Assembly: GCA_963681505.1 (NCBI GenBank)
Contig: OY811975.1
Span: forward strand, 6,935,490 to 6,999,489
DNA: 64,000 nt
Direction of reading: 5' to 3'
Source: Eunapius fragilis
Lineage: Eukaryota > Porifera > Demospongiae > Spongillida > Spongillidae
Shown: piece after piece, positions 1 to 64,000 of the stretch
Position numbering within the stretch: position 1 is the stretch's first letter
Layout: every line of letters begins with the position of its first letter
Notes under the pieces: generated by a model
Seen by the model: only the letters and a program-made list of their open reading frames with translations
Databases searched by the model: none
Told to the model about the DNA's origin: nothing
Translations under genes and position numbers: made by a program

Positions 1-586
1 TTGAGCTAGTGATATGGTTTAAATAGCCTTTTATATTTTCCGATTTTGGGAGGGGGAGAGGCTTTATAGCGGTAATTTTACGGCAAGACGTGCCCACATT
101 GTTGAATACGCCCAGTTTTTGGGATCGAAAGTTGGTGCCTAAAGCCGTACCAACCGCACCATGTGCACCGGGCCTGCACTCCTACAGGTGTATATGATTT
201 TTAACCCTAGCACCGAAGAATATGTGGTTCCGCAAATGGTCCCCCCCCCACGACCACCGGTGGTTGTCGCAGGCGGTATCCCTCTGCCTCAATACTTAGG
301 TAGTACCTCTGTTCACATAAAATACACAAATAGTTCAGCAGCTATCTGAGGCTACCTCATCTTGTAATGAAACGTATATTTTGGCTTGCCCCTATAGAAT
401 CTAGCTCTGTGAAGTAAGAAGCGTTATATGTATGCATGGCATATGGAAAAATGTAACTGCATTGCATTTTCTTGACTCATCAATGAGTTATTGACATACA
501 TGCAGTTAAAGCGTTTAAATTCACTGGAAAAATGATACATGTATTAATATGTTCCATACCATTAGTGTTTATTTTGCAAAGAGAAC

Positions 587-642
<56 letters not shown>

Positions 643-875
643 AGTAATGGTACATTTGCAGGATTGGGCACATAGCCTATACAGAAATAGAGAGAATTCT
701 TTTACCTGCCACCACTGAAACAAAAGTTGGTCATTATGAAATGCAATTAATTAATTGATGTTGACATCATATATGTCACAACAGGATTCTGATTACTTGA
801 GTAAGTCACAGCTCATGGTGGATTATATGAAAGAAAACTATTGGCAGTCTCTCAAATCTTGGGCCAATCACAGTA
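1..875. other. No gene recognised
   Basis: The short open frames here have no recognisable domain, and one on the minus strand is only a translation of the TG microsatellite. I see no promoter, splice pair or repeat apart from that microsatellite. Confidence 0.6.
588..637. repeat. (TG)n microsatellite
   Basis: Near-pure TG dinucleotide run with one TTTG interruption near its left end. Confidence 0.95.
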
Positions 876-972
876 AAAATTGATTGATGCATGTCACTAG
901 AAATTGAGAATAGGCTCTTGATATCTCAATACTCGATTGTCAATTTCTAATGACATGCATCAATCAGAATTT
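876..972. repeat. Imperfect inverted repeat (hairpin)
   Basis: Arms at about 877-913 and 932-972 are reverse complements with few mismatches. Both carry the core TTGATTGATGCATGTCA and then AGAAATTGA. The loop is about 18 nt. This is the structure of a small fold-back element or MITE remnant. No target duplication could be fixed. Confidence 0.7.
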
Positions 973-1390
973 GCTGAGCTGAAGCAGAAATCATTGCAGC
1001 AGCATGACGCATGCTTGAAACATTACTTACATTTGCTCAGTATGCATGCACGGATCAAGCTACGAGTAGCTCAGGTTAGAATCAAAGCAGAATTCCTTTG
1101 TGTTCACAAGCATGAAGCAATTTATAAATACATATATATAGCCATGAACAACTACTTCGAGCCTGTAATTTACTTGTGCCTGAAAAATACGTGAGGTCAC
1201 CAAGCGCAGTAACTATATAGTTTTGAAAGTCTATATTGCATGTTATACAACCATGTACCGCTTTGCTGCAAGTTGTCAACCTGACATTGTTCTACGTGGA
1301 TTGGAATGCAGCATACATGATTAATTATGCGGATATAAATGTCACAGTACAGTGCTTGTGAAAAGCAGTAGCTCACCGTTGGTGCCCCCA

Positions 1391-1406
1391 CCCCCCCCCC
1401 CCCCCC
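1391..1406. repeat. Poly(C) run, 16 nt
   Basis: Pure C run preceded by a further CCCCCA block and placed just outside the left arm of the 1415-1500 inverted repeat. One of many such tracts in the window. Confidence 0.95.
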
Positions 1407-1414
1407 TGACAACT

Positions 1415-1500
1415 TACGGCACCGCAAGTGCTCCGGGCTGAGGGACCACCCACGCCACCGTCACCGTAGGCAGTCCACACTGACCACTTGCGGTGCCGTA
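1415..1500. repeat. Inverted repeat with 16-bp perfect arms
   Basis: TACGGCACCGCAAGTG at 1415-1430 is the exact reverse complement of 1485-1500, with 54 nt between. This could be the ends of a very small MITE or a structured site. No coding potential is seen inside. Confidence 0.7.
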
Positions 1501-2113
1501 TTATAAGTGGTAAGTGGTCAGAGAGGACCATTATTAGGGGGGCCGGTTGTGGCTAGACACGCTAGGTATCGGGCATCGTAACGTCGCATGACAATGAATT
1601 CCAATTATGTATATTTTATTATCACAATATAAAAATCGTTATGATGAAAAACGCTCAATATTTGAGCCGGTAGGAGTAATTTTAAATCATTTTTCCTCAT
1701 GGAGGAGATGTTAGGGACATAAGTATCTCCCAATGGCCTTGGAAACCATAAGGCTCGATAACATTCAAATCAGGTTTATACTTATTGTTGCGCAAGGTAT
1801 ATTATATAATAGGTTAGAGCTGTTTGCTACGAGAAAGGACTTAAGATGCAATAAAATTTTCCAGGAAGCAGTGATGATTCAATGTTTACATGTTGGTTCC
1901 ACGAATCAATTTTGGTACGGAGCGATATTAATTATCTTTCGCTGAAACAGCACTGTTGTCCCATCGGATAAATTTTTTCTAGAAATAGGTCCACTGATAA
2001 GACCCAAATCTCACTTTACTTTTGTGCCTGCTATCCATACGTGCATGCATACCACCCATTAAAGCCGCATATGGTTAAGTTGCATGTAACCACACATAGA
2101 TGATCATGGGTGT

Positions 2114-2150
<37 letters not shown>

Positions 2151-2765
2151 CACGCGCGTTTGTGTATGTGCATTTGCTTGTGCATGTGTGTGTTTTGTGT
2201 GTGACAAATTAATGGATTTACTATGTCTGAATTGAACGCTATATGCGTAAATTTATTGCAAATGTGAAACATCATATTTACGCTCGCATTTACACGGACG
2301 TAAACATTTATAGTTTTACGCTAATATTTACACTACATTTACCTCGTACGTATTAAAGGTACAAACATATTTACATACATATTTACGCCACATCGGGTAA
2401 AGTCAGCGTATATTTACGTATGTATTTGCTACATGTCTGCTAGCTCGCACTAGATTTGGGATCACCTTTACTTGGGTAAGCAGATATGACCTAGCTAGCT
2501 TCCAAATTAAATAAAACGAAACCCGGTCCCTTGTTTTCGTTCATAGAATGACTACATGTACTGGTAGGCTCTGCTATCACTACGAGTCTACGTGCGGGGT
2601 TAGTTGGGCTTTGATTCGCGTAGCGAAGGTCGGGTATGCCCAACACTCTGTACAAATTAAAAGGGGTGATATCGCGATGTGAATGCAGATAGCACTCCAA
2701 TAAGCGGAGAGACGCAGACAGTCCAACGTATACCTTGAGTGCTCTTTCGCCCTTACTTTTGTATT
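1501..2765. other. No gene; degenerate TTTACG-rich stretch and a TG tract
   Basis: No recognisable gene. A (TG)n tract lies at about 2118-2147. From about 2215 to 2425 the motif ATTTACG/ATTTACA recurs many times on both strands, which looks like a decayed short tandem repeat. Minus-strand ORFs at 2491-2825 have no domain signature. Confidence 0.5.
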
Positions 2766-2946
2766 ACAAGTAAAGAAAAACGTTCTCTGACGAGAAAGTT
2801 GGTGGGATATATGAATTGGAGGCAAAGGTGGTGTAAAAAGGAAGGGAACAAAGTTTTGAGAAAAGGGTAATGAGACAAAAATCCTATATTTAGCACTTCT
2901 TTTGGTTCTGTTACATTTACACGCGCTAAATATAGGATTTTTGTGC
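2766..2946. mobile_element. Fold-back MITE, family 1, copy 1 (truncated)
   Basis: The left arm (about 2766-2892) contains GAGAAAGTTGGTGG, GGTGGTGTAAAAAGGAAG and CCTATATTTAGCAC. The right arm begins at about 2919 with GCGCTAAATATAGG and is cut short at a TG-rich tract near 2946. The same layout recurs at 4424, 16,080 and 22,268. Confidence 0.8.
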
Positions 2947-3081
2947 GTGTGTGTGCGTGTGTGTGCATGTTGAGAGGGGTATTGGTTGCATAATATGCAT
3001 ACTTATTCACCGGTACATAAAGTGTGTCATGCAACCATGCACATGTACACACACACGCACACAAACACACACATACGTATG

Positions 3082-3433
3082 AACCAATATCGAGAGTTAC
3101 GCTATGCGCCTATCATTGTTACGTGAGACCCCCACCCCCCCACCCCCCCTCACCCCCCCCCCCCCCCCCCCCCCCCCCCCTGGGGGCATTGGGAGGGATT
3201 TGACCTTTATAATAGCAAACTGCCCCTGGTTGGGGGTTAATAACCGGTCAAATGTCTATATATACATGTACTACGTGGTCTGATAAAAGGTCAAACACGT
3301 GCCCGACTATGGTCAAATGTGTGGCCAGTAATAATATTCACGCGTCAAATCCCCACCCAATCCCGACTTCGCTCCAGGGGAGGGGGGTCTCGCGTAACAA
3401 TGATAGGTGCATTAGTAACTCTCGATACTGGTT
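3082..3433. mobile_element. Fold-back element with ~50-bp inverted ends
   Basis: The left end (about 3082-3131) reads ACCAATATCGAGAGTTAC, then CCTATCATTGTTACG. The right end (about 3384-3433) is its reverse complement with a handful of mismatches. The interior is non-coding and includes the C runs at 3122-3180 and repeated GGTCAAA motifs. It abuts the left edge of the dispersed repeat at 3434; at 37,200 the same repeat starts beside a similar TATCGAGAGGTACG end. Confidence 0.75.
3153..3180. repeat. Poly(C) run, 28 nt
   Basis: Pure C run inside the fold-back element, with shorter C blocks immediately before it. Confidence 0.95.
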
Positions 3434-3810
3434 ACTCTCATGTAGGATTTGACCCCGATTATGAATGTCATTTAAAAAACGCGACCCGCTTTTAACTAGA
3501 CTCCTGATGAGCGGATGGCTTACCTTGTTGTCGTCATCGTACAAGAAGGCAACAAAAAACAGTTTCGTGTTTGTTTGATGTCACAAAACCGCGTGGTTGT
3601 AGAGAACAAAATTATTTTCCAAACTCGTACCCAGTCCTACGTATTTGCGCATTACCATAGACTGGTCATGGCATAAGTCGGGATAGGAACACTTTTAAGA
3701 AGTGAAATCACACCAATGGCTTCAGAATTCGTTGGCATTCTCGCTTCTGTGGTCAAAAAGTCTCGAGGCTACATGACATATATCAGTGGTTGTGCTAGCA
3801 AATCACATAT
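3434..3810 (+). repeat. Dispersed repeat, family D, copy 1
   Basis: This stretch is closely matched at 37,205-38,410 and more loosely, inverted, at 22,945-23,190. Shared blocks include GGATTTGACCCCG, CGGATGGCTTACCTTG, CCGCGTGGTTGTAGAGAAC and CAAACTCGTACCCAGTCC. The 37-kb copy carries an ~830-bp insertion that this copy lacks, so this is the uninterrupted form. I cannot assign a coding function. It runs into the ORF at 4042, whose decayed counterpart also follows the 38-kb copy, so the two may belong to one element. Confidence 0.75.
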
Positions 3811-4041
3811 AGTTAAGCTTACTTGTCTCGGATAGGTAACTTCGCTCTTTATACGATGTACTAGACATGACATCAAATGTGTACGGTCTGGGCACTACAC
3901 GTAGTGGTAATTAACTGTGGCATGTTTTACAAATTGGGCACTACATGTATTAATAACGCGCACGTGCGTACTATATCATTCTTGTTTCGATCGTTGTAGG
4001 TTTGAAGCTCTTTGTAACTTAGTGAAGTTGTTTTTCTCCAA

Positions 4042-4395
4042 ATGCCTTCACGTCAGGACAAGAAGAAAGCCAAACTACGGGCAAAGTATCTCAAAACTAG
4101 AGACGATGTATTAGATTCAGCCCGAGCGGAACTATACAAAGCAGAGCCTGAAAAGAAACGGGCCTCTCAACGTGAAAACTATCGAGCAAATCCCGAAAAG
4201 GAACGGACCTCTCGACTTGCAAGGTATCGAGCAGATCCTGAAAAGGAATGGGCTGCTAAAAGACAGCAATATTGCCATAGTCCTGAACGTTCGTCTCGCT
4301 CGGTGAAAAGAGTTAATGTCACTCAAAGGTATGTCGTACGTTCACAACCTCCCTTTCACATCAAGATGGATTACTTAACATGCTACGGCTCATAA
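4042..4395 (+). CDS. Small basic protein with four 15-residue YRANPEK-type repeats
   Basis: The 117-codon ORF begins with MPSRQDKKKAKLRAKYLKTR and then has four tandem 15-residue units at about residues 31-90. Each is built on a Y-x-A-x/D-PEK core (YKAEPEKKR, YRANPEKER, YRADPEKEW, YCHSPERSS). The ATG is the first in frame after an upstream stop. It is highly charged, with no signal peptide or membrane segment. From memory, similar repeats occur in predicted sponge and cnidarian proteins near transposon-type domains. Here there is no such domain, so it may be the 5' exon or fragment of a longer protein. A decayed copy of the same repeat lies at about 38,560-38,645, again just after a family D repeat, which argues for a mobile origin. 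A MITE follows at once. Confidence 0.5.
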   Translation: MPSRQDKKKAKLRAKYLKTRDDVLDSARAELYKAEPEKKRASQRENYRANPEKERTSRLARYRADPEKEWAAKRQQYCHSPERSSRSVKRVNVTQRYVVRSQPPFHIKMDYLTCYGS

Positions 4396-4423
4396 TCGGG
4401 AATGTATAAAAATCAATGAAACC

Positions 4424-4637
4424 AGTAAATAAAAAATATTCTCTATGAGAAAGTTGGTGGCATATAGGATTTGAAGGCAATGGGTGGTGTAAAAAGGAAG
4501 GAAACAAGGGTCTAATAATAAGGGAAAATGGAATAGTCCTATATTTAGCACATTTCTATATGTAGGATGTAGTATATGTTGTTCGTGTGCTAAATATAGG
4601 TCTATTCCATTTTCCCTTATTATTAGACCCTCGTTTC
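4424..4637. mobile_element. Fold-back MITE, family 1, copy 2
   Basis: The left arm starts AGTAAATAAAAAATATTCTC and includes GAGAAAGTTGGTGGCATA and CCTATATTTAGCAC. The right arm (about 4590-4637) mirrors the inner ~45 bp and then stops at ACCCTCGTTTCC. There it passes into an unrelated block (4638-4672, GTTGAAGTTAGCCGCACA) that also borders the family 1 fragment at 16,080, in inverted orientation. Confidence 0.8.
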
Positions 4638-4672
4638 CACCCCGTTGAAGTTAGCCGCACATTCCTCAGCCG

Positions 4673-5289
4673 CATATTTTACAATGAATAAGTTAACATT
4701 CCACTAGCGGCGGGCGGCGGATGCGTGCGTTTGATGACTATGAGGTTGGTCCAGGGTTGTCGATATGACCATTCTAACGGCGATGCTTAGGACATGGTAG
4801 GTACGCAACGCATCTAAGTCTCAGCTCTCACCAAACACAGAGAATATAATATAAAACGCCTATGACTATACACGAATTGAATCAAAAATCAAAAATGAAA
4901 CAACATGCAACTCATACGCTATGCTCACAGTTCCTGGATGCTTAAATGTAGCAAACATCCTTAGGGTTGGACCAATGTATGCGACGGTTCACAGCTGGTC
5001 CAAACCAATTGAACAGTTTTGATAGCTCAGGTTGTCAACCAAATCAATTTCATGATTGGGTAACATGCACCCAGCTTACATGTATATGAAAAGTGCATGC
5101 AACACTGGTTTCCGACATTGAGGGACTGAGTTGCACCATGCTCTGAACCACCATTCATCTTATGAAATAGTGCATTGAACTGAATTCATGCAGTGCTATA
5201 GTTGTTATGACACAATCCATTGTTCTGTCATGTACATATATATGTAGCCTGCATGTGTGCAGATCAGTTCAAACATATTGAAGCAATAC
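4673..5289. other. No gene recognised; left flank of the satellite
   Basis: No long ORF and no repeat shared with other parts of the window that I could find. The satellite begins at about 5290. Confidence 0.5.
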
Positions 5290-8200
5290 ATTATTCTTCA
5301 CTGGGGATGGATGCCACCTCTGTATGTTCTAAAGCAGATCAGAACATTCTGACGACAATTCCCTGTTCCCACAGGGTAGGTATGTACATGTGAGGATGGG
5401 GAACCACACGCCATGCATAGTTCCCCAATGCCTGGCCAACTTGTGAGTGACCCCCAAATGAAATTATTCACACATCATCTTAACTGAAGATGGATGCCAC
5501 CTCTGTAAGGTCTAAAGCGGATCCAGACATTCTGATGACAGTTCCATGTTCCCACAGGGGAGCTGAGTACATGTGAGGATGGGGAACCCAATGCCACGCG
5601 TAGATCCCTAATGCCTGGCCAACTTGTGAGTGACCCCCAAATGAAATTATTCACACATCATCTTAACTGAAGATGGATGCCACCTCTGTAAGGTCTAAAG
5701 AGGATCCAGACATTCTGATGACAGTTTCCTATTCCCACAGGGTAGTTGTATACATGTGAGGGTGGGGAACCCAATGCCACACGTAGTTCCCTAATGCCTG
5801 GCCAACCTGTGAGTGAACCCCAAATGAAATTATTAACATATCAACTTCACTGATAATGGATGCTGCCTCTGTAAGTGAAAAAGTGGATCCAGACATTCTG
5901 ATGACAGTTCCCTGTTTCCACAGGGTAGGTGAGTACATGTGAGGATGGGGAACCCAATGCCACGCGTAGATCCCTAATGCCTGGCCAACCTGTGAGTGAA
6001 CCCCAAATGAAATTATTAACATATCATCATAACTGAGAATGGATGCCACCTCTGTAGGTTCTAAAGCGGATCCAGACATTCTAATGTCAATTTCCTGTTC
6101 CCACAGGGTAGTTGTGTACGTGTGAGGATGGGGAACCCAACGCCATGCGTAGATCTCAAATGCCTGGCCAACTTGTGAGTGACCCCCAAATGAAATTATT
6201 CACTTATCATCATAACGAAGATGGATGCCACCTCTGTAAGTTCTAAAGCAGATCCAGACATTCTGATGACAGTTTCATGTTCCCACAGGGGAGGTGAGTA
6301 AATTAGAGGATGGGGAACCCAACGCCACGCGTAGTTGCTCAATGCCTGGCCAACTTGTGAGTGAACCTCAAATGAAATTATTCACATATTATCTTAACAG
6401 AAGATGGATGCCACCTCTGTAAGTTCTAAAGCAGATCCAGACATTCTGATGACAATTTCCTGTTCCCACAGGGTAGTTGTGTACATGTGAGGATGGGGAA
6501 CCCAACGCCACGCGTAGTTCCCCAATGCCTGGCAAACTTGTGAGTGAACCCCAAATGAAATTATTCACATATGGGACAGTGTCCAGCAGAATCACCCTTC
6601 TGGCTAGTTTTTCAAGTTTTCAAATTTTTTGATTTTCCTTGAACACTCATGAGCTTCTGTCAAATGGTCCTTACGCATCCTAAATCGGACTATCCATCAC
6701 AAAGTTATTGGGCACTGAATTTATAATTAACCATACATTTCAATGCGAGCGTTACTTTTCTTTTGCTTGTTCTGGAAATTTTGAAAAAGTACCATAAGGG
6801 TGATGTAGCTGGACACTGTCCCATATCATCTTAACTGAAGATGGATGCCACCTCTGTAAGTTCTAAATTGGATCTAGACATTCTGATGACAGTTCCATGT
6901 TCCCACAGGGTAGGTGTGTACATGTGAAGATGGGGAACCCAAAGTCACGCGTAGATCCCAAATGTCTGGCCAACCTGTGAGTGAACCCCAATGGAAATTA
7001 TTCACATATCATCATAACTGAAGATGGGATGCCACCTCTGTAAGTTCTAAAGCGGATCCAGACATTCTGATGACAGTTCCATGTTCCCACAGGGGAGGTG
7101 AGTACATGTGAGGACGGGGAACCCAACGCCACGCGTACCTAATGCCTGGCCAACTTGTGAGTGACCCCCAAATGAAATTATTCACATTTTATCTTAACAG
7201 AAGATGGATGCCACCTCTGTAAGTTCTAAAGCAGATCCAGACATTCTGATGGCAATTTCCTGTTCCCACAGGGTAGTTGTGGTCTAGTGAGGATGGGGAA
7301 CCCAACGCCACGCGTAGTTCCCCAATGCCTGGCCAACTTGTGAGTGACCCCCAAATGAAATTATTCACAAAATTATTCACTTAGCATCTTAACTGAAAAT
7401 GGATGCCGCCTCTGTAAGTTTTAAAGTGGATCTAGACATTCTGATGACAGTTCCCTGTTCCCACAGGGTAGTTGAGTACATGTGAGGATGGGGAACCCAA
7501 CGCCACACGTAGATCCCAAATGCCAGGTCAACCTGTGAGTGAACCCCAAATGAAATTATTCACATATCATCGTAACTGAAGATGGATGCCACCTCTGTAA
7601 GTTCTAAAGCGGATCCATGCAGACATTCTGATGACAGTTCCATGTTTCCACAGGGTAGATGTGTATGTGTGCGGATGGGGAACCCAACACCACGCGTATT
7701 TCCTTAATGCTTGGCCAACCTGTGAGTGAACCCAAAATGAAATTATTAACATATCAACTTCACTGAAGATGGATGCCGCCTCTGTAAGTACTAAAGTGGA
7801 TCAAGACATTCTGATGACAATTCCCTGTTCCAACTGGGTAGGTAAGTATATGTGCGGATGGGGAACCCAATGCCACGCGTAGATCCCAAATGCCTGGACA
7901 ACCTGTGAGTGAACCCCAAATAAAATTATTCACATATCCTCATAACTGAAGATGGATGCCACCTCTGTAAGGTCTAAAGCGGATCCAGACATTTTGATGA
8001 CAGTTCCCTTTTCCCAGAGAGTAGGCGTGTGCATGTGAAGATGGGGAACCCAACGCCACGCGTAGTTTCCAAATGCCTGGCCAACTTGTAAGGAACCTCA
8101 AATGAAATTATTCACACATCATGTTCACTGAAAATGGATGCCACCTCTGTAAGTTCTAAAGCAGATCCAGACATTCTGATGACAGTTCCAAATTTCCACA

Positions 8201-8365
8201 GGGGAGGTGAGTACATGTGAGGATGGGGAACCCAACGCCACGCGTAGTTCCCAAATGCCTGGCCACCCTGTGAGTGAACCCCAAAGGAAATTATTAACAT
8301 ATCATCTTCACTGAAGATGGACGCCACCTCTGTAATTTCTAAAGCAGATCCATACATTCTGTTCT
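5290..8365. repeat. Tandem satellite, ~184-bp unit, about 16 copies, orientation A
   Basis: The unit carries GATGGATGCCACCTCTGTAA, GGATCCAGACATTCTGATGA, GTTCCCACAGGG, GAGGATGGGGAACCCAA, TGCCTGGCCAACTTGTGAG and CAAATGAAATTATTCACA in that order. Starts of successive units (5306, 5491, 5671, 5857, 6039 and on) are about 180-187 bp apart. Copies differ by perhaps 5-15 percent. A 252-bp MITE sits at 6572-6823. Minus-strand ORFs of 60-116 codons inside it are side effects of the repeat: the unit length is not a multiple of three and the reading frame drifts. The same satellite recurs inverted at 13,195-14,515. Confidence 0.95.
6572..6823. mobile_element. 252-bp MITE with 32-bp TIRs and TA target duplication
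   Basis: The left TIR begins TGGGACAGTGTCCAGC and includes ATCACCCTT. The right end (about 6792-6823) is its reverse complement with about four mismatches in 32. TA dinucleotides at 6570-6571 and 6824-6825 flank it, and removing the element plus one TA restores the satellite unit exactly (CACATATCATCTT as in its neighbours). TA duplication suggests mobilisation by a Tc1/mariner-type transposase. There is no ORF. Confidence 0.93.
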
Positions 8366-8463
8366 AGTTGTAAAATTAAGGACAACACTTTAGCAACTGG
8401 TCTTAGTAACTCCTCAAATTTCATCTATTAATACCTGCACACTAAACCTTTCAACTAACACAT
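8366..8463. other. Non-satellite spacer left of the LTR element
   Basis: About 100 bp of unique sequence between the end of the satellite and the retrotransposon. Its last five bases, CACAT, are the target duplication. With 13,010-13,194 it forms a spacer of roughly 280 bp between two oppositely oriented satellite blocks. Confidence 0.7.
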
Positions 8464-8729
8464 TGTAGTATTGTCATTTATTGTGTAATGGTAATTGCCT
8501 AATTTAACCCTTGAGAACCTTCTAGAAGATTCATCGCAGGTACTTAAGCTACCGCTCAGCAGAGGAAGATCAGATCATTGGAGACTGGCATACCGACCGA
8601 CGGACGGAGGCGCGAACTGATGTTATTTGTGTGCCTATTGCTGTGTGATTCTTATCGCTGCTCTAAGCTGATATTGATTCATAACAGGCTGCCATTGGGT
8701 CACGAGCGCGGGTATTCCAGTACATCACA
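8464..8729 (+). repeat. 5' LTR (266 bp)
   Basis: Begins TGTAGTATTG and ends TACATCACA. It contains transcription control for the element. No clear TATA box was fixed. Confidence 0.93.
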
Positions 8730-8730
8730 G

Positions 8731-8742
8731 TGGCGACGAGGG
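8731..8742 (+). promoter_or_regulatory. Primer-binding site, serine tRNA-like
   Basis: TGGCGACGAGGG starts one base after the 5' LTR. It matches the complement of a tRNA-Ser 3' end (CCTCGTCG plus CCA), a primer used by several Gypsy lineages. The tRNA match is from memory. Confidence 0.8.
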
Positions 8743-8751
8743 TAAAAGTTC

Positions 8752-9020
8752 ATGGCTCTCCTGGGTACAGTAGGGCCATTTGACCCGGCGGTGGACGATT
8801 GGGTGGTCTATTGCGAACGACTGGAGCAGTTCTTCCAGGCCAATGGCGTCGCTGCCGCGGAGAAACAGCGTGCAGTTCTGCTAAGCGTATGTGGTAGCTC
8901 AACTTACTTGTTAATTCGCAACCTAGTGTCACCGGAAAAGCCAACAGACAAGACGTGTGCCCAACTTGTCAAATTGGTGCGTGAACATGTCTCTCCCCCC
9001 CCCCCCCCCCCCCCCCTCCT
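8752..9020 (+). CDS. gag: Gag, N-terminal segment (broken at a poly(C) run)
   Basis: The first ATG after the primer site opens a frame beginning MALLGTVGPFDPAVDDW, a typical Gypsy Gag start (a GPFDP-type motif followed by W...ERLEQFF). It covers about 85 codons of the capsid region up to a 23-nt poly(C) run at 8995-9017. After that the capsid homology continues in another frame (…RFHFNSR, then TVTQFVTELKRL). The C run therefore coincides with the frame break. It may be a real length mutation or a homopolymer miscall. Gag packages the element RNA into particles in the cytoplasm. Confidence 0.85.
8995..9017. repeat. Poly(C) run, 23 nt, inside gag
   Basis: Pure C tract in the coding region at the point where the Gag reading frame changes. 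Confidence 0.95.
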
Positions 9021-10000
9021 GTTTCAGTACAGAGATTCCACTTCAACTCTCGGATACAGAAGGATGCAGAGACAGTGACACAGTTCGTGACGGAGTTGAA
9101 GCGCCTGTCTGAATACTGTTCGTTCGGGGAGACTTTAGACGAGATGTTGCGGGACCGACTTGTTTGCGGAGTTCGAGATTCTAGATTGCAACGACGGTTG
9201 CTGACAGAGAAAGATCTCACCTTTGCCAAGGCAGTCGAGCTTGCCAAGTTGGCGGAGCTGGCGGAAAGGAGTGCCAGGGAAATTCAGCTGCAGGTGGGGG
9301 ACCCTGAACCTGTACACGTTGTTCAAGCCCCACAGCCGCGGGCTAATCAAGATGCCTGTTACCGATGTGGTGGTCACCACAAGGCGTCAGAATGTTGGTG
9401 CCGAAATGTTGAATGCTACCATTGTGGGAAACAAGGACACCTGGCTAGGGTATGTCGTGGTAAAAGAGGTGATGACAAGGAGCCCACACAGGGTCGAGGG
9501 CGGCAAAGAAGACCTCAGAGAACTCAACAACAACCTGAACGGGATTCTGGCCAGAAGGATACATACACCTTATTTCCGGTGCAGGACGCATCCAGGAAAC
9601 CTGTTACCTTACGTGTCTTGCTGAATGACTATTCCTTAGAGATGGAAGTGGACACTGGGGCTGCAGCATCCGTCATTAGCGAGAAAACCTACTGGGCGCT
9701 GTGGCCAAAGCAGAGACGCCCACAACTGCAGGACACATCTATCCTTCTGCGGACGTATACGGGCGAGCAGTTGAAAGTAAAGGGGCAGGTTTCAGTTGCA
9801 GTGTGTTATGGTGGCACCACTATGTCCCTGAACCTCCTGGTGGTTGCTGGAAGGGGGCCATCGCTTATGGGGAGAGATTGGCTGTATAAATTAAAGCCAA
9901 ACCTGGGCATTTTTCACACTTCTATACATGTAGGTATGGACAACCACATTCAGGAACTATTATCACGTCACTCGGAACTCTTCAAAGATGAACTACAGGC
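9021..10000 (+). CDS. gag-pol: Gag C-terminus with two zinc knuckles, then aspartic protease
   Basis: Continuous frame from just after the poly(C) run to a stop at 10,007. The second half of the capsid is followed by two CCHC knuckles at 9357-9455: CX2CX3HX4C, then the canonical CX2CX4HX4C. This tandem arrangement is known from Mag-like Gypsy elements. A retropepsin follows, with the catalytic DTGA at about 9651-9662 and the downstream LMGRDWL motif. The linker after the protease runs to about 9990. There the frame changes by one within the segment before the reverse transcriptase (around 9990-10,003), so protease and RT are not in one frame in this copy. Confidence 0.88.
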
Positions 10001-11242
10001 TTGGTGAAGGGGGTGACGGTAAAGCTCTACGTGGATCCCTCTGCAACACCACGGTTTTTCAGACCGCGGTCAGTACCACATGCCTTACGTAGAAGAGTTG
10101 AGCAAGAGCTGGAGAGGCTTGAGAAAACATGTATCATCGAGGCTATCAAATTCTCTGACTGGGCTACTCCAGTGGTACCACTGGTGAAGGGTGACGGGAG
10201 TATCAGGATATGTGGGGATTATAAAGTAACAATCAATCGGGTTGCTAATGTGGAATCTTATCCCCTGGCACGCATAGACGATTTACTGGCAGAACTGGCA
10301 AAAGGAAAGGTTTTCTCCAAATTAGACCTGGCACATGCTTATCTACAGCTGCAACTGGATGAGGACTCCAGGAAGCTAGCTACTATTTCCACACACAAAG
10401 GTCTGTTTTGCTATAATCGCTTGCCATTTGGGGTGTCCTCCGCCCCAGCCATTTTTCAACGCACAATGGAGGGTATTTTGAAGGGGATACCTTATGTGCA
10501 TGCGTGTATTGATGACATTCTGGTAATGGGAACTTCTGAGTCAGAGCATCTACAGATACTTGAGAAGGTGTTGACAAGGCTGGAAGATGTGGGAATGAGG
10601 CTGAAGGAGTCAAAGTGCCAATTCTTGCTGCCAAGTGTAGAGTACCTGGGGTATCGTATCTCGGAAAACGGTATTCAACCAACGGAGGAGAAACAGAGAG
10701 CTATCAGAGATGCGCCAATTCCTCGAGATCTAAGCCAGCTGAAATCATTTCTGGGATTGCTGAACTATTATGGTAAGTTCTTACCCCACTTATCGAGCAC
10801 TTTGGCACCCTTGTACAAGTTGCTAAGTAAGGGACAGGTATGGCATTGGGGAAGAGAACAGGAAGAGGCTTTTTGTATAGCCAAGTCACAACTTACATCT
10901 GAAACCCTGTTGGTGCATTTTGACCCTATGTTACAGCTTGCACTTTCATGTGATGCTTCACCTTATGGGCTAGGAGCTGTTTTGTCCCATGTATGGGAGG
11001 ATGGGTCAGATAAACCCATCGCATACGCTTCTCGTTCGTTAGCTCCTGCAGAAAAAAAGTATTCTCAGTTAGAGAAAGAGGGATTAGCAATAGTCTTTGG
11101 GGTCAAGAAATTTCACCAGTACTTGTATGGGCGAAAATTTGTGGTGCATTCGGATCATAAACCTTTGCAGTTTCTCTTTAAGGAAGATAAGCCAGTACCA
11201 ACGATGGGCCAGCATCAGCTAGGATACAGAGATGGGCTCTGA
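10001..11242 (+). CDS. pol: Pol: reverse transcriptase and RNase H
   Basis: RT motifs in order are FSKLDLAHAYLQLQL, LPFGVSSAPAIFQR and the catalytic IDDI (Asp codons at 10,511-10,516), preceded by Cys rather than the usual Tyr or Phe. Next are the thumb and connection (SFLGLLNYYGKFLP) and an RNase H domain (SCDASPYGLGAVL, EKEGLAIVFG, HSDHKPL). The frame ends at a stop at 11,240-11,242 just before the usual end of RNase H. Homology resumes in another frame with SAYDYRIVFRAG, so there is an indel near 11,211. This half copies element RNA into DNA. Confidence 0.92.
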   Translation: MVKGVTVKLYVDPSATPRFFRPRSVPHALRRRVEQELERLEKTCIIEAIKFSDWATPVVPLVKGDGSIRICGDYKVTINRVANVESYPLARIDDLLAELAKGKVFSKLDLAHAYLQLQLDEDSRKLATISTHKGLFCYNRLPFGVSSAPAIFQRTMEGILKGIPYVHACIDDILVMGTSESEHLQILEKVLTRLEDVGMRLKESKCQFLLPSVEYLGYRISENGIQPTEEKQRAIRDAPIPRDLSQLKSFLGLLNYYGKFLPHLSSTLAPLYKLLSKGQVWHWGREQEEAFCIAKSQLTSETLLVHFDPMLQLALSCDASPYGLGAVLSHVWEDGSDKPIAYASRSLAPAEKKYSQLEKEGLAIVFGVKKFHQYLYGRKFVVHSDHKPLQFLFKEDKPVPTMGQHQLGYRDGL

Positions 11243-11570
11243 CCTTGAGCGCGTACGACTATCGGATAGTGTTCAGGGCAGGGAAAGAAAACTCTAATGC
11301 TGATGGTCTAAGCAGACTACCACTGAGGGAAAGTCCAAGCAGTGTTCCTGTGCCAGGGGATACTGTCCTGATGATGGAGGCACTTTTAGACATGGGCTCA
11401 GCTGTGTCAGCTGCTACCATAAAGTCATGGACTGATAGGGATCCGGTTCTCTCCCGGGTGAGAAGAATGGTTCTTCATGGATGGCAACCGCAGGAGGGAG
11501 TTGATTTTCAACCGTATGAACAGCGGAAACACGAGCTAAGCGTTGAAGATGGGTGTGTCCTTGGGGCTCA
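11215..11570 (+). CDS. pol: Pol: end of RNase H and tether to integrase
   Basis: Contains the end of the RNase H/connection region (FRAGKENSNADGLSRLPL, a Gypsy hallmark) and then a variable tether. This frame runs to 11,649, but integrase homology has already moved to the next frame at about 11,560. The break lies in a CCTTGGGG stretch, so one missing base in a short homopolymer would explain it. Confidence 0.82.
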
Positions 11571-12500
11571 CGGGTGGTGGTACCACTTGCTGGTAGAGAG
11601 GCTGTGGTTAGGTTGCTGCATGAAGGGCATCCTGGGATCTCCAGGATGAAAGCATTGGCGAGGGGTGTGGTCTGGTGGCCAGGGTTAGACTCTCAACTGG
11701 ACGGTAAGGTGAAAGAATGTGGAGCTTGTCAAAGTAGTCGGAAATCTCTGCCTAATGCCCCCTTACATCCTTGGGAGTGGCCAACTAAGCCTTGGGTACG
11801 GTTGCATGTAGATTTTGCGGGGCCATTTTTAGGTAAAACCCTGATGGTAATTGTTGACGCGCACTCGAAATGGTTAGAGGCCTCTATTGTCAGCTCACCC
11901 TCGGCAGATCAAGCTATACGGGTCTTACGACATGTATTTTCAACCCATGGGCTGCCTGAAGTATTGGTCTCGGACAATGGGTCCGCATTCACAAGTGCAC
12001 AATTCCAGACCTTTGTCAAGCTGAATGGGGTTAGGCATGTGAAAAGTGCCCCCTATCACCCAGCCAGTAATGGGTTGGCTGAGCGTGCAGTGCAAACTGT
12101 AAAGGAAGCACTTACGAAGACCACGGGGGATTTAGAAACCAGATTAGCTCGATTCCTCTTTCAATACAGGCTGACACCACACTCGACTACTGGGCAGCCG
12201 CCAGCAGAGTTGTTAATGGGGCGTCGTCCAAGATCTCACTTGGATTTCCTTTTTCCTAGTGTGGCACAGCGGGTACAGCAGAGTCAGGTGAGGCAGAAGA
12301 CAAACCATGACCAACATGTCCAGCCTAGAACCTTTCAAGTTGGAGATGAGGTTTATGTGGTGAATCATAGAGGGTCCCCTAAGTGGCTGCCTGGTGTGGT
12401 GGTCAAGTTGTTAGGACCTTTAAACTTGTTAGTGAAGGTTAAGGGTGGACAGGAAGCACGCTATCATGTCGATATGTGCGTGCCAGAACAAAGGGGGAGA
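11560..12500 (+). CDS. pol: Pol: integrase
   Basis: The zinc-binding HHCC domain is visible (HEGHPG, then CGACQSSR). The catalytic core follows: Asp in HVDFAGP (11,811-11,813), Asp in SDNGSAF (11,973-11,975) and Glu in GLAERAVQ (12,081-12,083). There are 35 residues between the last two, the D,D(35)E arrangement. The C-terminal region (FQVGDEVYVV) is the usual GPY-like, SH3-like part. The frame then runs into low-complexity Met/Asp codons near 12,500-12,563, where another frame takes over. Confidence 0.92.
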
Positions 12501-12727
12501 AGGGAGGTAACAATGATGATGGTGACATGGATGATGATGATGACCCATTACCACCAGTGTTAGATACTCCACCAGTGCCAGCACTACCTCCAGGGGAAGT
12601 GGATCTAGAACAGATGGTCCCTATGGATTCAGAACAGATGGTCCCTATGGATCCAGTGGAACCACCCCCACCTGCACCAGTGCTCCGACGTTCAAACCGT
12701 CCTCATCGTCCCCCAGATAGATTCTAA
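12490..12727 (+). CDS. pol: Pol C-terminal acidic/proline tail
   Basis: Short frame after the integrase with an Asp run, two copies of an EQMVPMD-type unit (12,609-12,656) and a final RRSNR-type basic end followed by a stop directly before the purine tract. The frame change relative to integrase falls in the G-rich AAAGGGGGAGAAGGG stretch at 12,490-12,505. Confidence 0.7.
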
Positions 12728-12738
12728 AGGGGGAGAAA
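12726..12738 (+). promoter_or_regulatory. Polypurine tract
   Basis: AAAGGGGGAGAAA lies immediately before the 3' LTR. It is the expected primer site for plus-strand DNA synthesis. Confidence 0.9.
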
Positions 12739-13004
12739 TGTAGTATTGTCATTTATTGTGTAATGGTAATTGCCTAATTTTACCCTTGAGAACCTTCTAG
12801 AAGATTCATCACAGGTACTTAAGCTACCGCTCAGCAGAGGAAGATCAGATCATTGGAGACTGGCATACCGACTGACGGACGGAGGCGCGAACTGATGTTA
12901 TTTGTGTGCCTATTGCTGTGTGATTCTTATCGCTGCTCTAAGCTGATATTGATTCATAACAGGCTGCCATTGGGTCACGAGCGCGGGTATTCCAGTACTT
13001 CACA
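12739..13004 (+). repeat. 3' LTR (266 bp)
   Basis: Matches the 5' LTR with four substitutions and ends TACTTCACA, followed by the CACAT duplication. Confidence 0.93.
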
Positions 13005-13194
13005 CACATGCTCCACATCAACACGAATCCAGGTTTTTAAAGCATAAACATGCACTGAAATGTATCATTGTTTTGCATATTCCAAATTATAATACATCGG
13101 TCTTGCAGCACCATTCAGATTACTTGGTTATCCTTAAAATCGTTGTCAAGTAGGCCATTGAAATGATGGTCCTAGGAAGGAGACAGCATCCAGG

Positions 13195-14515
13195 AACTAG
13201 CCATGGCATAGTGTTCCCCATCCTCACATGTAAACACCTACCCTGTTGGAACAACGAACTGTCAGCAGGATGTGTGGATCTGCTTTAGAACATACAGACG
13301 TGGCATCCATCTTCTGTGAAGATGAGATGGGAATAATTTCATTTGGGGGTCACTCACAAGTTGGTCAGGCATTGGGGAACTACGTGTGGTGTTGGGTTCC
13401 CTATCCTCACATGTGCACACTTTCCCTGTGGGAACAGGGAATTGTCATCAGAATGTCTGGATCTGCTTTAGAAATTAACAAAGGGTGGCATCCATCGTCA
13501 GTGAAGATTATATGTGAATAATTTCATTTGGAGGTTACACGTTGGTCAGGCATTGGGGAATTACGCATGACGTTGGGTTCCCCATCCCCACATGTACACA
13601 CCTACCCTGTGGGAACAGGGAACTGTCATCAGAATGTCTCAATCTGCTTTAGTACTTACAGAGGTGGCATCCATCGTCAGTGAAGTTTATTTGTGATAAA
13701 CTTCATTTGAGGTTCCTCACAAATTGGCTAGGCATATGGGAACTACGCGTGGCATTGGGTTCCCCATCCTCACATGTACTCACCTACCCTGTGGGAACAG
13801 GGAACCGTCATCAGAATGTATGGATATTCTTTAGAACTAAGAGGTGGCATCCATCTTCAATGAAGATGATAAGTGAATAATTTCATTTGGGGGTCGCAAG
13901 TTGGTCAGGCATTGGGAAACTATGCATGGTATTGGGTCACCCATCTTCACATGTACACACCTACCCTGTAGGAACAGGGAATTGTCATCAGAATGTATCG
14001 ATCTGCTTTAGTTAGAGGTGGCATCCATCTTTAGTGAAAATGATATGTGAATAATTGTATTTGGGGGTTACTCACAAGCATTGGGGAACTACGCGTGGTA
14101 TTGGGTTCTCAATCCTTACATGTACACACCTACCCTGTGAGAACAGGGAACTGTCATCAGAATGTCTGGATCTGCTTTAGAACTTACATACGTTGCATCC
14201 ATCATCAGTGAAGATATGTGAATTATTGCATTGGGGGTCACTCATAAGTTAGTCAGGCATTGGGGAACTACGCGTGGCGTTGGGTTCCCAATCCTCACAT
14301 GTACATACCTACATTGTGGGAACAGGGAACTGTCATCAGAATGGCTGGATCTGCTTTCATAGGTGACATCCATTTTTAGTGAAGATGATACACGTGAATA
14401 ATTTCATTTGCGGGGTCACTAACTTGTCAGTCAGGCATTGGGGAGCTACGTGGGGCGTTGGGTCCCCCATCCTGACATGTGTACACCTACCCTGTGGGAG
14501 CAGGGAACTGTCATA
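13195..14515. repeat. Tandem satellite, ~184-bp unit, about 7 copies, opposite orientation
   Basis: Reverse complement of the 5290-8365 unit: CCCCATCCTCACATGT, CCTGTGGGAACAGGGAA, CATCAGAATGTCTGGATC, GTGGCATCCATC and AATAATTTCATTTG recur about every 165-190 bp. More degenerate than the left block and ends abruptly after CCTACCCTGTGGGAGCAGGG. Plus-strand ORFs within it are repeat artefacts. Confidence 0.93.
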
Positions 14516-14555
14516 TTGATATCAAATGTATCATATTCCACTTATCACATTTCAG

Positions 14556-14714
14556 AACAGCAAACTGCCCTGTCAGGGAAACACAAGTGACTGCGGTATG
14601 TATGCATGTCTAGTAAGTTTATTTTACATCACCATTTATTATGCACATTGCAATAATATCACACAACAGGCTGCTAGGCTTTTGTTGGAAAATGTTACAA
14701 TTGAATACACCTAA
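14556..14714 (+). pseudogene. Ulp1-type (C48) cysteine protease C-terminal exon
   Basis: A TTATCACATTTCAG acceptor is followed by an exon encoding KLPCQGNTSDCGMYACLVS and a stop 52 codons in. The Q-x(5)-DCGMY pattern carries the oxyanion Gln and the catalytic Cys of the SUMO-protease fold. The upstream part with the catalytic His and Asp is not visible in the preceding satellite, so this is a fragment or the last exon of a gene cut by the array. Ulp1-like domains are often carried by DNA transposons, which is another possible source. Confidence 0.6.
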
Positions 14715-16011
14715 GTACACTGCTAATGTATCCAGCAGGCCTTTCAAAAGTATTTCACTTTTAGGATATGGTGGAAAGGTTTCGTCTCCAAATGTTGTAT
14801 GAGCTCTCAGTGATTTGTTCCCTATGAAGATATCAACAGGTCATTAACTATTCAGGATAAAAAGTATGCGTTACTGTCTTTTTAAAAAACTGTGTTTCAT
14901 AAGAGAATGCTGTGGATAAGGTATGGTTTTGGTAGTGACATTTATTATCCTTTCTTGTTTACTTGGATAGGAAACACTACTTAATCACCCATCAATGCTC
15001 ATTGCAAAGCTGTTATTATACCTGAAGACAGTAGGGTATGCTACATGTGAAAAAAATGGTGATGCATATATTTTACGTTTTTTCCCCAGCTCCAGTGCAT
15101 TGTAATGACAATAAAAGTGACACATTTTCGAATCAAAGTACCCCTGACCACAATGATAGCTGTAATGACAACATTCATAGTAGTGAAAGAGGCTGTTTTA
15201 GTTCTAAGAATGTGGAGAAATTCCTGATCCCATCTTACTACAACAAGCCAGATGTGGATGATATATGTGCTCTGACGTGGGGTTTACATCGTTATATGTT
15301 AAGTTCTTTCCCTCATTGAGAAGACCTTGAGCTCCTTACACATAAGATCACCTACAGTTTTCATTAGTAATCCTTGAAATATATAGTGAACAGTGAATGC
15401 CTTTTCAGTAGAAACTTCATAAGGAAAGTTGTGAAGGGCATGCATACATGGAGGTAAATATATATGTGATGTCAGTTCTATGCCTAGCATCATATCGTAG
15501 CCAAGCTAGGATAAGAAATTTACTGATGGGACAAACTCAATCTGAATATCGTACACATGCATCGTGCACGAGCTCTCCAATAACTCAACAGAGTTGATAG
15601 AGACTGCATGGCCATTACAGAAGTGCCTGGATATGGTATGTGTATATCAGAATAATGGTCTAACAATATATAACAGTATGATTTAATATACAGGTATCAG
15701 AAATCTCCCTTTTCATAATAGAAGTAGAAAGCGATATTAACGCTACCGCGTCAGTTTCAGAATCACATATTAATTCATCGTTTGGCCTGAAGTAAGCTAC
15801 ATTCCTCAGTACTAGTACTCATTCGGTGATTCCCTTTTCAGACTATCACCGCTCTTATAACGATGAAGTTTGATACAACCCGAGAAGCGGCTCTTTCGCA
15901 TGTCTTTACCCATACATTGCCATAATAACTGCAAATACAAACCTATGCATGGCACAATCAATGAATATTCAAAACAAAATGATTATCATTAGCCGTACGG
16001 CCTAATTGTAA
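14715..16011. other. No clear gene
   Basis: A 93-codon frame at 15,038-15,319 is Asn/Asp/Ser-rich and matches nothing I recognise. Nothing else stands out. Confidence 0.45.
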
Positions 16012-16165
16012 GTGATAATTGCTAGGAATGTGCGGCCGAAGAATGTGAGGCTGAATGTGCGGCTAACTTCAACGGGGTCTTGTTTCCTTTCTTTTTACAC
16101 CACCATTGCCTTCAAATCCTATATGCCACCAACTTTCTCATACAGAATGTTTTTTATTTACTTGT
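16012..16165. mobile_element. Fold-back MITE family 1, right-arm fragment, with a shared flank
   Basis: 16,083-16,165 matches the right arm of family 1 (CTTTTTACACCACCATTGCC, CCACCAACTTTCTCATACAG and TTTATTTACTTGTA). The sequence before it (16,030-16,078, GAATGTGCGGCTAACTTCAA) is the inverse of 4638-4680. The same two blocks are thus joined in both places. CA/TG-rich low-complexity DNA follows to 16,340, similar to 2980-3070. Confidence 0.7.
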
Positions 16166-16340
16166 ATAAAGTCCATTACCCATGCATGCACATGTACATA
16201 CACACATCCCTTCTCCCCACGCACATGTACACGTGTACACACACATACTTATTCAACAGTACATAACATTTCCACTCTCCCTACACACATGTACACACAC
16301 ACATCATATCACCAGTTCAAACATGCAATTTGAAACCCCT

Positions 16341-16754
16341 TACCATGGCTGTGGGTCCATCTAGCACCTCCACCTAAGAGGTAGGGATCTGGAGATACCT
16401 CTCCTGCCAGTACATGGGTCCAAACATACCACTGAGCTTGGCGTGACACTCCAAGCCAACACTACACAGGCAGCAGTGTGTCCCATCTCCATCGCACTCA
16501 GGGGTATAACAGTCCAAACCTAACCATCAGAGGTATCCTTTGTTCTCAGCCCCCGACCCACATTAGGATTGGGGTAACTCAGCCCAATACAACACCCACA
16601 GCTTGAGGATCGGAGCGGCAACGGCGGGCAGGATTTACAGAAAGCCCCTCTCCTAAACTACACGCGAGTCACTTACAACAAAGCGATGGAGTTTAGTTTG
16701 CGGTTCTATTGTTTATCGTGCCCTCTGAGGTAGGGTCTTTGGGCCAGAGAGTAC
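16341..16754. other. No gene recognised
   Basis: Moderately GC-rich sequence without long ORFs. I see no known RNA gene. Confidence 0.4.
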
Positions 16755-17079
16755 AACACGACGTCATGCGCAAATATTTACTAATTCAAGGCGGTAAAAT
16801 CGGACCAATCAAATTTTACACCTGCGTGCGCGCGAAACACTCATATACATGCAGCTGTTGGCAGCAGTTCAGTTTGTGATTTCAGACAGTGCAGCACAAT
16901 ATGTTCCCAGTACGTACTCTAGTTTGTTCGAGTTCTATACGTACATGTACGTTCCTTGGTCGTCGTTAAAGGCTTCATTGCAAGCAATAAATAATTGTGC
17001 ATTCATGTTTCAATTGTTGCCGACCACCGCAGGCAAAGTACAACTACTAGCGACGTGATTAAAATCGCTTCAGGACCAA
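16755..17079 (+). promoter_or_regulatory. Possible promoter / 5' UTR region
   Basis: Upstream of the candidate gene at 17,080 lie a CRE-like GACGTCATGCGC at 16,759-16,771 and an inverted CCAAT-type GGACCAATCA near 16,802. Spacing is plausible but there is no TATA box. Motif evidence only. Confidence 0.25.
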
Positions 17080-17603
17080 ATGGCCACGGATTTGCTGGTA
17101 AGCCTCCGACCATTGGGATTCTCAAACGAGAAAACCAAAAGATTTGTTCTTTATTCACAGTATCGGATTGACAATCAAATGCAACGGGAGCATAGGGTAA
17201 GGTATGCAGCTGAGCTAGTACTAGTATGTTTAATATGTTATCTCTTATGTATTAAATACTCTGCAGTGTCCGCACCTGAAAATATGCTGCGCTGGTGGTG
17301 AGCCGACGTGAAGCATGCAGAGACATCACGTAGGTCTCCAGCTTTTAACCTTTAAAAAAAAGTTAACCATGCATGCATGCATGCCATGTTGTACAGAAAC
17401 TTCGCCAGCTCGTCAAAAATAAGTAAAACATACATGTATACAATGCACTTCATGTAGAGTACATAATCTGTCCACAGAGGAATCAGGAGAAGATGAAGTT
17501 ATGGGGGTTCCTTCTAACAATTGAGCAAAGGCGCACCAGCAGAGCGGCGCAAACGCGGGCGAACCCTTCCTCACGGCTGTTTGAGGCTGGACACTTAGTT
17601 TGA
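17080..17603 (+). CDS. Possible small two-exon gene, unknown function
   Basis: Exon 1 (17,080-17,196, starts MATDLLVSLRPLGF) ends phase 0 at GTAAGG. Exon 2 (17,478-17,603) starts after TCCACAG in phase 0, continues RNQEKMKLWGFLL and ends in TGA. The spliced product would be about 80 residues, basic and rich in Arg, Gln and Lys, with no membrane segment or signal peptide. Support comes from matching splice sites and phases, coding-like composition in both exons and a promoter-like region upstream. No family is recognised. It may instead be the 5' end of a longer or transposon-derived gene. Confidence 0.35.
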
Positions 17604-20600
17604 TAATTAGAGCGTTACGGTATATGGTGTAGAAATCATGGCGGTTAGCCTCATTATCGACACCATATGTTCAACGATGTGCCTTGCAAGATGCTTACAT
17701 CTGGTGTTATTATAAACATATGCAGTAGTACCAGCAATCATCTGGCTTCAAGACACACACCTGAAACGATAAATTACGCTTTCCAATTAAAACACGCGCC
17801 ACGTTTTTATGAGGTACGGCACGATCGAATAGGTATGAAAGATGCGCGAATTGCACATAGCTGCCAATTTTCCCACATATAAGTTTGACATACAGGAAAT
17901 GTGAAAGCTTCAAGTAGTTGGTTTCTGTCATCCACTAAGCGCGGCCCGCTGTTTTCGGCCTGAAAGGGCTGCCTGTTTTCTATGAATAATCATGACACGT
18001 ACAATGGCGTACCAATTGCCAACACATTCAACTGCATTGTAGAGTGAGAAAAACGCATGTCTTATAGAGAGCAAGCAAAAAGGACACCATATACAAGTAT
18101 TCAGGCCTTGCATGGTGTGGCATTTCACTCTGAGGATGCAGCCATGTATTCCCGAAGCCCAGCTAATAGTGTAGCTCCTGCAAGCAATGACTTCAAATGC
18201 TAGTATCAAATGGCATTAATAGCTAAAACATAAGAGTAAGATGTTAATGCATATTAATTGTCATTGACCAGTAAATATGATGCTATGCTTTTACACGGGT
18301 TTTACTTCATGCCCCCAACTGGTGGAAAGGAATAGTTCACCAGGCCAGCTAATTAAATAAGGGTGTGCTATTAAGCTTTAAAAGTACAATAGCACTATTT
18401 CACACCCCAACGTTTAATGCTCTTGTCAATCTGCACGATTGCAGGTGACAAACTTTCACGTCATATCTACAGTATTTGTTGTGCCCCTCTTTGCTTATGT
18501 TTATAGAGAGTTAGGCAGCTTCTGGAGCTGCATCAAGCACTATTACCCCCTAGATACCTAGCTTGGTATTAAACATTGTAGCAGAGTGAATGTTCCAGGG
18601 ACATCAGGGCTTGAAGTCAAATATCAGCTATATAGCCGGATGTTCTGATATGTGTATGGCATCTGAAACCCTAGTAGTATTGACTATGGCACAAAACTAG
18701 TCAAAGAATAGCTTGACTCTTCCTTACATGCATGTCTGTTAGGGAATATCCACAAGCCTTAGCAACCACATCAGTCGGCATGACAACATTGTAATGAAGG
18801 TTACCTTAGGTTACTTTGTGCATAACTTAGGGGCTAACTACCTGAGAATTAAAATCTATTAAGTGATCAGTGATTAAAATAGGAAGCATCATTGGTGGAG
18901 TCAGGGATTACAGTGAGTGCAGAACAATAATCACAGCTGGCCTAGCAATCATTTGGCATTAGCTGCGCAACACCCATAAAAATCAACTGCAAAAAATGTA
19001 AAACAACTTTGCACTTACTTATACTTACATGCATGTAAATGGCACGTAAGGCTTCTACTACAAACTATATAGTTCAGATGCAAGAAACCTCAAAGGGGGT
19101 TGAGATAGCTCTCCATTTTTACTGCCATTCTTCTGGCAGAAAGAAGACACAAGAAGACACCTATACATGTTCCACATTGATGGAAAAGCTACTGGGTGCA
19201 TGGATGCTTAAATAAGATGATATTTATAAATCAACTCGCTATTCATAGTTAGGCTCACCCTGCATGACAACTAAATCCCCAGTGATGAGGTATGGTATGT
19301 GTGGTAATCTGACCTAAACAATGACACAATAAAGCGGGCCCATTGTGCCTATTGCGGGCGCAGCGCGGGCCGAACAGCCGCAGAATCATTTATATTTGTA
19401 TGTCGGGGTCTTGCCCTCAGTCCAGTGTATTCTTTGATGCTTCATGTAGTTTGCGCTATCTCATTGTTGTTGCGCCGGCAGCTACGTCGTACATCGCGTG
19501 CAGAATTAACCACATTACTACAGTATGGATCAAGCTTGAACCTCTGAAAGGGTGCATGGAGAGGCACAATAATGTGTACTATACATTGCGGGTGTAAAGG
19601 TTTCTACTTGATCTTTGTCCGGCACTGAATCAGGCACTATGTACTCCAAAGCATTGGAATATCAAAAACGCCATGCATTTGCATCACTAAAGCTGTCAAC
19701 GACCTACCAGGTTTCACACCTGAACCTTGAAACATCAATAAACTTTATGCACTCACTGTAAACGTTAGTTATCGAATAATACATCTGATTCAACAGCATT
19801 GAAACTGAATGCCAGTATAAATGCTGCATGACTTTATAACCTTTAGCTCTTAATGCCATTGCCCTAGTTAACATCATCTTCATTACATGCACTAGGCTTG
19901 TAGAAAAATGGCAGGATTCAGTCAGTCTCCTTCCGGCTTGCAGAATAAGGAGACAAATCCACGTATGCATACATGCATAATTGCATGCACAGAATAACAT
20001 ATGCCTACGTATAAGAGATGGACTACAATGCAGTGTGTGATGAAGCACCTTATCAACATCGTGTCACAAGATGTGGCAGCAATACCACAATTGAACTTTC
20101 AGGACTATACCTATCGTTGTGCTTGACACGGCATTATAACTCTTGTTAAATCAGCGATATTTGACGATCTGTAGCGCCATCATTTCAGCCGGCCGCACTT
20201 AGTCTGTATGCTGTATAGTTAGTCTTAACCTTCCGCTACCTAATCACGCTCAGCTTTTTCCTAGGAAAATTGGCAGTGGTCCACTGTTCACTTCTTTGTG
20301 GAGGATATCCAACTGAGGTACTCGGCTTGCGAGCGCTATAGCTAGCGGGCGCTACAGAGTGGTGGCACAAATTTTATATGATGGATAGATAAATGGTATG
20401 TCTATACTAAAATGGTTGTTACATGTCGGTGCAACAAGTACAGTCCTTATATAGCTCGAAAATACAAAGTGCTTGGTTAGGTCATGAAGCATGATGTCAT
20501 CGTTTCAATATTTCGGGGCGTAGGTCTTATTGTCCAACATTGAATGGGCCGCAAACAGCCGTGTCCTCAGCACCCAAGCCTCCGCCATGCTGCAATAGTG

Positions 20601-22267
20601 TACTTTTAATTTCCTTGTATTTGTGTTTGAAGGAGCGCGAGGGTACGTTTTACACGCGTACCTCTGTGGCTGGTAGCCATTATTCTACGACGTACTGGTA
20701 AGTGGCACTCTTCGTTTAAAGGGTACATGTTGCGCCACGTACTGATAAATATTGCGCTCAACATAGGTATGTGTTTCCTAGTAAGGCTCTGAAACAAACA
20801 AGTCAAACAAGGTATGACACCTACACTATGAGTTTTTTTTTTTTACCCCGCGTGCATGTCATATATGCCTTGCAGGTAAATCGATTGCCTATACAGTCAG
20901 TTATGTCACCCCAGTTGAGGAAAACTGCTATGATCCGCGATGGTTAGCGGCTTCTTCACAGGCAGATTATTATATTTCCCCTCTGTGGTGGATTGCTTAT
21001 TCTTTCACACCTAGCGTCTCTTAGCAGGATTGAATAGAAGAACTCTGATAAAGAGGAGGTTTGTATAAAAGGTAGTGCTGTTGATGATTTTAACCTTGTA
21101 TCGACTCTAGATTCAGCTAGGCCTGCCAAGCGATCCCTACTAAAGTTAAGGCCTCTAGCTGCGTGCATGCATGAGGCGGAACCAAGCACATCATGAAGTA
21201 GTATTCTTTATACCAGGTAGAGCAGATCGTTCAGCATGCGTGTGTTTTATTAGTGCTCTATTTAGGCTAAGGTGGATGTCTCCAGGCATATGTAGCCTGG
21301 GTGGAAGAGGCTTCTGCTATGATCTCTTCAATTGGCTCTACTTGAAATATTGCTATATTCCCCTCTGTACATGCATTATGTAAAATGGTTATTAAAATTT
21401 ATTTGAAGAAAATTGCCGGGGAAAGAGTGTTAGTACTGGGAACGAGTCATCATTCGACTAATAACGTGGGGATGAGATGAAATCGCGGTGTAATAACGTA
21501 GTCTTGCGGATATCGCTCACGTACTCACCCGCAAACACACGGATGAGTATTACGACCATAATCCTATCCCCGTGAGTAATCAGTCCGAACGCGGGTACGT
21601 AAGCCTGCATGATGTCAACGTAATCCGTCACGTCAGGGTTACAAATGAATTTACGTGACGTTACGGGCCCGCGGCAGGGCGATCGAATCGCTGTGTTAGA
21701 TATCAGGAAGAGCTGTTAAGAACTGTATACACTTATAGTAAGGATCAAATAATCTTAATGTGAAATTTATTATTTTCTCCTTTCAGCTTCTCTCAAGTAT
21801 GGCGCTCCTCTTCAAAGCTTCCACAAGTGAACGTTGTAGTTATTGTGTTGTTTTTTTTGTTTTAAAAAATCAGAATTATATATTTTTTTCAAACTATGTG
21901 GTCATTTATTTTAGTAGCCTGCCGGCTATATAATTGGTAGCTTCAACCCTTCCTTCATGGTATATGAAAGATCATCTTTCCGTACGTAAATACATATTTC
22001 CCTACCAGTAATTCTGGCTAATGATGTAACGGAAATATTGTTATTACAGGAATTTCTATTTTCAGGAAAGGTACCAAATTGTGGTATTTAATTGTGGTTT
22101 ACGTTACCCAAAACATTATGGAAATGTATTCATTTCGCCCCGTGTTATGTATCATGGCCATTTGTAAGACACTTGCATACGTCCAGATATTCATCCCACA
22201 TCTTTTCCTTGAACTGTCTTATGTTACAGTCTCCTAGAAAATGTTGTATATTCAACTATATATACAA
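17604..22267. other. Long stretch without a supported gene
   Basis: Several 60-114-codon frames occur on both strands (for example 17,928-18,209 and 19,704-20,048 minus), but none has a domain, splice partner or codon bias that I can support. A CG-rich patch rich in ACGTA/CGTAA motifs lies at about 21,430-21,680. This is the emptiest part of the window. Confidence 0.5.
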
Positions 22268-22552
22268 CTAAACAAAAACATTCTCTATGAGAAAGTTGGT
22301 GGCATCGTGGATTTGAAGGCAATAGTGATGTAAAAAGCAAGGAAACAAGGTCTTATCAGAAGGAAAAATGTAATTGTCCTACATTGTATATTTAGCACAT
22401 TTCTAGGGCATATGTAGTTTGTGTGCTAAATATAGTACAATAATACATTTTCCCTTCTGATAAGGCTATGTTTCTTTGCTTTTTACACCACTATTGCCTT
22501 CAAATCCTATATACCACCAACGCACTCACAGAGAATTATTTTATTTACTTAC
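22268..22552. mobile_element. Fold-back MITE family 1, most complete copy
   Basis: Arms of about 120 bp (about 22,268-22,395 and 22,424-22,552) around a short loop. The left arm has TTCTCTATGAGAAAGTTGG, GGATTTGAAGGCAATAG, GGTCTTATCAGAAGG and ATATTTAGCACA; the right arm has the complements in reverse order. The ends look like TAAAYAAAA…ATTCTCT. Almost the whole element could fold into one hairpin. There is no ORF. Confidence 0.88.
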
Positions 22553-22611
22553 ATATCATTTACGCCCAAATCACTGAAATCACTGTGAATATATTGAATA
22601 TATTGTATCAA

Positions 22612-22613
<2 letters not shown>

Positions 22614-22644
<31 letters not shown>
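22614..22644. repeat. Poly(C) run, 31 nt
   Basis: Pure C run just to the right of the MITE, followed by AT and C7. Confidence 0.95.
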
Positions 22645-22944
22645 ATCCCCCCCGAGTGATGCAATCCGCAGATCTAGACGTCCGTGGATCTGGAAGATAT
22701 ATCTAATTATACGCCTTACACAGATCGTATAGTTGATTGCTAAATCATTTGCTACTGCTCCTGTACTTTGCTGGTTTGGTATCGAAATTTCTAAACTTGT
22801 CAAGATTCTGCCATAATGATGTGAGTAGCGTTTAGTATGGCCCAAATCTCTAAAAATACAATTAAAAATATATACCATCGACTATTTGATCACAGTAGGC
22901 ACTCTTCCTGCCAATTCTGAAGCTATTGGTAAATGTTTTCCTAT

Positions 22945-23190
22945 CCTGAGTTATGCGTGGTCAAGAAGGAGGAGGATAATCCCGGGACTGGGCCAAGGGC
23001 GGGCAGTACCCTTTAGTTCTCTACAACCGCGTGGTTTGTCAGCATTAAAATAAAAACGACGAAACTCCTCACTTACGTCATCTTCTCGTTCCATTACAAC
23101 AACGAGCTAAACGACCCGATCGTCAGGAGTCACTTTAAAAACTGGTCGCGTGTTTTTAATGATACACAGAGCCGGGGTCAAATATTCTTC
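22945..23190 (-). repeat. Dispersed repeat, family D, diverged inverted copy
   Basis: On the minus strand it shares TTTGACCCCGG, CGCGACC, GACTCCTGA, CGCGGTTGTAGAGAAC and GACCACGCATAACTC with the copies at 3434 and 37,205. Divergence is much higher than between those two. Confidence 0.6.
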
Positions 23191-23290
23191 TATATAATTG
23201 ACTTCCTATTCATACTACAGCATTTTTACAATTGCTTCGTGTTCAAATTGGCCATACGAAATTTTCAATTCACTTTAAATTTGTTTCATA

Positions 23291-23470
23291 CAGTAGCGGT
23301 CAAAAAAAAGTACACGTAACGTATGCGTAGCGTTTACGTCGCACGCTACGTTCCCAAAACGCTTCGTTATTCCTACGCAAACGCTACGCTCACGCTTTAT
23401 CATACCTACGCAAACGCTACGCTTACGCTCATCATTCCTACGCAACGCTACGCTTACGCTTTATCCACAT
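23291..23470 (+). mobile_element. Left terminal region of a TA-flanked element with ACGCTACG repeats
   Basis: Begins CAGTAGCGGTCAAAAAAAAG after a TA. The first 56 bp match the reverse complement of 33,497-33,552 with two mismatches. Directly inside are about three copies of a ~30-bp unit containing CCTACGCAAACGCTACGCT. The opposite end lies 10.26 kb to the right. Confidence 0.75.
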
Positions 23471-24099
23471 AAATAGATCAAAAGCTGTAATACTATTCTG
23501 GCCATGGTGCCCCCCCCCCCTCCTTTTCCCTTTCGCTGCTATCGTACCAGGAGCGTATTCATACGCTAAATGGGGAGGGGGATGGTGTCTGCTTCTGGCT
23601 AGATACGAATAGTGGGTGCTGTCCGCTTCAAGGCCAGCAATTGAGGACATGAATAGTAAGTTATACGTTAGGATAATCAAATTAACTTTCTGATAACACA
23701 ACAAATTGTTAATTAAATGAACCCCTGATTTTAAGAATGCCTCATTGTAGGTAACTAATAAAACGATGAGCACCGTATTTTTCATCGCGAAAACACTCGT
23801 TTTGTAGAATGTAAAAATGCATGAGCAAAATAAATTGACAGGTATATCGTTCCCAGACCATTGCATAATTATTGTACATCTCACGCGACATGTTATCAAA
23901 TCAAATGGCCTCTTCGTATTATATTTAATGCTCATGGCTACTTTCCTTAACGTAAGTAGTAAGGCGTGTATGTGTGATTGTATCAGGGCGTGTTGAAAGC
24001 GCATTCGTGAATGATTTGATGGATCATGATTAAAAAATTAAATTGTCCCATACATTTTCCCTCGCATTTCTATTGTCCACTTCGTTTCGCTTGCGGATA
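23471..24099. other. No supported gene
   Basis: A 188-codon minus-strand frame (23,438-24,004) spans part of the ACGCTACG repeat and an 11-nt C run. It shows no domain. I do not regard it as a gene. Confidence 0.45.
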
Positions 24100-26107
24100 G
24101 TGGATTGCTGGTAACAAAGCTACTCATGTTGTGAGCAGTATAGCGTTGGTGTGGCCTACTTACCGGGCGTAAAGAACCCTGTAGGTGTGGTCTAATTTGT
24201 AAGAAAGAGTGGGGGTTAAACCGACATAAAAGGGCCCTGTGAGTGTGGATTACTTTTGTAGAGTGAGAGGGGTTAAACAAGATCCTACAAAAAAGAGCGT
24301 TTGTGGATGTGGTGAGGAGTGTGAGGGGTTAAGGAACATAACCTACTAAAAACAGCTTTGTGGGTGTGGTGTACTTTCCTGGAGTGTGAAGGGTTATGGA
24401 ATGTGGTCTACAAAAAAAAGCCCTGTGGGGTGTGGTGTATTGACCAGGAGTGTGAGGGGTTAAGGAACATTACTGACATAAAAAGAGCCCTGTGGGTGTT
24501 TTTTACTTTCCAGGAGTGTGAGGGGTTAAGGAGCGTAGCTGACAAAAAAGAGCCCTGTGGGTCCAGGGTTGTGAGGGGTTAAGGAACATAGCTGACACAA
24601 AAGAGCCATGTGGGTGTGGTGAACTCTCCAAGAGTGTGAGGGGTTAAGGAGCGTAGCTGACACAAAAGAGCCCTGTGGGTGTGGCATACTTTCCAGGAGT
24701 GCGACGGGTTAAGGAGTGTAGCCGACAAAAAAGAGCCCTGTGGGTCCAGGGGTGTGAGGGGTTAAGGAACATAGCCGACACAAAAGAGCCCTGTGGGTGT
24801 GGTGAACTCTCCAAGAGTGTGAGGGGTTAAGGAGCGTAACCGACAAAAAGAGCCCTGTGGGTCCAGGGGTGTGAGGGGTTAAGGAACATAGCCGACACAA
24901 AAGAGCCCTGTGGGTGTGGTGAACTCTCCAAGAGTGTGAGGGTTAAGGAGCGTAGCCGACAAAAAGGGCCCTGTGGGTGTTGTGTACTTTCCAGGAGTGC
25001 GACGGGTTAAGGAGTGTAGCCGACAAAAAGAGCCCTGTGGGTCCAGGGGTGTGAGGGGTTAAGGAACATAGCCGACACAAAAGAGCCCTGCGGGTGTGGT
25101 GAACTCTCCAAGAGTGTGAGGGGTTAAGGAGCGTAGCCGACACAAAAGGGCCCTGTGGGTGTGGCATACTTTCCAGGAGTGCGACGGGTTAAGGAGTGTA
25201 GCCGACAAAAAAGAGCCCTGTGGGTCCAGGGGTGTGAGGGGTTAAGGAACATAGCCGACACAAAAGAGCCCTGTGGGTGTGGTGAACTCTCCAAGAGTGT
25301 GAGGGGTTAAGGAGCGTAACCGACAAAAAGAGCCCTGTGGGTCCAGGGGTGTGAGGGGTTAAGGAACATAGCCGACACAAAAGAGCCCTGTGGGTGTGGT
25401 GAACTCTCCAAGAGTGTGAGGGTTAAGGAGCGTAGCCGACAAAAAGGGCCCTGTGGGTGTTGTGTACTTTCCAGGAGTGCGACGGGTTAAGGAGTGTAGC
25501 CGACAAAAAGAGCCCTGTGGGTCTAGGGGTGTGAGGGGTTAAGGAACATAGCCGACACAAAAGAGCCCTGCGGGTGTGATGAACTCTCCAAGAGTGTGAG
25601 GGGTTAAGGAGCGTAGCCGACACAAAAGGGCCCTGTGGGTGTGGCATACTTTCCAGGAGTGCGACGGGTTAAGGAGTGTAGCCGACAAAAAAGAGCCCTG
25701 TGGGTCCAGGGGTGTGAGGGGTTAAGGAACATAGCCGACACAAAAGAGCCCTGTGGGTGTGGTGAACTCTCCAAGAGTGTGAGGGGTTAAGGAGCGTAGC
25801 CGACACAAAAGGGCCCTGTGGGTGTGGCATACTTTCCAGGAGTGCGACGGATTAAGGAGTGTAGCCGACAAAAAAGAGCCCTGTGGGTCCAGGGGTGTGA
25901 GGGGTTAAGGAACATAGCCGACACAAAAGAGCCCTGTGGGTGTGGTGAACTCTCCAAGAGTGTGAGGGTTAAGGAGCGTAGCCGACAAAAAGGGCCCTGT
26001 GGGTGTTGTGTACTTTCCAGGAGTGCGACGGGTTAAGGAGTGTAGCCGACAAAAAGAGCCCTGTGGGTCCAGGGGTGTGAGGGGTTAAGGAACATAGCCG
26101 ACACAAA
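24100..26107. repeat. Minisatellite with 480-bp higher-order repeat
   Basis: The basic unit of about 55-70 bp carries AAAAGAGCCCTGTGGGT, GTGTGAGGGGTTAAGGA and GTAGCCGACA. Variants with (TACTTTCCAGGAGTG) and without (GTCCAGGGGTGTG) an extra segment alternate. The block 24,706-25,185 repeats almost base for base at 25,186-25,665: frames starting at 24,709 and 25,189 translate identically, and those at 24,943 and 25,423 differ by one residue. A partial third block follows. The left part is more divergent. Related units occur at 36,531-36,990. The minus-strand ORFs are artefacts. Confidence 0.95.
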
Positions 26108-26320
26108 TATTATATTCATATCCAAAGTCTATGTACATGTACATATGTTGTTATGTATTTGTCTGTTCCAGCTGCCTATGTCATGTACTTTATCTGATTG
26201 TGGATACTTGTCTTTGTTTTGAGGTCTCTATTTTTTATTACATGTACAGGGATATGGTATCTCCCAGCTTGCTAGGTGATGAAGAGAAGCTTATTGTGAC
26301 CACCCAAATATCATACTGAC
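26108..26320. repeat. Minisatellite 3' flank, also present at 37,005-37,195
   Basis: Shares TGTATTTGTCTGTTCCA-like sequence, TATCTGATTGTGGAT, GGGATATGGTATCTCCCAGC and GAAGAGAAGCTTATTGTGAC with the second copy, in the same order and also directly after the minisatellite. The array and this tail therefore seem to be one repeat family. Confidence 0.85.
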
Positions 26321-26852
26321 AACTGTACTGATGGTGGATGACCTGTAACAAGGTTGCTATGGTTGTGAGTTCCATCTCTAAGCATCGTGTGTGTCCCAAT
26401 CCCCTCCTCCCCTACTGAATGGCTTGGTGCAGGAGAGCATGTGTGGAGCACTCTGCTTTTCGTAGGGGAGGAGGGAAGGAGGGAATTGGAATAAGTCCTT
26501 CAGAGGGGAGGAGGGGTTTGGGACATATAAATATACAGGAGGTGTAGAGGCAGTAAGTTGGCTTACTCCATGTACCCACCATCCACCCCTACAGGTATGA
26601 TCAGATTATAAGGGTAATGTGATTGTAATGAATAAGAATGAGGTCATGTTAGCAGCTGCAGTTTATAGCCTGGGACTTCACCTTCAACAGCTAGTCTGAG
26701 CAAACACTTTGGTTAAAATAGTAATAGTACCTTTCACAATTATACGTCTAAAAATGCTTTATATTCGCATCTTGCATTTGTTTTATCATGATGGCTATTG
26801 AATGTGTTCCACCTCTATGTACTTTGTACTTGTGTGTGTGCTCATTTGTGTG

Positions 26853-26894
<42 letters not shown>

Positions 26895-27099
26895 TCTGTA
26901 CCAGCCCACCCAAAACATCGTACTGACACCTGCTACACATGCATGACCAGTGACAACAGCCAAACTGGGTTGAGCAAAACAGCACCCAGGTCTCCTGGTT
27001 GTTCAGATTGGAAACCTCGATACATGTGTAATGGTTTAGGCAGCACAGGGGCCCTCACACGTTTATCGGAAGGGGGCATTGCCCCCTAACCATTATAGA
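26321..27099. other. No gene; polypurine/polypyrimidine segments and TG tract
   Basis: C/T-rich then A/G-rich segments at 26,395-26,515 form a weak inverted repeat. A (TG)n tract lies at about 26,848-26,893. ORFs across them are low-complexity. Confidence 0.55.
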
Positions 27100-27122
27100 G
27101 GGGGGGGGGGGGGGGGGGGGGG
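27100..27122. repeat. Poly(G) run, 23 nt
   Basis: Pure G run preceded by AGGGGGCATTGCCCCCT, a small palindrome. Confidence 0.95.
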
Positions 27123-27785
27123 AAGTAGTCTAGTACCCAGACCCCTCTTGTATGTTAACATCTGTGGAAAGTTTGTGCATAGGTTAAAAATTGAGGTCAG
27201 ATCTCTCCCCTCCCCCTCCCCCCTCCCCTATAGGCATGCCTATGTATTTGTCCCATGCCACGCCTTTAAATCAACTTCCTACTCATCTAATGTGTTACAG
27301 TATTCCCTGTACTCTTGTAAGCCCAACGTACGGTGGTAATGCAGACATGCTGATGTGTGCATGTAGGAGAGGAACTATAAGATAATCCATTCTGCACTAT
27401 ACATCACCATTCATTCCCAGATGTCCACACACACTCGTACACACACCTACCTTCTACCCAACCCTTCAGCCCTGGAAGGGAAGGGCATTGACCATTTTAC
27501 AAACCTGTTGACCCCCCCAGTATCTATTAGTATTCTGCACTGAAAGAACGAGTAGGAGTGTGTGTTCCTTCTCCGTCCCCCACAATCACTCCAGCTTGAC
27601 ATTGACACATTGGTTTGTACTGGACCTAGTTGGGGTTGTGTGCATGTGTGTATGTGCGTGTGTATATGTGTGTGCGTGTATTTGTCGTGTGTGCGTGTGC
27701 ATGTGTGTGTGGTTTGACATGTTGCCCTTGCCATTGGGAACCATTTTATTAACCCTCTTTTCCCATTCAATAGATTATCATCCAC
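27123..27785. other. No gene; flank of the DDE transposon
   Basis: C/T-rich and TG-rich stretches (27,205-27,230 and 27,635-27,712). No supported ORF. Confidence 0.5.
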
Positions 27786-27787
27786 TA

Positions 27788-28815
27788 CAGTGGAAATCGT
27801 GGTACTTGATCCTAAAATTTTTCTTCATGTGAAGTTTGGTCACTTGAATGTATTTTGATTAATGAGAACGTAAATAAAAATCTAACAACGCTCATTTGTT
27901 GCATATGTGTTTTTCAATAAGCATTCACAACTAGAATGCGTCACGTGACTTTTTGGTTTCACTACGATTATTGATAGTAAACAAATTACCATTTATAGTT
28001 TTAGGCACATTTCTCTCTCGCACGGCTACGAATCATTACGAATCATGGCACATAAGGAGAGTGGCCGTTTTACCATCGTTTGCTCGAGTTAGATTTTTAG
28101 TCCGGTAAAAGGAAACGGTGTTTTCGATTCAGACGCCATATTAGATATCGTTTTGTGTTAGGCAAGCCGCTTCGCTTTGCACGAATACTATGTCTCGCAA
28201 ACTTACAAGATAGCGGTACGATCCTTACTTTATCGTTTGAACTCGTTTCTATAGTGTCAACGCGCCATGCATCGCAAAAAAAATGCTTTCAAAGAAATGG
28301 GGCTTGACAACACAGCCATTTACAATGAATTACATTAAAATAGTAACGTTATTCAAGTTATCCACTAGTTATCGATTATGGCTGAGGGCGTTAGTAGTGT
28401 TGTTGAAAGCGAAAACGGTTCTTTTCAGAGCCAAATCACTCGTCGCTTGCCGAGAAAGGCTAGTCGAGCTGCAATGTCTGCTTGGAAACCACTTTGTGCG
28501 AAGAAATCTCCAAGGGGAGACCCGCGAGCTGGGGCAGCAGCGAAACGGTCCGTACAGCGAGCCAGCAAGATTTTGCTGATGAGCACGGTGAAGAGAAGGA
28601 CTGCAGCTGCAATCGCAAAAAGTGCCGCGAAAGAGTTGCAGTCTCTAGCGGAATTTATGCCTAACCTTGCTGATACAGATGCAAGAACACTTGCATTGCG
28701 ATTATACTACATTGAATTGGCAGATGGCGTATCTCCCATTCGTGCTCGAAACAAATTTAGTCAAATGTTCTTGGTGAGTGCGGCAACAGTGAAAAGATGG
28801 TCTTCGTCTTGGGAA
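27788..28815 (+). repeat. Left long terminal inverted repeat
   Basis: Contains the terminal CAGTGGAAATCG, a CACGTGAC box at about 27,941, and the start of the transposase ORF at 28,378. The copy on the other side is 30,336-31,332. Confidence 0.9.
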
Positions 28816-30234
28816 TCCATTGGAGAAGATGCTTTGTTGGATCATCGAAGCGAACATGAAGAAAGAGATCCATCACTTCTTTTTGGTAGTCCAGCCCTTG
28901 TGTTTGAGCTACAAAGCTGGATTAAAAATAGGCTCAAACAAGGTGGCAAGCATAAAGATGGTTATTTGACAATTCAACAATTGCAGAATTACATCAATAA
29001 TGTTCTTTTCAATGATCCAGACGTTGTGTCACCAGAACTTCTAGATCTTCATGATGCTAGATACCACTCACGTCAGGTATCACGAATGACTGTTCTGCGT
29101 TGGATGCACAAGCTGGGCTATAAGTGGGCTGATTCATCCAGAGCTTCTTTTTGTGATCGACATGAGGACCAGGATGTTGTTACCTATCGTAACGAATGGG
29201 TAAAGCAAATGTTGGCTTTAAAGCCACGTCTGCCAATTTTAAGTGAGGCAACTGGAAAACCAGAATGGCCCAACCTCCCTGCAGGTGAAAAACCTCTTCT
29301 TCATGGCAACCATGATGAGTGCATTTTGTATGCTAATGAAGGGAACCGGTTTGCTTGGGTAAGTGATGATGCTTACCATATGAAGCCGAAAGGAGATGGA
29401 GCTACCATTATGGTAAGTGGCGTCTCAGTTCCATGCCAAGGCTGGTTGGGACTAGAAACCATTGAGCCCAAAAGTGATGGAACATGGAAGCACGATAATG
29501 TAATGAATAATCTGAAAAAAGTTATTGATCAATTCGAACATTTGTATCCAGGATGCCAATTGTTGTTGACATATGATAATGCTCCCTCTTACACTGCTGT
29601 AAAAAAAGGGTCACTGTCTACTGCTCGTATGAACATGACTGATGGAGGCAAGCAACCAATCATTACACAAATGGGATGGTTTGAAACATTTGATTTGGCC
29701 ACAAATTCGATGAAGAAAGTGTTACAGCAAATGTGGTATCCAGGGCAAGATGGAACACCCATTGCTAAGGGTGCATTACGAGTATGTAAAGAGCGAGGTT
29801 TAAAAGGGATTGAAAAAATGAGACTGGATGATCTAAGGGCATTGCTAGCATCCCAACCTGATTTTGCAAGTGTGAAACCAGAGATCCAACAAGAAGCAGA
29901 GAGACGTGGACACATTCTACTGTTTGGCCCAAAGTGTCATCCAGAATGCATGCATGTTGAAATGTGCTGGGCACATGTCAAGCAATACTGTAGACAACAT
30001 TGTGGACAGAGTATTACTGCTCTCCGAACTAGCCTCCAACATGCATTGTCAGAACAGTACCTGACAGTGAAGCAACATACCGCCTTCTCCCAACACACTT
30101 GGAAGTGGATTGAGGCGTACTCACATGAAGCAGATGGTGTTGCAGTGTATGAAGCAATGAAAGCTCTCAAAAAACTACATAGGCACCATCGCAAGGGAAT
30201 ACACACATCAATCCCTTTACCATCCAGCCAATAA
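28378..30234 (+). CDS. DDE transposase, IS630/Tc1-like, 618 aa
   Basis: An intact single-exon frame from ATG (MAEGVSSVVESENGSF) to TAA. The basic N-terminus (residues 1-75) is followed by a helix-turn-helix-like DNA-binding region (about 95-150, with SAATVKRWSSSWE). The catalytic core follows: Asp313 in HGNHDECILYANEG, Asp400 in LLTYDNAPSY and Glu528 in CMHVEMCWAHVK, the last matching the NPIE-x-x-W pattern of Tc1-type enzymes. The 127-residue D2-E gap is far longer than the 34-39 of Tc1/mariner and includes a segment with GGKQPIITQMGWF. Long-gap relatives are known from fungi and invertebrates (from memory). It would cut and rejoin the element at TA sites. This appears to be a full-length, possibly active gene. 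Confidence 0.88.
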   Translation: MAEGVSSVVESENGSFQSQITRRLPRKASRAAMSAWKPLCAKKSPRGDPRAGAAAKRSVQRASKILLMSTVKRRTAAAIAKSAAKELQSLAEFMPNLADTDARTLALRLYYIELADGVSPIRARNKFSQMFLVSAATVKRWSSSWESIGEDALLDHRSEHEERDPSLLFGSPALVFELQSWIKNRLKQGGKHKDGYLTIQQLQNYINNVLFNDPDVVSPELLDLHDARYHSRQVSRMTVLRWMHKLGYKWADSSRASFCDRHEDQDVVTYRNEWVKQMLALKPRLPILSEATGKPEWPNLPAGEKPLLHGNHDECILYANEGNRFAWVSDDAYHMKPKGDGATIMVSGVSVPCQGWLGLETIEPKSDGTWKHDNVMNNLKKVIDQFEHLYPGCQLLLTYDNAPSYTAVKKGSLSTARMNMTDGGKQPIITQMGWFETFDLATNSMKKVLQQMWYPGQDGTPIAKGALRVCKERGLKGIEKMRLDDLRALLASQPDFASVKPEIQQEAERRGHILLFGPKCHPECMHVEMCWAHVKQYCRQHCGQSITALRTSLQHALSEQYLTVKQHTAFSQHTWKWIEAYSHEADGVAVYEAMKALKKLHRHHRKGIHTSIPLPSSQ

Positions 30235-30297
30235 CAACACTTTTGCAATTTAATATGCATGTCTGAACATGTATAATGTATAACTGACTATAACTCT

Positions 30298-30742
30298 TCA
30301 TGTCCTATAATCAAATAGATCCTGTTTTCCATTAGCTTCCCACGACGAAGACCATCTTTTTACTGTTATCACACTTACCAAGAACATTTGACTAACTTTG
30401 TTTCGAGCACGAATGGGAGATACGCCATCTGCCAATTCAATGTAGTATAATCGCAATGCAAGTGTTCTTGCATCCGTATCAGCAAGGTTAGGCATAAATT
30501 CCGCTAGAGACTGCAACTCCTTCGCGGCACTTTTTGCAATTGCAGCTGCAGTCCTTCTCTTCGTCGTGTACGGACCGTTTCGCTGCTGCCCCGCTCGCGG
30601 GTCTCCCCTTGGAGATTTTTTCACAAAGTGGTTTCCAAGCAGACATTGCAGCTCGACTAGCCTTTCTCGGCAAGCGACGAGTGATTTGGCTCTGAAAAGA
30701 ACCGTTTTCGCTTTCAACAACACTACCAACGCCCTCAGCCAT
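30298..30742 (-). pseudogene. Mirrored 5' fragment of the transposase gene
   Basis: On the minus strand an ATG at 30,742 opens the same start (MAEGVGSVVESENGSF) as the main gene. The ~29-nt deletion and other indels shift the frame. The homologous region up to the WSSSWE motif is nearly identical at DNA level. The last 13 codons before the stop at 30,298 resemble the transposase at protein level (E-x-x-G-x-x-x-L-x-D-x-R) but differ widely in DNA, including synonymous changes. The tail may therefore come from an older, diverged copy. Confidence 0.75.
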
Positions 30743-31332
30743 AATCGATAACTAGTGGATAACTTCAATAACGTTACTATTTTAATGTAATTCATTGTAA
30801 ATGGCTGTGTTGTCAAGCCCCATTTCTTTGAAAGCATTTTTTTTGCGATGCATGGCGCGTTGACACTATAGAAACGAGTTCAAACGATAAAGTAAGGATC
30901 GTACCGCTATCTTGTAAGTTTGCGAGACATAATATTCGTGCAAAGCGAAGCGGCTTGCCTAACACAAAACGATATCTAATATGGCGTCTGAATCGAAAAC
31001 ACCGTTTCCTTTTACCGGACTAAAAATCTAACTCGAGCAAACGATGGTAAAACGGCCACTCTCCTTATGTGCCATGATTCGTAATGATTCGTAGCCATGC
31101 GAGAGAGAAATGTGCCTAAAACTATAAATGGTAATTTGTTTACTATCAATAATCGTAGTGAAACCAAAAAGTCACGTGACGCATTCTAGTTGTGAATGCT
31201 TATTGAAAAACACATATGCAACAAATGAGCGTTGTTAGATTTTTATTTACGTTCTCATTAATCAAAATACATTCAAGTGACCAAACTTCACATGAAGAAA
31301 AATTTTAGGATCAAGTACCACGATTTCCACTG
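30336..31332 (-). repeat. Right long terminal inverted repeat
   Basis: Reverse complement of 27,788-28,815 with a handful of substitutions (for example near 30,932 and 31,097) and a ~29-nt deletion. Confidence 0.9.
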
Positions 31333-31334
31333 TA

Positions 31335-32040
31335 TGGCAATGAAGAAACAAAAAATCCTGTGCAGCTGTTCTTAGAAGCTATGTGTGTTTGCATTGTGAA
31401 ACTCTGTAGTTCCATTCGTATTGCCTTCTTGTGAACACACTTATTTTATATAGTTGTATGGTTATTGACTAATTAAAGTTGTTATTGATAATTATCTTAA
31501 AGGCATATGCACTGACAAGTTTAAATGACATAGAGACATGCGAGCTAGGTTAGCACAGGCAGATCTTTTCTAGCTGGCACCCTCAGTGACTTCGGCAATG
31601 TCATATCAGAACATGCAGCCTTAGGGGTTGTGGCTCATACCAACCACTAAGAATTAACTGCACTGCAACCGTATCAGGTGTTGGCAGGATAGCAATGTAG
31701 CAGTAGTAGCTATAGGGGGTGGGGCACACAATTGTGCTACTATAAACCATGGTGAAGGGTTTCCCCCCTACTCAGGGACATAGGTAGAACAGTTACCCCC
31801 CCCCCCCCCCCCCCCCCCTCTACCATGTATTGCCATGCTACCTATGCATCAGATGCTGTTCTATACATGTCCCTGAGTAGGGGGAAATATTCACTGTCCA
31901 TTGCTGGGATCAGGCCATAGCAATTTTAAGTCAGTTGTCCCCTCCCCCTGCCCTGCTGCATATTGCCATGCTAGCTAAACATCACAGACTATGAGAAAAT
32001 TTTATTGCTGGAGGAATAGAAATAATGTTGTAGCATGGTA
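31335..32040. other. No gene; small inverted repeat around a poly(C) run
   Basis: CCCCCTACTCAGGGACAT (about 31,765-31,782) mirrors ATGTCCCTGAGTAGGGGG (31,867-31,884), with a C run at 31,796-31,818 between. This resembles a small MITE. Otherwise nothing is seen. Confidence 0.6.
31796..31818. repeat. Poly(C) run, 23 nt
   Basis: Pure C run in the loop of the small inverted repeat. Confidence 0.95.
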
Positions 32041-33392
32041 ATATGCATATGCTAAAGGTGTGTGTGTGTGTGTGTGCAGGGGGGGGGGGGGGTTATACAT
32101 GCCAACTGGCTTTTGTGTTGACAGTGAATGGTTTCCCTCTCAGGAACATGGATACCACCGATACAGCAGTATACCCCTCCACCCCCCACCCCACCCCCAC
32201 CCCCCGCCAAGGTGGTAGAAATATTAAAGTGGCATATACCCCAACTCATGCAATACATGTATGCTATATGCCTACTCATATTCCTGAGTAGCTGTCCATT
32301 GCAGCAGGTATTTGCAATTTTTTGTTCATAAGAGTCAGTTGGCAAGCCCCTCCCCTCCCCCCCCCACCCCCTCCTTCCCCACCTGAGCTACCTAAACTTC
32401 AGAGTAGGGGTCGATCCAGAAATGTTTTTGCCAGGGGAGCAAAGGGGAGGAAGGGGTGCATAATTTTAATGCTTTGGGCATGGTTAACTAACAGTTGGGA
32501 GGGATGTGGGGTAAAGCCTGAGCCGCTTTATACATTGCACATGTTTGTAGCATCAGCACGACATATATCAGCTGATATTTACTTCTTATCTGACTGCATC
32601 ATCATCACTGCCATCACACACTCTTGAGTGCAGAGGGGGTGGAGCTGAAGGTGCAGGGTCTCGAGGCTAAGCATTATAAGCTCAGTTTTGATCTTAGGTA
32701 ATAATAGTTAATAATTCAAGAGACAACTGGGGAGTGGAATTAACTTCCATGCCACACCTTTCACTTTACTCCCGAAATTATTTTGTGAAGGGGGAGGGGG
32801 GGCAAAGACGAGAGGCTCATGCTTTGGGCGTGGCTAACTAATGAAACACGTAATAAAGTGGAGGACGAAGCTCCATGCAGCCGCTATTTAGTACTGTTAC
32901 TTCGGCACATATTCGTTGCGTTCGCTCATTTTTCGTATCATCATCGTGCTACGTCACCGCTCCTTTAGCTATGTATATTAAGAGTGAGGCGGTGGGGGGT
33001 GGGGGGGGGGGGGGGGGGGGGCGGGGCAATAAAAAACAGGTGAGCACACTCATATGGAGCGCCCATGCGGTGGGAAGTTGTTTCCACACTTCGTGATTTC
33101 GCACTCCAACACGCACAGAGATGGCGGCAAATGTGATTTTAGATGGCCGACCACTACCAGGACGTCTTCCGATGCTTCCAGTCTCCTGTAACGTCTAATG
33201 AACTTACAGATCCCACTTCTCGAAGTTATCATGCCCTCTTTCATTATACATTTGTGTACATTGGTAGACCCATACCCCTTGAAATAGTAGAATACAATCC
33301 GCAATTGTTTATAGGTCGAGTACACCATCCCAGCACTGTGCTACAACTATACGATGCAAGTACATATAGCAGAAAATTTTACTTTAGGGCGT
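32041..33392. other. No supported gene; G/C-run rich
   Basis: (TG)n at about 32,059-32,076, G runs at 32,079-32,092 and 33,001-33,021, and C/A-rich tracts at 32,175-32,210 and 32,347-32,380. TGCTTTGGGCATGG at about 32,470 and TGCTTTGGGCGTGG at about 32,820 mark two related copies of a short repeat. ORFs are low-complexity. Confidence 0.5.
33001..33021. repeat. Poly(G) run, 21 nt
   Basis: Pure G run preceded by GGTGGGGGGT. Confidence 0.95.
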
Positions 33393-33552
33393 AGTCTCCA
33401 TAAAACGCTACGTTACATCAAAACGCTACGTTCCACAAACGCTACGTTCCCAAAACGCTACGCTAGTCCCACGCAAACTGTACGTCAACGTTTGTTGCGT
33501 GCGACGCTAACGCTACGCATACGTTACGTGTACTTTTTTTTGACCGCTACTG
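33393..33552 (-). mobile_element. Right terminal region paired with 23,291
   Basis: Ends in the reverse complement of the 23,291 terminus, followed by TA (33,553-33,554). Inside are AAACGCTACGTTCC units. ACGCTACGTTCCCAAAACGCT occurs here in the same direction as at 23,343, which suggests that these are the two ends of one element rather than two inverted copies. Confidence 0.75.
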
Positions 33553-33554
33553 TA

Positions 33555-35690
33555 CGCTGAGGGATATCCTGTACCTATCGATTTGTCCTGTTACATCATC
33601 TATTACGGAGATATAGCTGTGCAAAGTGCGTGCACAGTTTTCTGCTCGATTCGCGCCAATGATTTATAGCAGGGTGGAGTTCAGGTGTAGTGGTTGTCAA
33701 CTTGGAATTTACTAGTAGCTGTATCGTGCACAAGGGGATCTCCAATCATTGAGCAGGCAGGTGTTAGTACTGTTGGTACTTCCCCTGGGTCCGCATCTTG
33801 TGCCACTGATCACAAGTGAAGAAGATCTGCACGGCCACATAATTTTAAACAAGGGTAATAAAGTACTCCTATATGTTTGAAGTCACTCACTATTTTCTTC
33901 ACGTCTTCAACTACACCTTTCCATGTAAACTTTCATTAACTCGTGCAATTGTTTAGGTGGGTTGTACGTCACAAGCCAGAGCAATCATATGCATTCCCGC
34001 CGGATTCTGAATGTACCATAGCTATTTCGGTAAACCCAACCTATATTATGCTACTCTGCTGCTTACTGCCATATCATGCAACACTTCGTAACTAAACTAA
34101 CATCGCATTCCCCCTTTGTAATAAACAGCTCTCCATTTAGCAGATCCAAATTCTGAAATTTTAGCCGAATCTGTCGCGTTTCATTGATGCATATACTGCT
34201 TTGGATACGCACTGTCCGTTTAGATGCAGATAATCGTCTTCACATCAAACTGCATCTGTACTTAGCTTCACTAAACGTCTCCATATTACCTCCACAAAAT
34301 CCACAAGATCCAAAAAAGCTGCTTCAAACATGCCTACAAGTGGCATAGATGTGTTTCACATGTATTGTAGTCAACAGACAATATATTACTTGGGATGGGA
34401 TAAAATGGCAGGGTGGGATCAATTCTTTCTGTGCACAACCTTGCCAAAATTTGTCCTAGGATAAAATTTGGTGGGGAGATTAAATTTTTCGTGACACACC
34501 TTTTGAACCGTATATAGGGACATGTTTAACAGTCCAGCAGTTCAATAAAAAACATACTCCAAACGCATGCGTGAAATTAGTTGCTGCCAATAAAGTGCAT
34601 CCACAATGGTTAAAAAATTACAGAAACAATCCTTTATCAAAGAATAGAACTATCAGTGTGGAATAGTTGGAATTCAAAGGAGATGCGTTATTTTTTTAAT
34701 GTGATATTTGCCGTTTCACCCATGCCTCTTCGTGAGTTGCGTTACATTAGTTATTAAATTAATTAAATTCATCCATATTCTCGAATAGCTTTAATAATAG
34801 AGGGCTTTATTGTTGTTGATAAAATTGATAAAATTGCTTACCATTTTACAATAAAATTGGATTGCCTGAAACGTATTTTAATGAAACGAAGTGATTAATT
34901 AATTTCATTCGGATTACTGAACAATCCAACCTTGCATCAGAAGAAAAGGCTCTTCAGTTAGTTTTCTACGCTAGGTTTTCAGCACGAGCATTTGGATATG
35001 AAAGAGCAAAATTACTGAGATGCATGTTATATACATCGAATGCATAATGTGTCAATTACAGGCCTAGTGTCAAATAAACGTATTACATTGTACATCTACA
35101 GTTCTAAAACGTGTAGGTTGAAAAGAATTAATGACCCTCGTTGTTGGGGTCCATTGTGTTCAGTTCAGATGGTATGGCGTTTAGCTTGTGGGTTAAAACG
35201 TACCGATCACCATGTCCAGCAATTTCGGACATCCATACACGTCTGTACATTGAAAACGCATGTAAAGTATTTGATTGTTTTCAAATATTAACGCAGTAGG
35301 ATTATTTATATAATGCATTTTTTTATTTTTCGTCTTCATTTTGCGAGCAAGAGAATTAATTACAACAAAATTAATTACTTTCGCTATTACGTAATAATAT
35401 TCTTTAGAGAGGTCAATAATGATTAATAGCATCAAATGTGGGCGCGCCCTTAGAGTGCAAATTATAATTGCTGCATGGTGCGTGTGTGGGTGGGAGGAGC
35501 GTGTCGTTTTTAAAATGCTCGTAATGTGCCCTTGGTTCAATACATTTGAATATTTCTTTCATCGGCGTGGATAGATTAACGTGCGCTCGGCGTGTATCTA
35601 CCTGTTTTCTACGATGCGTAAGTTAACGATTCGTTTCTACATCGTATCGTGATAGCTTATCCTGATATGCGCAATGACACACCACGCGCG
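33555..35690. other. No supported gene
   Basis: AT-rich sequence with a weak direct repeat at about 34,390-34,490 (GGATAAAATGGCAGGG and GGATAAAATTTGGTGGGG). No recognisable coding signal. Confidence 0.5.
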
Positions 35691-36241
35691 CGCGCACACA
35701 CACATTCCCACATACTCCTAGCTCTTTTTCTTGGTATACACATTAGGAAGAATGACTTTACATTAGGAAGAATCACTTTAGCTGATCTGATTAACCGGTT
35801 GGATTGGTCTGTACCCAGGGCAAGAATGGGTTAAATATCTCTAGCTGCTAGTCAGTGTGTCGTCTAGATGTGGTCTGTACCCTGGGCAAGATTGTGTTAA
35901 ATCTATCTAGTTGAGTTGCCTGGGTGTGGCTAATACACTGGGCAAGAATGGGTTAAATATCTCTAGCCACTAGTCAGTTGTGTTGTCTGGGTGTGGTCTG
36001 TACCTTGGGAAAGATTGGGTTAAATCTAACTAGTTGAGTTGCCTGGGTGTGTCCAATACCCTGGACAAGAATGGGTTAAACATCTCTAGCCACTAGTCAG
36101 TGGTGTTGTCTTGGTGTGGTCTGTACCCTGGACAAGATTGGGTTAAATCTATCTACTGGTGTCCAATACCCTGGGCAAGAATGTGTTAAATATCTCTAGC
36201 CGCTAGTCAGGTGTGTCGTCTAGGTGTTGTTTGCACACACA

Positions 36242-36280
<39 letters not shown>

Positions 36281-36530
36281 TCCCAGCTCTTTTTCCTAGG
36301 GTGTATATATTAGGAAGAATCTTTTTAGCTGATGCTGATGTAACATGTTGGGTTGATCTGTACCCTGGGCAAGAATGGGTTAAATATCTCTAGCTGCTAG
36401 TCAGTTGTGTCATGTGGGTGTGGTCTATACCCTGGGAAAGATTGGGTTAAATCTATCTAGATGAGTTGCCTGGGTGTGGCCATTACCCTCCTCCCCTTTG
36501 AAGGGCATAGTGTAGGAGAGGATGTTGGTG
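35691..36530. repeat. Tandem duplication and GGGTTAAAT minisatellite
   Basis: Units of about 60-130 bp contain TACCCTGGGCAAGAATGGG, TTAAATATCTCTAGC and CTAGTCAG. A larger segment starting CACACATACTCCTAGCTC at about 35,699 is repeated from about 36,261, so a ~560-bp piece has been tandemly duplicated. A (CA)n tract lies at about 36,234-36,277. Confidence 0.85.
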
Positions 36531-36995
36531 AACTTTCTGGTTAAGGTACGGACTAAAAAGAGTCCTGTGGTGTGGTGAATTTTCCAGGATTGTGAGGGGT
36601 TAAGTAACATAGCCAAAAAAAATGAGCCCTGTGGGTGTGGTGAACTTTCTGGTTAAGGTGTGAGGGGTTAAGTAACATAGCCGACAAAAAAGACCACTGT
36701 GGGTATGGTGTACATTTCATGAATGTGAGGGTTAACGTTAAGGAGCCTAGCCAACAAAAGAAGCCCTGCGGGTGTGGTGTAATTTCCTGGAGTGTGAGGG
36801 GTTAAGGCACGTAGCCTACAAAAAGCGACCCCTGTGGGTGTGGTGTATTTTCCAGGAGTGTGAGGGGTTAAGAAACATAGCCAACAATACACCACAACCA
36901 CAGGGTTCTTTTTTTGTTGGCTGTGTTCCAATTCCAATAGTGCAAAGGAATAGAAAAAATAGCCCTGAGCGTGGTACTTTTTGAGGGAACTACTG
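36531..36995. repeat. Second locus of the GAGCCCTGTGGGT minisatellite
   Basis: Six or so divergent units carry GTGAGGGGTTAAG and CATAGCC as at 24,100-26,107, followed by the same tail sequence at 37,005-37,195. Confidence 0.85.
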
Positions 36996-37004
36996 TTTTT
37001 TAAT

Positions 37005-37195
37005 ATTCCAAGCCTATGCACATATGTGGTTGTGTATTTGTTTGTTCCATCTACCTACATGTACCTTTACATTGTACATGTATGATGTATCTGATTGTGG
37101 ATTTGTGAGGTCTCTATTTTTATTACATGTACAGGGATATGGTATCTCCCAGCTAGCTAGGTGATGAAGAGAAGCTTATTGTGACCACCCAAATA
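37005..37195. repeat. Minisatellite 3' flank, second copy
   Basis: Matches 26,120-26,310 in order and orientation, ending GACCACCCAAATATC, where the family D repeat begins. Confidence 0.85.
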
Positions 37196-37199
37196 TCGA

Positions 37200-38410
37200 G
37201 AGGTACGTTACTAACTCTCATATAGGATTTGACCCCGATTATGAAGTCATTAAAAAAACGCGACCTGCTTCTAACAAGACTCCTGACGAGCGGATGGCTT
37301 ACCTTGTTGTCGTCATCGTACAAGAATGCAACAAGTAGTTTCGTGTTTTTTTTTTTTATGTCACAAAACCGCGTAGTTGTAGAGAACATACACTTTCCTG
37401 TCGTTTGAAAGTATTGAATTAGACAGGAAATATGCTCCCGCCTAAATAGGGACGGTAGTCATGGTAATGAGAGTGATGTATTGCAAGGCGGGGTTGTGCA
37501 GGGTTATTGGCGGGGGGCAGCTGGATTCGCCAGCTGGGAATGAAGATATAAGCAGTTGGTGGCAACTGCTGGGTCATTCTGAGCGTTAGTGCACGCAACT
37601 TTTAGACACCATTTTGCATTTTTGGTGTATGGTGGTGTCGAATTTGTATGTTTGTGATCACATGAGCAGATTCCTTGACTGTTGACAGGTGAGCCCTGAC
37701 ATGGAGCTGCGACTACGGACTTTTGTGTAGAGATGTGCTGTTTTGTTGTATGTGGCTGGGCAGTGCTAGATAGCCGGTTTTTTCCCCGTTATTTATGTGG
37801 ATTTCCCTATTAGAGGTTTGCCACAGGGGTTTTTCCATAAGGAGATGTGGGCTCATCTTCCTTTAAAATATAGGTTCGTGTTGAGCCCCCTGCCCAGCCT
37901 TGTGTGTTGTGTTTGTCGTGTATTCAGTGTGGATGTTGGTGGTGGCAGTGATGTTACCGTTGTGTACTCTGTACTCTGTACTGTATTCTGTATACTCTGT
38001 TTATTAAGTTGGCGTGCAGGCGACGCTACACCAACCCTCTTCCGGAAAGAATAAAGCAGTTAGTTTTAGATGTGTACCTCAGTGACGAAATCAGCAGAAT
38101 GCTACCAGGAAGGAAAGACTGTGTGTCCTTCTGTTTATTAAGTTGGCGTGCAGGCGACGCTACACCAATGTTATGTGATAGGGAAGGGTGGGATTACCAT
38201 GTAAGGCATGTGGCGGGAGAAACTATTTTCCAAACTCGTACCCAGTCCCACGTTTTTCTCGTTCTTCTTCCTGACCACGCATAACTCGGGATAGGAACAC
38301 TTTTGAAAATCACACCAATGGCTTCAGAATTCATTGGTATTCTCGCTTCTGTGGTCAAAAAATCTCGAGGCTACATGACATATATCGGTGGTTGTGTTAG
38401 CAAATCACGT
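37200..38410 (+). repeat. Dispersed repeat family D, copy with ~830-bp insertion
   Basis: 37,205-37,388 matches 3434-3606 and 38,225-38,410 matches 3610-3795. The two halves are contiguous at 3.4 kb but separated here by about 830 bp. The insert contains an internal duplication: TTATTAAGTTGGCGTGCAGG at about 38,001 and again at about 38,133. It has no convincing ORF. It may be a solo LTR or other non-coding insert; no clean target duplication could be fixed. Confidence 0.75.
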
Positions 38411-38559
38411 GTGAAAATTTCGCCAATAGCTTCAGAATAGGCTGGAAGTGCCGCTTTCATATAACATAGCCGATGTTATGTTTTGGTAAACAATCGACTA
38501 TACGGTGCATGTAAGACGCATAATTAGATAACTTGTAAGACGTCAGACCCAAAATAGAA

Positions 38560-38645
38560 ACGGTCCGCTGAACGCGAGCGGTATCATAAAGAGAAACGGT
38601 CCGCTAAAAGGCAACATTATTGGGAGAGTCCTGAACTGCTCGCTT
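38560..38645 (+). pseudogene. Decayed copy of the YRANPEK-repeat ORF
   Basis: GAAACGGTCCGCT occurs twice, followed by AAAAGGCAACATTATTGG and GAGAGTCCTGAAC, parallel to 4250-4290 of the intact ORF. Frameshifts remove the frame. Confidence 0.55.
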
Positions 38646-38689
38646 GCGAAGAGAGTGCGGTACGGGAAGGCTAAGCTTACTAGTACAGG

Positions 38690-39059
38690 CACTGATCCAG
38701 GATTATAGGAGGGGGGGTGGCTAGAGGGTAGGGGCCAGCAATCCTCAGCACGGGGGTATGGGGGAGCGCTGTAAGCACCCCCAGCGGGGTCTGCGGCTCC
38801 GCCCTAGACGCTAACGCTTTTTTACTTCATCACGCTCAAAACGCTACACAAAACTACTGTAAAAAGATGAAATTTTATCACAAACTAAACCTTATAACTT
38901 GCATGTACTACGGGGGATTTATCGTCGAAAACCCAGTGAATCATGACCATCTATGAATGAATATGAATAAGACCATCTATGAATGAACGGTGGTGATGAA
39001 CGAATATGACCATCTATGCATGTAAATTACATTTGTAAATTGCACATCCATGATCCCTG
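38690..39059. other. No gene; possible left end of a hAT-like element
   Basis: CAGGCACTGATCCAGG at 38,696 followed by GGGGGGGTGGCTAGAGGG resembles the inverse of 41,790-41,848 (GGTGGTTAGCCACC, then CCCCTG). The two could be the ends of the hAT element between them. No 8-bp duplication was found. A short direct repeat, GACCATCTATGAATGAA, lies at about 38,945 and 38,972. Confidence 0.35.
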
Positions 39060-39264
39060 CATGGACGTCTATGCGCATCATAGATACTTTGAGAGTACCT
39101 ATGATACGGATCAATATCCACGGCGACGCCCTAAGCCTTATCGTATCAAATAAACGTGTGCGTTTTTTGGAGTTGATTTGGCCTGCTGTTTCTCATCGTA
39201 TCAGCGTTTTTTTGGAGTTGATTTGGCCTGCTGTTTCTCATCGTATCCAACAAGGGTAAAACTG

Positions 39265-39855
39265 ATGTCGAAGAGCAAGTCCATTTTGGACTTTTTCAAG
39301 GTTAACTTGGGAAGTGACAAAGTACACATGATTCTCCATGCAGAGGATCATGATCACTCTGAACCATCAGTGTCTGGTCTAGTACCGCCAGTAACTGCCG
39401 GCGTTGCTTTGGAGTCCCTGGTAGTGGATGATACAGATTTATTACACGAAGGTCTAGATATAAATCTGCATGCAAGTGACGAGTGTACAATCCCTTCTGA
39501 ACTTCCTAAAACTCTGGAGTGCTTGCCAATGGAAGAAGACCCTTCTCAGGATGCTCTACAAGGTCCTTCTCAGGATGCTCTACAAGTTCCTTATCAGGAT
39601 GCTCTACAAGGTCCTTCTCAGGATGCTCTACAAGTTCCTACTCAGGATGCTATACAAGGTCCTTCTCAGGATGCTCTACAAGTTCCTTATCAGGATGCTC
39701 TACAAGGTCCTTTTCAGGATGATCTACAAGTTCCTACTCAGGATGCTATACAAGGTCCTTCTCAGGATGCTCTACAAGTTCCTACTCAGGATGCTCTACA
39801 AGATGCTAACAGACAGTCAAGAAACGTAATGACAACGAGAAGTATGAGTTACTGA
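39265..39855 (+). pseudogene. hAT transposase N-terminal region with octapeptide repeat
   Basis: Starts MSKSKSILDFFK, the usual opening of ZMYM/THAP12-like hAT proteins. An acidic stretch follows, then 11 octapeptide units of type PSQDALQG/V (39,541-39,804, 24 bp each) and a TTRSMSY end. Thr, Ser, Tyr and Phe alternate at the second position and G/V at the last, giving a 48-bp super-period. Upstream, a 46-bp segment (GGAGTTGATTTGGCCTGCTG) is duplicated at about 39,168-39,247. Because the unit is a multiple of three, all three frames are open, so frames starting at 39,470 and 39,519 are shadows. Confidence 0.6.
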
Positions 39856-41400
39856 TCTCTGAGCAAAAGGGACTTGCAGATGCTGACTTAAATACTATAT
39901 GGTTTAGTGTTGCTGAAGGAAGGAAAAGGAAGGGATTCAATTTCAGAGACGTTTGCTGCAAGATTATAAATGGCTTCGATATGATACATCTCAAGAATTT
40001 TAGGGAGGTTGGTGCCTGCCGTGCATTTTGTTCCTAACTGAAAGTGAAAAGAGTAGTTTGGGTGTTTTTGTACGTTCCCCATTTACTAATTATAATAAGT
40101 CCAAAGAATTACTTGAAAAACATTCCAAAAAAAAGATTTTCACTTATGTCCAGTTGATCGTGCATATGAATTTAAAAAGACATGGTTAAATCCAGCTGGA
40201 AGAATCGACACACATATTATGGATTGCAGTGCAAAGAACTTTATGTTAAATTCCAAAATATTGCCTTTAATTGTTGAAGCCGTCTTTTGTGTGCAAGGCA
40301 AAAAATAGCATTGCAAGGACACCAACAGGACAAAATAGATTTTGCACTTTCTGCAATGAGAAATGAAGGGAATTTCATAGCTATGCTACGATTACTATCC
40401 AAAAACAATGCAACACTACATGAGCATTTGACATTTGGTGCAAAAAATGCCAAGTATACCAGTAAAACAATTCAAAATGAAAATTTTGGGAATTGCTGCT
40501 GATCAGATTCGTGGGTTTTATCGAAGCTGTCTTCACCGTTGTTCACTTTTTTCACTTATAGCTGATGAGGTTACTTCAACAATTCTTGAGCTTTACCCAT
40601 ATATTGTGAAAACATGGGAACACATGTGCTATCCATGTGAGAATGATAGCATTTATACGAATGGAAATGATTGGAACTGGGATTCGGAGTCTTGCAGTTC
40701 TGTAAATGGAATAAGACACACATTCACCAGCTTTGAACATGTTGTGACTTTCTTTCTGGCAAAAGAGCTTCTTGAACCTATACGCCTATTGCTGAATGCT
40801 TACAAGGAAGACTACTGCAAGTGTACTTTGGTTTCAAGAAGATTACTGAAATTATGAAGCATTACAAAACACTCAGGGAAAATGTACACACAGAGCACAA
40901 TAGAATATATGGTAAAGCACTGCCTTTGAGCACAGAAATAGGTAGTGAAGGAGGAATGCCTCGAGTAATATGAGGACGGCAGACGAGACCAAATCCAGAA
41001 GTTGCTTCTGTATGAGATTATTGGCGTGTTACAATCAGTATTCCCCGTTTTTGGATTCTATTATAAGTGAAATGGAACAAGATGTGCAAGCAACATGTAA
41101 CATTTTGAGTTCAACTTGAAGTGGAAACATCTGTTACCTGTAGAAAGTAAATTTGAGTGTGAGCTCGCCAGCTAGATGGAAAGTTCATTGTAATGGTATT
41201 TTTGGAGAATATAGTATTACGGAACTACTTTGCCAGGATGCTGGTGCAATCTTCTGTCCCAATGTACGGGAGCTACTTTGTATCTTGGTGGTACTTCCTA
41301 TTGGCAGTGCAGACGCTGAGAGGTCACTTTCCTGCCTACGATTGATACATTCATGGCTTTTTTCCACCATGACTAATGAAAGGCTAGGAAATTAAGAGTG
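39856..41400 (+). pseudogene. hAT transposase core, decayed
   Basis: Homology continues through several frames. A TTF-type zinc-finger remnant lies at about 40,070-40,260 (RSPFTNYNKSKELLEKH). RQKIALQGHQQDK, then GNFIAMLRLLSKNN, lies at about 40,294-40,412. IRGFYRSC and SLIADEVT, the first catalytic-Asp region, lie at about 40,507-40,575. The C-terminal dimerisation motif PIGSADAERSLSCLR lies at about 41,299-41,345. Stops and frameshifts interrupt it throughout, so it is not functional. Similar proteins (ZMYM1, THAP12 relatives) are common domesticated or active hATs in animals. Confidence 0.85.
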
Positions 41401-42520
41401 TTAGGTATTCATGGATTTGATTTTCCACTATCTGTTGACCAAATATGCCAATCATTTACACAAATGCACCATAGAAAGTTGTGTAGTGAATCGGTTTTGT
41501 ATGAATAAATCACAACTTCATATGTTTTTGTGTAAATGATTGACATATTTGGTAACTTAGTATTATCATGCAGTTTAAAGATGTGACCTGGCAACTATAT
41601 GCTTATATTGATTTTTCTTTTGTGCTATGTACTAGTCCCAATTATTATGCATGTATCAGATCACCCAAAAAAACAAAGCGTCATTTTTTTCACCCCTAAA
41701 TGGAAGCTGTTGAACAGAAATGCTATTAGCCCTCAAACAGAAATTGCTGATAGTTCTCAATCAGTATTTAGGTATTCCTAAAACATGATTTGAGGAAGGG
41801 GGGGGGGGTGGTTAGCCACCCTATCCACTCTCTCAGGTTCAGCCCCTGCCTTGGCAAATTCTATACCAGCTAGGGCTATATGGAGTGCACATGCGATGAA
41901 ATGTTTTTTTTTTTTTTTGTTAAGCATTTGTGCTGTCAAAATTCTACGCATGATCTTCGCAGAGAAGGCTGCATGCGAACGTATGCCTTTACATGTGTAC
42001 TTTGCGTAAAATACAGCTATTTGTTACCTAATAGATATATATTAAAGCCAGGCTGGTGATGGCTTACTCATATTTGCTATATGGCTGGTGGTAACGCAAC
42101 ACCAAGGAAAGATGCACGCTCATTCCTGGACAACACACTCCACAGGCAAACGTGCATGTAGAGCGAGCATGGGCCGAAGCCAGAGTTGGCAGGGCAGTGT
42201 ACAGCGCGGTGCTTGGGTAATGTTATGACATTTTATTCCACTTTAATAATTTATGGCTTGAACGGGTCTAAAATTCACATACTTCAATCTAGAAATAGAC
42301 ATGCACATAGCATAAGTATGCTAGTTGCATCAGGAAATACGCTAATACCTCTGGCTTCAGAATCAGCTTTGAACTCCTCAATGCATCGTCCACCCGGTCA
42401 AGTAGCTAGGGAGGGGAGAATGATCAACTTCATTATACCATTGAATGTATGCAATAACACAAATCTCCGTTTTGAAAAGGATGGGTGCACATTTTTACAG
42501 AACTGAAGATATAAAAATAT
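41401..42520. other. No gene; short inverted repeat and G-rich end
   Basis: CAAATATGCCAATCATTTACAC (41,441-41,462) is mirrored at about 41,530-41,552. GAGGAAGGGGGGGGGGGTGG lies at 41,791-41,810. A 106-codon frame at 42,186-42,506 is unrecognised. Confidence 0.5.
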
Positions 42521-42608
42521 ATAGATGATTTCGGTGTGAAGTCGTTCCCCTGGAAACGCGTGACCTAAAACGATGAATAATTGATGTGGAGGGCAACATA
42601 TACATGAA

Positions 42609-42998
42609 ATGGTATTGAGTTGTTGTGCTTTTGGCTGTACAAATCGTGGTGGTCAGCGTTTGGGCCTAGGTTTCCATCGGTTTCCATTCAAAAATGAAGG
42701 CAGACTACGAAGGTGGATTCAAGCGGTCCGTAGAGAGGATTGGCAGCCTTCGAAGTACTGCGAATCTGTGGCGACCATTTTTTGTCAGGTTAGTTACAAG
42801 TGTGGAAGTCACAATTGAGTGAGGGAGTCATTTGTTTTTATTATAGGCAAGCCTGTTGACGAACCCAGTAACGCGGACTATGCCCCTACACTATTCCCCT
42901 TCAAGGATGCCAAGAGGAAGGATGCGATGGCAATGAAAGCGCGGAAGACAAGAGCGGAGCACAGAAGAAAGATGATCGAAGCTGAAGAAAGCGAATAG
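42609..42998 (+). pseudogene. THAP zinc-finger protein, N-terminal, two exons with one frameshift
   Basis: Exon 1 (42,609-42,788) reads CCAFGC at the start and FHRFPFKNEGRLRRWIQAVR, the first half of a THAP C2CH DNA-binding domain. RICGDHF, with the last Cys and His, appears in another frame, so one base is missing near 42,758. A GTTAGT donor follows. After a 58-nt intron (acceptor TTATTATAG) exon 2 (42,847-42,998) reads KPVDEPSNADYAPTLFPF, the conserved THAP tail, then a basic helical stretch and a stop. THAP domains bind DNA and occur in P and Kolobok transposases. Here it is only the DNA-binding module. Confidence 0.8.
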
Positions 42999-43064
42999 GA
43001 GAGGCGTTCTTCAGCTTTAGAGGGTCATCGTGCGTGCACTCTTGGGAAAAGAAGCTTAACTTAC

Positions 43065-43480
43065 CCTGCCATGCAAGTGCAGTGGGCGGACGCGACCAAG
43101 CCAGATGACCGCGCAATGATCCACGCTTCGTGGGCCTGGTCTGCAGTGCGTTGACTAGGGTTAACGTTGGCTTTTAACAAACAGCACTTTTGGTACCCTT
43201 GGCCGAACCCCGTTGCAAACACAGTCCTCACGAAGCCCGATTCAAAGTTGTTGTAGGCATCAAGTTGCTTCCAAGATAACAGCTGCTCTTGACTATAAGT
43301 TCCCGGGCGATTGATGAAATAGCCAAAGGTATGGCCATACTCTATACGCGGCCACAACGTCATATCGTCGCTGAAACGATGATCGTTATCCTTCATGAAA
43401 GGGTCATCACTTAGTGTCAGCCCTACCGACTCTAGTTTTTGCTTGTAATGCTCCTTTTCGCTTGCAATCTGCCCATCCAT
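43065..43480 (-). pseudogene. SWIM-type / YqaJ-associated protein, 5' exon
   Basis: Minus-strand frame from ATG at 43,480 (MDGQIASEKEHYKQKLE). Its C-terminal half reads KANVNPSQRTADQAHEAW and ends AHCTCMAG, the first half of a SWIM zinc finger (CxC…CxH). It stops exactly at a consensus donor (GG|GTAAGTT, exon end 43,065), so the protein should continue in a further exon with the rest of SWIM and, in the relatives I remember, a YqaJ-like nuclease domain. That exon is absent: THAP exon 2 lies there instead. Confidence 0.7.
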
Positions 43481-43571
43481 TACAATTTACCATACGTCTC
43501 TATAATGTTTTGCCCTCCAAAGAATTTTCACGTGACTTTCACGTGACGCGCGGTTTCACACCGAAATCACC

Positions 43572-44857
43572 TTTCTAGGTTTGAGTGCTCTACTCCGAGC
43601 CTTTGGTACTAAACTGTGCGCAATAGATAGAAATTACTCATAAGGTAAACTGCCATATTAGAACAGGTTGGCCTTATTGGAACAGGGGAGGGGGGGGGGG
43701 GGGGGTCAGAATAACCGCAGCCTATAACCACAGTTGATAATACCCTTTAGCGAACTACGCCCCTAAGTAGCTAATTTGTTTTCACGTACGTACAAAAGCT
43801 AGTTAGTAAACCTCTTATTTCTTGGAGGCCAAGCGTGGAAGAAATGGCTGGCAACGAAAGGGAAAGAGCCTATCCCAGTTAATAGTAAAGATGTCACGAT
43901 GGACTTATGTAAACGATATCGCTCCACAGAACCGACCCGTTTTTGGGGTCAAAGGAAGTAGACCTAGCATTTGGTAAATGTAGAGCCAAACTGCAGTGCC
44001 CAGGACACGTCACCACTGATCTGAACGCCATAAAAATCATAGCCGATTCAGATTGTGTACCCGATATACGCGCATCTATCAATAATTTTCCAATAGTATT
44101 TATTACAATAATTAGACTAAGTATAGGTAAACAAGTTTTGTTTTGCTGAATTCCAGCGATTCTCAGGGGGCTGTAGAAGAGGTAGGGATTTGAAACTCAT
44201 TCTTTCTTGCGTAGATTTGTGTTATAACCGTAATTTAGCGATGCCAATTTCCACCATGCAAGCTATGGCTCATTTAGTACTCACTTCCGGTAATTTTCAA
44301 TGGAGGTCACGAAGCCTCTCTTTGACTTGAAGTAGCTCTTCCGCGTAACCACTTATAGCAAAGTTTTAAGCTTAAAATCGATGTCTCATGACTCATGAAT
44401 AGAAAGATGGGGAAAAGGAGGGCTATTGCTAGCTCTTGCAATGCATGGCGTTTTTAAAATCACTACCCCTCGAACTAACAGAATGTGACATAGTTTAGGT
44501 ACTTTCACATCATTTCACGTAATGTACTTCCGCATATCCAAATATCTGCAGTAAAAATTGTGACTGGTTTATACGAAGGTTAAGAGAGGTAGGTATTTTT
44601 GAAAATCTAGTTCTCGATAGTTTAAAGACGATAATACTTCAAATTTGCCTGGATCATGAAGCTTTGAGCGCTCTTTCACGCAGTATTGTATCTAACATCG
44701 TACGCAATATCTAAATTAAGGATGTACTGCTTTTTAATTAGAGTAAAAAGTCAACGTTGTTTATTGTACTCTTCCAATGACGGGTCCTCCTCGCAAATGT
44801 CAAAAAACGTTGCAGGCAAGCAATTTCTATCTACCTTGTAACTTTTAGGACGATCTG
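43572..44857. other. No supported gene
   Basis: Contains a 16-nt G run at 43,690-43,705. A short block at 43,643-43,669 (GGTAAACTGCCATATTAGAA) recurs inverted at 53,017-53,043. ORFs at 43,894-44,149 are unrecognised. Confidence 0.5.
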
Positions 44858-45719
44858 CAGGGGCGGATGCAGGATTTAGGCCATGGGGGGTCCGACATGA
44901 ATAATTGATGAGGGGAAGGGGCGCGCGCGAAGCGCGCGAAAAATTTTTTGGTGCGCATTCCAATTTTTCCACAGATTGTACATGTAAAGGGGCCGGGGAT
45001 TGGAAACTAAGGCAATCAACACCAATAAATGAGTGACACTCCGTTACATTCTGCCGGGTTTCCAGGCTATTGTAGTCTTATGGATTTAAATGGCTGTGTT
45101 GTTACATGCATGCGGTTTCCTTTGCTATTTGAACCACTTAAAATTTACCGAAAAATTGTTTTACACACATTCCACAGATTGTACATTTAGGGGGATTAGA
45201 AACGGAAACAATCTTAACCAATAAATGCGTGCCACTCCGTTACGTTCTGGTTTCCAGACTATTGTGGTTTTGCGGATTTATACGGCTAGTGTGTTTCGTC
45301 GCAGATTTGCATTGTACGTTACATGCGCCGGCTTAGTTTCTTTGTTAAAATTTATAATTTAAATTTTACATTTGCAATGGTCTTGCAGCAAGATGTTGAT
45401 GGGTACTAATAATAGAGCACGAATCAAAATAACTGCATGCGGAAAGAATCGCTCTATATTACGACCATGGGTTAGCATTTTGGAATACATTTATCTTACG
45501 TATAAATACCAGCCTACTACGTATCTCGCAATTTACAGAACTAAAATATAGTACTAACCAATGAATAAGCAATAAGATAAGCTATTTAGCAACTTCACGA
45601 AGTGCACTCCGTAGAAATGTATATCTCACGTGCGACACGTCATATGCTAATTATATTCATATTCAGGTTCGAGGGGGGGGGTCCAGACACCCTGGACCCC
45701 CCCCCTGGATCCGCCACTG
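44858..45719. mobile_element. Non-autonomous DNA element, 862 bp, ATCTG target duplication
   Basis: The left end CAGGGGCGGATGCAGG and right end CCTGGATCCGCCACTG are inverted repeats (CAGKGGCGGATSCAGG). ATCTG precedes (44,853-44,857) and follows (45,720-45,724) the element. Inside, a ~205-bp segment is tandemly repeated: CCACAGATTGTACAT at about 44,970 and 45,172, with GCCACTCCGTTACGTTCTG-like sequence in both. A GCGCGCGCGAAGCGCGCG palindrome lies at about 44,921-44,938. There is no transposase. The termini resemble common hAT-type non-autonomous families, but hATs usually give 8-bp duplications, so the superfamily is open. Confidence 0.85.
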
Positions 45720-45724
45720 ATCTG

Positions 45725-46085
45725 GCTATGCGCAATCGCTCATTTTCAGCTCGCCGTTGAATGTGTCACAGCTACGTCATTGCTTGTCGTATTAAAACAG
45801 AATTTGGTTTTCATAGAAAGGAATCAATACTCTGTTAGAAGATGTAGAAATTGGATTTATAATACACTTCTTTGTAGAATTATGTAATCCAATCAACCTT
45901 CGAGTCACATAAATACGCCCTTTTTTAAGGGTGTATACTCGGGTCCTATGTATAAACACATTGCATCGTTGTATTGATCTATGAGCGCTATTATATGCAA
46001 CTTTCAGAATTTTTGGACTGTGCGCAATAATTTATTTTTGCCACAGACCAAGTTTATAGGATTGCGGGAGATGCGTTAACCATGC
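45725..46085. other. No gene
   Basis: AT-rich flank without recognisable features. Confidence 0.5.
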
Positions 46086-46890
46086 ATGCAAAGACCGTTT
46101 TTTAAAAATCAACCTAAAACTAACAATATTGATACCATGAGAAATAAAAAAATGTATGATATACCTATCAGAAAATGCATATACTATTGTCTTCTTAATA
46201 ATGTTTCTATTGAAACTGCTGCAACAGTAATAGAAATGGTAGTTAAAGAAATGACTGGAGATTGCGTACAAAGCCTTCCAAGTGTGGCTACAATCAGTCG
46301 TATGGCCTATGAGATGGGTGTGTTAAGTGACATCCAGTCTGGAGAACACTTTGTTACACAAGATAACATAACATTAGCATGGGATGCAACATGTATTGAT
46401 GGTTCACATATCAATGAGGTACATATATGTGCCCCTGGAGGAAAAGCTAATGTGTTGCAGATTAATGGTGGAAAAACGGATGATTATTATACCCACATTG
46501 CCAATTCGATAAATGATGCTGTTATGGCATATTCAGCCTGCGTTAATTTAGATGTAGTTTCAAAAATTAGCTCATAATCATTTACAATGTACTATGAGTG
46601 ATAGGGTTAGTGTCAATCACTTGTATGGTTAAAACTAGAAGAACTGTTTCAGCACACACTTTTAGAGTTAAAATGTAATGTGCATCCACTGGATGGTATA
46701 TCATATAAGATTAGAAGTACTATATGACAATGACAATGGGATACAAAGTTGCACATTTGGCAGTGATTGTGCAGTGGCTTTAAGGTAGGAAGTCCGGAAG
46801 TTTCAAAAACGCTCAATTTTTTTCTACACTGGAGAGGTATGCGTTGTGATGTCAAATTTGAATTTGTTTGATTTTTTTCCAAACTTTTTT
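46086..46890 (+). pseudogene. Transposase-like gene remnant
   Basis: The 163-codon frame (46,086-46,577) contains LPSVATISRMAYEMGVLSD, then ITLAWDATCIDGSHINEVH and INGGKTDDYYTHI. The WDATxxDGxHxNEVH and GGxxxDYxxHI motifs recall DDE-type proteins of repetitive origin seen in cnidarians and sponges (from memory; superfamily not certain). After the stop, similarity continues in broken frames to about 46,890: SDRVSVNHL, then KCNVHPLDGI, the latter a recurrent motif of the same proteins. It is probably a decayed copy. Confidence 0.55.
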
Positions 46891-47340
46891 GGATGAAAAA
46901 TAATAATGAAAGTTCGAAATGCAGTTGCTATGTCTTGACTCCGTATCATCTTTGCAACTTATTATTATGGAATTTAAATGATGTCGTATATATATATACA
47001 CAATTAACTTTTGCATAATTTATAAAATCAGCAGGTACATATCTTAAAGCATACCTGAAAGATAGAAAATCACAACAAAAAAATATAGCTAACTTTGTAT
47101 GTCGCAAATTTCTGTTTTAAAAATTCAGGGAGATCTTAGCATTTGGATCCATCTTTTGTACGAGACAGAATTCCGATATTGCATTCCGTTCAAAACATAC
47201 GAAATATTCCTATTAAAAATCTACCCAGAGATTGTTTACACAATGTAATTTATTCATAGCACTTAGACTCGTATCCAGCCCCTCCATGGGTTGATTAGGT
47301 CATAGCTACAGTGATGACGAGACCAGAAATTTCTATTTAT
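46891..47340. other. No gene
   Basis: AT-rich sequence. Nothing is supported. Confidence 0.5.
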
Positions 47341-47346
47341 AAGAAA

Positions 47347-47534
47347 GGGGGCGTCTCCTAACTATTATGGAAAAGTTAGCGTCATTTTGACATTGAGTCA
47401 GGCTCGTGACATTTTGACCAAAAAAATGGCGTCGGACTCCGATATCAATGACGTTATGGGGGAGGGGGGGGGGGGGGGGGGAATGAAACTTCACAATGAC
47501 GTTAACTTTTCCAAAATAGTTTGGAGACGCTCCC
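47347..47534. mobile_element. 188-bp MITE with ~40-bp TIRs
   Basis: The left end GGGGCGTCTCC…GAAAAGTTAGCGTCATTTTG and the right end CAATGACGTTAACTTTTCC…GGAGACGCTCCC are inverted repeats with a few mismatches. An 18-nt G run (47,464-47,481) lies inside. A fragment of one end recurs at 50,904-50,942. Confidence 0.8.
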
Positions 47535-48710
47535 TATAATACGTGGATATGACTTGACCAACATCGTTCCCACGACAGCGCACAGTGGTAACAGGTAGAC
47601 GGCTTACTTATTCATTTGATAACATTGGTGTATGTGCATAAAAAATGGTTGTGAACACAGAATTACTACTTTTGCTAGTTCAAGTGAACATATCTGGTCT
47701 AAGCAAAAAACTGTTAGCTTTATGCTACAAACTGCTTTTTTGTCAGTTTGCTGGATGTACATATGCAAAATACTCCCGTGTCCTTAAGTATGGATTAGGG
47801 TTGTGCAGCATGTGTCAGCAAAAATACATATTACAAAACCATTCAGAAACTTGTACCTATTGTAAACTTGTTTACTTAATACACAATGAAGACTGGAAAT
47901 GCAGTCACATGCAGGGATGGAGTATGGTTAACTAGAGGATACTTTAGTATGAATTCTACAGCTACTTTAAAAAAACTACACAAATCACTCTTTGTTATAT
48001 TACATTGCCTGGTATGGCGTAGCAACATAAATCACAACGTGATCAGCATTTAAAATAGCATGAGAGGGAATGTATAAAATGTTTATTTTCTACTATACTA
48101 TAGTGATGAAGTTCGTGATATATACTTCCTAATACGCATTGCATATGCATATGGATGTAATGACACCACTTTACCAGTTTTCATTAAGCATATGGGGAGA
48201 CGGATGATTTTTCTGGACACTTCACAGTCTTGGAAATAAAATCTTCATTGTGTGCTCAATTGAAAGAATTTGATGGACAAATCTCTGAGTGATGTTGTAT
48301 GGACATGTATATGTATAACTGTAAAATCAATGGAACCACATTTACCATTGACTTGTGCTAAGTTATTCCTTTTGCATTTTGATTTATTAAACTATTTGTA
48401 AATTCTTATAGAGAGGCGGGATTTGATTGTGTCCAAGTATGTCTAGTTGGTTAGAAAGTCGAAGCTAGCGGTTAGCTCCCACAAAAGGCCTGGGTACGAG
48501 ACTAACCGCACAGACGAACCGAAGATGATGACCGACCATCACTGGGTTACCCATCACGATCATACAGCCTTCATACAACGTATGTTATTCCGGGCAATTG
48601 CAGGCACAGGCCCATAATTGCCCGGTTATAATGAACCTAAAATATGCTGGATCCGCCAGGTCAAGAAAATTGTCCAGGGTGCCTCCATATGAAGTTAGTC
48701 GTGTCCTGGG

Positions 48711-48724
<14 letters not shown>
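47535..48724. other. No supported gene
   Basis: A 96-codon frame (47,645-47,935) contains several Cys pairs (CSMCQQ, CTYCK) that could be a zinc-binding fragment, but I recognise no family. Confidence 0.4.
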
Positions 48725-48741
<17 letters not shown>

Positions 48742-48743
48742 GG
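48725..48743. repeat. Poly(G) run, 19 nt
   Basis: Pure G run following GTGTGTGTGTGT. Confidence 0.95.
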
Positions 48744-49283
48744 TGCGTACAACGTACTGTCCAGAGGGTTGTGTGCTCACATGAGCTGACCAGGGTAGAT
48801 GTATTTTATAACGTGTCTTCCGTGGGGGTGTACGATTATTAAATGTAATAGCCCAACGTACGTACATCCAAGATGGCTACTGTCCCCTTCAGTTGATGCA
48901 TAAAAATACCTGTGTCTTGGATTACCTGTTCATTATCCCTTTGATCAGCCTTGGGGGTTATTGTAGTGTTATTTTCTTTGTGACAAACATAGTGTGAAGA
49001 GGGATACATAACGTGGGAGGAGGGGGTGGTTATTGGCTTTATATAGGAAACACTAGGACTAGGAGGGAATTATTCCCCAGGTTACCCTGCATCTGTCGTA
49101 AACGGGTTGTTAAACATCTCTCCTCCTGATGCATCTATAGCTGAGGTCATGTGTACAATGCATGGCAGGGAGGAATCACCTCCTCTCTCTCTCTCTCTCC
49201 TGTTCCCTTTCTCCATTTCACTCACTCCCTCTTTCACCTTCCATCCCCCTCTGATCTCCATGTCCCTTCTGTCCCTTCCTCCA

Positions 49284-49720
49284 GGCATCTGCTTGGAACC
49301 TCACTCCCCAGATAGCAGCCAATGGCATCCTTACCCATGACCCCCACCAGCAGTCCCCATCCAGAAGTCCTAGGACATGGAGAGGGAGACCCAAGGACCT
49401 CCACCATCAAGGCCCAGAGCGGACCCAATCTCATGACCTCCGGCAGTCCCTCTCCCCAGTCTACAGCACACAAGCCTGGAGCGAGGCCACCAATGGGGTG
49501 GCAGATGAGTTGGTGGTGCTGCGTTCTGTGACGACCTTGTTATCTATATGCAGACAGCAGCCCCGGGAGTCCCTGTCCTGACACCTCTGGATCAGCAAAC
49601 ATAGTGGAGGCAGACAAGGCTGTAGTGGTGAAGCAGGGGATGGCTTCAGCACCAGTAGTTGCCATGATAACAGCAGCTGCTTTGTTGACATCGGACACCA
49701 GAGGCAAAGAGCGTGCCACC
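49284..49720 (+). CDS. Possible exon(s) of an unknown gene
   Basis: After a pyrimidine-rich tract ending TTCCTCCAG, a frame starting ASAWNLTPQIAANGILTHD stays open for about 92 codons to 49,578. It is rich in Ser, Pro and Gln. An overlapping second frame from about 49,553 (SSPGSPCPDTSGSANIVEAD) continues to a stop at about 49,720 (TSDTRGKERAT). The two could be consecutive exons or one exon with an indel. No domain is recognised. The strong acceptor and coding-like composition are the only support. Confidence 0.3.
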
Positions 49721-49967
49721 TAGGATGATTGGACAGTATGAACAAGGTAGTCCACACACTCTCACATGGTCCCATGGTCTACACACTGCCGGGTATATGT
49801 ATCATTTCCGAGTTAACGCAAGGAGACAAGTATAAAACAAGAGCGGGCCCAGCAGCATGTATAGAGGTTGTGCAATGGGCGGAGCGAAGTGATGTTATTT
49901 GTCTGATCCACTATTTTGAGTGTCGAAAGCAATAGTGTGGATAAGGCTTGTTGTGGGGTGAGTGGGC

Positions 49968-49983
49968 GGGGGGGGGGGGGGGG
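49968..49983. repeat. Poly(G) run, 16 nt
   Basis: Pure G run in a G-rich context. Confidence 0.95.
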
Positions 49984-50149
49984 TGCCTTGTATGTACATT
50001 ACACATGATCCATGCACCCCTACTACTAGCAATGGGTCTATTGAGTGTGCATAGAAATATTTGTCAGGCTATAAATGTATACTGTCCCCATGCAGGCATC
50101 AAGTCATTGCAGACATACATTTCTAGAAGTACTGACTGACCAGACAACC

Positions 50150-50715
50150 CTCAGTCCCCACGACACACACCTTGTTCCCCTACAGTACCCCGGATGGCTC
50201 ACGTCTCTTGACGGCTCACGTCTCTTCCCCCACGACACACACCTTGTTCCCCTACAGTACCCCGGATGGCTCACGTCTCTTGACGGCTCACGTCTCTTCC
50301 CCCAGGACACACACCTTGTTACCCTACAGTACCCCGGATGGCTCACGTCTCTTGACGGCTCACATCTCTTCCCCCACGACACACACCTTGTTCCCCTACA
50401 GTACCCCGGATGGCTCACGTCTCTTGACGGCTCACGTCTCTTCCCCCAGGACACACACCTTGTTACCCTACAGTACCCCGGATGGCTCACGTCTCTTGAC
50501 GGCTCACATCTCTTCCCCCACGACACACACCTTGTTCCCCTACAGTACCCCGGATGGCTCACGTCTCTTGACGGCTCACGTCTCTTCCCCCACGACACAC
50601 ACCTTGTTCCCCTACAGTACCCCGGATGGCTCACGTCTCTTGACGGCTCACATCTCTCCCCCCAGGACACACACCTGTACCCCTACAGTACCCTGGACGC
50701 TCACCCCAGGACACA
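50150..50715. repeat. 72-bp minisatellite, about 7 copies
   Basis: Units start at 50,192 and every 72 bp after it (50,264, 50,336, and so on to 50,624). Each contains GGATGGCTCACGTCTCTTGA, CGGCTCACGTCTCTTCCCCC and ACACACACCTTGTT. Variants CACGACAC/CAGGACAC and GTTCCCC/GTTACCC alternate in part, giving a 144-bp super-period in the centre. Because 72 is a multiple of three, frames of 188-260 codons stay open on both strands. They are not genes. Confidence 0.95.
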
Positions 50716-50903
50716 CACCTATACCCGTAGAGTATCTCAGACAGTCCATAATGATTATCTTATTACACAGGAGACCCCCTGGAAGATGCACATTGTCATG
50801 TCACAAGCGGCTCGTTTTATGCATTTGCTATGTGTGTGTATACATGTTATATTATAACCAGTTGTATCTTTTATTAAAATAATTATTGCATATTGTATGG
50901 TGA

Positions 50904-50942
50904 CAAAATGACGTTATCTTTTCCTTGGAGACGCCCCCTTAC
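50904..50942. mobile_element. End fragment of the GGGGCGTCTCC MITE
   Basis: AAATGACGTTATCTTTTCC then GGAGACGCCCCC matches the right end of the 47,347-47,534 element. Confidence 0.7.
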
Positions 50943-51460
50943 TATATACAATCTACTCTAATATCTATGATACAATCCATGATTATATAGTCCAGAAAGC
51001 GCCTACAGATGGGCTTAGCCCTTACAGTGCACGAGGTAGAAAATCGTGGTTACTATCTAATGAACTCGGACATGCCAAGCAGTAGCTGTTGTCCGTCAGC
51101 AACGCAACTTCTTACGCGCAGACAAAAATAGCGCACATACATAACACACGCACATATAAACAACACGCGCGCGCACATTGAAACGCATACACAATCGATC
51201 GCGCGCGCAGACACATTTACCACGCATTATGAAAATTCACAACAGAGTCCGGCTAAGAATACGGACACACCATAAAAATAATTTACCTGCCAATTATATA
51301 TAGCCCACCCTTAACAGTTAACCTATAACCAATAATAAAAATGCAGATAATTAGATATACGGAACAAATGGCGGTCTTAATTTATTTGCGAAACGCTAAT
51401 GTTCTAACTATTTGGAATATGGCGTCGAAATTTTTGATGCCCCATAACTTTTCCTCGGTT
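50943..51460. other. No gene; CG/CA dinucleotide-rich patch
   Basis: Alternating purine-pyrimidine stretches (CACGCGCGCGCACA, GATCGCGCGCGCAG) at 51,160-51,210 could adopt Z-DNA. Nothing else is seen. Confidence 0.5.
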
Positions 51461-51462
51461 AA

Positions 51463-52195
51463 CATTTTGACAAAAACAAAAGCACATTTGAAATCGCCAC
51501 ATTGTCACCTATCCAACCATGGTATTACTATTTGTTTTTGAAACATAGGATTTCCTACCTTAAGTACTTTTTGCATTGTGAAAATGTTAAGCCATGCAGG
51601 GACTGTTATTTGATATGTAGGAAATCGATTCAATGTTTTATTTTGGCTGGAAATTTTTTTAAGATCAAAGATAGATTATTGTACTATCTGCAAAATATGT
51701 GTTACTGCAAAAACAGTTTGAAGACTAGCTTAATTAATGATTTACAGAATAAATCGATAATTCAGCTAAGAGTACTAGGATTGATTGGAAAATTCATAAC
51801 TGGGCCTTGGATGAAGATCCTTTACAGTAATAGCGAATGTAAGGCAAACCTTGAAATGGTTCCCATGATTAAGATGTGCACAATAACATTGCGAGACCTG
51901 ATATAGAAACCAACTTTCTTTCTAACTGCAATATCAAATGTCTTTGGAGAGAAGCTAAGTGAAGAGGATGAGACTCTACTGTGTTTGCAAGCACAATTAT
52001 CCAGTGATGAGGAATCCCAATTTAATGAAGTTATGAGCTTGGCTGTAAGAAGCCCTCTAGAAGTTCTTTGAGCATCAGCTGGAACCATACCTGCATGGTT
52101 CTCTCAATAACCCATCAAATGATATGCTAGCAAGAAGTCAAGCCGCTCCAGTGCATAGCTGTCTGAACGTACCCCAGTGTCTTTCTTATCATTAA
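51463..52195 (+). pseudogene. Decayed ORF of an unrecognised repeat-associated protein
   Basis: The frame is open from about 51,463 to a TAG at 51,904-51,906 and then continues in the same frame (GEKLSEEDETLLCLQAQL) to a TGA at 52,069. A further stretch in the next frame (HQLEPYLHGSLNNPSNDMLA) runs to about 52,195. A recognisable core is LRVLGLIGKFITGPWMK. I recall similar GPWM-containing proteins in invertebrate repeat-derived predictions but cannot name a family. One stop and one frameshift mark it as a pseudogene. Confidence 0.5.
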
Positions 52196-52840
52196 TTACC
52201 TGGGGCAATCTGATCTTTAATTTATTTGAAACATTCAAACGGACGTCAAGAAATTTAGTTTAAAGCTTACCAGCCAATGCTTCTGTCATGTCCGAGAACT
52301 TCGCGAAATGTTTAATGCATAATACATCGATAAATACACGTTACAATTTCACTAAGAAAATAGTATTTCTTCCTTAAATGCAGATTACTTGTGTAGATCT
52401 ATAACATGGCATTCTTCATATCAAATTTGGAATCGAAATGTTGAAAGACAAAAATCTTATGACCGTTTGAATATAGGCATTACCGCGATCACAGTTTTTA
52501 TAATATCTTCGCATCACTCACCATACATTGTTTTATCGGTACTTAAAGGCCGGTTTCTCCGGTTAGGATTAAGCTACAAAAAAGATAAAAACTGTTTTGA
52601 AAACCATTCAATATGGTCTTTAAACTGATGCATTTAGTTATGCATGAATGTTTGTTTGAAACGTTTTGGTAAAGTACCTACACAGTTGCAGACAGAGAAC
52701 GCAAATTATTTTTTTTGTGTGTTTAGAACTTCACTTCGGATACTTCTAGATATGTTGGCGGCGTTGCTGGTTATCTGTACGATTGAAATTATTAAAAAAG
52801 CTACGACACACCCCCTGTTCTAATTTGGCACTCATTGCGA

Positions 52841-52842
<2 letters not shown>
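52196..52842. other. No gene
   Basis: AT-rich sequence. A 79-codon frame at 52,389-52,628 is unrecognised. Confidence 0.45.

Positions 52843-52872
<30 letters not shown>
52843..52872. repeat. Poly(C) run, 30 nt
   Basis: Pure C run about 310 bp beyond the last FN3-gene exon I could place. Confidence 0.95.
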
Positions 52873-52874
<2 letters not shown>

Positions 52875-53187
52875 AGAGGTGCGAGGGGATATACAAAAAA
52901 AAAGGTGCTGGAAAACTTTTAAAACGATGGTATGGTGCGCATCCATCAGTAGTGACATTTGATGGTGTTAAAACGTCCTCCAGACGATGCGTTTGACTTG
53001 TACAGTCCGTTTAAAAACCGGTTCTAATATGGCAGTTTACCTTAGATGCCATGTACAATAATTTTATTACGCGTATAACGGAATTTAAACAATTCATGTC
53101 GCAATTGCTGGCCATGCTAAGGACAATTGTGTAGCTGAAAAATGAATAACACAAGTTGAGTGAATAGAGATGCAAACCGACGTATAC

Positions 53188-53226
53188 CTTGTATCTTGTA
53201 ATGGATTTGAAACAACAAAAACAGCT
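53188..53226 (-). CDS. FN3 receptor-like gene: short cytoplasmic exon (39 nt)
   Basis: Acceptor CTTCCAAG and donor GTATAC flank 39 nt. It joins the transmembrane exon in phase 2 and reads AVFVVSNPLQDT after the junction codon. This would be juxtamembrane cytoplasmic sequence. Later exons, below 53,188 on this strand, were not identified. Confidence 0.5.
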
Positions 53227-53275
53227 CTTGGAAGAAGAAAGCAGGTTAAACCAATGAAGTGTACAATTCACTTAC

Positions 53276-53405
53276 TTTTTATGCTTCTTTGCTAAAACCA
53301 CTGTTACAACAATTGCAATTGCCAAAAGTATGGTAAGTATTACTATTATAGGAATGAGAACAGCGGAAATAGACTCAGGATTTGCATTTGTATACAATGT
53401 AAGAG
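53276..53405 (-). CDS. FN3 receptor-like gene: transmembrane exon
   Basis: Acceptor CAATCTAG, donor GTAAGTG. It encodes a short stalk (LTLYTNANPESIS) and one hydrophobic helix (AVLIPIIVILTILLAIAIVV) followed by KKHKK, a stop-transfer signal. The gene is thus a type I membrane protein with an extracellular FN3 array. Phases fit: phase 1 in, phase 2 out. Confidence 0.75.
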
Positions 53406-53470
53406 CTAGATTGGGAGGGGGAGGGATAGAAATCGATATTAGCACTCACATTATTCGTCTGTGTGATTAC

Positions 53471-53773
53471 TTTGCAGACTTGCGGCAACTTTCGTTGTGC
53501 AATTGACATATACATTTTGGAACAGATTAATACTTTTTGACTGTCCGACGATCCTGATTTCAGCAACAATCAAGAATACATATGATACTGTCAGATTGAG
53601 GTTGGTAATGACAATCTGCGTAACAGTAGCTGGAATGTGTGGAATCATTAATCCATCCGGATAGTATAGTGTGTATTCAACAAGGATACCATCTGAAGGG
53701 AGTGAAACTGGTTTCCAAAATATCTGGGCAATTGAGTCGTTTATTGCAACAGCATAAACCCAGGAAATATTTA
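53471..53773 (-). CDS. FN3 receptor-like gene: membrane-proximal FN3 exon
   Basis: The 303-nt exon (phase 1-1, acceptor CTACATAG, donor GTAATC) encodes one divergent FN3 domain: SIAQIFWKPVSLPSDG has the conserved Trp and SYVFLIVAE the conserved Tyr. It ends NCTTKVAASLQ. FN3 domains are ~90-residue beta sandwiches used in adhesion and receptor ectodomains. Confidence 0.75.
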
Positions 53774-53839
53774 CTATGTAGGAATAAACCAATGTTCATG
53801 CATGAATACACCTCAATATTAGTTCTATAGGCAACTTAC

Positions 53840-54104
53840 AAATAGAGTAAGTACTGGTGTGTATAAACACTGCATCACCACAGCCTTGTAAAGTGCAAGC
53901 AGCAACACTGATATTGTATGCTGTTGCTTCCTTTAGTCCCAAAATTGTATGCACAATTTCAGAAGTCATGAAATTATAGTGCATGGCAGACTCCATGGAG
54001 TGTCATGTCCACACCTCTAGGCACCATAGGCTGGTTCCAGATCAGTGTAATGCTGGTAAAAGTATTGCTCAGAAGATGCAGTTCAACAACTTGACCTGGA
54101 GTGC
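53840..54104 (-). CDS. FN3 receptor-like gene: FN3 exon with a frameshift
   Basis: The first half reads GTPGQVVELHLLSNTFTSI with WNQPMVPRGVD; the second half, in another frame, reads ILGLKEATAYNISVAACTL and ends phase 1 at GTAAGT. The frame changes near 53,990, and the exon length (265) is not a multiple of three although both borders are phase 1. One base too many or two too few would account for it. Confidence 0.65.
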
Positions 54105-54474
54105 CTTTTTGTTGATGCCAATGAGAATCATGTGATAGTAAATGATCTCAATGTCCCACATTGATTTGGATGCCCAAAATCAATATTCCATATAGTATAG
54201 TATCTATACTTTAATCAGTAAACACCACATGCAAGCCCATGATTTCTCAGTTTATAATTCTGTTTCCTGGCAAAGAGAATGCTTTACAAGCAAAGAGTGG
54301 GATTTCCACATTTTCAAATCAGGGACAGATATGCGTGTTATACTGCATAGCATGATTTGACTTATCAGTAGTATTTATTTAACAATCAGCATTAGGACAC
54401 AAGGATATGATATCATTTGTAGTGCACTTGAGAAAAGTACACTTAAACACGTACCATAATGGCCATCAACTCAC

Positions 54475-54778
54475 CTGATTCACTAATGTATCCAGTAACT
54501 ATTAGTGACGGCATTCCCTCACCAACTGATGTGTTGGCAGTCACATAACAGCTATATTGTGTAAATGGATTTGATCCAGTATTAAATCTGACAGCTTGGC
54601 TTGTCCCATTTGATACAGTACTTATGATGGCGTTTGTCTGATTAGCAGTGTGATTAGCAGACATGTTGCAGTACACTGTGTAGGCATTGATGATACCGTT
54701 CTTTGGAATGGGTGGTGCCCATTTTGCAATAAGTTCATTTATTGATCCAGGAAGATATATTCAATGGTGCAGATGGAA
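54475..54778 (-). CDS. FN3 receptor-like gene: type B FN3 exon with an 11-nt deletion
   Basis: Starts PSAPLNIS after a GATGTAG acceptor and ends ISESG at GTGAGT. Compared with the intact type B exon (61,336-61,641) it lacks about 11 nt in the segment before LPGSINELIAKW and has 9 extra nt in the NHTANQTNAI region. Length is 304 instead of 306, so the frame is broken. Confidence 0.7.
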
Positions 54779-56409
54779 CTACATCAAATGCAAAGTGGTT
54801 TAAGCTATTGTTGATGATGATATTTTTGCACCATTAAGAAATAAATACATAACAAGATGTAAATGATGTGACCTTAATTTATTTACAATAGAATTTCAAA
54901 TAAATCACACTATTCAATAGGACATATCTCACACAATTTCTACATGGAATTAATAGTAAAATCTTGTAGTTCTATGGAATCTTTATTATTTATTTATTGT
55001 GGTAGAAAAGTTAATAGTGCTACAACAACTACTTCATAATATTCCTACAAGTACGATTATTAATAACAAACTTCAAGAAGGCCTTCATCTCAAAGAAAAA
55101 AAGGAGTACAGCCACCTAATTTCTTAGTATGCTTCCATTCAAATTGCATATCTTTCTCTCATCTGTAATGGAATCTATATACCGTTAAGTAGTCTCCTTG
55201 TAAAATAGCGTGATTGCACTTTGATTTCACTCAATAAACCAACAACAATCACATAGAGAGTAGTATCAATAAAAGTATCTCAAGAAACAAAAGATAATTA
55301 CAATCGCACAATATGCAGGTGCCCGCAGACAAATACTGATGGATGATCTACACATTATTTTCAATGGGTGCAAAAACAATGCAACCCTCCATAACAGAAT
55401 AAAGATATAATTGCCCAAGCCTGCCTATGATAAAGCATTGATTGCAAACTTGCAGTGCACATAAACCAAATAGAACTCTATTGACCTGACACAGAAAGCA
55501 CCACAACTTTGCAGTTATTAAATTATTAGCAAATAATTCCTGGTTTAAATGATACTAGCAGCACTAATCACGTGCTTGGGCAACACATTGACCCTTTTGG
55601 CTTCTTTACTTGGTCCTAGAATTGTGCCTGAAGTTGGTATTCTCCCTTTTTAAATAGGTACATATGATAGCATGTATCATACTAGTATGAATACCTAAAA
55701 GAACCATTTGAAAGATAAGAACAAAAACTATTTACTTCAAAACTTTACTACACCTTTTTACATCAGAAAGCAATTAAACAAAATAGATTATAATTTCATT
55801 TTATTAAATTAGTACTCTTTATGAAAATAAAATTTTTTTTTGATGATTATTTACATTTTATAGATGTAGTGTAGTCATATACTGTGTTTGTCTAGAGAAT
55901 AATGTAAGGTCTACATTTTAATGTGTTACTATGCATGCTGTATTCTCTTTTATAATGTGTCTCTGATTGTTTATGAAATCATTCTAACACGATTCTAGTA
56001 CTTAAACCCATGGCCTCCTTCTCATCCTAAACTATTGCGAAATGATTTTCTGAACCATTATTATTATTTACCATTGAATAATTTCACCTTGATTTAGCAC
56101 CTATGAATGGAAAGCAGTTCTAGTTAATTTTAATTATCAGATTGTGATTTGAAAATATTATTACTATTGAAACCACTAACTAACTTGTCTATTAATAATA
56201 ATATGCACATTAACGCACTACAACAACTAAAAGTCACAGGATGTGGTTGGTGGACACATCTAGCCAACATTGCCCTGGCATTCTGCTTCATGAGGGTGAG
56301 GCTGAGGTGTCCATGGATATAAGCTCATTTAGATGTAAATACAGCTGAGTGGCTACTTTTTTTGTCAGGGTTGAAATGACATCGATAGAATCATTGCCTC
56401 ATCCCCCAA
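54779..56409. other. Large intron of the FN3 gene, left part
   Basis: AT-rich sequence without exons I can support. Between FN3 exons 54,778 and 58,483, and contains a retrotransposon remnant further right. Confidence 0.5.
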
Positions 56410-57640
56410 ACATCTCCACAACCAAAGGGATGCATGCCCATCCTCTAAGGGCACATGCCTCATTGTTTTAAGAGTGCTTGCCCTCCTCCCATCTCAGCTG
56501 CATGACCACAGGTTTGAGCCACTTCTTGTAACAGTTGCAGATTTAGTGGATTGATTACCTTTACGTCAAATGCAGCTGGGCAGGAGAGAGACCAGTTTGG
56601 CACTAGACTGTCTGCTGATCTTAATTGATCATTTGGAAGAATGCCACTTTCTTTCTCAATTTGTGAGGAAAGGCATGCCGTGGCAGAATTCAGCAATGCA
56701 GTCTCTTAGGTTTTTGTCTGGTTATCACATCACCCTCAGATTGACAAGTAAGCTTGTGATGTCCCCAATAATCCATATTCTGATGACACAGTAGGCATGG
56801 AGTGCCATCAGCTGTCAAAGGAAGCCCAAGCCACCATTTAAAAATGACCTGTGCTTCATCAGGCATCAGCACATGACCTAACTTTAGTGAAGGCTGCACT
56901 TTAAGCCATGCATGGGCTTGAGGCGCAGAAATAGCCTGAAATCTGGCCAAGGTCACAGTGATGGTATCTGAAAAGTGGGAATTAAAGTCAACTTCTTCAA
57001 TTTGAGAGGATAGTGGATGCTGGCAAGGTGGAGCATCTAGTACACTTTTAACTGAGATGGTATCTGGCTTACTGACCTTGGCATTGTAAGCATTCACTGC
57101 AGCAAGGAGGTGTTCCTTTGAAGTCACTGAACAAATATCTAAAGGAACTGACATGGTTAGAGATGAAATGTATGCAGCAGGAGCGTGGCGATGAAGTGAA
57201 CGCAGACCAAGGCCACCATGGCTCAGGTTAAGTGTGGCCTGCTTGGCTGCTGGAAGTGTTAGCTCAATTCCTGCAGATAATTCAAAGCAGTGAAGAACCA
57301 AATTGGCTAAGCACTGACTCTGTCATTGGTGAAGGAGGTGTTGACCGTGCTAGGTGGACCAGCTTACAGAAACTAGCTCATGACCTCAGGATGGTGACAG
57401 CAACTTGTGGGTTGCACAGCTGGGGTAGAAGTGACAATAGATGAAATGCATCATTTCTTTTGGACTTGTATTGAGCCAGTACACAGCACTCCCAATGGGG
57501 GCACCTAAAAATTCAAAGTGAGGACAGGCTGAGCATGGAATTTCAGCAGGTAACATGGAGAGTTCTTGGGCACTGAATAATCGACATTTGATGTGGAGAC
57601 CAGATGTGTCACCGTTGGCTTGCAAAAATATCTAGAGCTC
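56410..57640 (-). pseudogene. Retrotransposon protein remnant (post-RT region) in the intron
   Basis: Three minus-strand frames, read from high to low coordinates. 57,625-57,386 has HIKCRLFSAQ and FEFLGAPIGS (end of the RT domain). 57,301-56,690 has LNLSHGGLGLRSLHRHAPAA and WWLGLPL, then CLLCHQNMDYWGHHKLTC, a zinc-binding tail. 56,696-56,460 has LVPNWSLSCPAAFDVKVINP. I recall this series from reverse-transcriptase proteins that are common in corals and sponges; the superfamily name is uncertain. Frameshifts separate the frames, and no N-terminal RT is present. Confidence 0.65.
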
Positions 57641-58482
57641 TGGATATTGCATCTCTCGGTCCTGACATCCACTGTATCTAACTTTATAACAATTCCTTTA
57701 CCTAACTATATCAATTGGCAAGTAATTCAAATTATTGCGAAGTGCAGATAAAAATCACCTAGTATGATTTGTCTAACTACTTTGTTATATTGATTTGTCA
57801 ACATCCATTTTTCATTTTTTTGTACTAAAAGAATGTACAACTGAAGTCATTACATTACTTGAAGCGAAATATTAAAAATGGACGCAAAAATAGGCATGCA
57901 AATTAGATAGCATAAAGAGAAATCCGATTTCCATTTTATACACAGACCAATCAGCTCCACTTCAGTGCAACAGAAATTTAATTTATATTGCTTATTGATG
58001 CTGACATATGGATGGATAGAAATTGCAGTGTTTAGGTAATAGACAATTTTTCATCGTTGCATTTGAACAGAATTATGTTTTTGTGTCACACAGAGTTATT
58101 ATTGTATCAATCAGTTATACTTGTATCAGCCAATCTATTATGTGCTTTGGCAACTTCAATTGTGTTGATTTTAACAATGTATGCTGATTTCTAGATAAAT
58201 GATATGCATACATGTGGCTGTGTTTCTTATATAGGCACATGAATGAGTATTAATAATAGGTTTAGGAGCTGTTGGTAATGCCGATTTATAGGTCATTTGA
58301 ATATGTTCCTTCCACAGTGAGAGATTGTTTTATATCATTCAATTTAGTAACTGCACATTTATATGAAATTGTGGTCCATGTGTATTCTTATAACTTCTAT
58401 AGATACTACAGCAGGCTAATTCATGGTCATTTGTATGAGTAAATAAGAATCATAATAATGAAACAATTTGTAAAATTCTCAC
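57641..58482. other. Large intron of the FN3 gene, right part
   Basis: No exon seen. Some blocks near 58,130-58,430 resemble intron sequence at 59,640-59,880 and 61,880-62,170, so this stretch was probably part of the same duplicated unit. Confidence 0.5.
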
Positions 58483-58812
58483 CGGATTGTCTAGTACGGA
58501 CGATTAGTATTGGTGATGCCACTCCTTCTCCTGCAGACGTGGTAGCTGTTACAAGACATTCATATTGCGTGTATGGATTGAGTCCAGTATTGAAGATAGC
58601 TAACTGAGAGGTTCCATTCACTATAGACCTGATTGATGTCATATTTGGTCCAATCACCTGTTCAGGGAATGCTTGTGTTGCAGATGTATTGCAGTACACA
58701 GTGTATGCAGTTATGATCCCATTGGTCTGGGTGGGTGGAGTCCAAGCAATGGCAATCTCATTGGAAGAAGTGCTAACTGAAGCCATTGAAATGCTCGATG
58801 GTGCAGTAGGAA
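58483..58812 (-). CDS. FN3 receptor-like gene: type A exon, copy 1
   Basis: The 330-nt exon, phase 1-1 (acceptor TCCCTGGACAG, donor GTGAGAA), encodes one FN3 domain: PTAPSSISMASVST, IAIAWTPPTQTNGIITAY, LNPYTQYECLVTA and AGEGVASPILIVRT. The frame is intact. Confidence 0.85.
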
Positions 58813-59068
58813 CTGTCCAGGGAAATAAGGAGTACAATGGATGGGCATGTGACATTAATCTTACTTACATTTAGCAATTTAGATATAAACCACAAATCTC
58901 CTCGAGATTGTACAGATAATGCAAGATGGCTCCAAAAACAAAACGCACACACACAAATATCACTAGATAGTAATTTCAAACATGCATTGTTATACCTATA
59001 TGAAAATTAAACGCATTCCTACCTAAGGCTGGAGAAATAGTTGGAACTCATTTTAAATTCTTGCTCAC

Positions 59069-59374
59069 CTGATTCTGCAGTTCTTCCAGTGACTACCCTT
59101 GAAGGTGTTCCCTCACCAACTGATGTATTGGCTGTCACATAACAGCTATACAGTGCTAAAGGATTCGATCTGGTACTGAAAAAAGCTCCCTGGGTAGTAC
59201 CATTCACTGTTGTTTTGATATACATAAAACTAGTTTGGTTAACTGAAATATTGCAGTAGACCATGTAAGCAGTGATAATTCCATTTGTAGGATTGGGTTA
59301 TTCCCATTTTGCCATTTGTTGATTTATAGAACCAGGTACATGTGTTACAGATACATTCAATGGTGATGATGGAA
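59069..59374 (-). CDS. FN3 receptor-like gene: type B exon, copy 1, with in-frame stop
   Basis: The 306-nt exon, phase 1-1 (acceptor CTGTTTCAG, donor GTGAGCAA), encodes PSSPLNVSVTHVPGSINQQ, then PTNGIITAYMVYC and ANTSVGEGTPSRVV. A TAA at 59,298-59,300 replaces the codon that reads Thr in the copy at 61,336-61,641. Inclusion of this exon would truncate the protein. Confidence 0.75.
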
Positions 59375-59917
59375 CTGAAACAGAATTTCACAAACATACC
59401 ATTAAAATGATTGAAATTTGTCGAATTATGAACAGTGTGCAATGATATAGCTTCACTGCAATGCATTAAAATTATTCATGTTGCCAAATCATGTAGATTT
59501 ATGCTGCAATTCAGATGGATAGCTTTTACCGTATATAGTTGATGGACACTTTAATCTTTGCAGTTTATTAAAGTTATGTATTGCATTGTGTGTCACTCTA
59601 AGAAATTATTGTATGCAAATCTTACGTGTGTCAGCTAACTAAGTTGCATGGGATTACAGATAGCAGTGCTTCCGAAATAGACACTTGTGAGCATTTTAAG
59701 AGGTGTAGTTGAAGGTGATTATGTATGATACATTCCGCACTGACAGATTATTTGTACATTATTCTTGGTGGATATAATTCTGGCCCAATGTATATTGTTC
59801 CACATGAATTATAATTTCTATAGATAGTGCTTCATGCAAATTCATTATGGTCATTAGCCAGAATAAATTAAAAATGTATCATATTAATGGACTAATTTAT
59901 ATATGTAAAATTCTCAC

Positions 59918-60247
59918 CAGATTGACCTGTCCTGACTATTAGTATTGGTGATGCCACTCCTTCTCCTGCAGACGTGTTAGCTGTTACAAAACATTCATAT
60001 TGTGTGTATGGATTGAGTCCAGTATTGAAGATAACAAACTGAGAGGTCCCATTCACTATTGACCTGATTGATGCCATATTTGGTCCAATCACCTGTTCGG
60101 GGAATGCTTGTGTAGCAGATGTATTACAGTACACAGTGTATGCAGTGATGATCCCATTGGTTTGGGTTGGAGGGTTCCAAGCAATGGCAATCTCGTAGGG
60201 AGAAGTAGTAACTGAAGCCATTGAAATGCTTGATGGTGCAGAAGGAA
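59918..60247 (-). CDS. FN3 receptor-like gene: type A exon, copy 2
   Basis: The 330-nt exon, phase 1-1, is nearly identical to copies 1 and 3 (PSAPSSISMASVTTSPYEIA, GLNPYTQYECFVTANTSAGE). The frame is intact. Acceptor CCTGGACAG, donor GTGAGAA. Confidence 0.85.
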
Positions 60248-60490
60248 CTGTCCAGGTAAACAAGGTATATCATGGACGGGCATGTGACATTTATCATACT
60301 ATCTACTTCAAGGTATTACAGATATTGCAGAATGAAACATATCCGCAAATATATCTTATTAGTAATTTATATAGTAATATGTTACAATGAGTAATCAATT
60401 ATTAACCTATATGAAAATGAATTGCATTCCTACTAAAGGCTTATTCAGTTGTAGAGGAGTAACCTGAACTCAATATAATTCTTTGCTCAC

Positions 60491-60620
60491 CTGATTCTCC
60501 AGTTCTTCCAGTGACTACACTTGAAGGTGTTCCCTCACCAATTGAGGTATTGGCTGTCACATAACAGCTATACAGTGCTAAAGGATCCGATCTGATACTG
60601 AAAGTAACAGCATGGGTAGT
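60491..60620 (-). pseudogene. FN3 receptor-like gene: truncated type B exon, copy 2
   Basis: Only the 3' 130 nt of a type B exon remain (ALYSCYVTANTSIGEGTP to the GTGAGCAA donor). At 60,621 it joins sequence matching the intron after type A exons (compare 59,790-59,917). A deletion between tandem units has therefore removed its acceptor and first half, and it cannot be spliced in as an exon. Confidence 0.8.
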
Positions 60621-60744
60621 ATTGTTCCACATGAATTATGATTTCTATAAATAGTACTTCATGCTATTTCATTATGGTCATAGCCAGAATAAAATTAAAA
60701 ATGTATCATATTAATGGACTAATTTATATATGTAAATTTCTCAC

Positions 60745-61074
60745 CGGATTGACCAGTCCTGACTATTAGTATTGGTGATGCCACTCCTTCTCCTGCAGAT
60801 GTGTTCGCTGTTACAAAACATTCATATTGTGTGTATGGGTTGAGTCCAGTATTGAAGATGGCTAACTGAGAAGTCCCATTCACAATAGACCTGATTGATG
60901 CCATATTTGGTCCCATCACCTGTTTGGGGAATGCTTGTATAGCAGATGTATTACAGTACACAGTGTATGCAATGATGATCCCATTGGTAGGGGTGGGTGG
61001 ATTCCAAGCAATGGCAATCTCATAGGGAGAAGTAGTAACTGAAGCCACTGAAATGCTTGCTGGTGCAGAAGGAT
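60745..61074 (-). CDS. FN3 receptor-like gene: type A exon, copy 3
   Basis: 330 nt, phase 1-1, frame intact (DPSAPASISVASVTTSPYEI, LNPYTQYECFVTANTSAGEG). The acceptor differs slightly (TTTTGACAG). Donor GTGAGAA. Confidence 0.85.
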
Positions 61075-61335
61075 CTGTCAAAAGAAACAAGGTATATTAT
61101 GTATGGTTACGTGACATTGATCTTAGCAATGAATATATATATGTATACCTTATATCTACTTCAAGGCAGTGCAGATATTGCAGAATGAAGCATATCCATA
61201 TATTTATTTATTTCTGTAGTAATATGTTACAATGAGTAAGCAATTATTAACCTATATGAAATGAATTGCATTCTAACAAAAGGCTGATTCAGTTGTAGAG
61301 GGAGTAGCTTGAACTCAATCTAATTCATTGCTCAC

Positions 61336-61641
61336 CAGATTCTCCAGTTCTTCCAGTGACTACACTTGAAGGTGTTCCCTCACCAATTGAGGTATTGGCT
61401 GTCACATAACAGCTATATTGTTCCAAAGGATCCGATCTGATACTGAAAGTAAAAGCCTGGGTAGTACCATTAACAGATGTTTTTATATACATTGCACTAG
61501 TTTGGTTTACTGAAACATTGCAGTAGACCATGTAAGCAGTGATAATTCCATTTGTAGGAATGGGTGTCTCCCATTTTGCCATTAGTTGATTTGTAGAGCC
61601 AGGTACATGTGTTACAGATACATTCAATGGTGATGATGGAA
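61336..61641 (-). CDS. FN3 receptor-like gene: type B exon, copy 3 (intact)
   Basis: 306 nt, phase 1-1, acceptor CTGTTTCAG, donor GTGAGCAA. One FN3 domain (PSSPLNVSVTHVPGSTNQL, WETPIPTNGIITAYMVY, EQYSCYVTANTSIGEG). It is the reference for the type B set, since the other copies are damaged. Confidence 0.85.
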
Positions 61642-62211
61642 CTGAAACAGATTATACCATTCAATGATTGAAAGTTGTTTTGATAGTGAATTATGATCGA
61701 TGCGCAATGAATAGCTTCCATAAAGTGCTGTAAAATTATTCATGTTGCCAAGTCATGTAGATTTATGCAGAAATTCAGATGAATAGCCATTACACTGTTT
61801 AATTGATAGACACTTTAATCTTTACAGTTCACCAAAATTATTTATTATTGTGTTCACTCTAAGTCATAAAAGTATTGTATGCCAATCTATTACTTGTTTC
61901 AGCTACTTAAATTGCGTGGATTAATAGATGATTTAGGATAGCAGTGTTTCTAAGATAGACACTTGTGAGCATTTAATATAAAAGGGTTATTTATGTATGA
62001 TACATTCCAGACCAACAGATAATTTGTATCCATCAATCTATCATCAGCACATTAAATACACTTGTATGCAAACCATATTTGGAAGACATAATTCTGGCCC
62101 AGAGCATACTGTTTCACATGATGTATAATTTCTTCAGATAGTTCTGCATGCTAATTCATTATGGTCTTATGATTTTAAAAATGCATCATATTAATGGGCA
62201 AAATTTCTCAC

Positions 62212-62233
62212 CGGATTGACTAGTCCTGACTAT
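62212..62233 (-). pseudogene. FN3 receptor-like gene: type A exon cut by a retrotransposon
   Basis: The last 22 nt of a type A exon and its GTGAGAAA donor are present (compare 60,745-60,766). At 62,234 the sequence changes to the LTR of a Gypsy element, so the element lies inside a coding exon. The rest of the exon should be to the right of the window. Confidence 0.8.
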
Positions 62234-64000
62234 TGTCACGGACTTAGGTCTTCTCTGACGAGCTCCGCAAGGCTTGCGCACCGAAAATAGCCGAAGTTAT
62301 AGTCAATAGCTTAATACATGATAACAGGCATAGCATAGCATAGCCTTTAAATACTACTACAAACATGAAATCAGTAGCACCAGGCCTAACTAGAGTTCAA
62401 TTACAGACAATAGTTTATGGGCTAGCTATACAAGCCAAGTTCACTCTCGCGGATGTAATATCTAATAAACACGTCCGATTCCCCGGGCTCCGCTGAGTTC
62501 ACAATCCCTCACATCCCTCTCTTCTTCTCCTGCAGCAATGTCACTTGCTGCGTCTTCAGGCCACGTCGACCTAGACAGAGCGTCAGCATTCCCGTTAGAA
62601 GCTCCCGTTCTGTGAGCAACAGAAAAATTGTATGGCTGCAACGAAAGACTCCAGCGAGTAAGGCGAGAATTGTGTTCTTTAAGCTTATCCATCCACACTA
62701 GCGATCTGTGGTCCGTTTCCACGCTGAAATGGCGCCCGAGAAGGTAGGTCCTGAACGCCTCCATGCCCAGTTTGATGGCAAGACACTCCTTCTCGATGGT
62801 AGAATATCGTTCTTCGCGCGGCAGCAGCTTTTTGCTGAAGTAGGCGATAGGATTTTCTCCACCAGCTGCATCCCTTTGACTCAGCACAGCTCCAATCCCC
62901 CTATTGGATGCATCAGTTTGCAATACAAACTCTTTATTAAAATCGGGGCTGCGTAAGACAGGGTAGCAACATAGCTGCGTCTTCAGTTGACGAAAGGCTC
63001 TGTCACATTCCGCAGTCCATTCCACTTGCTCGGGTGCCGACTTTCGGGTCAAATCCGTTAAGGGGGACGCTAAGGTGGCGTAGTTATGTACAAATCTTCT
63101 GTAATAACCAGTCAAACCCAAAAACGCACGGACTTGAGTCTTGGTCCTTGGTGTACCAAAGGATTCAACTGCCTGCACCTTAGACTGTTGGGGTTTCACA
63201 GTACCACTACCCACAATATGACCCAGATAAGTGCACTCCGCCATTGCAAACTGGCATTTATTAGGCTTTGCAGTGAGCCCTGCCCCCAGTAACTTTTGCA
63301 GTATTGTACGAACATGACTTACGTGGTCACTCCAAGACGTACTGAATATAATCAAGTCATCCAGGTAGGCTGCAGTGAAGCTTTCACACCCTTTCACGAT
63401 CCTGTCCATTAGACGCTGAAAGGTCGCCGGTGCCCCCTGTAATCCGAACGGCATGACTGTAAATTCGTACAATCCAAATGGCGTTGCAAATGCCGTCTTG
63501 TGACGCGCCTCCTCCGCGACTGGTACTTGCCAGTACCCTCGAGTTAGGTCTAGAGTAGAAATAAATCTTGCTTCTCCCAGTCTGTCAATGAGGTCATCAA
63601 TGCGGGGCATTGGGTACGCGTCTGATTCGGAAACACTGTTCAGTCTTCGATAATCCACGCACAGCCTCAACGACCCGTCCTTCTTCTTCACGAGGACGAC
63701 TGGAGAACTCCATTCACTATTTGAAGGTGTGATTATCCCTCCTTCTAGCATCTCCTGGATCTCCATTTCAACTTTTTCCCTATAAGCATGGGGAATGCGG
63801 TATGGAGGTAACCTTACAGACCTTGCCGACCCCGTTTCAATGCGATGTTCCGTCCAGTTTGTTTTCCCGGGTGAGTTACTCATCACTGCTGACAATTCGC
63901 AAAGCAAAGCATCCAACTCATCTCTTTGTGCCTTTGTCAGATGTGGTCCAAATTGTGGACTATCTTCTGCTCCAGTGCCCGCTCTTGAGCCATTCCATAC
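62234..64000 (-). mobile_element. Ty3/Gypsy element, 3' part (continues past the window)
   Basis: On the plus strand the LTR edge is TGTCACGGACTTAGG at 62,234, directly after ACTAT (62,229-62,233, possible target duplication). The pol gene on the minus strand ends only about 230 bp from that edge. The LTR's internal border could not be fixed within 62,235-62,461. Confidence 0.8.
62462..64000 (-). CDS. pol: Gypsy Pol: reverse transcriptase and RNase H, no integrase after it (partial)
   Basis: Open from the window edge (63,916 is an internal Leu codon, not the start). Upstream linker WNGSRAGTGAEDSPQFGPHL, then RT motifs: VVLVKKKDGSLRLCVDYRRL, FISTLDLTRGYWQVPV, MPFGLQGAPATFQR and catalytic YLDDL (Asp codons at 63,357-63,362). 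RNase H follows (LQTDASNRGIGAVL, ETDHRSL), then NGNADALSRS. The protein stops about 30 residues later. Normal Gypsy elements place the integrase here; there is none before the LTR. Gmr1-type Gypsy elements carry integrase before RT, which would put it beyond 64,000. The visible frame is intact, so the copy may be young. Confidence 0.9.
   Translation of the reverse strand, partial: VWNGSRAGTGAEDSPQFGPHLTKAQRDELDALLCELSAVMSNSPGKTNWTEHRIETGSARSVRLPPYRIPHAYREKVEMEIQEMLEGGIITPSNSEWSSPVVLVKKKDGSLRLCVDYRRLNSVSESDAYPMPRIDDLIDRLGEARFISTLDLTRGYWQVPVAEEARHKTAFATPFGLYEFTVMPFGLQGAPATFQRLMDRIVKGCESFTAAYLDDLIIFSTSWSDHVSHVRTILQKLLGAGLTAKPNKCQFAMAECTYLGHIVGSGTVKPQQSKVQAVESFGTPRTKTQVRAFLGLTGYYRRFVHNYATLASPLTDLTRKSAPEQVEWTAECDRAFRQLKTQLCCYPVLRSPDFNKEFVLQTDASNRGIGAVLSQRDAAGGENPIAYFSKKLLPREERYSTIEKECLAIKLGMEAFRTYLLGRHFSVETDHRSLVWMDKLKEHNSRLTRWSLSLQPYNFSVAHRTGASNGNADALSRSTWPEDAASDIAAGEEERDVRDCELSGARGIGRVY

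Follow-up and report, generated by a model that had tools for sequence, protein, structure and literature searches.

A mobile 1-kb element with two truncated, converging genes in the sponge Eunapius fragilis, a probable internally deleted ISL2EU-type DNA transposon

ISL2EU is a group of the PHIS (PIF/Harbinger-like) superfamily that, according to the available text of PMC4482050, occurs in animals only, duplicates AT within the target A|AT|T, and has ends that usually start with GG. One of its genes codes for a protein with DDE, HTH, and THAP parts and the other for a YqaJ protein, the role of which is called unknown in the same source. The gene content is described alike in the accessible part of PMC9179366, according to which ISL2EU activity had yet to be proved. 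The PIF/Harbinger elements, as characterized in the available text of PMC4482050, have a TWA target-site duplication and a second gene of the Myb/SANT type, while the duplication given for Kolobok in the accessible part of PMC9587614 is TTAA. PMC4482050, a survey from 2015, lists the PHIS superfamily, as far as its available text goes, as absent from sponges.

The window analyzed here is a stretch of 64,000 nucleotides from contig OY811975.1 of the sponge Eunapius fragilis. A comparison of copy ends throughout the genome showed that the element occupies positions 42523-43572 of the window (1050 bp), and the limits 42524..43571 given in the original prediction were therefore one base short on each side. 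The left terminal inverted repeat, AGATGATTTCGGTGTGAA (42523..42540, plus strand), is identical to the 18-bp ends of other copies, and the right one (43555..43572, minus strand) differs from it by one mismatch (17/18 identical). The perfect 15-bp inverted ends reported in the prediction around two inward-facing gene starts are indeed present (42526-42540 and 43555-43569) and form the inner part of the 18-bp ends. A rough estimate assuming equal base frequencies gave 0.002 chance 15-mer inverted pairs in 2.2 kb; for pairs spanning up to 2 kb anywhere in the window, the figure was 0.12. The point is settled by the genome-wide copies, which show that the inverted ends are real and not due to chance.

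Inside the element, the start of a THAP gene (plus strand) and that of a SWIM-like gene (minus strand) converge, leaving a gap of ~50 bp (43010-43059). The left gene begins with an ATG at 42609 and matches the THAP domain of Pfam (PF05485, E 2.2e-9 and 7.5e-10). Its first exon (42609..42788, plus strand), corresponding to the N-terminus of a transposase, ends at a splice donor and is followed by a GT..AG intron (42789..42846, plus strand), located as in L045, a complete relative from the same genome. The start of the second exon (42847..43010, plus strand) contains a stop codon at 42996-42998 in the window copy; its end is approximate and was placed where the homology to L045 appears to fade, at ~43010. 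The right gene has its ATG at 43480 and stays open on the minus strand up to the donor GTAAG (43060..43064), which matches the donor of L045. This exon of 416 bp (43065..43480, minus strand) shares 71% protein identity with L045 over 139 aa, and the YqaJ and PHD parts that follow in the relative are gone. The junction of an internal deletion probably lies within 43010..43059, as ~2.5 kb of both genes is absent in comparison with L045. The proper splice sites predicted for the two genes agree with those of a complete relative. The THAP exon 1 of the window copy is frame-broken and aligns to L045 in two frames. The label "SWIM" stands for a CxC-x7-CxH motif read by eye and not for a Pfam assignment. 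The window fragment keeps only the first half of this motif (CxC), the complete one being found in a relative. No Pfam match to the SWIM domain was obtained for the window fragment (E up to 1) or for the intact 630-aa protein of the relative L043 (E up to 10), so the predicted SWIM gene stands as a motif but not as a Pfam domain.

For the examination of copy number, the 219-Mb assembly (24 contigs) was searched with the element. Matches were found at no fewer than 49 genome places, and at least 24 of the matches, the window copy counted, were at least 1000 bp long and 93-100% identical (in both counts, 40 of the 64 candidates were scored). The exact 15-bp end gave 24+24 matches in the genome, whereas its backward control gave 0 and 1. 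Meanwhile, the 18-bp end AGATGATTTCGGTGTGAA with two mismatches allowed gave 70 matches (46 exact) compared with 27 for the control, and its mismatched matches are weak evidence for this reason. Copies sharing the ends had been foreseen in the prediction, and the comparison of flanks in the 20 copies read revealed 11 distinct insertion sites; the remaining nine copies repeat three of these sites via larger duplications. The pairwise identity of the copies at the 11 sites is 95.4-98.9% (median 96.9%), and the alignment showed one common junction in all 20 copies read. The 24 end pairs, which were paired by hand, span 889-3395 bp, and 20 of them fall within 1038-1054 bp. We conclude that the 1-kb element family is mobile. 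A related mini-element was also seen at L033:1354-2774, with a partly tandem-duplicated SWIM side and two right-hand ends.

The target-site duplication, likewise anticipated, was identified from empty sites. The window copy is flanked by AT on the left (42521..42522) and by TT on the right (43573..43574) and so has no perfect duplication. When the 11 distinct sites were taken together with those of L031 and L032, AT was present on both sides at 8 of the 13, and the other five read AT/TT (the window copy), GG/AT, AT/TA, AT/unreadable, and CG/AT. The site shared by L006 and L012 falls in a host repeat, and L006, L011, and L012 read CTCTCAT-element-ATATCAAG. The flank identity indicated that L007 carries the same insertion, which gives four occupied copies with AT on both sides. 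The element-free paralogues of this site read CTCTCATATCAAG, with a single AT in eight of nine (L037, L049, L062-L067) and AA in the ninth (L045); at least 40 further element-free copies of the host repeat align uninterrupted across the insertion site. In the case of the L014 group, the joined flanks gave half matches only and no uninterrupted empty site. The target duplication is thus 2 bp, AT, as established by the empty sites. Its context at the eight sites with AT on both sides is T|AT|A in seven and C|AT|A in one, the right-hand A being present in all eight. The eight relatives L041-L048 have AT beside both ends in every case, preceded by T in 7/8 and followed by A in 6/8.

Several other observations concern the host sequence. 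The left flank of L008 is the host repeat of the L006/L012 site and its right flank is different, which suggests that this copy was rearranged once inserted or that its site is a hybrid. A 45-bp tandem unit at 4150-4253 of the window looks, by eye, like the start of the host repeat hit by L012, a repeat with no fewer than 40 near-identical genomic copies. The window also contains large arrays at 5295-8361 and 13193-14514 with periods of 183 and ~360 bp, which seem to be members of a single family lying on opposite strands. Silicateins are sponge proteins, and the 10 cathepsin-type exons read in this genome include four with the silicatein-like CGASYAF(AATG) (L055, L059, L060, L061) and four with CGSCW (L052, L053, L054, L056), neither being read for L057 and L058. 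The silicatein-like exons point to a probable siliceous sponge as the host.

Complete two-gene relatives are present in the same genome. One 3.6-kb element is represented by three copies (L045, L046, and L047) with 99.9% identity. The first gene of this family contains THAP, HTH_Tnp_4, and DDE_Tnp_4, and the gene facing it contains YqaJ (E 1.9e-21) and a weak PHD match. L043 represents a second family of 3.8 kb, with an open 532-aa THAP-HTH-DDE frame and a second open frame of 630 aa that combines the SWIM-like motif, YqaJ (E 3.1e-23), and PHD. The DDE_Tnp_4 matches in L045 and L043 have E values of 4e-48 and 1.5e-52. The YqaJ-like nuclease that the original prediction had expected in relatives is therefore confirmed. 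Both L043 proteins are matched over their full length by L044 (99.4-99.7%), and gaps in the transposase are present in L041 and L042. It should be noted that L041:2250-5069 is a deletion derivative of the L043 family in which most of the transposase is gone and the 630-aa SWIM-like/YqaJ/PHD frame is still open. Among the matches listed, a SWIM-gene start lies within 6 kb of at least 45 of the 97 transposase positions, converging with the transposase in 44 of these 45, and 52 positions have no such start within this distance.

The L045 family resembles the mini-element in gene order, in the places of the intron and donor, in the AT on both sides, and in the SWIM exon (71% protein identity). It differs from it in having complete genes, other terminal sequences, and copies that are nearly identical, so that it should be younger than the mini-element family. 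In general, the identity of 99.7-99.9% among copies of the relatives indicates that they moved recently. The ends of the L045 family begin with ACATAG... and differ from those of the mini-element; the terminal dinucleotide is AG in the mini-element and L041-L044 and AC in L045-L048. The complete relatives, with the same converging order of genes, support the proposal that the window element arose by internal deletion of a larger two-gene transposon.

The prediction had also envisaged a full-length version with identical ends, but none was present among the 24 end pairs. Searches with the exact end motif and with two mismatches, as well as with the transposase and YqaJ proteins, revealed no complete element having the mini-element ends. 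The 97 listed transposase positions all fall outside the 24 end pairs and more than 10 kb away from them, and no YqaJ was found inside these pairs among the matches listed. The nearest complete family is that of L045, which has different ends and the above-mentioned identity in the SWIM exon. Two longer end pairs, L031 (3.4 kb) and L032 (1.8 kb), were considered as fuller copies and rejected, as they are mini-elements with unrelated inserts. L051 (C1) was rejected as a parent because it is a rearranged relative.

The comparison with the described systems places the element closest to ISL2EU. The AT duplication, the short inverted ends, and the animal host are shared with this group. The combination of THAP, HTH, and DDE in one gene is found in L045 and L043, the window element keeping only THAP, and the YqaJ gene is likewise found in L045 and L043, its YqaJ part being deleted in the window element, which lacks most of both genes. 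The target T|AT|A differs from the published A|AT|T, but it is not treated as excluding ISL2EU, since the available text of PMC4482050 groups families by the duplication itself. Similarly, ends starting with AG or AC instead of GG are no ground for exclusion, because GG is described there as usual and not as a rule. The sponge host is also at odds with that source, which lists the superfamily as missing from sponges. PIF/Harbinger elements share a related DDE_Tnp_4 transposase and the two-gene organization, but they differ in the TWA duplication and in having Myb/SANT and not YqaJ as the second gene, and the TTAA of Kolobok was not observed here. As the THAP-HTH-DDE transposase, the YqaJ protein, and the AT duplication correspond to the published description within the parts available (PMC4482050, PMC9179366), we assign the feature, by domains and duplication, to non-autonomous, internally deleted DNA transposons of the ISL2EU type, with a probability of about 0.92.

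Common ends, one common deletion, and many copies without a transposase gene make the element similar to MITE-like deletion derivatives. However, gene starts are missing from most MITEs and are still recognizable in this mini-element. The presence of THAP genes among ordinary animal genes could suggest that two host genes simply converge here between chance repeats, but the 1-kb unit recurs at 11 separate insertion sites, and paralogues without it exist, which leaves no room for this explanation. The N-terminal THAP domain of the left gene would also be expected if the element had derived by deletion from a different superfamily with THAP, the P element or Kolobok. The P element duplicates 8 bp and Kolobok TTAA, against the 2-bp AT seen at the empty site, and the relatives match DDE_Tnp_4 with the strong E values given above; such an origin is hardly credible. 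The original prediction went further and suggested that THAP and SWIM/YqaJ proteins could define a mobile system not yet described. It is true that the two genes move as a pair flanked by inverted ends, and the PHD finger and SWIM-like motif are absent from the ISL2EU descriptions in the available text of PMC4482050 and PMC9179366. Nevertheless, the THAP gene encodes a DDE transposase, the second gene is a YqaJ gene, and this layout and the AT duplication are those of ISL2EU as published there, which makes a new system very improbable.

In the P element, transposition is repressed by KP deletion derivatives, and the mini-element might have been kept for a similar reason, with its truncated THAP protein acting as a repressor. 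In favor of such a role, the element still has the regions of both promoters and the DNA-binding THAP exon, and a single junction is common to all 20 copies read. For the 11 independent copies, the changes at codon positions 1/2/3 were 8/11/6 in THAP exon 1, 13/11/7 in THAP exon 2, and 21/24/29 in the SWIM exon, so that positions 1 and 2 are not spared. The changes per site in these exons (0.139, 0.204, and 0.178, respectively) are to be compared with 0.103 in the THAP intron, 0.212 in other internal non-coding sequence, and 0.083 in the ends. These copies gave no indication that the gene remnants are under coding constraint, the numbers being small, and the frame of the window copy is broken. 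We consider the repressor very improbable. Within the same small numbers, the pattern fits passengers, in which the ends matter and the gene remnants drift.

The ISL2EU-type origin of the mini-element can be outlined as follows. The parent would have carried two genes, one for a THAP-HTH-DDE transposase and, facing it, one for a SWIM-like/YqaJ/PHD protein. A loss of ~2.5 kb would have removed the catalytic part of the transposase and, from the second gene, its YqaJ and PHD parts, sparing the two ends and the starts of the two genes. As these gene starts persist with matching intron and donor places, the origin is most simply explained by internal deletion of such a parent, and we infer that a single deletion founded the family. 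The remnant of ~1 kb would then have been multiplied by a transposase supplied in trans, presumably by cut-and-paste. For this, the DDE transposase would bind the ends, excise the element, and insert it into TATA-like targets, where cuts made around the central AT would lead to its duplication. The second protein would take part in the transposition as well.

The YqaJ proteins ending in a PHD finger are encoded at L043:3499-5391 (minus strand) and L045:3629-4876 (minus strand) and in L048. The YqaJ part of the L043 protein matches lambda exonuclease (E 2.5e-6). Its C-terminus matches ING PHD fingers, which are its best solved relatives (ING4, E 1.4e-15), and PHD sequences are also present in L045 and L048 among the relatives examined (L041-L048). 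The histone mark read by ING PHD fingers is H3K4me3, and L043 presumably keeps the aromatic and methionine positions of the ING histone pocket. In the RAG system, a PHD finger is brought to RAG1 by RAG2. By analogy, we tentatively suggest, as a rather unlikely model, that the second protein may be a chromatin-guided exonuclease: through H3K4me3, its ING-type PHD finger would direct insertion by the T|AT|A-cutting transposase toward chromatin that is open and active, YqaJ would process donor or target ends, and the mini-elements would be passengers of a two-protein machine in sponges. The guiding role of the PHD finger in target choice is a guess.

The available text of PMC4482050 and PMC9179366 makes no mention of a PHD finger and SWIM-like motif on the second ISL2EU protein, and no ISL2EU with a "PHD finger" was found in the open-access literature. 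A search of the same open-access literature also revealed no report of ISL2EU in a sponge. Neither of these two descriptions, as far as its available text goes, includes a sponge host, an exonuclease protein with an ING-type PHD finger, or the target T|AT|A in place of A|AT|T.

The sponge genome studied here contains ISL2EU-type elements, including recently moved copies, and the 2015 survey, in its available text, lists the superfamily as absent from sponges (PMC4482050). The ING-type PHD finger on the YqaJ protein provides a concrete, testable idea on target choice. The main interest lies in the intact relatives, in which the transposase is accompanied by an enzyme that degrades DNA and bears a chromatin-reading module.
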